A DNA stretch of 42,297 nucleotides from an uncultured Bacteroidota bacterium (GTDB lineage: Bacteria; Bacteroidota; Bacteroidia; UKL13-3). Below the pieces are notes generated by a model. It worked only from the letters and a program-made list of their open reading frames with translations. It made no database searches and had not been told where the DNA came from. Position numbers and translations under genes: made by a program. The DNA lies in the NCBI GenBank assembly GCA_903898215.1, contig CAIUEQ010000288.1:1-42297 (forward strand), in the 5' to 3' direction. How positions within the stretch are numbered: the stretch's first letter is position 1; each line of letters starts with the position of its first letter. This document shows, one piece after another, positions 1 through 42,297 of this stretch.

Positions 1-2
1 AT

Positions 3-428
3 CATCTCCCGATAGCTATCGGGATCATCAAATCATTCAACCTCCTCAACACGCTAGATCTTGCACCAACAATTGCAGTAACAGCCGCTGCAAAAAATAT
101 TGAAACCGAATTATCAGGATTAAAAAATTTGAAAATAAAAGAAAGCAATCGTTTGCAATCTCTCGAAACAGAAATAAAAAAATGTGACTTTAACATCGTA
201 GCAAAAGATGATTCATTGTATATCAAACAAAACGCTATTAACTATCAACCATCAACTATCAACCTGTTTCAAACATACAACGACCACCGACTTGCCATGT
301 CGCTTGCACCATTAGCATTATTGTTCGATGATGTAATGATAGAAAACCCGGATGTGGTAGAAAAATCATATCCTCATTTTTGGGAGGATTTAAAATTGGC
401 AGGATTTGAATTAGAAATTAATATCTAA
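3..428 (+). CDS. aroA: 3-phosphoshikimate 1-carboxyvinyltransferase (EPSP synthase), C-terminal part, truncated by window start
   Basis: Open frame extends to the window edge upstream of the listed ORF (…LDLAPTIAVTAAAKNIETELSGLKNLKIKESNR…); EPSP synthase motifs KIKESNRL, TYNDHRLAMSLAPLAL and SYPHFWEDLKLAGF. Confidence 0.9.
   Translation, partial: HLPIAIGIIKSFNLLNTLDLAPTIAVTAAAKNIETELSGLKNLKIKESNRLQSLETEIKKCDFNIVAKDDSLYIKQNAINYQPSTINLFQTYNDHRLAMSLAPLALLFDDVMIENPDVVEKSYPHFWEDLKLAGFELEINI
7..24. repeat. 18-bp perfect palindrome TCCCGATAGCTATCGGGA
   Basis: Sequence equals its own reverse complement; resembles palindromes common between genes in Bacteroidota, but lies in the aroA reading frame. 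Confidence 0.7.
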
Positions 429-464
429 AACTTTTTAAATTCGTAGGGTATAAAAAAAAGCAAT

Positions 465-971
465 ATGAAAACTAACAAGATGTTTTTAATTTTTTCGATG
501 GCAACATCATTGCTATTATTCGGCTGTCCTTACGAATCAAAATTTCCACTTTCAAATTCTTCTGAATCAACTATTGACACTTTATTAATTGGCAGTTGGG
601 ATGAAATTACCGCAAAAGATGAAGAGCCTGCAACAAGCATCGAGATCAATATTTTTAACGATCACGAATACTTATCACAAATGATGTCGAGAGACAAAGG
701 CAGCTTAACCATTCAGGGTTTCAGGGCATTTGAAACAACTATCAATCATCAAAAAATATTGAATGTTCAGGAAATTGGAAACAAGCCAAAATATAATTTT
801 TATAAATATGTGGTTTCAACTGACACCTTAAAAATTGCATCCGTTTTAAAAGATTCAATAAAAACAGAATTTAAAAACAGCACAGAATTGAATACCTATT
901 TCTCAAAAAACATGAACAGTCCAAAATTTTATGAAGATGTGAGAATATTTATAAAAAGGAAAAGAAAATAA
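465..971 (+). CDS. hypothetical lipoprotein
   Basis: N-terminal signal with lipobox-like LLLFGC; no family recognised. Confidence 0.6.
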   Translation: MKTNKMFLIFSMATSLLLFGCPYESKFPLSNSSESTIDTLLIGSWDEITAKDEEPATSIEINIFNDHEYLSQMMSRDKGSLTIQGFRAFETTINHQKILNVQEIGNKPKYNFYKYVVSTDTLKIASVLKDSIKTEFKNSTELNTYFSKNMNSPKFYEDVRIFIKRKRK

Positions 972-1799
972 ATGAAAAGAATAATTCTGTGTATCATTTT
1001 GCTTTCACAGCTTCCTGTTTTTTCACAAAACGGAAGTGTTTTTAATTATCGTTTCAAACCCAATCGTACCTACATACAAACTGTTGAACAAAGAGAAATT
1101 TCAGAAACAAAATATTCAGGCGACAGCTTATTCAGATTAAAGGTAAAGGAGAATAAATTAAAAGAGTTTGAATCAACAGAAAACCTTCAACATATCGAAA
1201 CTGTAATAAAAACTGATGGTTTGGTTAACGATACGAATTATAAAATAACTTTTGAGTTTACAAAACCGCTTTATAATAATACACCAATCGTACCATTGGG
1301 AACAAAACTATTTGCTCATTGCAGCACGAGAAAATTTATGCCTACAATTGATTCGGTTTCCAATTTGGAAATAACAAAAGATAAAAGTAAACCCCTCATC
1401 GATTTAGCCAGATCAATAATTTTAAATATCGAGTTTCCTGAAAAAAGAATGACAAAGGGAGAAGTATTTTTCAAAACCTATCCGATTACTTTTCCGGGAA
1501 AAGACAATGAATTAATTATTGTTTTAGTTGGTACAGGTTATAAATTATTAAAAATAGAAAAAGGAATTGCAACGTTTGAGATTAAACAGATCTATAAAAT
1601 AAATCCCGGTATCACTAAAATTAAACCTAGCATTTCGGGAGAAGGAAATGGGATTTTATTGTATGATATCAATGAAAATTTTTATACAAAATATGACCTC
1701 AATACCAAGTTTGTTTTTTCAGTAAAAAAAGAAAATTATACCATTCAAACTACCACCACCAGCAATTTATCACATACCGTAAAAATTGTTACAAAATAG
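972..1799 (+). CDS. hypothetical exported protein
   Basis: Signal peptide MKRIILCIILLSQLPVFSQ; starts immediately after the preceding stop, so probably co-transcribed. Confidence 0.6.
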   Translation: MKRIILCIILLSQLPVFSQNGSVFNYRFKPNRTYIQTVEQREISETKYSGDSLFRLKVKENKLKEFESTENLQHIETVIKTDGLVNDTNYKITFEFTKPLYNNTPIVPLGTKLFAHCSTRKFMPTIDSVSNLEITKDKSKPLIDLARSIILNIEFPEKRMTKGEVFFKTYPITFPGKDNELIIVLVGTGYKLLKIEKGIATFEIKQIYKINPGITKIKPSISGEGNGILLYDINENFYTKYDLNTKFVFSVKKENYTIQTTTTSNLSHTVKIVTK

Positions 1800-1843
1800 A
1801 AAAAGAGAATTTTATAACTAATACTCGATAAATAAAAAACAAC

Positions 1844-2944
1844 ATGTCAGGGAATTCAGTTGGAGAAATATGTAGAATCACAACATTTGGTGAAAGTCAT
1901 GGGGAGGCTTTGGGAGTAATCATTGACGGATGTCCTTCATTACTGGAAATTGATACTGATTTTATATTACATGAACTTAGAAGAAGAAAACCAGGACAAT
2001 CATCAATCACAACAGAAAGAAATGAAGATGAAACTTTTGAAATATTATCAGGTGTTTTTGAAGGAAAAACTACCGGTGCTCCGATTGCAATAATTGTAAA
2101 AAACACAAATCAAAAACCGGAAGATTACGATGAGTTGAAAGACATTTTCCGACCATCGCATGCTGATTATACTTACGAAAAAAAATTCGGCATCCGCGAT
2201 CATCGAGGAAGTGGAAGAGCATCTGCACGTGAAACAGTTGCACGAGTTTTAGCAGGAGCAATTGCAAAATTATTTTTACGTCAACATGATATTTCTGTTC
2301 AGGCATATGTTTCACAAATAGCAACTATAAAAGTAGAGCAACATTATTCGGAACTTGATCTATCCTTAACAGAACAAAATATTGTGCGTTGCCCCGAACA
2401 ATCAATTGCTAAAAAAATGATAACGTTAATTGAAGAAATAAAACTGCAGGGTGACAGTATTGGTGGAGCTATAACTTGTGTGATTAAAGGTGTTCCTGTT
2501 GGATTAGGCGAGCCGGTTTTTGACAAACTTCATGCAGATTTAGGAAAAGCAATTTTAAGTATTAATGCTTGCAAAGGTTTTGAAATCGGAAGTGGCTTTG
2601 AAGGAATATTAATGAAAGGCAGTGAGCATAATGACTCGTTCACAGTTCACAGTTCACAGTCAACTGAGAGCCCTGATTTGATTACTACATCTAATCACAG
2701 CGGAGGAATTCAAGGAGGAATTTCAAATGGAATGGATATTTATTTTCGTTGCGCATTTAAACCTGTTTCCACCATTAAACTCGAACAAGAAACGGTAAAT
2801 AAAAATTTACAAAATGTTCAAATGAAAGCTTCAGGCCGTCACGATTCGTGTGTGCTTCCTCGTGCTGTACCAATTGTTGAAGCAATGGCTGCATTAGTTT
2901 TAACCGACCACTTTTTAAGGAACAAAATCTATTCTCATGATTGA
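1844..2944 (+). CDS. aroC: chorismate synthase
   Basis: Motifs [92 protein letters not shown]. Confidence 0.96.
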
Positions 2945-3073
2945 TTGTTATCACTTTAAGTCCATTTTAATTGGGTGATTGCAACTAAAACACGTTAATT
3001 TGCCTCCTTATATAATACTCTTGGAAAGAAGCTGTATGCCAAAAGCTAAAGGCCAATATTTAATAAATCAAAA

Positions 3074-4951
3074 ATGTATAAATCATTATTAACGTTAACA
3101 ATTTTTTTTGGGTCGATTTCAGTTTCAATTTCACAAAATTTCACTCCTTGTTTAACAGATCAAATTCATCAACAGGCAATCCTCAAAAATCCTGAAATTA
3201 TCCGGTATGAAAATGCTGCCAATAAATTAGCCAACGAGCAGACTAACACTATACCATTATTTAAAACAGGAGCTATCTATTTCATTCCTGTTGTGTTTCA
3301 TATCATCCATCAAAGCGGTACTGAAAATATTTCTCAGGCACAAATCATGGATGAGCTAAGAATTTTAAATGAAGATTACAGAAAGTTGGGAAGAGATGCA
3401 TCCGATAGTTTAAGTACAAACCCGTTAGCTGCTGATATGCAAATAGAATTCAGGCTTGCACAATATGATCCAAACGGAAAAAAAAGCGATGGTATTAATC
3501 GCATAGCAAGCACACTTACTGTAAATGCCGATAACAGTGTTAAATCTTTGAGTTATTGGGATAGCAATCGATACTTAAATATTTGGGTGGTGAATTCCAT
3601 CAATAACACAGCAGCGGGTCAATTAGGAACTGTTTTAGGATATGCTCAATTTCCATGGGATAGAGTTTCTTATCCCACAACTGATGGAATTATTGTAAGA
3701 GCTGATCAAATTGGTACGGTTGGAATTGGCCAAACTTCACAAGCCGGACGTACCTTAACACATGAAATTGGACATTGGCTAGGATTGTATCACCCTTTTC
3801 AGGATGGTTGCGTTGGCGGAACATCATCTAATTGCAGTACTCAAGGTGATAAAGTTTGCGATACACCTCCGGTTTTATCACCAAGTTTTGGTTGTTCCAC
3901 CAATCAAAATTCTTGTAGTAACGATTCACCGGATTTACCCGATCTTGTAAAAGATTATATGGATTATGCTGATGGAACTTGTATGAACTTGTTTACTTAC
4001 GGTCAGAAAAATAGAGTTTTCAGTATTAGTTTTACCGGTTCGGCAAGTAATTACAATAGAGTAACTGCAGCATCTGCAAACAATCTCGTTTCAGCAGGAA
4101 TTGGAGCTACCGGAAATTATTTATCAGTAAGTGCGTCTACCAAAAAAGCGCCTTATACTTATGGTTTTGAAAGTTCAGGTTCACTTGCCACAGACGGATG
4201 GATTTTAAATAATTTTAACAATCCTACAAACGGGTGGCAAATAAAATCAACAGCTTTCCAAAGCGGAAGCAGCTGTATCATGCTTCCAAATCTTACCAAT
4301 GCAAGTAATACACGTGATGGTTTTCAATCACCAGAAATTGATCTTACAACAGTTGCCACACCTTTTTTAAACTTTTACTGTGCGTATGCTCAAACTAATC
4401 CTTCTTCAAATGATATATTGAATGTTTATATTTCTGATACATTTGGAATAGATGAAAAATTGCTATGGACAAGCAATGGTGGAAGTTTGTCAAACGGAGC
4501 ATTACAATATCCTTCAGCATATATTCCTAATTCATCACAATGGAAACCAATTACAATTAGCCTTTCTTCATATAAATATTTTACTCATGCCAGAGTGCGT
4601 TATGAATTTCAAAATCGCAGGGGAAATAATATTTACATCGATAATTTCAGCATATCAAATACTCCGTTATCAGGAATTGATGAAGCAAAAAAACTATTAT
4701 ATAAATTCAGTCTTTATCCTAATCCACTAAATTCAATGGCAACAATATCCTATGAATTACAGCAAAATGATAAGGTAAAAATATTGCTGTATGATATGAT
4801 GGGCCGAGAAGTGATGATTGTTGAAGATGCTCAGATGGAAAGTGGTTTACATACATTGACTATCAATAAAGGAAACCTTAATTCAGGAATGTATTTTATT
4901 CGTTTTGAATCCGGTGAAAACACCTTCAATCACAAGCTATTGATTAATTAA
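3074..4951 (+). CDS. secreted zinc metalloprotease, M43/pappalysin-like, with T9SS type A C-terminal sorting domain
   Basis: HEIGHWLGLYH (HExxHxxGxxH, codons 3771-3803), Met-turn-like KDYMDYADGTCMNLFTYGQ; C-terminal FSLYPNPLNSMATISYEL…GMYFIRFESGENTFNHKLLIN. Confidence 0.85.
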   Translation: MYKSLLTLTIFFGSISVSISQNFTPCLTDQIHQQAILKNPEIIRYENAANKLANEQTNTIPLFKTGAIYFIPVVFHIIHQSGTENISQAQIMDELRILNEDYRKLGRDASDSLSTNPLAADMQIEFRLAQYDPNGKKSDGINRIASTLTVNADNSVKSLSYWDSNRYLNIWVVNSINNTAAGQLGTVLGYAQFPWDRVSYPTTDGIIVRADQIGTVGIGQTSQAGRTLTHEIGHWLGLYHPFQDGCVGGTSSNCSTQGDKVCDTPPVLSPSFGCSTNQNSCSNDSPDLPDLVKDYMDYADGTCMNLFTYGQKNRVFSISFTGSASNYNRVTAASANNLVSAGIGATGNYLSVSASTKKAPYTYGFESSGSLATDGWILNNFNNPTNGWQIKSTAFQSGSSCIMLPNLTNASNTRDGFQSPEIDLTTVATPFLNFYCAYAQTNPSSNDILNVYISDTFGIDEKLLWTSNGGSLSNGALQYPSAYIPNSSQWKPITISLSSYKYFTHARVRYEFQNRRGNNIYIDNFSISNTPLSGIDEAKKLLYKFSLYPNPLNSMATISYELQQNDKVKILLYDMMGREVMIVEDAQMESGLHTLTINKGNLNSGMYFIRFESGENTFNHKLLIN

Positions 4952-5068
4952 GAATTAAGCTGCAATTTTGAATATTCACCGCAGTAGTTATTATTGCAGT
5001 GAAATGATGTTGTAACATTCCAGAAAATATGGTTGTTACAACATTGTTATTTTAACGTGAAAAGAATT

Positions 5069-7633
5069 ATGACGAAGAATTTAGTAATTGTTGAGTCGCC
5101 TGCAAAAGCAAAAACCATCGAGAAATTTCTCGGTAAAAATTTTACCGTAAAGTCTTGTTATGGACATATTCGTGATCTGGCCAAAGGAGATGAAGCAATC
5201 GATGTGAAAAATAATTTTAAACCTCACTACGAAGTTTCGCCCGATAAAAAAGCGATCGTAGCTGAACTGAAAAAATTATCTTCTCAAGCTGAAATGATCT
5301 GGCTAGCATCCGATGAGGACCGTGAAGGAGAAGCAATTTCTTGGCATTTATCTGAAGTCTTAAATCTTGATGCAGCAAAAACAAAACGCATCGTTTTTCA
5401 TGAAATTACCAAACCTGCAATTTTAAAAGCAATAGAAAATCCTCGTCAAATTGATAAAAATTTAGTAGACGCTCAACAGGCAAGAAGAGTTCTTGACAGG
5501 TTAGTTGGTTTCGAGCTATCTCCAATTCTTTGGAGAAAAATTAAAGGAAATCTATCTGCCGGGAGAGTTCAATCAGTTGCCGTTCGATTAATTGTTGAAC
5601 GTGAACGTGAGGTCAATAATTTCAATTCAACATTTGCATATAAAGTTACTGCACAATTTAATGTTGGCGGAAAAACAATGAATGCAGAATTGCCAAAACG
5701 ATATAGCAAAATTGAAGAGGCAGAAGCCTTTTTAAATAAATGTAACGGGGCTACTTTTTCTATCAAAAATCTTGAAGTAAAACCTGCAAAAAAATCACCG
5801 GCACCACCATTTACTACTTCAACATTGCAACAGGAAGCAAGCAGAAAATTAAGTTTCTCGGTTTCGCAAACCATGATGGTTGCACAAAAATTATATGAAG
5901 CAGGACTCATCACATACATGAGAACTGATTCGGTAAATTTATCCGACCTTGCTTTAAATACAGCACGCACTCAAATCAATCATCAATTTGGAAGTGAGTT
6001 TGCTCAGACAAGAAAATATACTACAAAAAGTGCAAGTGCACAGGAAGCTCACGAGGCAATACGTCCAACATATTTTGAAAACACAAGTGTTAACATTGGA
6101 AGACAAGAAGACCGTTTGTATGAACTAATTTGGAAACGAGCAATCGCTTCACAAATGGCAGATGCACAAATTGAAAGAACAATTGCAAATATTGGAATTT
6201 CAACTACAGGTGAAGAACTAACAGCAACCGGTGAAGTATTAAAATTTGAAGGCTTTTTAAAAGTATATCTCGAATCAAATGATGAAGAAGGAGATGATGA
6301 AAACTCATCGATGTTACCTCCTTTAAAAGTTGGCGAAGATCTTTCATTAAAACAGATGGAAGCGATACAACGATACAGCAAACCGGCACCAAGATATACT
6401 GAAGCAAGTTTGGTGAAGAAGCTTGAAGAACTTGGCATTGGCAGACCATCAACGTATGCTCCAACAATTTCAACAATCCAAAAAAGAGGATATGTTTTAA
6501 AAGAAGATCGCGAGCCGAAAGAAAGAAATATTCATATCATCACACTCACAAATAACAAAGTGAGTAAGGAAGAAAAAATGGAGAAATTCGGTTACGAAAA
6601 ACAAAAATTATTTCCGAGTGATATAGGAATGATCGTGACAGATTTTTTGTCGAAACATTTTGAAGACATCATGAATTATCACTTCACTGCAAAAGTTGAA
6701 AAAGAATTTGATGAGATTGCAAATGGACAAATTCAGTGGAATAAAATGATTGAAAATTTTTACACGCCTTTTAGTGCTGATGTAAAAAAGACCAACGAAA
6801 CTGCCGAACGTCAAAGTGGTGAGCGAATGTTAGGAGTGGATCCGGTGAGTGGAAAAAATATTTATGCTAAAGTAGGACGTTTTGGACCGTTTGTTCAGCT
6901 TGGTGAGAACAGCGATGACGAAACTCAAAAACCACAATACGGAAAATTATTACAAGAGCAACGTGTTGATTCAATTACGATAGAAGAAGCAATTGAATTA
7001 TTCAAACTTCCACGTTCGATTGGAGAATTTGAAGGCAAGGAAGTATCTATAAATATAGGACGTTTTGGACCATACGTAAAATGGGGAGAAGAATTTATTT
7101 CTTTACCAAAAGGAATAGAGATTATGGAAGTAAGTTTGGAAAAAGCTATTGAAGTAATCAATGCTAAACAAACAGCTGAAGCTCCTGTTGGCATGTTTGA
7201 TAATAAACCAATTACTAAAGGGAAAGGTCGTTTCGGACCATTTATTAAATGGGATAATATGTTCATTAATGTGCCACGTGCATACGACCTCGATACAATT
7301 ACTCAATCACAGATGAATGAGCTAATTGAGAAAAAAATCGAAAAGGAAGCTAATCGTTTTATCCAACAATGGCCTGACGAAAAAATATCAATTGAAAATG
7401 GACGCTGGGGTGCATTTATTCGTTTGGGCAAAAACATGATAAAGATTGGCCGCAATAAAGAGGGTGAAAAATACTCCAACGAAGAACTTAGTAAAATATC
7501 AATTGATGAAGTAAAGAAATTAATTGAAATTGAAATGCCAGATGCTTTTAAAGCTAAGAAAGCTGCACCTAAAAAAGCTGCTGCAAAAAAAACTGCAGCG
7601 AAAAAACCTGCAGCAAAAAAAGTAAAAAAATAA
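5069..7633 (+). CDS. topA: DNA topoisomerase I with lysine/alanine-rich C-terminal tail
   Basis: MTKNLVIVESPAKAKTIEKFLG N-terminus (internal ATG at 5069 preferred over 5033), SDEDREGEAISWHL, YMRTDSVNLS, GRPSTYAPTISTI; GRFGPF repeats; tail KKAAPKKAAAKKTAAKKPAAKKVKK. Confidence 0.96.
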   Translation: MTKNLVIVESPAKAKTIEKFLGKNFTVKSCYGHIRDLAKGDEAIDVKNNFKPHYEVSPDKKAIVAELKKLSSQAEMIWLASDEDREGEAISWHLSEVLNLDAAKTKRIVFHEITKPAILKAIENPRQIDKNLVDAQQARRVLDRLVGFELSPILWRKIKGNLSAGRVQSVAVRLIVEREREVNNFNSTFAYKVTAQFNVGGKTMNAELPKRYSKIEEAEAFLNKCNGATFSIKNLEVKPAKKSPAPPFTTSTLQQEASRKLSFSVSQTMMVAQKLYEAGLITYMRTDSVNLSDLALNTARTQINHQFGSEFAQTRKYTTKSASAQEAHEAIRPTYFENTSVNIGRQEDRLYELIWKRAIASQMADAQIERTIANIGISTTGEELTATGEVLKFEGFLKVYLESNDEEGDDENSSMLPPLKVGEDLSLKQMEAIQRYSKPAPRYTEASLVKKLEELGIGRPSTYAPTISTIQKRGYVLKEDREPKERNIHIITLTNNKVSKEEKMEKFGYEKQKLFPSDIGMIVTDFLSKHFEDIMNYHFTAKVEKEFDEIANGQIQWNKMIENFYTPFSADVKKTNETAERQSGERMLGVDPVSGKNIYAKVGRFGPFVQLGENSDDETQKPQYGKLLQEQRVDSITIEEAIELFKLPRSIGEFEGKEVSINIGRFGPYVKWGEEFISLPKGIEIMEVSLEKAIEVINAKQTAEAPVGMFDNKPITKGKGRFGPFIKWDNMFINVPRAYDLDTITQSQMNELIEKKIEKEANRFIQQWPDEKISIENGRWGAFIRLGKNMIKIGRNKEGEKYSNEELSKISIDEVKKLIEIEMPDAFKAKKAAPKKAAAKKTAAKKPAAKKVKK

Positions 7634-8590
7634 ATGCTTAATGAGAGGGAAGTCATATCGCTTATAGCTTTGCTTGATGACGAAGATTTAGAAGTTGCCG
7701 AGCATGTTGAGCAAAAATTACTTTCTCTTGGAACCGATGTAATTTCTTTTTTAGAAAACGAATGGGGTGCAATAAAAAATATCGAGCAACAAAAAAAAGT
7801 TGAGAATATTATTCACCGCATACATTTCACAAATTTATTAAACGAATTGCGTGAATGGAGTCACGAAGCTGAACCCGATTTACTTGAAGGAATTATTTTA
7901 GTTTCAAAATACCGTTATCCTGATATTGACAAGCAAAAAATTTTAAATGAGATTGATAAAATCCGACTTGATATCTGGCTCGAATTACATTACGATCTTA
8001 CAGCTTACGAAAAAATAAGAGTCCTTAACCATGTGTTTTATCAAATTCATGGATTTCAAGGAAACACCGATAATTATCACGACCCTTCAAACTCCTTTAT
8101 CAATAACGCTCTCGAAAGCAAAAAAGGAAATCCTATTATGCTTGCGATCATTTATATGCTCGTTGCACAACGTTTACAAATTCCAATATTTGGTGTCAAT
8201 CTTCCTCAGCATTTTGTATTGGCATATAAGGAAGAAAACACCCAACATCTTACAACCGATCCTTTTAATACAAAGCCAAAACTCGATTACAGATTTGGAA
8301 AAGTTTTATTCTATATCAATGCATTTAATAAAGGTGCAGTTTTTTCAAAAGCCAATCTTGAACAGTTTTTAATTCAGATAAAAATTGAACCTAAATATGA
8401 ATTTTTTGAAGCCTGTTCGAATACAGATATTGTAAAACGTGTTTTAAGAAATCTGGTAATTGCCTATAAACAAAACAACAAATTAAATAATGTGAGCGAA
8501 GTGCACGAAATGCTTGCTATTCTTGGCGAGCCGCTTCTTAATAAATTTGAAGACACTACACCCGAAAATGAAAACGAGGAAGAATTATAA
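7634..8590 (+). CDS. SirB1/transglutaminase-like family protein
   Basis: DPSNSFINNALESKKGNPIMLAIIYMLVAQRLQIPIFGVNLPQHFVLAY core; ATG directly abuts the topA stop. Confidence 0.75.
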   Translation: MLNEREVISLIALLDDEDLEVAEHVEQKLLSLGTDVISFLENEWGAIKNIEQQKKVENIIHRIHFTNLLNELREWSHEAEPDLLEGIILVSKYRYPDIDKQKILNEIDKIRLDIWLELHYDLTAYEKIRVLNHVFYQIHGFQGNTDNYHDPSNSFINNALESKKGNPIMLAIIYMLVAQRLQIPIFGVNLPQHFVLAYKEENTQHLTTDPFNTKPKLDYRFGKVLFYINAFNKGAVFSKANLEQFLIQIKIEPKYEFFEACSNTDIVKRVLRNLVIAYKQNNKLNNVSEVHEMLAILGEPLLNKFEDTTPENENEEEL

Positions 8591-8632
8591 TCAAATAAAC
8601 ACTACTTTCGTTTCATCAAAAAAAAGTAAATC

Positions 8633-8842
8633 ATGGAAGTAAAAGATAGCAACGGAACATTATTAAATGAAGGCGATTCAGTACAGATAATTAAAGATCT
8701 GAAAGTAAAAGGTTCTTCTTCTGTATTAAAAAGAGGAACGCTTGTGAAGAATATCCGACTTACTTCCAACGAAGAAGAAATTGAAGGTCGTGTTGATAAA
8801 CAAATGATGGTGCTGAAGACTTGCTTTATGAAAAAAGTTTAA
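8633..8842 (+). CDS. PhnA/YjdM-like small protein
   Basis: [42 protein letters not shown]…[20 protein letters not shown] resembles the C-terminal domain of PhnA/YjdM. Confidence 0.8.
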
Positions 8843-9972
8843 TCTTTATTTCCAAAAACATAAGGTTGTAGTTTTATTTTTAAAGAGGCAGATATCACCT
8901 CTTCCCTATCAATGATTTTTACATCATTAAGCGAACGTCCGTATCCTTTATTCTCTAATGCTTGAACATTCCACTCTTGTTCAAAGTGATTGGTGTAACA
9001 TAACATATAAACTCCTTTTGTTAAGCCCAAATAAATTGTTCCGTTTCCTCCATGGCAAATCATAAGGTCAGCTCTTTCCAAAACATCTTCAAGATTTACA
9101 AAACTTTTAGAAATGATATGCGATGCGTTTAATATGTTAGATGAATCGCCAGCTGTTATGATTGTATATCTAGAATAACATTCGTCATTTAAAAATTTTA
9201 GTTCAGACCAATTTCCAGAACTGCCCATCGAAACAAAAATGATAGGTTTAGAAACTCCAATTTCATCTAACCAACTACTTTCCGAAATTGTTGATTTATA
9301 TATTAATGGTTCAATATTAAAATAATTATCAGGAAGCGATCTTTGTGGAAAAAGTAGGGCATCGTCACAAATAAAATTTTGATCACCTTCCATTTCTGAA
9401 AGATAATTTGAAACACCCTTGAGAGCATATTTTTTTCTAATCTTTTTAAAGGGCAGATGAACAATCTTAAAAGATATTTTTTCAGCAATTCGTGTAATCT
9501 TATCGAAGTATTTTGAAGGAACTATTTTTGATAACCTGTAAGCAAAATGAGTACGAGAAAGCTTACGGGTTAATGCATAATATTTGGTCATATACCCGTT
9601 GACAAGGGCAGTATACTCAACATTTGTAAACTCGGCAGCCATTTTTAAAGTAGGAGCTACATCACCAATAACAATATCAGGTTTTAATTTATTTATGATT
9701 TGAATTTGTGATAAAAACACTTTTTCAATATCAGTAATATTGAGCCATGAAAAATTAAATTTTGTTGAACAACGTAAAGCAAAATCAGCATCAAATTGTT
9801 CACATGAAAACGTTTGATAATTGTTTTGAAGGATATGCTTTTCATAAATTTCACTGTGCAAAAAATGCACTTCGTATTTATCATTAGGCAGAAATTTTTT
9901 GGCAAATTCTAAACATCTTAAATAATGTGAGAGGAGATGAAAAGGAAAAATTAGCACTCTAATTTTAGGCAT
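8839..9972 (-). CDS. glycosyltransferase of UGT/MGT type, CrtX-like
   Basis: [25 protein letters not shown]… N-terminus; [43 protein letters not shown] donor-site region; last gene of the carotenoid operon. Start placed at 9972. Confidence 0.75.
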
Positions 9973-10654
9973 GAGCTTTACGAGAAAACAATTCAAATAA
10001 TGATACATTTAAAAGTTGTAGCAACATTCCATAAAACACATCCTCAAAAGGAATAGTAAGTATCCTAAAACGGGTAATTTCAAAATTATTGTACCATACT
10101 ACAGGTTGTTCAATTCCGGTTCCTGTTAAAATTCCATTTACGATAAGAAAAGGAATCAATAAAATCAAAAAAGTAAAATAAAAGCGATGGAGAAAGTTTA
10201 CTTTAAAGACAAAGAATAATACAACAAGAAGTGATGTAAGACTAATAAATGTAACAGTTGTATATAACCGATCATAAAATAAAATAGCAAATACTGAAAG
10301 AAATATCAGCAGAGAAAAAGTGATTTTATTTTCAATCGTTTTAAATATTACTGGATTAATAAATAAAGTAAAGCAGTGATAGGTGAATAAGCAGGAATAA
10401 GGTATGCAAATAAAAAAGAGCACTTCTTCGAGTGGCAAATTAAAAAAATATATCCCGGTAAGGTAATCAGGATTAAATCCCCATACTTTAATTTGTGTGA
10501 AGTAAATATCCCAAAGTATAAAAATAAGTGCCGTGATGAATATTGCCGGCAGTGCAAATTTCCATCTTTTATAAAATTGTATTTTGGGATGAAAAGAAAA
10601 AATTAAAGGGACAATAAAAGCTCCGAAATTGATAAATAAATATAGAAATTTCAT
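9965..10654 (-). CDS. lycopene cyclase, fused CrtYc-CrtYd type
   Basis: Multi-TM protein with two copies of the acidic motif: FNLPLEEVLFF and LTIPFEDVFYG; flanked by crtZ-like gene and glycosyltransferase. Confidence 0.8.
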   Translation of the reverse strand: MKFLYLFINFGAFIVPLIFSFHPKIQFYKRWKFALPAIFITALIFILWDIYFTQIKVWGFNPDYLTGIYFFNLPLEEVLFFICIPYSCLFTYHCFTLFINPVIFKTIENKITFSLLIFLSVFAILFYDRLYTTVTFISLTSLLVVLFFVFKVNFLHRFYFTFLILLIPFLIVNGILTGTGIEQPVVWYNNFEITRFRILTIPFEDVFYGMLLQLLNVSLFELFSRKAHA

Positions 10655-11112
10655 TTTGCTGAACGTTTCAAAGCTTCTTTAAAATAAAACACTGGAACCC
10701 AAAGCATGCCAAAGCATTCACCATTTTCTTTAGATAAATGTTTATGGTGCATTTTATGTGCTTTCCTGATTGCTCTCAGGTAAATAGAATCTGTATTTCT
10801 GAATAACTTAAAACGTTGATGAATAAAAATATCATGAACTAAAAAATAAGCTAAACCGTATAATGAAATTCCAATTCCGATAAAAAATGTAAAGCTAAAC
10901 TGATTGAGTAAGCCATTGATAATAAAAATAATTCCAGGTGTTGCGAATATCAAAAAGAAATAATCATTCTTCTCAAAAAAACCTTGGTCATCGCGTTGAT
11001 GATGGTCGTGGTGAAGGAACCACAAAAAACCATGCATCATGTATTTATGCGCTAACCAAGCAACACATTCCATACAAACAAAAGCTATCAAAACAAATAA
11101 AATATTGATCAT
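10651..11112 (-). CDS. crtZ: beta-carotene hydroxylase (CrtZ/sterol desaturase-like)
   Basis: Histidine clusters HKYMMHG, HHDHHQRDD, HDIFIHQR, HKMHHKH. Confidence 0.88.
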   Translation of the reverse strand: MINILFVLIAFVCMECVAWLAHKYMMHGFLWFLHHDHHQRDDQGFFEKNDYFFLIFATPGIIFIINGLLNQFSFTFFIGIGISLYGLAYFLVHDIFIHQRFKLFRNTDSIYLRAIRKAHKMHHKHLSKENGECFGMLWVPVFYFKEALKRSAK

Positions 11113-11119
11113 GCTATTC

Positions 11120-11584
11120 TTATTTCTGGTTGAACATTTTCTCTAAAACCTTGTATCTGAAATCAAATATTTGTTCAATCTTTTTCTTTACAAATAGCCA
11201 GTGTGCTAATTGGCCAAAAACAGAAAATGGCAATTGATATTTTACAACATCTGTCATCAACAAACCTTTTTCAGTAATTTTAAAATGGTGAGAGTGTTCC
11301 CATATTTTATAAGGACCTTTCAATTGCTTATCGGTAAAATAATTTGGCTCATTAACCGTATCAATTAAAGTTTTCCATTTTAAAGGTATTCCGAAAATTG
11401 GTTTCACGATATAATTTATTTCCATTCCAGAGTAAACAGGTTTATCAGAAATTTCTGAGAGTATTTGAAAGCTCATCTCAGGTGGTGTGATTTTTGATAA
11501 ATTTTTAGCTGATGAAAAAAAAGACCATGCTTCTTGTTGTGAAATATTCAATACTTGTTCTCTATGCAAATAATATGTTTTCAT
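11120..11584 (-). CDS. SRPBCC/START-like superfamily protein
   Basis: MKTYYLHREQVLNISQQEAWSFFSSAKNLSKITPPEMSFQIL… typical of SRPBCC ligand-binding fold proteins; start at 11584 preferred. Confidence 0.75.
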   Translation of the reverse strand: MKTYYLHREQVLNISQQEAWSFFSSAKNLSKITPPEMSFQILSEISDKPVYSGMEINYIVKPIFGIPLKWKTLIDTVNEPNYFTDKQLKGPYKIWEHSHHFKITEKGLLMTDVVKYQLPFSVFGQLAHWLFVKKKIEQIFDFRYKVLEKMFNQK

Positions 11585-12107
11585 TTTTTTTATTTCTTTC
11601 AAAAGCCACGATGATTCTATCAAAACACAACTTCATCCATTCAGTATAATTTGCGGGATTTGATTTGATGTCCTCAGAAAGTGATGTTAAGTCCATGTAT
11701 TTCCAATCACCAACTTCTTCTTTGTTAATTGAAGGATGATGATTACTAAATCCTATAAAAACGTGATCAAATTCGTGCTCTATTAAATCATGGTCTAGTT
11801 TTGCATGATAGGTAAAGCTAAAAATAAATTTTACCTCACACTCAATTCCCATTTCTTCATTCAAACGTCTTTTTGCAGCATCAATAATTTCTTCACCAAA
11901 ACCTGGATGACTGCAGCAAGTATTTGTCCATAAACCGCCTGAATGATATTTAGTATTTGCTCTTTTTTGAAGCAACAGTTCTCCATTATCATTAAAAATG
12001 AAAACAGAAAAGGCACGATGAAGCAAGCCCTTTTGATGAGCTTCCAATTTAGGCATCAAGCCAGTTTGATGATCATTTTCGTCAACCAATATTACTTGTT
12101 CGCTCAT
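11562..12107 (-). CDS. idi: isopentenyl-diphosphate delta-isomerase, type I
   Basis: Nudix-type: LLHRAFSVFIFNDNGELLLQKRA, LWTNTCCSHPGFGE, RLNEEMGIECEV. Confidence 0.92.
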   Translation of the reverse strand: MSEQVILVDENDHQTGLMPKLEAHQKGLLHRAFSVFIFNDNGELLLQKRANTKYHSGGLWTNTCCSHPGFGEEIIDAAKRRLNEEMGIECEVKFIFSFTYHAKLDHDLIEHEFDHVFIGFSNHHPSINKEEVGDWKYMDLTSLSEDIKSNPANYTEWMKLCFDRIIVAFERNKKNENILFA

Positions 12108-12604
12108 TTGAAATTTAATTTTTCAAGTTCATTACATTGCTTCGAATCAATCATGTATTTTGATATTCTGTTTTTCAAATCCAGATCATTTAGCCTCTTC
12201 CATTGTAAAGTTATAAATAATTTATCATTATTAATATCTCCGGAATATCCAAGAATAAGGGGAACGTTTGTTTGAACACAGAATCTCAAAAAACGAATTT
12301 CAATATTCCATGGATTTTTTTGTATTGCTTGTTCAATAATTGTTTTCCCGGCATTAAAGTTTCTTAGTTTTACAAATGGGTTGATTGAATAATTTGCTTG
12401 CATCATATACGCCATTCCTCTGTAGCCTAACAAAACAGGATCAGTATTGATATTTACAGATTCCATCAAAAGCAAAAAACTATCAGCCGAACTTTTATTA
12501 ATTGAAGCAGCATAAAAATGTTTCCGCAAATCCAAAATATCTATACTATTTGAATACGATTTGGTAGTGAATACCATCAAAAAAATAACAATCAACGTTC
12601 TCAT
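12104..12604 (-). CDS. hypothetical exported protein in carotenoid operon
   Basis: Signal peptide MRTLIVIFLMVFTTKSYS; stop/start overlaps with crtB and idi. Confidence 0.65.
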   Translation of the reverse strand: MRTLIVIFLMVFTTKSYSNSIDILDLRKHFYAASINKSSADSFLLLMESVNINTDPVLLGYRGMAYMMQANYSINPFVKLRNFNAGKTIIEQAIQKNPWNIEIRFLRFCVQTNVPLILGYSGDINNDKLFITLQWKRLNDLDLKNRISKYMIDSKQCNELEKLNFK

Positions 12605-13437
12605 AATAAGTTCAACTGATGTCTTAAAAGTGATTGAAACATGAGACCTAATTTATTGCCATTTGAAATTCTGATTCTTGCACTCATCACTTTCTCAGCA
12701 GGAGTTTGTTTAATTCTATTGAAAAGTTTTCGGTAATAAAAATAAGCCAGATACACTCCCCTTCTACTTTCACTTGGTAAACTTTTTATTCCTAATAATG
12801 CTTCTTCAAAATCTTGATCGATTTCTAGTTGTATCTTTTCTTTATCAACCAACGAGAAACGTTTAAAATTCACTTCAGGAAAATAGGATCTTCCTAAAAC
12901 TTCATAATCAGCTTTTAAATCTCTTAAAAAATTAACTTTCTGAAAAGCTGCTCCAAGCTTCATTGCCGAAGGTTTTAATTTTTGATAAAGCATTTCATCA
13001 CCTTCTGTAAAAACTCTCAAACACATCAAACCCACTACTTCTGCTGAACCAAGAATATATTGACTGTATGAATCAGGATTATGGTTGGTTTCTAATAAAT
13101 CCATTTCCATACTTTTCAAAAAAGTATCAATAAGTTCCCATTCAATATGATAGGTATTTACTACTTGTTGAAATGCATTTAAAATCGGATTTACACTGAT
13201 TCTTTGTTCGATTGCTTCAACGGTATCTCTTCTTAATTTTTGCATCAGAGAAACTTTATCAAACTCGTGAAATGAATCCACAATTTCATCTGCTACTCTC
13301 ACAAAACCATAAATTGAATAAATCGGTGAATGAAACTTTTTATTCAAAAAATAAATACCAAGAGAAAAAGATGTACTGTATTCTCTAGTAATTAACTTAC
13401 TGCATGAAGCAGAAACGTTATCAAAAATAATTTTCAT
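12601..13437 (-). CDS. crtB: phytoene synthase
   Basis: RVADEIVDSF and NFLRDLKADYEVLGRSYFP aspartate-rich motifs. Confidence 0.93.
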   Translation of the reverse strand: MKIIFDNVSASCSKLITREYSTSFSLGIYFLNKKFHSPIYSIYGFVRVADEIVDSFHEFDKVSLMQKLRRDTVEAIEQRISVNPILNAFQQVVNTYHIEWELIDTFLKSMEMDLLETNHNPDSYSQYILGSAEVVGLMCLRVFTEGDEMLYQKLKPSAMKLGAAFQKVNFLRDLKADYEVLGRSYFPEVNFKRFSLVDKEKIQLEIDQDFEEALLGIKSLPSESRRGVYLAYFYYRKLFNRIKQTPAEKVMSARIRISNGNKLGLMFQSLLRHQLNLL

Positions 13438-13446
13438 GGGTTGGGG

Positions 13447-14934
13447 TTAATAATTTAATGTTTTTAACAATTCATTTGCGGCAACTTGTCCTGATATAAT
13501 GGAAGGTGGAACACCAGGTCCGGGAACAGTTAGCTGCCCTGCGTAAAATAAATTTTTCACTTTTTTACTTTTAAGTTTAGGCTTTAAAAAAGCAGTTTGA
13601 AAAAGTGTATTTGCAAGTCCGTATGCATTTCCTTTGTATGCGTTGTAATCGTTTATAAAATTTGAAACAGAATAACTCTTTTTAAATATTACATGATCGC
13701 TGATATTTTCTCCGGCAAATTTTTCCAAACGATCCATGATCAATTTATAATATTGATTTCTTATTTCTTCTGTGTCTGATAATCCGGTAGCAATAGGCAT
13801 CAGAATAAAAATATTTTCAGAATTTTCAGGAGCTACTGTTGGATCTGTTTTAGATGGACAGCATACATAAAACAAGGGTGCGGTTGGCCACTTTTTATTG
13901 ATATAAATTTCTTGAGCATGTTGCTCAAAATTTTCATCAAAAAATAAATTGTGGTGACTGATATTTTTTATTTTTTTATTTATTCCTAAATAAAAAATTA
14001 AGGACGAAGGAGCAAAAGTTCTGCTATCCCAATATGATTCGGAATAAGATTGATTTTTTTTAGGAAGGAGTTTAGTTTCTATATGATGATAATCGGCTGC
14101 TCCAATAACACCATCAACATTCCAACATTTGGTATTTGAATGAACATGAGTGATTGCTCCTGATTGAATTTCGAGATGGTCGATATTTTGTGAAGGAAGA
14201 AAATTTACTCCTGCTTTTTCGGCAATGGTTTTAAATGCATCAATCACTTTTCCGAAACCTCCCATAGGATAAAAAGTTCCTTGCTTTAATCCTGAAAAAT
14301 TCATCAAACTGTATAATGCCGGTGTATCCTTGGGCATGGCTCCTAAAAACAATACCGGAAATTCTATCAAAGAAATTAAACGAGGATCTTTAAAATACTT
14401 TCTGACATGTTTGCTAAACGGGGAAAATACCTGCAGACGAAAAATATCTTTCATCAGTTTAAAATTGATGAATTCGGTAATTGAATTACTGGGTTTATAA
14501 ACCAAGCCATTCATGCCAACATGATATTTGTATTCGGCATCATTGATAAACAATTTAAGTTTATCGGCAGCTCCGGGTTCGATGCTTTCAAACAATTCAC
14601 AAACCTCTTCAAAATTGGCAGGAATATCAAAGGAATCATTTTTCCCAAAAATTACTTTGAAGCCAGGATCAAGTTTTTTTAGTTCATAAAAATCGGATGT
14701 GGTGTTGCCAAATAAATTATAAAATTTTTCATATACATCAGGCATCCAATACCAGCTGGGACCCATGTCAAAAACAAAACCATTGCTTTCAAACACTCTA
14801 GCTCTTCCACCAAATTGTGCATTCTTTTCAAAAACGGTCACATCATTATTTTGACTTGCCAAAACAGCTGCTGCAGAAAGTCCCGCAAAACCAGATCCGA
14901 TTACCGCTATTGTAGATTTATGATTGTTTAACAT
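13447..14934 (-). CDS. crtI: phytoene desaturase
   Basis: FAD dinucleotide motif IAVIGSGFAGLSAAAVLASQNNDVTVFEKN; C-terminal FYAGQLTVPGPGVPPSIISGQVAANEL. Confidence 0.95.
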   Translation of the reverse strand: MLNNHKSTIAVIGSGFAGLSAAAVLASQNNDVTVFEKNAQFGGRARVFESNGFVFDMGPSWYWMPDVYEKFYNLFGNTTSDFYELKKLDPGFKVIFGKNDSFDIPANFEEVCELFESIEPGAADKLKLFINDAEYKYHVGMNGLVYKPSNSITEFINFKLMKDIFRLQVFSPFSKHVRKYFKDPRLISLIEFPVLFLGAMPKDTPALYSLMNFSGLKQGTFYPMGGFGKVIDAFKTIAEKAGVNFLPSQNIDHLEIQSGAITHVHSNTKCWNVDGVIGAADYHHIETKLLPKKNQSYSESYWDSRTFAPSSLIFYLGINKKIKNISHHNLFFDENFEQHAQEIYINKKWPTAPLFYVCCPSKTDPTVAPENSENIFILMPIATGLSDTEEIRNQYYKLIMDRLEKFAGENISDHVIFKKSYSVSNFINDYNAYKGNAYGLANTLFQTAFLKPKLKSKKVKNLFYAGQLTVPGPGVPPSIISGQVAANELLKTLNY

Positions 14935-15837
14935 TTATTCGTGGTTGTTAAACGTTTCTGGGTGAATCAATTCTAATAATTGTAGAACTTCATTTAATAT
15001 CAATACATTTTTATGTGAGGATGTAATGCATGATTTTTTTCCGGAAATACAAATTGATAAATTTTTATAATCGGTAGAAAGTTTATTGATAAATTTTTCG
15101 GTAGAATTTTCCTCCTGGTTGGTTACAAAAAAAGTAAATAAATGGGTTGGATTATTTAATTGAATAACTTCCTTTAAATTATCATATGGAATTCGTTGTC
15201 CTAAATAAATCACTCTTCTTCCACTTTGTCTGATAAGGAAATTTGCAAAGAGTAAACCTATTTCGTGTTCCTCGTTTTCTTTTAAAAATAATATCCAGGT
15301 TTGGTCTGTTTTTGTAGGTATAGGAAGGGCATCAATAGCTGCAAATAATTTTTGTTTGATAAGGTTAGATACAAAATGCTCCTGTGCTGGAATTACAGTA
15401 CTTTTCAGCCAAAGAAAGCCCATTCTGGAAAGCATAGGGTGAATAATTTTAACGTAGGTATTTAATAACCCATAACCCCATACCACACTTGAAAATATTT
15501 TATCAAATTGTGCTTCGTCAAAATTTGAGATTGAAATGATTAGCTGATTGATGATTGATTCAATCTTTTGATCGTTTTGTTGAGATGAAATAGTGATTTT
15601 ATCTATTTCCTTACATATTTGATCTTGATTAAATTTACTGATAGCAGAAATTTTCATTCCGTGATTCATCAGTATACAAACATTCAACAGTTTTCTCAAT
15701 TGCTCATCATCATACAATCTGATATTAGTATCAGACCTTTGGGGTGTGAACATATTATAACGCTGCTCCCAAATTCTGATGGTATGAGCTTTAACGTTGC
15801 TTAATTGTTCGAGTTGTTTGATTGAGTATGATGACAT
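14935..15837 (-). CDS. MerR-family regulator with B12-binding domain (CarH/LitR-like photoreceptor)
   Basis: N-terminal MerR HTH (YSIKQLEQLSNVKAHTIRIWEQRY); Wx9EH motif W143-LKSTVIPAQ-E153-H154; ExHxxG motif E189-E-H191-E-I-G194; upstream of crtI/crtB. Confidence 0.87.
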   Translation of the reverse strand: MSSYSIKQLEQLSNVKAHTIRIWEQRYNMFTPQRSDTNIRLYDDEQLRKLLNVCILMNHGMKISAISKFNQDQICKEIDKITISSQQNDQKIESIINQLIISISNFDEAQFDKIFSSVVWGYGLLNTYVKIIHPMLSRMGFLWLKSTVIPAQEHFVSNLIKQKLFAAIDALPIPTKTDQTWILFLKENEEHEIGLLFANFLIRQSGRRVIYLGQRIPYDNLKEVIQLNNPTHLFTFFVTNQEENSTEKFINKLSTDYKNLSICISGKKSCITSSHKNVLILNEVLQLLELIHPETFNNHE

Positions 15838-15839
15838 TG

Positions 15840-15875
15840 TTTTGTTTAATATTTTTCAAAGATAGTTAAACAAAA
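15840..15875. promoter_or_regulatory. 10-bp perfect inverted repeat TTTTGTTTAA-N16-TTAAACAAAA, candidate operator of the CarH-like regulator
   Basis: Arms 15840-15849 and 15866-15875 are exact reverse complements. Confidence 0.6.
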
Positions 15876-15887
15876 GTATAAAGCAAA
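15857..15887 (-). promoter_or_regulatory. candidate Bacteroidota promoter TTTG-N19-TATCTTTG
   Basis: Minus strand TTTG (15887-15884), 19-nt spacer, TATCTTTG (15864-15857), 20 nt upstream of the ATG at 15837; matches TTTG-N19-TAnnTTTG. Confidence 0.65.
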
Positions 15888-15969
15888 TTTATCAAAATAA
15901 TAAAAACGACAAGCCAAGCCCATCAACGATGAACGGAGAAAATAAAAATTCGGAAAGCAACAGATTAAT

Positions 15970-16848
15970 TTATACAGAAGCTGTTATTGCATCTTTTTGA
16001 ATCTTTTTGACCAAACCCTGCAACACATTTCCGGGTCCGCACTCAATAAATTCGGTTGCTCCATCAGCAACCATGCTTTGTATACTTTGAGTCCAACGAA
16101 CCGGAGCTGTAAGTTGAGCGATTAAATTATTTTTTATTTGGTTTACATCGGTAACAGCTTTTGCCGGTACATTTTGATAGATCGGACAAACAGGTGTATT
16201 AAAATTAGTTGATAAAATAGCTTGTTCCAATTCAACACTGGCAGGTTTCATTAAAGGAGAATGAAATGCACCACCAACAGGTAATACTAAAGCACGTTTA
16301 GCTCCGGCAGCTTTCATTAATTCGCAAGCTTTATTTATTCCTTCAACCGATCCCGAAATTACCAATTGTCCTACACAATTATAGTTTGCAGGAACAACAA
16401 TTTCATCTGTAATCGAGGCACAAACTTCTTCTACTTTTGCATCATCCAAACCTAAAACTGCAGCCATTGTTGATGGTTGTATTTCACAAGCTTTTTGCAT
16501 TGCCATTGCACGTTTATAAACTAAACGCAAACCATCTTCAAAGGTTAATACTTTATTGGCAACAAGAGCCGAAAACTCACCGAGAGAATGCCCTGCAACC
16601 ATATCGGGTTTAAAATCTTCCCCTAAAATAATTGCTTTAATAACAGAGTGTAAAAAAATTGCCGGCTGAGTAACGCGAGTTTGTTTTAGCTCTTCATCTG
16701 TTCCGCTAAACATGATATCTGTAATCCTGAAACCTAGTATTTGATTTGCATTTTCAAAAAGATTTTTTGCTGCAATATTATTATCGTAAAGGTCTTTGCC
16801 CATACCTATAAATTGTGATCCTTGTCCTGGAAATAAATATGCTTTCAT
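15970..16848 (-). CDS. fabD: malonyl-CoA:ACP transacylase
   Basis: AYLFPGQGSQFIGMGKDLYD, VAGHSLGEFSALVA, GGAFHSPLM, EFIECGPGNVLQGLVKK. Confidence 0.95.
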   Translation of the reverse strand: MKAYLFPGQGSQFIGMGKDLYDNNIAAKNLFENANQILGFRITDIMFSGTDEELKQTRVTQPAIFLHSVIKAIILGEDFKPDMVAGHSLGEFSALVANKVLTFEDGLRLVYKRAMAMQKACEIQPSTMAAVLGLDDAKVEEVCASITDEIVVPANYNCVGQLVISGSVEGINKACELMKAAGAKRALVLPVGGAFHSPLMKPASVELEQAILSTNFNTPVCPIYQNVPAKAVTDVNQIKNNLIAQLTAPVRWTQSIQSMVADGATEFIECGPGNVLQGLVKKIQKDAITASV

Positions 16849-16974
16849 ATAATTTTATTAATATTTAATGGTAGAAGCAAATAAAATTAAGTTCGCTTAA
16901 AAGAACAAAGAATATTTTTTGCATGTCAACTCAACAAGAAATTCTAAGTTATGTTTGTTAATAGCAATTCGATT

Positions 16975-19900
16975 TTATAAATCAAATTCAATTAAAAATT
17001 CTGTTCCTTTTCCCACTTCACTTTTTACACTTATTTTCCCTCCAAGAGTTTCCACTTGAGTTTTAACCATAAACAAGCCCATGCCTTTTCCTTCAGTATG
17101 TGAATGGAACCGTTTATATAATCCGAAAATTTTATTGCTGTTTCGTACAAGATCGATTCCTAATCCGTTATCTTTAAAAGTTATGAAAAATTTATTGTCA
17201 ACTTTTTTACTGCTAATATCAATTAATGCATCCTCATTAATTCTTCGGTATTTAATACTGTTTGAAATTAGGTTATAAAACACACTATTGATATAACTTT
17301 TTAAAGTAAACATTTCATCTATCTCACTAAAATCACTTTTTATTATCACTTCATTTTCACCAATTTTTAAACCCATAAAAAACTTAATGTCATTTACCAA
17401 TTCGGTAAAACTTATTTTCTCCTTCTTCTCATTTATAACTTGTTTTAACTGTAAAATATGATTCAAATCTTGTATCACATCATCAAGTTTATTTACAGAA
17501 GTAAAAACACCATTAAGCATTTCGTCTTTTTCCGTTTGTTGAAGTTCTACGGTTTTTAAAATATCATTAAAGCCTTTGATATTTGCTACCGGTGAACGCA
17601 AGTTATGAGAAACGATATAAGTAAATTGTTCAAGATCTTTGTTTCGCTTAATTAAATCATCGGTAATATTTTTATTATGTTTTTCGGCCGCTTTTCGTTC
17701 GCTGATATCCGAATGAACACCAATTGATCCAACTACGTTTCCAGCTGAATCTAAAATTGGTGTTCCACTTATTGAAACCCAAATTAGTTCTCCATTCTTT
17801 TTTCTCAACTGAATCTCATAAGTATCAGATTTCTTTTCTAATCGGAGGTTATGTTTTTCTTTAAACAAATTTTTCTGTTCTTCGTCTACAAATATTTTGA
17901 AAGCAACTTTCCCAACTAATTCGCTTGGTGTATAACCCGTAATTTGAAACATCCTATTGTTTGCATACTGTATCACATCATCATTATCAACCGACAGCAA
18001 ACCTTCGTTCATGGTATGAATTAACAAGCGATATTTTTCTTCACTTTCAATTATTTGTTTTTCAGCAATTTTGTTTTCCTCCGAAGTTTGAATATTATTT
18101 ATTGCAAATGAGATATTTTGGGTAACTTTTTCGAGTAATTCAATTTCTTCTTTGCTTGAGAAAAAGTTTTTTTCGTTACTATAAATTACAAATACCCCAA
18201 TTACTTTTTCCCTAACTTTTATTGGAATAGATATACTTGAACGATACCCTCTTTTTAAGGCATTGTCTCTCCATGGTGCCATAGAAGGATCGTTTTCGAT
18301 ATCATCACTAACAAATGTTTTCCCTTCTCTGATAGTTTTACCGATTGGACCATTTCCACTTGAGGTATTTGCGCTTGAAACGATAAATGCATTTTTAAGA
18401 TATCCGTCTTCGTGCCCTGACCAAGCTACTGCATTAACACTATCATTTTTATCATTTATTAAACCAATCCAACTCATATAAAACTTACCATATATAATTG
18501 CTATATCACATATTTCATGATAGAGGTTTTCAATAGATTGCGCACGTAATACCAAATAATTAACCTGACTGATAAATTCGTAAAGGCGATTTATTTTCAA
18601 TAATCTTTCTTCAGTTTTTTTTAGATTGGTAATATCTGAATTGAAACCATACCAAGTTATAGTTCCGTCATCCAATTTTTCGGGAGTTGATTTCGAATAG
18701 ATCCACTGAATTTCTTTGCCCGGAATTTGAACTCTGAATTCGCATGTAAAATAAGATAAATTTTTTGCCGAATATTCAATATCGTGTATCACCCTTTCAG
18801 CATCATCCGGATGTAAAACTTTACCAATAGGCGTAAAATCATCAACAACATCTTCGGGATTACATCCAAAAAGATTTTTAATACCTGATGAAGCAATTGG
18901 AACGAAATAGGTTCCGTCAATTCTTCTTGAAAACTGAAAAATCAAATCAGGAACATTATCAGATAGTTTTCTAAACTCTAAATCTTTTTCACGAATTTTA
19001 GCTTCGGCAAGTTTACGATCAGTAATATCAATAATGATAGAGTGGATATAACTTTTACCTCCCATAATAACCGAGTTACCTAATACTTCCATATCTCTAA
19101 CACTACCATCGGCTAATTGATGTTTAACCTGTATATTATATTTATTAAGTCGGTGGGTTTCTTTTAAATCATTTCGAAGTTGTTCGTCTGTTTTATTCAC
19201 ATTTATTTGACGAATATTCATTTTCTTTAATTCCTCTCTACTCCACCCATAAAATTTTGCTGCAGCATAATTAGCATCAATAATTTTCCCGGTTTCGGGT
19301 TCTAAGATGTATTTTATGGCTGAATGATTTTCAAAAAGTTTTCGATAATCCTCTTCGCTTTGTCGCAATTCGTTTTCCAAAACTTTGCGCTCATTAATAT
19401 CTGATACCGCGAGTATTACTCCAACAATATTTTTATGTAAATTAAGCGATGGAAACAAACGAATATGGTACCAATGTGGCATTCCGGATATTCCACATAA
19501 ATTACTTTCGATTTTAAAAATATTTCCTTTTAAAGTTTCAGGTAGTTCAACTTGGAATTTATCATTTAGAAAACCAGTAACAAAATTTAAAATGTTTTTA
19601 CCGATTACTATTTCAGTTCCAAATTCTTTTTCAAGAAATTTTTGAATAATGGTATTGAAAGATTTAACCTTAAAATCTGTATCCATTAATACAAAACCTG
19701 TAAATGAATTATCGAAAACCGAACGAATATTTGCTTCCGATTTTTGAAGATTAACAGTTTGTTCCAATAAATTTTGTTGTTCTGTTATTAGTGTTTTTTC
19801 AGACACTTTTCTTTCTGAAATATCAATGAATGAACCAAACATACATTGTGGTTTCCCACTATCATCAAAAACAATGTTTGCCGAAAATTCCACATCAAAT

Positions 19901-20667
19901 AAAGAGCCATCCATTCTTTTCCCGATATCTTCTCCACTATCAAATCCTTTAGTTATTAAAGCTTGAACTGTTTTGTGAATTCGATCTCCATGAAAAACAG
20001 TGGTAAGATTTTTTCCAATTAGATCATTCATGCTTTTACATCCCCACATTTTTACAAGAGCTTCGTTTGCATATATAATGTTTCCTGAAAGATCAGTCAT
20101 TCCCATTCCGCTTATTGATTTAGAAATGGCTTCTTCTTTTAATTTTAAATTTTTTTCGAAAATTTCTCTTTCCGAAATATCAGTAATATGTGCCAATAAA
20201 AATTTCTCTCCATTGTTTAAAAATGTTTTAAGCACAATACTCACCCAAAAGTTATTGCCGAAAGTACTTTCTGAATCAACTTCGATAATTTGCACCTTGG
20301 AAGTTTTAATGGCTTTTTCGGCAGCTGAAAGCATACCTGATTTTTTCCAAGATTTTATTTTACGAAAATTCTGTTTACAGAGTTGTTCAACAGATCCACC
20401 TGTAATTTTTGCAATTGCTGGGTTTGCATAAACACATATCCCCGACTCAGCTTGATAAATTAATGTTCCTATTGGCGATGCCTCAATAATTTCCTGATTA
20501 AAAATTGTGGAATGAGAAAAACTTTGGGTTGGTTTTGATTTACTTTTTAAGACGGAATCAATTTTTTTAGGTGATAATTTTGATGCAGTTAACCGTGTAG
20601 CATTTTTTTTTGCAGCACCTTTTGGTTTGACAGAATTTTGCTTCATAAATAAATCAAATAAATTCAA
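16975..20667 (-). CDS. multi-PAS/GAF sensor histidine kinase
   Basis: Repeated PAS/PAC ends (ITDISERE, FIDISERK, VSDINERK, IIDITDRK, NSDITNLK, HSDISERK), a GAF-like segment (RGYRSSISIPIKVREKVIGVFVIYS), HisKA YIVSHNLRSPVANIKGF and HATPase motifs NSIKYR, DNGLGID, GKGMGLFMVK. Start could be 20646. Confidence 0.9.
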   Translation of the reverse strand: MNLFDLFMKQNSVKPKGAAKKNATRLTASKLSPKKIDSVLKSKSKPTQSFSHSTIFNQEIIEASPIGTLIYQAESGICVYANPAIAKITGGSVEQLCKQNFRKIKSWKKSGMLSAAEKAIKTSKVQIIEVDSESTFGNNFWVSIVLKTFLNNGEKFLLAHITDISEREIFEKNLKLKEEAISKSISGMGMTDLSGNIIYANEALVKMWGCKSMNDLIGKNLTTVFHGDRIHKTVQALITKGFDSGEDIGKRMDGSLFDVEFSANIVFDDSGKPQCMFGSFIDISERKVSEKTLITEQQNLLEQTVNLQKSEANIRSVFDNSFTGFVLMDTDFKVKSFNTIIQKFLEKEFGTEIVIGKNILNFVTGFLNDKFQVELPETLKGNIFKIESNLCGISGMPHWYHIRLFPSLNLHKNIVGVILAVSDINERKVLENELRQSEEDYRKLFENHSAIKYILEPETGKIIDANYAAAKFYGWSREELKKMNIRQINVNKTDEQLRNDLKETHRLNKYNIQVKHQLADGSVRDMEVLGNSVIMGGKSYIHSIIIDITDRKLAEAKIREKDLEFRKLSDNVPDLIFQFSRRIDGTYFVPIASSGIKNLFGCNPEDVVDDFTPIGKVLHPDDAERVIHDIEYSAKNLSYFTCEFRVQIPGKEIQWIYSKSTPEKLDDGTITWYGFNSDITNLKKTEERLLKINRLYEFISQVNYLVLRAQSIENLYHEICDIAIIYGKFYMSWIGLINDKNDSVNAVAWSGHEDGYLKNAFIVSSANTSSGNGPIGKTIREGKTFVSDDIENDPSMAPWRDNALKRGYRSSISIPIKVREKVIGVFVIYSNEKNFFSSKEEIELLEKVTQNISFAINNIQTSEENKIAEKQIIESEEKYRLLIHTMNEGLLSVDNDDVIQYANNRMFQITGYTPSELVGKVAFKIFVDEEQKNLFKEKHNLRLEKKSDTYEIQLRKKNGELIWVSISGTPILDSAGNVVGSIGVHSDISERKAAEKHNKNITDDLIKRNKDLEQFTYIVSHNLRSPVANIKGFNDILKTVELQQTEKDEMLNGVFTSVNKLDDVIQDLNHILQLKQVINEKKEKISFTELVNDIKFFMGLKIGENEVIIKSDFSEIDEMFTLKSYINSVFYNLISNSIKYRRINEDALIDISSKKVDNKFFITFKDNGLGIDLVRNSNKIFGLYKRFHSHTEGKGMGLFMVKTQVETLGGKISVKSEVGKGTEFLIEFDL

Positions 20668-20864
20668 TACAAAAAAAGTATCGAGAGGGGATTTTCAACT
20701 TTTATATGCAAGCAATGTCTGTATTAAATAATTGCAAATTCATGATTTTGGTCAGGAATAAACATACAAAAAAAAACATAAACACCTACTTCCCTTTAAT
20801 ATACGAGCTATGTTTTGAATAAGGTCGAAAAAAAATATTTCAAGAAACTAAGAGGATACTTTTA

Positions 20865-23252
20865 TCAACTCTCGCTTCGCAATTTTCTTCTATCAACTTC
20901 GATGCCTTTATTTTTTAAAAATCCGGCATTGGAGCGCAAACGTAAAAACCATAATACCCGAACTTCTTTATAGAAAAAATTAGTTGTTTCAATTTTTCTT
21001 TTAAACGTATTATAAAATGCAAAACCAACTGAAGTTGAAGAATTTCCTATGGAATCATGTTTATGAAAATAGATTGGAAATACGCTTTTGGTAACTGTTC
21101 CTGCAACTTTACAATCGGCATATAATAAGTAAAGCAAGCGTCTGTCGTAATCGTGATTATCAAAATTAACAGCACTAAAAAGTGGTCCCAAAATATGATG
21201 ATTGCTATAAATTCCTTGTTGCTTTTTATAGGTATATGCTTGCCACAAAAAATGATAACTTTTAAATTCAGGAGATTTATATTTATAAAAAAATGGAAAT
21301 AATCCCCAGAAATTTGCTTTGCTTGTATTGTTCAACCAAAATATTGGTGCAAGATGAAATGCAGTTTGTATAGCTGATTTTTTATATCCTACAATCGGCC
21401 AAATTAATTGATAACTGTTAGAAGTATCGGTTTTAAAATGCTGGTAAGCGATTAACCCAAATAAATCACTTTGAAGGTGTGAAGGCTTATAATACGAATG
21501 ATAGTATAAAGGGAAAAGCAATGAGGTAGTCCGTTTTTGAGATTCGATATCCCAAAACAACGGAGTAAATACTAAATGATGGTTATGATTGATTTTACTT
21601 TTCCCAAAAGAAAATAATGGAAAAAGTGTTTTTGATTGATACTGTTTATTAAAGAAGGAATGATAAAACGGAAATAAAAATTGCTGTGATGATGATGCAT
21701 TTTTGAAATTTAAAAATGTTGGAAACACATAAAGTGAAAAGTTGTTTGTTGCATCATTGTAACGATATCTGTAAAATGGAAAGAGTGAACGTGTATGGAT
21801 ATTTGATCTGTCTAAATTCCAAAAAACAGGAAATAGCACTGTTGAATTATTTGTATACGCTTTAGAGTAACGCACTTCTCCGGATGATTCATGATAATGC
21901 CAGTAAATAGGAAACAGCACATCAGTTTTCAATTCAAATTTATTTCTGTTTGTGTATTCAAACGACTTTCGATAATGCCAAATTAATGGAAACAATACGT
22001 GATAATTTTCAATACTTGACGAATCAGAATGATGTTTTAACCACCATAATGGAAATAAAAATTTGCGGTCGGTTTTAACATTGGAAATATGCCAATAAAT
22101 TGGTGTGATATTGCTATAAGAAGTTACTATAGAATCCCATGCCCTAAGTATTTTTCCTTTTCCATAAAATGGCATCACCCCAACATAATCATTTGAACTT
22201 TGAAAATGTCCATCATAAAAAGTAACCGAATGATGATTCCAGTAAATTGGAAAAATTGTGGTATTGTTTTTAGAATTATAGTTACTATCATTTAATGATG
22301 GGTTAATGTAATTCACATGACTTTTATTTCTGAAATACACTGGAAACAAAACAGTGCTGTGAATGGTATCATTTTTTAAAGTTTGATTCTTTTTCCAATA
22401 AACAGGAACCACAAAATGAAAATTATAACTCGGCTTATTGATGTTCCATACAAATGGAGTAAACCCATAAAATGTTTTATGCTGTACGTTATTTTTTCCG
22501 TAGCCAAAAAAAGGCATCATCAAAAATGAGCTATGTTCTGGCCTTTGATAACGCCATACAATAGGGAAAACTACATCATTTTTAATATCAACATTTCGTT
22601 TCCTGAAATAAAATGGAAAGGCTGTAAACCTATTGTTGTTTTCGGCTTTATGCTTGAAAAAAAATATTGGGAAAACCCATGTTGATGAGTTAGATAAATT
22701 AGCCTGACGAAAATAAAATGGCACTAAACTGCTAGTTGATTCTGCTTTATTTCGGTAATAATAATAAAGTGGGAAAACCATAAATTCAGACTTATCGTTT
22801 ACTTTATCATTTTTATACCACAGAAAAAACAATAGATTATTTTTTAAGTAATCACCATTATCTGATCGTGAGTATTCTAATAAATCGATGCCGGGAACAA
22901 TTTCCAATACTTTATACGATTGAATTCTTGAAATAAAATTATTGGTATACCTATAAACACTCGGATAATATAAACTTCCAACTCTGACATCTTTTTTTAG
23001 TGAATTAAAACTGTAGGTATAAACAGGAAGTAGATGAGTATGAAGATCGTTATTGATTAAATTTTTTCGGTAAGTAAAAAGTGAAGCTGCAACTTGTACT
23101 CGTTTTTCGGAATCTGTTTTATCACGATAAACTATCGGCCATAAATGTATGTTTCTTCCACGGGTAATTCCGAAATCCGATTTCATGTCGTCTTGAGCAA
23201 ATGCATGAAACGAGAGTAAAATAATCGTACATATGGTAAAAAACTTCTTCAA
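20865..23252 (-). CDS. exported repeat protein of unknown function with about 30 '[h]P[IVLF][YFW]' aromatic units
   Basis: Signal peptide MKKFFTICTIILLSFHAFAQ; repeats such as VFPLYYYYR, AFPFYFRKR, LFPVYFRN, IFPIYWNHH, LFPLWWLKHH, LFPIYWHYH, LFPVFWNL, LFPLYYHSY, VFPIYFHKH. Confidence 0.8.
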   Translation of the reverse strand: MKKFFTICTIILLSFHAFAQDDMKSDFGITRGRNIHLWPIVYRDKTDSEKRVQVAASLFTYRKNLINNDLHTHLLPVYTYSFNSLKKDVRVGSLYYPSVYRYTNNFISRIQSYKVLEIVPGIDLLEYSRSDNGDYLKNNLLFFLWYKNDKVNDKSEFMVFPLYYYYRNKAESTSSLVPFYFRQANLSNSSTWVFPIFFFKHKAENNNRFTAFPFYFRKRNVDIKNDVVFPIVWRYQRPEHSSFLMMPFFGYGKNNVQHKTFYGFTPFVWNINKPSYNFHFVVPVYWKKNQTLKNDTIHSTVLFPVYFRNKSHVNYINPSLNDSNYNSKNNTTIFPIYWNHHSVTFYDGHFQSSNDYVGVMPFYGKGKILRAWDSIVTSYSNITPIYWHISNVKTDRKFLFPLWWLKHHSDSSSIENYHVLFPLIWHYRKSFEYTNRNKFELKTDVLFPIYWHYHESSGEVRYSKAYTNNSTVLFPVFWNLDRSNIHTRSLFPFYRYRYNDATNNFSLYVFPTFLNFKNASSSQQFLFPFYHSFFNKQYQSKTLFPLFSFGKSKINHNHHLVFTPLFWDIESQKRTTSLLFPLYYHSYYKPSHLQSDLFGLIAYQHFKTDTSNSYQLIWPIVGYKKSAIQTAFHLAPIFWLNNTSKANFWGLFPFFYKYKSPEFKSYHFLWQAYTYKKQQGIYSNHHILGPLFSAVNFDNHDYDRRLLYLLYADCKVAGTVTKSVFPIYFHKHDSIGNSSTSVGFAFYNTFKRKIETTNFFYKEVRVLWFLRLRSNAGFLKNKGIEVDRRKLRSES

Positions 23253-23302
23253 TAGAAATAAATTGTTTCAAGCAGTTTTATAATCTATCCGTTACAATAC
23301 CT

Positions 23303-23947
23303 TCAATTAAAACTTTTAAAATCCTGAAATGCTTGTATCAGCACATCTAATCTAATGGTATGTTTACGCTTGCCAACCCAAAGTGTGGTAGTTGCTAATT
23401 CAAGAGGGTCAGAAAAAACTTTTTTCTCGATACTTACAAATACATCATTTTGAATTGTCAGATCAATAGAACTTGAAGAGCCAACTGGCGGTGCTGCTTT
23501 ACTAAATTCAAATTTTAATTTATCGACATTGGCCAAAAACGTATTGCAATTTTCAACAGAAATAGTTGTGAAGTAAATCGACAAATCTCCTAACTGTCTG
23601 ATAAAATCGTTTCCACGAACATTTGTATAAAGGTCGTTCACATCAAAATAATATAGGCTATCGTACAAGTAAAACTGTTTTGCAATTTTATGAGAACCAA
23701 TAACCAGACATTTTAAATTATCACTTTTAAAAGCCACTAATTCGATCTGAGCTTTATTGGTCATCTCTTGCTCACGAAACAATAATTTAGTTTTGCTTGA
23801 AATGATTCTACCCGTTTCGTGTTGCTGAAGATTATTTTTAATATAATAATCGTAAACGTTTGTAACCGAATTACTGCAAGATGTGAGTATGGTTACTGAA
23901 ATAATAATGTAAAAAATTATGTTGCTGTTTTTGACGCGAAATTTCAT
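23303..23947 (-). CDS. hypothetical lipoprotein
   Basis: Signal with lipobox-like TILTSC. Confidence 0.65.
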   Translation of the reverse strand: MKFRVKNSNIIFYIIISVTILTSCSNSVTNVYDYYIKNNLQQHETGRIISSKTKLLFREQEMTNKAQIELVAFKSDNLKCLVIGSHKIAKQFYLYDSLYYFDVNDLYTNVRGNDFIRQLGDLSIYFTTISVENCNTFLANVDKLKFEFSKAAPPVGSSSSIDLTIQNDVFVSIEKKVFSDPLELATTTLWVGKRKHTIRLDVLIQAFQDFKSFN

Positions 23948-24001
23948 AAATTTTTTCTAAAGAATACAACCAAATTTATTCATTTGTCCATAATAAAAAA
24001 A

Positions 24002-24427
24002 TCATTCCCCATAATATTCTACAAATTGATTTTCGGTTTCAAATAATTTTATGCAATGAAGCTTTCCATTTTCGATATGAGGTTCGAGCTGTTTCCAAAT
24101 CTCCACAACAATATTTTCGATACTTGCCATCTTGCCTTTCATAAAATCAACATCCAAATTGATATTCTTATGGTCGATTTTATCTAATACAAATTCATGC
24201 ATCACATCCTTTAATTTTCTTAAGTCCATCACCATTCCTGTATTTTCATCAGCAACACCTTTTAGGGTAACATAAATATCAAAATTATGACCATGGTAAT
24301 TTTTATTGGCACATTTTCCAAAAAACTGCTCATTCTGTTCATCTGTCCAACGTGGATTAAACAATCGGTGAGCAGCATTAAAATGAGCTTTACGGGTAAT
24401 ATAAACGATGTTTTTTTTATCTGACAT
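24002..24427 (-). CDS. 6-pyruvoyl-tetrahydropterin synthase / QueD-like protein
   Basis: ITRKAHFNAAHRLFNP, CANKNYHGHNFDIYVTLKG, GMVMDLRKLK, DHKNINLD, TIENI-like ASIENIVVEIW; start at 24427 preferred. Confidence 0.9.
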   Translation of the reverse strand: MSDKKNIVYITRKAHFNAAHRLFNPRWTDEQNEQFFGKCANKNYHGHNFDIYVTLKGVADENTGMVMDLRKLKDVMHEFVLDKIDHKNINLDVDFMKGKMASIENIVVEIWKQLEPHIENGKLHCIKLFETENQFVEYYGE

Positions 24428-24588
24428 CCTATTTAAATTTTTGTGCAGCAAATATACTCACCTATCGGAAACACACTAACATACGTCAGCATTTTATTCC
24501 TATTTAAAAATCATAAGGCTTTTCTTAAATATGAACTGCTGTAAATGTTCCTAGAATCATTATTTTTGAGCGTTTAACAAATAATCAG

Positions 24589-25554
24589 ATGATCATAATC
24601 ACAGGTGCCGAAGGGTTTATAGGAAGTTGCCTTGTTGCTAAATTAAACGAAGATGGGTTTAACGACCTTATTCTTGTTGATGATTTCAGCGATGGTGAAC
24701 GTTCGAAGAATATCACAGAAAAAAAATATACTGCAAAAATTGAGCGCAAAGAATTCTTTGATTGGTTAGATAAAAACGAACATCTAGTAGAATTTATATT
24801 TCATATCGGAGCAAGAACTGACACTACCGAAAGTGATGAAAAAATATTCAAAGAGCTGAATCTTGATTTTTCAAAGACACTTTGGAATGCTTGCGTTAAA
24901 TATGGATTGCCATTGGTTTACGCATCTTCAGCGGCAACTTATGGTGATGGTGAATTTGGTTATGATGATGACACAAAATTACTTGACCAATTACAGCCGA
25001 TGAATCCATACGGTCGCTCAAAAAATGATTTCGATAAATGGGCAGTTACACAAAATGATGTTCCGTTTTTTTGGGCAGGATTGAAATTTTTTAATGTATA
25101 CGGACCGAATGAATACCATAAAGGACGAATGGCATCAGTTGTGTTACATGCCTTCAACCAAATAAAAGAAACAGGAAAAGTAAAACTGTTTAGATCACAT
25201 AAACCTGACTTTAATGATGGTGAACAAATGCGTGATTTTATTTATGTGAAAGATTTGTGTGATGTCTGTGTTTTCTTAATGACAAATCGTAAACATAGCG
25301 GTATCTATAATTTAGGAAGCGGTAAAGCCCGAACTTTTAAAGATCTGGTAAAAGGAATTTTTGTTGCTCTTAACATAACACCACAAATTGAGTTCATAGA
25401 TACCCCTGAAGATATCAGAGAAAAATATCAGTATTTTACAGAAGCAAAAATGGAAAAATTGAAAAGTATTGGCTATACAAAACCTTTCACAAGTGTTGAA
25501 GATGGTGTAATGGATTATGTGAAAAATTATTTACAGCTGAATAAACGTTGGTAA
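24589..25554 (+). CDS. hldD: ADP-L-glycero-D-manno-heptose 6-epimerase
   Basis: MIIITGAEGFIGSCLVAKLNEDG; FHIGARTDTTE; YASSAATYGDGEFGYDDD; NPYGRSKNDFDKW; FNVYGPNEYHKGRMASV. Confidence 0.92.
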   Translation: MIIITGAEGFIGSCLVAKLNEDGFNDLILVDDFSDGERSKNITEKKYTAKIERKEFFDWLDKNEHLVEFIFHIGARTDTTESDEKIFKELNLDFSKTLWNACVKYGLPLVYASSAATYGDGEFGYDDDTKLLDQLQPMNPYGRSKNDFDKWAVTQNDVPFFWAGLKFFNVYGPNEYHKGRMASVVLHAFNQIKETGKVKLFRSHKPDFNDGEQMRDFIYVKDLCDVCVFLMTNRKHSGIYNLGSGKARTFKDLVKGIFVALNITPQIEFIDTPEDIREKYQYFTEAKMEKLKSIGYTKPFTSVEDGVMDYVKNYLQLNKRW

Positions 25555-25686
25555 AAACCAAAAAAAATAACACAAAGGCACAAAAGATTAAATTAGAATA
25601 ACGGTAACACTTTGTGTAATTAAATAATTTTTCCTTTGTGATTTAGTATAGAAAAAACATAAACAAATTTGTAATTATAAAAGTAT

Positions 25687-28600
25687 TTGAAAATTCAGTT
25701 CAAACATTATTGGTTATTACTTACTGCAGGGCTTTTGGCTTTTTCATTACTGGTGTGGCTCGAGCATAAACAAAACAGTAATGTTGAATTTCAAACTCAA
25801 AAAGCTTATTCCGAAACACAAAGGATCATCAATGAGAAAGAGTTAACCTTCGTAAAAATTACCAACAAATTAATTCCTGATTCATCAAAACTTCAACGCA
25901 ATTGGACTTCCATTATTGAAATTGCTCATGATGAAAATATTATTATTCAAGTTTATAAAAACGATACCATAATTGTTTGGAGCAGCAATGAAATTGATAC
26001 CAAGCAATGTTTAAGTGAATTTAAAACCGGGTCGAGTTTTTATCAGGGTGTGAATGGAAATTATTTAGCCTACAAAAATACAACAGGCTCTTTTTCCTAT
26101 GTTTTGCTGTATGCGATAAACTCTAATTATGCGTTTAAAAATCAATACATCAATAATCATTTTAATACCGAGCTCTCATTTATAAAAGATGGTTTTGTAC
26201 TTCCAAAAGCTGTCGAAAATTTTAAAGACATTAAAGACATCACAGGAAATTATCTTTTCTCCATACAAATTTTTACGTCTTCAGAAAAAATAAATCATGC
26301 CATTTCCATCCTTTTATTGATTGTAATCTTAATCAATTTACTGCTCATACATTTAATTGCTAGGAACTATATTCAAAAATATTTTTGGCAAACATCTGTC
26401 ATCTTTTTTGCAGCATTTTTTATTATTCGTTGGGTTAATATTTATTTCCAATTGCCTGTTTCCATTTATGAAATAAAATTGTTTGACCCTTCTATTTATG
26501 CTTCATCATTGTGGTTTCCGTCACTCGGAGATTTATTGATTGATACCATTATTTGTTTTTGGTATTTGATTATTTTAGAAAATGTGTCTTCCAAAAAAGC
26601 TAAAACTGAAGCTGCTACTTCAGGAATAAAATGGTTTTGGGTAAAATTTATTTCATTATTATTACTTTCTCTTGCAAGTGCTCACCTCGCATTCAGTTCA
26701 ATTAAAAGTTTAACCATCGATTCGCAGATATCTTTTAATGTGAGCAATTTTGCTTTAGTAAATCAGTTTACTCTTGTAGGAATTATTGTTGCTATTCTAT
26801 TACTATTATCGGTGTATTTTATATGCAGAAATTTTGTAAGAACTACTCAAAGTCGTGATGAAAAAAATATAGCATTGATGGTTAGTGTTGGAGTTTTTAT
26901 CACTCTTACTTATACCCTCTTTGTAAAATATTATTTCAAAACAGATACCTTTCAATTACTGCTTCCGGTAAGCATACTCGCAACCTTCATCCTGTTTAAA
27001 CTTTTTATCAAACAGCTAAATCGCTTCCCTCAATATTTTGTTGTCGTATTTATTATTTCAGGATTTATCTCCATCACAATTACTCATTGGGTGAATATTA
27101 AAGAAAGGGATAATAGGAAACTATTTGCAGGAAAACTTGTCACGCAAAATGATATTACTACAGATTATTTTTTAAGAACAATTGAGAAAAAAATAGCCGA
27201 TGATAAAAATATCACAGATTATTTTTTGTACTTTTTTACAAAATCAAAATTTGAAAAACGTATCAAACAGCTATATTTTACAGGATATTTAAGCAGGTTT
27301 GAAGTAAGTGTTTTGGATTATGATACTTTAGGTTTTGACCTGAAACAAAAAAATTCGTACAGCTATTCTCAGATAAATAAAACCTACGAAAAACAAACTC
27401 TCGAAACCATTGATACCTATTTCAGATACATCAATGGAAGTTCAACCTTAAAAGGATATTTGGCAAAATTTACGGTTCAGAAAAAAGGAAACCGTGTAGG
27501 ATATTTATTCATTTTATTGCAACCAAAATTAATTCAGGATGAAAACAGATTTGATGAATTACTAATTGAAGGCTTTCGTCAAAATAAGAAGAAAATATTT
27601 GATTATTCGTATGCCGTTTATAAAGATAAACATCTGATTTTTCAAAGTGGCGATTATCCCTATCGAATTACAAATACCTGGGGTGAAGCTAGAGACAGCT
27701 TCAGGTTTTTTACTGAGAATAATTTTGATCATGTACTTTTTACCGATTCACAACCTCTTACCATTGCTGTTAGTAAACCTGCCGATTCAGTGATTCAGAG
27801 TGTTGCTTTATTCTCTTTTATATTTACGTTTTGTACGTTAATTCTGATTTTCATTTTATTTATTTACATCGGTATCAATGCGAAGTTTTTCAGGAAAAAT
27901 AAATTGCTGGAAAATTCATTCTCACGTAAAATCAGAAATGTTTTTAACCATTTTCTGTTGGTAGAAAATCCTGATATTTTATACATACGTACACGAATTC
28001 AAACTTCAATTATTTTCATCGTATTTGTTACGCTAGCGTCAACATCCTATTTCACTGTTTCATTCATCACTCAAAAATACAATAGCCGACAAACGGAACG
28101 ATTGATGAAAAAATTACGCAACGTGGCAATCACTATCGAAAATGAAAATATCACCGAGATGGATGATAAATCAAGTGGTGAGCTCGAAGCGTTTATAAAC
28201 CAAATAGCAGATGTGTATGACACTGACGTAACTTTGTATGATGTAAATGGAAAGGTAATGGCTTCAAGCATTGGAAAAATTTATGATGAAGGAATTGTTT
28301 CAGAGTTGATGAATCCTGGAGCATTTTTTCATCTCAATTTTTTAAAAGAATCACAGTTTAGCCAGAACGAAAATATTGCAGCATTGGATTTTCAAGCAGC
28401 ATATTCACCGGTATTCAGAAAAAAATCAGAACTTTTGGGTTACCTGCAACTTCCATATTTTAGTCAGAAATCAGATCTCCTCAATGAAATTTCTTCTATC
28501 ATCATCGGCTTTATAAATTTGTATGTTCTGTTATTTATCATCATCGGAATTATCGCTTATTTAGTTTCACGAAATATTTCTTATCCGTTAATTCTTATTC

Positions 28601-29415
28601 AACAAAAATTATCACGCACCGTTTTGGGAAGTAAAAATGAACCCATCAACTGGCATCGTGATGATGAAATTGGAGAACTTGTAAAACAGTATAATTCGAT
28701 GATCTTACAACTCGAGGAAAGCGCAAAAAAACTTGCTGAAACTGAACGGGAAGGCGCTTGGAGAGAAATAGCCCGACAAATAGCTCACGAAATAAAAAAT
28801 CCACTCACACCGATGAAGCTTAGCATTCAACACTTGCAAAGGGCTTTTAAAAACAAGGATGAGAATATTGAAGATAAAATAAATCGCACAACAAATTTAT
28901 TGGTAAACCAAATTGATACGTTAAGTGAACTTGCAACCGAATTTTCATCGTACGCAAAAATGCCTGCACCGAGTTATGAAAAGTTAAATGTAAAAAACTC
29001 ACTCGATCAACTTGTTGAACTTTATAGTGCCAATACCGACACCAAAATATTTTTAGAATGTGATGATCACATAGAAATAAATTTCGATCGTTCATACCTG
29101 AGCAGAAGTGTTGGAAACATCGTTAAAAATGCAATCCAGTCGATTCCTGAAGACAAGGAAGGAAAAGTTGAAATTACTGTTACCGAAGATAATGAAACCA
29201 TCACCATCAACGTTAAAGACAACGGTAGTGGTATTACTGATGAGCAAGCTGAGAAAATATTTATGCCCTATTTCAGTACAAAAATAAGTGGCATGGGACT
29301 CGGACTACCATTGGTAAAAAATATGATAGAAAGCGGAGGAGGAAAAATAAGTTTCAAAACAATGCTGGATATCGGTACAGAATTTACAATTACACTACCA
29401 AAGAATACAACCTGA
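25687..29415 (+). CDS. NtrY-like membrane sensor histidine kinase with HAMP domain
   Basis: Multiple TM segments, HAMP-like linker, EIARQIAHEIKNPLTPMKLSIQHLQRAF HisKA, NAIQSIPEDKEG, DNGSGI, GMGLGLPLVKNMIESGGG; TTG start. Confidence 0.9.
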   Translation: MKIQFKHYWLLLTAGLLAFSLLVWLEHKQNSNVEFQTQKAYSETQRIINEKELTFVKITNKLIPDSSKLQRNWTSIIEIAHDENIIIQVYKNDTIIVWSSNEIDTKQCLSEFKTGSSFYQGVNGNYLAYKNTTGSFSYVLLYAINSNYAFKNQYINNHFNTELSFIKDGFVLPKAVENFKDIKDITGNYLFSIQIFTSSEKINHAISILLLIVILINLLLIHLIARNYIQKYFWQTSVIFFAAFFIIRWVNIYFQLPVSIYEIKLFDPSIYASSLWFPSLGDLLIDTIICFWYLIILENVSSKKAKTEAATSGIKWFWVKFISLLLLSLASAHLAFSSIKSLTIDSQISFNVSNFALVNQFTLVGIIVAILLLLSVYFICRNFVRTTQSRDEKNIALMVSVGVFITLTYTLFVKYYFKTDTFQLLLPVSILATFILFKLFIKQLNRFPQYFVVVFIISGFISITITHWVNIKERDNRKLFAGKLVTQNDITTDYFLRTIEKKIADDKNITDYFLYFFTKSKFEKRIKQLYFTGYLSRFEVSVLDYDTLGFDLKQKNSYSYSQINKTYEKQTLETIDTYFRYINGSSTLKGYLAKFTVQKKGNRVGYLFILLQPKLIQDENRFDELLIEGFRQNKKKIFDYSYAVYKDKHLIFQSGDYPYRITNTWGEARDSFRFFTENNFDHVLFTDSQPLTIAVSKPADSVIQSVALFSFIFTFCTLILIFILFIYIGINAKFFRKNKLLENSFSRKIRNVFNHFLLVENPDILYIRTRIQTSIIFIVFVTLASTSYFTVSFITQKYNSRQTERLMKKLRNVAITIENENITEMDDKSSGELEAFINQIADVYDTDVTLYDVNGKVMASSIGKIYDEGIVSELMNPGAFFHLNFLKESQFSQNENIAALDFQAAYSPVFRKKSELLGYLQLPYFSQKSDLLNEISSIIIGFINLYVLLFIIIGIIAYLVSRNISYPLILIQQKLSRTVLGSKNEPINWHRDDEIGELVKQYNSMILQLEESAKKLAETEREGAWREIARQIAHEIKNPLTPMKLSIQHLQRAFKNKDENIEDKINRTTNLLVNQIDTLSELATEFSSYAKMPAPSYEKLNVKNSLDQLVELYSANTDTKIFLECDDHIEINFDRSYLSRSVGNIVKNAIQSIPEDKEGKVEITVTEDNETITINVKDNGSGITDEQAEKIFMPYFSTKISGMGLGLPLVKNMIESGGGKISFKTMLDIGTEFTITLPKNTT

Positions 29416-32400
29416 TGAGGAAATTTTTTGTGTTTGTATTTATGATTATAGTTTGCAGTGCAACAATGCATGCCCAGCAACTAAATAATATTCGAACAAA
29501 AACTTTTCTCGCTACCAACGACACCATTTTACTCGACTCTCAAATTATTTTTAAAGGTTCGGTTTCAATAAGCTCTAACGAAAAAATATTGATAGAATCG
29601 GTCGATTTCAAAATTGACTATCTCCATTCCCAACTCATCATCCTGAATATTCCTTTGAACACAAAATTACAAGTTCAATATAAAGTACTGCAGCTTGATA
29701 TAGGAAAACCATACGCACATAAGGATAAAAAAATTATTCAGAGAGAATATTACGAAACAAGAAATCCATTTTTATACACTCCCGATGCATCAAATAAAAT
29801 TGATATTTTTAAAAATGACGGATTAAAAATGAATGGAAGTTTATCTCGTGGATTGGCTTTTGGAAACAACCAAAATGTGGTGCTAAATTCAAATTTAAAC
29901 TTACAACTTGCCGGAAAATTAAATAACGATATTGATATTTTAGCTGCAATAAGTGATGAGAACAATCCCATTCAACCTGAAGGAAACACACAGCAATTGC
30001 AAGATTTCGATAAAGTTTTTATACAGTTGAGTAAACAAAAAACAAAATTGATCGTGGGTGATTTCGAAATGAAACGTCCTCAAAATAGTTACTTCATGAA
30101 CTATTTTAAAAAATCTCGTGGACTCGAATTACAATCGGCAATTGACATAGGTAAAAATGGTGTGCTAAGTTTTAGTGGTGATGGTGCATTATCGCGTGGA
30201 AGATTTTCAAGAAATGTAATTAATGGGGTAGAAGGAAATCAAGGTCCTTATAGATTAAGCGGTGCTAATGGTGAAACTTTTCTGATCATCGTTTCGGGAA
30301 CTGAAGTGGTGTATTTGGATGGAGAAAAATTAAATCGTGGAGAACAAAATGATTATGTGATAGATTATAATTCCGGTACAATTTCATTTATGCCGAAACG
30401 ATTGATAAGCCAATACAGTAGGATCATCGTGGAGTTTCAATATTCCGATAAAAACTTTTCTCGTTCTGTTTTTCATTTTAATACCGAGTACGAACAAAAA
30501 AATGCTTTCCGCATACGTACAAATTATTTTATGGAACAGGATAATAAAGATCAGCCATTATTACAAAATTTAAACGATACCGATAAGGCCATTTTAGCTT
30601 CTGTGGGAAATAATTTAGATCAGGCTCTTGCTCCAAGTGCAACTAAAACTAATACCTTTTCTATCAGCAAAATTCTATATCGAAAAATTGATACTGCAGG
30701 TTATTCAGGAATATATTTATTTACAGATAATGCAAATTCAGACACTGTTTTTTATGAACTGAGTTTTTCTTTTGTTGGTGCCGGAAAAGGAAATTATGTG
30801 CTTTCACAAAATCCTGCAAACGGAAGAGTATTTAAATGGATAATGCCTGTAGGTGGTGTAAAACAAGGGGACTACGAACCTGTAACTTTATTGGTGAGCG
30901 CTAAAAGAATGCAAATGCTGACACTCGGAGTTGATTTGCTGGCAGCAAAAAATTCAACGTTAAGTATTGAAGTTGCACATAGCGATTTTGATAAAAATTT
31001 ATTTTCAGATTTTGATAAAAAAAATAATGGAGGAAATGGAATAAAAATAAATGGCAGCAATATTATTTCGCTTGAAAATAAACCTAAAGATTTCTGGAAT
31101 TTAAAAACAGAAGCAAATTATGAATTTGTAGATCAAAATTTCAGATATGTGGAACGCTACAGAAATGTGGAGTTTGAAAGAACATGGAACAGACAATTAA
31201 ATAACCGGCAAACTCAGGATACAGGTTATAAAGAAAATATTTTTTCGGCAAAAGCTTCACTCAACAAATCAAGCATCGGAAGTATTTATTATCAAGTAGG
31301 ATATTATAATCGCGCTGCTGCATTTAACGGAATGCAAAGTTTTGCAGGTACAAATATTCATTTCCTGAAAAATATTTTCAACTCCGAATTTGAATGGATA
31401 TCATCTTCAAATAATACTTCAAATCAAATTTTAAATAACGATGTTACAAGATATAAAATTGATTATGGAAGAGAATTTTTAAAGATGATTGCAGGAGTAA
31501 AATACGAATCTGAAAAAAGTAATTTCAGAAGCAATGCCGACTCGTTACAGAATGGAAGTTTTTATTATAACCAAACAACATTTTACCTCAAAAACAGCGA
31601 CACCACACAACTTAGATACAAAGTTGATTATGCACAACGTCAGGATTTTTTGCCAAAAATTGCGGATTATTCAACAGCAAGTTTGAGTAGAAATATTAAC
31701 GGAACAATTGAGTGGTTGCAAAAAAACAATAACAGGCTTTCTGGAAATTTTACTTATAGAGATTTTATTGTTAGCGATACCAACTTCACAAAACTGAAAC
31801 CCGAACAAACAATTTTATCTAGAATAGAATACGATTATCGTTTTTTAAAAAAGGTATTTAGTGCAAATACTTATTTGCAATTAGGTTCGGGAAATGAATT
31901 GAGAAAAGATTATCAGTTTCTTGAAGTGCCCGTTGGACAAGGTATTTACGTATGGAAAGATTTTAACAATGACGGCAAACAACAACTCAACGAATTTGTG
32001 GTGGCATCATTTATCGAAAAAAATCAGGCAAATTTTATCAAAATATTTTTACCAACTACTTCTTCCATTCGTACCAACAGCAACCAGTTTAATCAAACAC
32101 TTAACATCAATCCAAATGTGATATGGAATAATAAAAGCGGATTGAAAAAATTTATTGCACGATGGAATAATCAAACGGCATTAAAAATTGACAGAAAGAC
32201 AACTGTCCTCGATAATCTGGATTTTTTAAATCCATTTAAATTAAATGTTAATGACAGCCAATTAATTTCTCTTTCGTCAGTGATACGAAACAGTTTATTT
32301 TTTAATCGTTCCGACCCAACATTTGGTTTCGATATCAACTACCAGGATAACAGAAATAAAATTTTCCAAACAAGCGGCTTCGACTCCAAACACCGCGAAG

Positions 32401-32918
32401 AAAAAGGTGCCAACGCAAGATGGAATTTTTCGAGAACCTGGGGAATTTCATGCGGTTTTAATTCAGGAACACGATCATATTATTCCGATCTTTTTAAAAA
32501 CAACGATTACAGCTATCAGTTTTATGAGGTAAAACCAAAACTCATTTATCAGGTGAATAAAAATTTACGGACAACTTTTTTGTTCAGCTATTTTGAAGCT
32601 GCAAATTTTTATAATGGAACACAAACAGGAACAAACCGCGAAGTTGGTGCAGAGGTAAGATACAATGTTGGCACAACAGGTGCAATCAATGGGAAATACA
32701 GTTTGTATCAGGTAATTTTTAACGGTGAAAATATTTCGAGCCCTGTTGGATATGATATGCTAAACGGGTTTACAGTTGGACAAAATTCTGTATGGAATAT
32801 CAGTTTCCAACAACGCATCGGAAGCAACCTGCAAATAAATTTAACTTACGATGGACGAAAATCTGAAAGCGCAAACATTGTGCATGTAGGCAGAATGGAA
32901 GCGAGGTATATTTTTTAG
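29415..32918 (+). CDS. large exported protein, probable outer-membrane beta-barrel, function unknown
   Basis: Signal peptide MRKFFVFVFMIIVCSATMHAQ; 1167 aa with long stretches of alternating amphipathic segments, ends in aromatic residue (…GRMEARYIF); overlaps kinase stop by 1 nt. Confidence 0.6.
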   Translation: MRKFFVFVFMIIVCSATMHAQQLNNIRTKTFLATNDTILLDSQIIFKGSVSISSNEKILIESVDFKIDYLHSQLIILNIPLNTKLQVQYKVLQLDIGKPYAHKDKKIIQREYYETRNPFLYTPDASNKIDIFKNDGLKMNGSLSRGLAFGNNQNVVLNSNLNLQLAGKLNNDIDILAAISDENNPIQPEGNTQQLQDFDKVFIQLSKQKTKLIVGDFEMKRPQNSYFMNYFKKSRGLELQSAIDIGKNGVLSFSGDGALSRGRFSRNVINGVEGNQGPYRLSGANGETFLIIVSGTEVVYLDGEKLNRGEQNDYVIDYNSGTISFMPKRLISQYSRIIVEFQYSDKNFSRSVFHFNTEYEQKNAFRIRTNYFMEQDNKDQPLLQNLNDTDKAILASVGNNLDQALAPSATKTNTFSISKILYRKIDTAGYSGIYLFTDNANSDTVFYELSFSFVGAGKGNYVLSQNPANGRVFKWIMPVGGVKQGDYEPVTLLVSAKRMQMLTLGVDLLAAKNSTLSIEVAHSDFDKNLFSDFDKKNNGGNGIKINGSNIISLENKPKDFWNLKTEANYEFVDQNFRYVERYRNVEFERTWNRQLNNRQTQDTGYKENIFSAKASLNKSSIGSIYYQVGYYNRAAAFNGMQSFAGTNIHFLKNIFNSEFEWISSSNNTSNQILNNDVTRYKIDYGREFLKMIAGVKYESEKSNFRSNADSLQNGSFYYNQTTFYLKNSDTTQLRYKVDYAQRQDFLPKIADYSTASLSRNINGTIEWLQKNNNRLSGNFTYRDFIVSDTNFTKLKPEQTILSRIEYDYRFLKKVFSANTYLQLGSGNELRKDYQFLEVPVGQGIYVWKDFNNDGKQQLNEFVVASFIEKNQANFIKIFLPTTSSIRTNSNQFNQTLNINPNVIWNNKSGLKKFIARWNNQTALKIDRKTTVLDNLDFLNPFKLNVNDSQLISLSSVIRNSLFFNRSDPTFGFDINYQDNRNKIFQTSGFDSKHREEKGANARWNFSRTWGISCGFNSGTRSYYSDLFKNNDYSYQFYEVKPKLIYQVNKNLRTTFLFSYFEAANFYNGTQTGTNREVGAEVRYNVGTTGAINGKYSLYQVIFNGENISSPVGYDMLNGFTVGQNSVWNISFQQRIGSNLQINLTYDGRKSESANIVHVGRMEARYIF

Positions 32919-32967
32919 GAAGTAATTCATGGAATCTGATTAAGAAAAAATTTATAATCAGATTTTC

Positions 32968-33064
32968 AGATTACTCACTTTGTTTGGAATTCATGCTAGT
33001 AATTGGATGGCGCGAATATCCGCCAACGACAGAGATTCCAAATACGCTAAGCGATTGAGGAATC
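32968..33064. repeat. decayed copy of the same inverted-repeat element
   Basis: AGATTACTCACTTTGTTTGGAAT (32968-32990), TTGGATGGCGCGAATATCCGCCAA (33003-33026), then a degenerate right arm ending TGAGGAATC (to 33064). Confidence 0.6.
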
Positions 33065-33102
33065 CATTTATTAGGTGGAAAGATTTCACGTTTTGAATTG
33101 AC

Positions 33103-33224
33103 AGATTCCTCACTTTGTTCAGAATGACAATGCACTAATATTTAGTTGGATTGGTGGGCGCTTCGCACCCGCCAATCCAAACCCTTGAATAATTGACTGT
33201 CATTCCGAACAAAGTGAGGAATCT
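33103..33224. repeat. compound inverted-repeat element, copy 1 (27-bp outer arms, inner hairpin)
   Basis: AGATTCCTCACTTTGTTCAGAATGACA (33103-33129) versus TGTCATTCCGAACAAAGTGAGGAATCT (33198-33224), one mismatch; inner hairpin TTGGATTGGTGGGCGCTTCGCACCCGCCAATCCAA (33146-33180). Confidence 0.85.
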
Positions 33225-33253
33225 AAACTTGAATTATGGCAGAGCTTTATTCT

Positions 33254-34363
33254 TTACTCAACCGTTGCGGCATATTTTGCAAAAAATTCTTTCCAGTTTA
33301 CTTTTCCCTGAGCAGTTCCTAATCGTATAATGATTAAATCTTTGTTGGGATTTACATAAATAAATTGTCCTAAATTTCCTTCTGCATAAAAGGCATGGTC
33401 AGCATCATTTTCGTATAACCACCATTGGTATTTAAAATAATTAACACCCCCATTTGTAGCATCAGGAGTTAAAGATTCTTTTACCCATTTTCCAGGAACA
33501 ATTTGTTTCCCATTCCAATTCCCATTTTTTAAATACAGTCTTCCAAACTTAGCATAATCGCGGGCACGCGCATTGATGCAACAAAATGTTTTTTCCATTC
33601 CATCATTTTTGTCGATGCTCCAACTTCCGTCAAATTCAGTTTCGATTGGGAACCAAATTCTACGTTCAAAATAATGAGTGATATTCTCATTTTTTAAAAC
33701 GCGTTGTAAAATCAATCCTAGAATTTGTGTTGAGCCACTTGTGAAATCAAAAACTTTTCCGGGTTCTCTTTTTAAAGTTAGATGCAACGTATTATGCTCT
33801 AAATTTTTTCCATAATAAAAAGTTGCAGCTTCTCCCATCGGATCCGATGATGTTTCGCTAAAATCAAGCCCCGATGTCATTTGCAATAAATGTTTAATGG
33901 TAACTTTTTCGAAGCCATTCTTTTTCAGCTCAGGTATATAATTGATAACAGCGTCATCAACTGACCCTATCAACCCATCTTCAATAGCACAACCGATTAG
34001 TGCCGATGTATAACAATTTGCCATCGAAAAGGAAGGAACAATGGATGATGAATCATATCCCTCAAAATATTTTTCGAACAATACTGTATCATTTTGAATG
34101 ATCAAAAAACCGATGGTACTATTATCCTTTAAAAACTTTTCAAATGGAACTTCCTTTCCCTGGATATTAAGAGCTGCCGGAACTTGCGCTTTCATTGGTC
34201 GTCCTTTTGGGAAAATAAAAGGTTGATTATTTGCATGAAGATCCCTATTTGGGAAAATTTTATAATCGTTCATTCCTGGTGTTTGGTGAACAACAGATCT
34301 TCCAATCTGACATGCCGAAAGGATAGCAAATAAGGCAACTATTGAGTTAAATTTTAATTTCAT
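33254..34363 (-). CDS. serine hydrolase, class C beta-lactamase-related lipoprotein with SxxN in place of SxxK
   Basis: Lipobox-like LSAC; PSFSMANCYTSALIGCAIEDGLIGSVDDAVINYIPEL, HLLQMTSGLDF, RARDYAKFGRLYLKNGNWNGKQIVP, GNLGQFIYVNPNKDLIIIRLG. Confidence 0.85.
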   Translation of the reverse strand: MKLKFNSIVALFAILSACQIGRSVVHQTPGMNDYKIFPNRDLHANNQPFIFPKGRPMKAQVPAALNIQGKEVPFEKFLKDNSTIGFLIIQNDTVLFEKYFEGYDSSSIVPSFSMANCYTSALIGCAIEDGLIGSVDDAVINYIPELKKNGFEKVTIKHLLQMTSGLDFSETSSDPMGEAATFYYGKNLEHNTLHLTLKREPGKVFDFTSGSTQILGLILQRVLKNENITHYFERRIWFPIETEFDGSWSIDKNDGMEKTFCCINARARDYAKFGRLYLKNGNWNGKQIVPGKWVKESLTPDATNGGVNYFKYQWWLYENDADHAFYAEGNLGQFIYVNPNKDLIIIRLGTAQGKVNWKEFFAKYAATVE

Positions 34364-34450
34364 GTTTCGAACTAAATTGAACGCAATTTAAAAAAGGATA
34401 AAAGAATGCAAAAGCAACTTATACACCAATCACTCCTGCTTAACTATCAT

Positions 34451-34497
34451 TTTTTATCATTTTGTATAGTTTTTGAAACTCTTTTGTATGATAAAAA
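34451..34497. promoter_or_regulatory. inverted repeat TTTTTATCAT-N27-ATGATAAAAA upstream of icd, overlapping TTTTGTAT direct repeats
   Basis: Arms 34451-34460 and 34488-34497 are exact reverse complements; direct repeats TTTTGTAT at 34460-34467 and 34482-34489 (22-bp period). Confidence 0.4.
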
Positions 34498-34576
34498 TCA
34501 AAATTCCTGCTCTTGAAATCTGACTTCATTTATCTAATATTGCGCCCTCCTAATAGAATTTTAAACAAAAATTGAT

Positions 34577-35809
34577 ATGACAAAAATTAAAGTTGCCAAC
34601 CCGGTTGTTGAATTAGATGGTGATGAGATGACTCGCATCATCTGGAAATTTATTAAAGATAAATTGATTCTTCCTTATCTTGATTTAGATATTAAATATT
34701 ATGATCTAGGTATCGAACACCGTGATGCTACAAATGATCAGGTGACAATTGATTCGGCTGAAGCAATTAAAAAATATAATGTTGGTATCAAGTGTGCAAC
34801 AATTACTCCTGATGAGGCTCGTGTTGTTGAATTCAACTTGAAACAAATGTGGAAATCACCAAACGGAACTATTCGTAATATTTTGGACGGAACAGTTTTC
34901 CGTGAACCAATCGTTTGTAAAAATGTTCCTCGTTTAGTGCCAAACTGGACAGCTCCAATTTGTATCGGTCGTCATGCTTTTGGTGATCAATATAAAGCAA
35001 CTGATTTCGTTACTAAAGGAAAAGGAAAACTTACCGTTTCATTTACTCCCGAAGATGGAAGTGCTGCTCAAACTTTTGAAGTATATAATTTTAAAGGTGA
35101 TGGCGTTGCTCTTACTATGTACAATACAGATGAGTCGATTCGTGGATTTGCACATTCGTGTTTTAACACCGCATTACAGAAAAAATGGCCTTTATATCTT
35201 TCAACAAAAAACACCATCCTTAAAAAATATGATGGAAGATTTAAAGATATTTTCGAAGAAATTTATGAGGCAGATTATAAAGCAAAATATGCAGCTGCAG
35301 GAATTACTTACGAGCACCGTTTAATTGACGATATGGTTGCAAGTGCGTTGAAATGGAATGGAAATTTTGTTTGGGCATGTAAAAATTATGATGGTGATGT
35401 GCAAAGTGATACCGTAGCTCAAGGCTTTGGTTCATTAGGATTGATGACTTCGGTATTGGTAACTCCTGATGGAAAAACTATGGAAGCAGAAGCTGCTCAC
35501 GGAACTGTTACACGCCATTTCAGAGATCACCAAGCAGGAAAACCAACATCAACAAATCCTATTGCAAGTATTTTTGCATGGACACGCGGATTGGAATTCA
35601 GAGGTAAATTAGATAACAATCAGGAGTTGATTAATTTCTGTCATGCATTAGAGCAAGTTTGTGTTGAAACCGTTGAAAGCGGCAAAATGACTAAAGACTT
35701 AGCAATTTGCGTACATGGAAATAAAGTTACTCTTGGCGAACATTATTTAAACACTCAAGATTTTTTAGATGCGCTTGATACTAATTTGAAAATAAAATTA
35801 GGCAAATAA
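34577..35809 (+). CDS. icd: isocitrate dehydrogenase (NADP+), eukaryotic-like IDH1 type
   Basis: [86 protein letters not shown]…NPIASIFAW. Confidence 0.95.
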
Positions 35810-35835
35810 TCAATTTAAGAATTTATAGTTTTTGA

Positions 35836-35872
35836 AAAATCCTCAAAGCAATTGTTTTGGGGATTTTTTTAT
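35836..35872 (+). terminator. Rho-independent terminator, 37-bp direct-repeat copy A
   Basis: AAATCCTCAAAGCAA/TTGTTTTGGGGATTT stem followed by a T tract; immediately after icd. Confidence 0.85.
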
Positions 35873-36012
35873 TTACAGATTGAAATTAAACGGTCTAAAA
35901 TTTCATTTGCGTATTGTCAGTTCGAGTTTATCGAGAACATGTTCTAATGAGCTCAATGCTTCAAAATTGCAATGTCTCTTCCAATAACTATCGCGACCGC
36001 TCGACAAGACAT

Positions 36013-36234
36013 TTATTGAATACTTGAAATAAAAGTTGCCAATGATATTTCATAATACTTGCAAAGTGCATCAATAGTTGAAATGGAAAGATTTGTTTTG
36101 TTGGTTTCTATTCTACCAATATGAATTCCTGTGTCAAAATAAACTTGTTCTTGGGTCAGTCCTTTCTCCTCTCTTATTTTTTTAAAAGATTTTCCAATTG
36201 CCTTTAATAGCTTATCGTTTCTGACTTGCCCCAT
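36013..36234 (-). CDS. XRE-family helix-turn-helix regulator
   Basis: FKKIREEKGLTQEQVYFDTGIHIGRIETNKTNLSISTIDALCKYYEISLATFI is a typical HTH_3 domain. Confidence 0.88.
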   Translation of the reverse strand: MGQVRNDKLLKAIGKSFKKIREEKGLTQEQVYFDTGIHIGRIETNKTNLSISTIDALCKYYEISLATFISSIQ

Positions 36235-36363
36235 TCAGCAGGCAAACTGAATATTATCTCTGATTTTATTAATGACGTATTTGCCATTATCATATTAATT
36301 GCTTTAGTTTGAATTTCTAACCTGTAATAAATTAATCAATTAAATAAATTGAGAACTTTTGTT

Positions 36364-36507
36364 ATGACAAAAATTGAACTAAATAAACTAAATCGAATTG
36401 GTAATAGAATTTTTACCAATCCAACATTAGGGAAAAGTTTCAAACCTTCCAGAATTAACATGATATCTGGTAATACTCTTAGGGGTTTTCATTTAATCAA
36501 TAAATAA
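36364..36507 (+). CDS. short ORF, possible 5' fragment of the following gene
   Basis: MTKIELNKLNRIGNRIFTNPTLGKSFKPSRINMISGNTLRGFHLINK*; ends at the point where the next frame opens. Confidence 0.3.
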   Translation: MTKIELNKLNRIGNRIFTNPTLGKSFKPSRINMISGNTLRGFHLINK

Positions 36508-36635
36508 AACCTGGTTCTTCAAAGATTCTTGACAAATTTCATGAAACACATTATGAAGATATTTTTAATGCTTTAAAAAAAATCAAATCTGAAAAAGACC
36601 TAAAAATCTTTTCAGAAAAATATCGAAATATATTA

Positions 36636-37040
36636 TTGAATTTGTTGCGTAAGAATATAAAACATGAGCAACTTAAATCATTTAATAAAACACGAAAAGT
36701 TCTCGATTTATATTTTGAGCACTTAGTTGCATTGGATAGCAGATTTACAAAAACTGAAAGAGAAAAACTTTCTGGTCTTTTGTTTCTTCCTTTGGATAGC
36801 TGGATTATCAAAAACGATTTTGTATTTTCTAGTAGTGAACGAAAAGAGTTGAAATTAAACATGAATTACACTTTTTCATGTATTAGAACCCTAGAGCATT
36901 ATTACGAAATTCAGAACTACCTAAAAGAAAATTTGAAAGGATTAGAACACCGAATATACTTCGACCTGTTTTGGAAATCCCAATATAAAAACACAAATGC
37001 CAAAAATCTTATTGAACTTCATTTTAGAAAAATTAAATAA
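36636..37040 (+). CDS. hypothetical protein; frame is open back to about 36504
   Basis: Frame upstream of the TTG at 36636 reads KPGSSKILDKFHETHYEDIFNALKKIKSEKDLKIFSEKYRNILLNLLRKN without a stop to 36501, so the listed start is probably too short. Confidence 0.5.
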   Translation: MNLLRKNIKHEQLKSFNKTRKVLDLYFEHLVALDSRFTKTEREKLSGLLFLPLDSWIIKNDFVFSSSERKELKLNMNYTFSCIRTLEHYYEIQNYLKENLKGLEHRIYFDLFWKSQYKNTNAKNLIELHFRKIK

Positions 37041-37088
37041 TAAAACTACACTTAAAACTATTAAACTTTAATCACTAAAAATAAAATT

Positions 37089-37646
37089 ATGGATAAGTAT
37101 TTAAACAATGTACTAGATCAAGTAAAACAAGTAATTGCTAGTAATGAGAAAATAGAGAATGTTCAAAAAGGAGAAAAACGCTATAATATAGAAGATAATC
37201 ATCTTTTAATAATTGGGGTAATAATTTTCATAATAGGAATTTTTGTGATGGTTAATGCAAACAAAACATTGTCAATTGATGAAGTTCTTGCAATTAAACG
37301 ATCACATCCATATGATGAATCGGGCAGAGCAACTTTAAATGAAATTAAAGATAATAAATCAACTGGAATAATAATTGGAATGTTAATTTCTATTGTTGGA
37401 TTGATTCCATTTTATATAATAAGCATTAATAAACCAAAAATCTATGTTAGAACTGATTTAAAAAAGGTTATTATAGTAAACAAAATTAACCCACTTGGTG
37501 CGACTAGCGCATTAAGAATGACATCTTCAACTATACTTATTGATGACATCACAAATATTAACGAAGAAGGACAAAATTTATTAATTAATACAAAACTCGG
37601 GGAGTCTTTCATAGTTGAAAAAACAGCAAAAAATCTTTTTATATAA
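37089..37646 (+). CDS. hypothetical protein with two predicted TM segments
   Basis: HLLIIGVIIFIIGIFVMVNA and STGIIIGMLISIVGLIPFYII hydrophobic stretches followed by a soluble C-terminal domain. Confidence 0.6.
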   Translation: MDKYLNNVLDQVKQVIASNEKIENVQKGEKRYNIEDNHLLIIGVIIFIIGIFVMVNANKTLSIDEVLAIKRSHPYDESGRATLNEIKDNKSTGIIIGMLISIVGLIPFYIISINKPKIYVRTDLKKVIIVNKINPLGATSALRMTSSTILIDDITNINEEGQNLLINTKLGESFIVEKTAKNLFI

Positions 37647-37649
37647 ACG

Positions 37650-38063
37650 ATGTTTAATAAAACAAGCATAATCATCTTATCGATTATTGCAATATCAATC
37701 TTCCTAAACTGGAGAACAATTGTCACTGATAATTATCCTTTGCCATCAAAAGATTCTTATTGGCAAATTGGTTTAATCACTTTTGAAGGCGTGTTGAGTA
37801 TAATTACTACGCTCATTCTAATTGCCTTTTTTATACTAGGAAGTAAAAATGAATTCTTCAAAACAAATTCCTTAACTATAATTATTTGTTATGGACTTTT
37901 CAACCTTTTAATGGCTTCATTATTATACTTTAATTTAGATAATAATCGTACAATGTGGGGGTCACAAAAATATTATCCAGGGAATGGTTTGCACATATTT
38001 ACAATTTCAACATTCATTTTAGTTGTATTATGTCTTTTTGAGGGAAATAAAAGGAAGAGTTAA
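37650..38063 (+). CDS. hypothetical polytopic membrane protein
   Basis: Four hydrophobic stretches; separated by only 3 nt from the previous stop. Confidence 0.55.
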   Translation: MFNKTSIIILSIIAISIFLNWRTIVTDNYPLPSKDSYWQIGLITFEGVLSIITTLILIAFFILGSKNEFFKTNSLTIIICYGLFNLLMASLLYFNLDNNRTMWGSQKYYPGNGLHIFTISTFILVVLCLFEGNKRKS

Positions 38064-38099
38064 TTCCTTGAAAAGCAAATTTTTGTTAAACTAAAAACT

Positions 38100-38136
38100 A
38101 AAATCCTCAAAGCAATTGTTTTGGGGATTTTTTTAT
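38100..38136 (+). terminator. Rho-independent terminator, 37-bp direct-repeat copy B
   Basis: Identical over 37 bp to 35836-35872. Confidence 0.85.
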
Positions 38137-38144
38137 GCAAACTA

Positions 38145-38295
38145 TTTGGGCTAAAGCCCTTCTTACATATTCGTTTCTCTATTCCACGACCTAAAGGTCG
38201 TGGCAATTATTTCAAATATTAATTTCCAATATTATATAGCCCCGTGCTTTAGCGCGGGGTATAAAATTGAAATTATAATCGGGCTTTAGCCCAAA
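38145..38295. repeat. compound palindromic element with four CTAAAG/CTTTAG-centred hairpins
   Basis: TTTGGGCTAAAGCCC (38145-38159), CCACGACCTAAAGGTCGTGG (38184-38203), CCCCGTGCTTTAGCGCGGGG (38240-38259), GGGCTTTAGCCCAAA (38281-38295); first and last are exact reverse complements. Confidence 0.85.
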
Positions 38296-38379
38296 ATATT
38301 TCTCAAATTTTTCTATTCGCATACTTTTCCTTTTTTGATTTTCCTGAGAGTGTATCTTTGACCCGAATTATAAAAGAAC

Positions 38380-39984
38380 ATGAATTTGAATAACAAGTGG
38401 CAACCATTTATATACGGAATATTAATTGCAGCAGGGATATTGTTGGGCGTTTGGCTAAAACCTTCAGGAAATATCCGAACCATCATCAACGGAAAAAACA
38501 AGATCAGTGAGGTCATCAATATCATCAATGAGGCTTATGTTGATACGGTGAATATTGATCAGCTGGAAGAAAAAACCATCAACGAAATGCTTACTCAACT
38601 CGATCCGCATTCGGTATATATTCCTGCAAAAGACCTGCAACAAGCCAACGAACAGTTAGAAGGAAATTTTGATGGCATTGGTGTTGAATTCAGCATTATG
38701 AACGATACCATCATGGTTGTTGCGGCAATAAATGGAGGACCATCGCAAGAATTAGGAGTGAGAGCCGGAGATAGAATTATTGCTGTTGAAGGAAAAAGTG
38801 TTGCTCATGTAAACATCACCAACAAAAAAGTTTTTAAACTCCTTCGCGGTCCAAAAGGCACTCAGGTAAAAATAGAAATTTATCGTCCTGATGCACATTC
38901 AAAAATTGCTTATACCATTAAACGTGGAACCATTCCTATTTATAGTGTAGATGTGAACATGATGCTGAATAATGAAACCGGGTACATTAAAATCAGTCGC
39001 TTTGCAGCAACCACACATAAAGAATTTATTGAAGCAATTTCAAACTTAAAAAAACAAAATCTTAAAAATTTAATCATTGATTTGAGAGGAAATCCCGGAG
39101 GATATTTAACAGCCGCTACTGAACTTGCTGATGAATTTTTAGATGACAAAAAATTGATCGTTTATACACAAGGACGAACACAACCACGACAAGATTATAA
39201 AGCCGAAAAAGACGGAAATTTTGAACAGGGAAAATTGATATTATTGATTGATGAAGGGTCGGCAAGTGCAAGTGAAATTTTAAGCGGAGCCATTCAGGAT
39301 TGGGATCGCGGTTTGGTAATAGGAAGACGATCATTCGGAAAAGGTTTGGTGCAGGAGCCATTTGAATTACATGACGGATCAGCATTGCGTTTAACTATTG
39401 CTCGTTATTATACTCCTTCAGGAAGATGCATTCAGAAAACTTATAAAAATGGTTTCGATGAATATGAACACGAATTATTAAAACGTTATGAAGATGGGGA
39501 ATTGGAAGATTCGTCAAAACTAAGATCAGGCGATACCATTAATTTTCATACCGACAAAGGTCGTGTGGTGCATGCTGGAGGAGGCATTACTCCCGATATT
39601 TTTGTTCCTCTCGACACCACCTATTCATCTTCATTCATCACACAAATTTTATCGAATAATTTATTAAATCAATTTTCATATACATATACAGATAAGCATC
39701 GTTTAGAATTAAAAAAATATGTTGATGCAAAACAATTTAATAAACAGTTCAATGACAAAATATTTGACGAGTTTGTATCTTATACTCTAACAAAAAATGT
39801 AGTAGCAGGTAAGGGTGAAATTGACCGATCGAGAGAATATATCGGCACACATTTGAAAGCCTTAGTTGCTCGTCAATTATGGAGAGACCAAGGATATTTT
39901 ACGATAATCAGCACAACTGATAAAACAATTCAAAAGGCATTATCTGTTTTAGGTAATTATGAAAAGATGTTGAGTAAGAAATAG
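38380..39984 (+). CDS. C-terminal processing peptidase, S41 family, with PDZ domain
   Basis: LDPHSVYIPAKDLQQANEQLEGNFDGIGVEF; PDZ segment GGPSQELGVRAGDRIIAVEG; LRGNPGGYLTAATELADEFL; DEGSASASEILSGAIQDWDRGLVIGRRSFGKGLVQ. Confidence 0.93.
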   Translation: MNLNNKWQPFIYGILIAAGILLGVWLKPSGNIRTIINGKNKISEVINIINEAYVDTVNIDQLEEKTINEMLTQLDPHSVYIPAKDLQQANEQLEGNFDGIGVEFSIMNDTIMVVAAINGGPSQELGVRAGDRIIAVEGKSVAHVNITNKKVFKLLRGPKGTQVKIEIYRPDAHSKIAYTIKRGTIPIYSVDVNMMLNNETGYIKISRFAATTHKEFIEAISNLKKQNLKNLIIDLRGNPGGYLTAATELADEFLDDKKLIVYTQGRTQPRQDYKAEKDGNFEQGKLILLIDEGSASASEILSGAIQDWDRGLVIGRRSFGKGLVQEPFELHDGSALRLTIARYYTPSGRCIQKTYKNGFDEYEHELLKRYEDGELEDSSKLRSGDTINFHTDKGRVVHAGGGITPDIFVPLDTTYSSSFITQILSNNLLNQFSYTYTDKHRLELKKYVDAKQFNKQFNDKIFDEFVSYTLTKNVVAGKGEIDRSREYIGTHLKALVARQLWRDQGYFTIISTTDKTIQKALSVLGNYEKMLSKK

Positions 39985-40022
39985 ACTACTTTCATAATTT
40001 AGAATTTCAGAATCATCTTTTC

Positions 40023-40146
40023 AGATTCCTCACTTTGTTCGGAATGACAAGCAATTTTATGAGAGGTGGTATTGGCGGGCGCATTGCGTCCGCCAATACC
40101 ACTAAATATTCAGAGATTTTGTCATTCCGAACAAAGTGAGGAATCT
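40023..40146. repeat. compound inverted-repeat element, copy 2
   Basis: AGATTCCTCACTTTGTTCGGAATGACA (40023-40049) versus TGTCATTCCGAACAAAGTGAGGAATCT (40120-40146), exact reverse complements; inner hairpin GTGGTATTGGCGGGCGC-ATT-GCGTCCGCCAATACCAC (40066-40102). Confidence 0.9.
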
Positions 40147-40194
40147 AAACTTGAATGATGAAAAAGCTCTAATAAAAAAATTTGCTTTTGCTTT

Positions 40195-41385
40195 TCATTT
40201 CAAAAAAGGAAGGAGATGCACTTCCACATCTTCATTTTGTTTTACTAATTCAACATCCTTATCAATATAAATAAACCCATCAGCATCGGCAAAAGAACGA
40301 AGCATATTAGAATCTTGTCTTTCTAATTCTACCACACCACCATCGATAATTTGTGCGCGAATAAAAATAGATTTGCCAACTTTTTTTGTGATCTGATTGA
40401 GCGATTTTAGTTTCACTTTTGTTAAGGAAACATTTTTAAATCCTTGCATTTGTTTAATTGCCTCAAGCACATATTCGTAAAAACAAACCAATGCTGATGC
40501 TGGATTTCCCGGTAAGGCAAATATTATTTTATTGCCAAACTTTCCTGCAAATACAGGCATTCCCGGCTTTTGTAATACTTTATAAAAAATGGTTTCCACA
40601 CCACAAGCTTTCATTGCTTCAAAAGCAAAATCATATTTCCCAACTGAAATTCCTCCTGTAAGCAAAACAATATCTGAATCAGCTAAACATGAGTTTATTT
40701 TCAAAGTCAACGCTTCCAAATCATCTTCCACTTTCAAACAATTTTTTACTTCGATATTGATTTGCTTCAAAGCTGAAAGAAGAGAAAATGAATTCGATTC
40801 AAACACTTTTCCATTTGTTAGCTCTTCTCCAACAGCAATTATTTCATTACCTGTAACGATGATTGAAACATTTGGTTTACGAAATATCTTTACTTTATCA
40901 ATTCCCAATGAAGTTATAAAACCAATTGATGCAGGATTTAAAATAGTTAACTTTTTAAGAGCAATTTCGCCTTTGAGTATTTGAGTACCTTTTTTGCGAA
41001 TGCAATCTCCGTGTTTTATTTTTTCGTGTAAAAACAATAGGCCATTCTTCTCCTCTACTTTCTCCTGAACAATAATAGAATTGGCACTTTGAGGAACTGA
41101 TGCTCCGGTAAATATCCTGACTGATTGTCCGGGTTTGAGAACGATAGTTGAATCATCACCGGCTTTAATTTCTCCAACTATTTCAAATTGATTATGATTA
41201 AGATCCGTTCCTGAATTTATTGCATAACCATCCATTGAAGATTGGTCGAAAGATGGCAAATCAATTGGCGATAAAATATCTTCGGCAATCACACAATTTA
41301 ATGCATACAAAATATTTACCTCTACAATATCTGCAAGATGAATATTTTCTGATAATAAATTTTTCGCTTCTTCAACTGTAACCAT
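40195..41385 (-). CDS. moeA: molybdopterin molybdotransferase
   Basis: DLPSFDQSSMDGYAI, FTGASVPQSANSIIVQE, VTGNEIIAVGE, LTGGISVGKYDF, QKPGMPVFAGK, ALPGNPASALVCFYEYV. Confidence 0.95.
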   Translation of the reverse strand: MVTVEEAKNLLSENIHLADIVEVNILYALNCVIAEDILSPIDLPSFDQSSMDGYAINSGTDLNHNQFEIVGEIKAGDDSTIVLKPGQSVRIFTGASVPQSANSIIVQEKVEEKNGLLFLHEKIKHGDCIRKKGTQILKGEIALKKLTILNPASIGFITSLGIDKVKIFRKPNVSIIVTGNEIIAVGEELTNGKVFESNSFSLLSALKQINIEVKNCLKVEDDLEALTLKINSCLADSDIVLLTGGISVGKYDFAFEAMKACGVETIFYKVLQKPGMPVFAGKFGNKIIFALPGNPASALVCFYEYVLEAIKQMQGFKNVSLTKVKLKSLNQITKKVGKSIFIRAQIIDGGVVELERQDSNMLRSFADADGFIYIDKDVELVKQNEDVEVHLLPFLK

Positions 41386-42119
41386 TATGTGATAACTAAT
41401 TTAACGCATGCAAATACGAGTACAATACTTAAAATATATTTTAAAACAACAATATTAAAACGACTGCTGCCGTAATACGCTCCGGCAGTGCCACCAATTA
41501 TTCCAACCGCAGCCCAAATATAAATTTGAGACGAAATATTTTCGAGAGATGAAAATGCTCCTGCAATTCCGGAAAGAGAATTCAGGAAAATAAATACCGC
41601 TGACACCGCAGCCGTTTCTTTCATTTTTGCCCAATGCAATAACAATAAAACGGGACTCAATAAAATCCCTCCACCAATACCAATCATTCCGGATATCAAT
41701 CCAATAATTCCACCAATAAATAATGCTAAAAGAATATTTACTTCATTTATTTTTTCGCTATCAGATTTACCAAATAATCCAATCAATCTGAGTATCGCTA
41801 AAAATAAACAAGCTGCTAAAATAATTTTATACGTATGTACATCGATATGAATTTTTGCACCAATAAATGATAATGGAATAGATGTGATAATAAACGGCAA
41901 TAATAATTTCCATCTAAAATAACCTTGTCGGTAATATTGAAAAAATGCAATTGCCGAAACAAAAATATTGAGAATTAATGCGGATGGTTTCATCATCAAA
42001 GGGCTTATCCCGAAAATTACCATAAGCGCCAAATATCCACTGGCACCTCCATGTCCAACCGATGCATATAAAAATGCAACGATGGCAATAAGTAAAATAA
42101 AAATAATTTCAGATGCCAT
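41385..42119 (-). CDS. TSUP family permease (TauE/SafE-like)
   Basis: FLYASVGHGGASGYLALM, GGIIGLISGMIGIGGGILLSPVLLL; start at 42119 preferred over 42209. Confidence 0.85.
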   Translation of the reverse strand: MASEIIFILLIAIVAFLYASVGHGGASGYLALMVIFGISPLMMKPSALILNIFVSAIAFFQYYRQGYFRWKLLLPFIITSIPLSFIGAKIHIDVHTYKIILAACLFLAILRLIGLFGKSDSEKINEVNILLALFIGGIIGLISGMIGIGGGILLSPVLLLLHWAKMKETAAVSAVFIFLNSLSGIAGAFSSLENISSQIYIWAAVGIIGGTAGAYYGSSRFNIVVLKYILSIVLVFACVKLVIT

Positions 42120-42297
42120 TTTAAAAATTGTATTCGGTAAAAATAAGTTAAAAATATTAACCACAAGGTTCGCTAAGTTTACGCAAATTACGCTAAGAAA
42201 ATAATTCAAACTTTGCGCTCATTGATTGTTTCTCTTGAGTCATTGCGGTAAAAAGTCTCAGTATATTTCTCGCTGATTTACGCTGAAAAATTCTGCG

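Follow-up and report, generated by a model that had tools for sequence, protein, structure and literature searches.

The question raised by this locus is what kind of molecule is made by a large exported protein in which a short aromatic-proline motif recurs in tandem, and whether that protein belongs to any known family. The window, i.e. the whole stretch of 42,297 nucleotides that was analysed, carries the open reading frame on the minus strand (23252-20865), and it encodes a 795-aa protein with a signal peptide, as the preliminary description had proposed. A same-genus relative shares the TTG start (at 23252 in the window) together with its context ATTGAAGAA. The gene and the parts of its product are listed here.

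20865..23252, minus strand: repeat protein gene, 795 aa, TTG start at 23252 and stop codon at 20867-20865; the same-genus orthologue has 58% identity and dN/dS ~0.16
23193..23252, minus strand: signal peptide, residues 1-20, LKKFFTICTIILLSFHAFAQ, seen in the sequence, with a helix at residues 2-18 predicted in the AlphaFold model and the same type in relatives with an intact N-terminus
22785..23192, minus strand: conserved N-terminal domain, residues 21-156, from alignments of relatives
21522..22784, minus strand: repeat array of 17/19/21-residue units, residues ~157-577, from unit counts, spacing and the super-repeat HMM
20868..21521, minus strand: C-terminal domain, residues ~578-795, from alignments of relatives; no T9SS-tail match in Pfam/NCBIfam scans

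The signal peptide reads LKKFFTICTIILLSFHAFAQ and is followed by DD; its type is kept in all relatives intact at the N-terminus. The N-terminal domain contains the motif FDFGITRxKNxxLWP ... YYPSLF ... NNLFFxWYKND, and the C-terminal domain ends with ExRxxWFxRLRSNxxxLKxKGI, a polar terminus. Aromatic residues make up 21% of the protein and its pI is 9.7, within the range of 9.3-10 found across all family members. The protein has no lipobox, comparison with the relatives' sequences reveals no aromatic beta-signal at the C-terminus, and Pfam and NCBIfam scans find no T9SS sorting tail, in line with the earlier reading of the translation. Because a signal peptide is present without lipobox, T9SS tail or outer-membrane beta-signal, the protein most likely resides in the periplasm or at the outer membrane. 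The host genome carries a T9SS (SprA and about 141 T9SS tail matches were found), and one of these tails belongs to an M43-type metallopeptidase in the window (3074-4951).

The repeat in the window protein is real and far above chance. The mature protein contains exactly 17 literal FP dipeptides, close to the count made by eye, against a mean of 3.7 in shuffled sequences (maximum 10 in 2000 shuffles). The longer pattern FP[IVLF][YFW][WYF] occurs 11 times against 0.05 in shuffles, and the strict form [hydrophobic]P[IVLF][YFW] 22 times against 1.06. A broad pattern gives 27 units against 2.5, so that the original figure of about 30 units was slightly generous but fair. The units had been described as separated by variable linkers; instead, they recur at fixed distances of 17, 19 and 21 residues. 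Across the family, the distance from proline to proline is 17 residues in 324 cases, 19 in 85, 21 in 90 and 23 in 11. Between 13 and 25 residues, 515 spacings are odd and 45 even, counts that are not independent since the units share ancestry. The relatives G164 and L098 follow a strict unit order of 21+17+17+19+17, which makes a five-unit super-repeat of 91 aa, repeated about ten times. An HMM built from 39 copies of this super-repeat matches every member scanned, and the window protein itself shows seven stretches at E < 1e-6 within residues 136-645. The order of unit lengths is nearly identical in the window protein and its same-genus orthologue.

Predicted structures give this spacing a physical meaning. 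The AlphaFold model of the window protein with ten relatives is all beta and places two strands in every unit, at a mean pLDDT of 46. A model of four L098 super-repeats reaches a mean pLDDT of 65, with ~70-82 across the first ~200 residues (two super-repeats). The inputs comprised 9-11 usable sequences, and with these mean pLDDT values and pTM of 0.32 and 0.49 the confidence is moderate at best. The regular beta structure expected earlier is thus predicted as strands, two per unit, at low to moderate confidence (mean pLDDT 46 and 65); the barrel or multi-blade form suggested for it is not supported. In the L098 model, each unit consists of a strand of 5-6 residues, a polar two-residue turn, a second strand of 5-6 residues and an F-P-L turn. 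With 6+2+6+3 = 17 residues, one even and one odd turn produce an odd unit length, and added pairs of residues produce units of 19, 21 and 23 residues. The odd spacing, mostly 17/19/21, is what is expected if hairpins lengthen by residue pairs. The repeat unit is therefore probably a two-strand beta-hairpin of 17, 19 or 21 residues. Antiparallel pairing of the strands is suggested by hairpin logic and by the kind of fold matched, rather than by coordinates: in a Foldseek search of the PDB, the top matches of the repeat model are antiparallel meander sheets, with TM of 0.26 or less. The models, at moderate confidence, and the spacing parity favour one antiparallel hairpin per tandem unit, an assignment that is based on predicted structure.

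The same data bear on two other arrangements of the strands. The unit could instead form one coil of 17-21 residues in a parallel beta-solenoid; a flattened coil would accommodate units of constant length with two short strands apiece, and corner prolines and aromatic ladders are known in solenoids. We consider this doubtful, as the exact two-residue length steps suit hairpin extension better and the closest folds in the PDB are antiparallel meanders rather than solenoids. An integral outer-membrane beta-barrel, with each FP unit as one membrane-crossing strand, would agree with a Sec-exported, aromatic and beta-rich protein, and the 10-residue hydrophobic stretch in each unit could span a membrane. 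Outer-membrane barrels, some of them TonB-dependent, are also among the PDB matches of the repeat model. This barrel is nevertheless improbable. It would need up to ~80 strands in relatives, in widely variable number, and indels of one and three units would flip all later strands. The models give every unit a pair of strands, each 5-6 residues long, proline would fall in the middle of every strand, and the C-terminus bears no aromatic beta-signal. Judged from predictions, membrane-length strands, a fixed strand number and a terminal beta-signal are all missing. A meander with a single strand per unit was also considered and is disfavoured by the one- and three-unit indels.

Returning to the repeat array, comparison of relatives indicates that its length changes by whole units. 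A single clean indel of 55 aa, equal to three units, distinguishes two relatives that are 91.5% identical and evolve under purifying selection, and L098 contains four-unit blocks in which one 17- or one 21-residue unit is missing. Whole-unit indels of both kinds show the units behaving as autonomous modules. Near-perfect five-unit super-repeats of 91 aa are seen at L098 6837-11054 and L103 7361-11668. Adjacent copies in L103 share up to 88% DNA identity, which suggests ongoing duplication of super-repeats there.

The relatives thought possible elsewhere were found, with a patchy distribution. Within the window's family, whole-genome searches recover them from 9 of 66 genomes, in 3 of 14 genera; across its class, 13 of 392 genomes contain relatives, spread over 10 of 195 genera and nine families. 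The only match in a phylum sample of 398 genomes is the window's own genome. These searches sampled the family, class and phylum (Bacteroidota) and cover relatives outside Bacteroidota poorly. In the contig search, a single protein as query gave no match and an alignment as query gave 10 loci. All named records of relatives are metagenome-assembled Bacteroidota. The relatives are ~780-1830 aa long, and several others are truncated by contig ends. All those intact at both ends follow one layout, in which the signal peptide leads into a conserved N-terminal domain, then an array that varies, and last a C-terminal domain that is again conserved. When a tree is built from this C-terminal domain, the window's genus and the nearest genus group at full support, with weak deep branches. 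Between the window gene and its same-genus orthologue (58% identity), dN/dS is ~0.16 with dS near saturation; values of 0.12-0.17 were also obtained. These values indicate that purifying selection acts on the repeat gene. They also weigh against reading the protein as a disordered low-complexity aromatic sequence or its gene as decaying, which the variable polar linkers and the low AlphaFold confidence on the window protein might suggest. With terminal domains conserved across families and strands regularly predicted as well, we find such disorder or decay very unlikely.

The preliminary description recognised no named family, and the searches bear this out. Against Pfam-A, NCBIfam, PHROGs and PADLOC, the window protein matches no family at E <= 1, and its relatives give sub-threshold or repeat-inflated matches alone, with no family cut-off reached. 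Sequences in the PDB offer no credible match to a solved chain, the search for a plasmid or phage origin of the repeat gene gave no match, and literature searches on the motif and on aromatic repeat proteins turned up nothing relevant. An artificial consensus of three super-repeats scores 30.8 bits against Pfam DUF6358 (cut-off 28.4) with no stretch passing alone, a result that we ascribe to inflation by the repeats across 16 residues. Over two or three stretches, two relatives match the NCBI family LA_1737 (NF047486) of Leptospira (5e-6 and 5.5e-5), as a distant member might. However, these matches reach 23-26 bits (best 26.5), far under the curated threshold of 60; other, unrelated models do equally well on these repeats (e.g. 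a sugar-binding protein at 3e-8 on a consensus repeat), and the window protein has no match; membership in LA_1737 is quite improbable. By these comparisons, the family is absent from the protein libraries searched (Pfam, NCBIfam, PHROGs, PADLOC and PDB sequences).

The genes around the repeat gene have a separate history. The neighbours that define the site are given here.

23303..23947, minus strand: small lipoprotein gene, adjoining the repeat gene; part of the ancestral locus by gene order, not of the repeat system
24002..24451, minus strand: 6-pyruvoyl tetrahydropterin synthase/QueD-like gene (PF01242), syntenic in G051 and G060; locus flank
15970..16848, minus strand: FabD-like gene, the opposite flank; genes 79-81% identical to it lie directly after the lipoprotein in G051 and G060

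G051 and G060, genomes that represent two further genera of the family, have the gene order epimerase-QueD-lipoprotein-FabD with nothing between the last two. The lipoprotein-FabD interval of the window's genus contains the repeat gene along with a signalling gene. The lipoprotein, whose neighbours QueD and FabD are conserved in at least 4 genomes of the family, is by this synteny ancestral to the site. It has no Pfam or NCBIfam match; weak matches (E ~3e-4) occur in another family. The lipoprotein does adjoin the repeat gene, as described before, ending 50 bases upstream of it, and the two may be co-transcribed in the window. As a functional partner, however, it was rejected: relatives keep the lipoprotein without the repeat gene, and other family members have no lipoprotein beside them. 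The proposed survey of gene neighbours yielded no conserved operon either, the relatives' flanks being unrelated housekeeping or surface genes that differ by genus. Two species of a single genus have different signalling genes at this site beside the repeat gene, so that insertions may be frequent in the lipoprotein-FabD gap, making it a hot spot. In the window, a PAS/GAF histidine kinase (16975-20667) lies beside the repeat gene; in L031 (1722-4152), the same site holds a 690-aa ORF and a 126-aa ORF resembling a response regulator. Elsewhere in the window, a 1167-aa ORF with no Pfam match (29415-32918) directly follows a large histidine kinase (25687-29415), and G051 and G060 show synteny for the two genes. 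In one genus, at L034 (5883-7007) and L035 (10946-12067), a gene for a protein of 373-374 aa lies immediately or almost immediately upstream of the repeat gene; Pfam identifies the L034 copy as a WG-repeat protein, and the L035 copy looks similar by its N-terminus only. This proximity may be due to chance.

We see about an even chance that the protein is a Sec-exported, elongated scaffold of beta-hairpin repeats, with array length set between two conserved end domains. Each 17-residue unit would fold into a pair of short antiparallel strands with a polar N/D/K turn between them; a hydrophobic F-P-[LIF] turn, as seen in two models, would connect one hairpin to the next unit. Two or four additional residues per hairpin would account for units of 19 and 21 residues. 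The sequences show that the 91-residue super-repeat consists of five units and is duplicated or deleted by whole units, so that the array between the end domains fixes the length of the molecule. More speculatively, and from composition, the aromatic basic surface might serve as a length-variable scaffold that binds or bridges an acidic envelope or matrix polymer, a role we hold to be rather less than probable. It is possible, and we offer it tentatively, that these are free-standing exported hairpin ribbons of ~30-80 hairpins with a five-hairpin 91-residue super-repeat, aromatic/proline ladders and whole-hairpin evolution, i.e. a molecular ruler or fibre that occurs naturally in the cell envelope of Bacteroidia and that no solved structure closely resembles. 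If the hairpin reading is true, nature would here offer a long series of modular beta-hairpin arrays that have exactly quantised lengths, a super-repeat and conserved caps. Such a series would help to explain how sheets of beta repeats remain soluble while lengthening one whole unit at a time. Annotators would also gain a model for a family of uncultured Bacteroidia that Pfam and NCBIfam currently miss, and the envelope a concrete protein whose location could be studied.

Several known systems resemble such an array in part. WG_beta_rep (PF14903), MORN and choline-binding proteins are built from aromatic, tandem, short beta repeats in variable copy number; their models match no family member scanned. 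YD/Rhs proteins and teneurins share ~20-residue aromatic hairpin repeats, large exported chains and weak fold matches, and a large beta-hairpin repeat protein could be a Rhs/YD-like shell with a toxin, teneurin and Rhs chains being found in those matches. The window family, however, has no YD/RHS motif or Pfam match and no credible match to a YD-repeat, Rhs-core or toxin family; its C-terminus is conserved rather than polymorphic, with no toxin cassette, and no small immunity-like gene follows the repeat gene, so such a shell is extremely unlikely. The top structural similarity of the repeat model is to a model of the putative tail fibre of Pseudomonas phage phiPMW (A0A1S5R1M4; E 2e-7, query TM 0.51), a shape analogy only, at 5% identity and rmsd 13 between two predicted structures. 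The single-layer beta-sheet of OspA has repeated hairpins without a normal core. An engineered mutant of it (e.g. 3cka) is the best PDB match of the repeat model (E 8.8e-4), with TM just 0.16; the mutant is an engineered Borrelia lipoprotein, with a repeat sequence unlike that of the window family. The TCP (G-box) domain of CPAP consists of tandem beta-hairpin repeats in one open antiparallel sheet of ~20 strands (PMC3776556). Foldseek matches this domain (PDB 4bxq) to part of the window model with probability 0.99 and target TM 0.42, at rmsd 9.9 and with a low-confidence window model. CPAP is a eukaryotic centriole protein with PDG turns and a sheet hydrated on both faces, whereas the repeat protein has F-P-L turns and is aromatic, and no sequence similarity was found. 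Belonging to no named family by the searches made, the repeat protein would, on its predicted structure, work like a beta-hairpin repeat protein.
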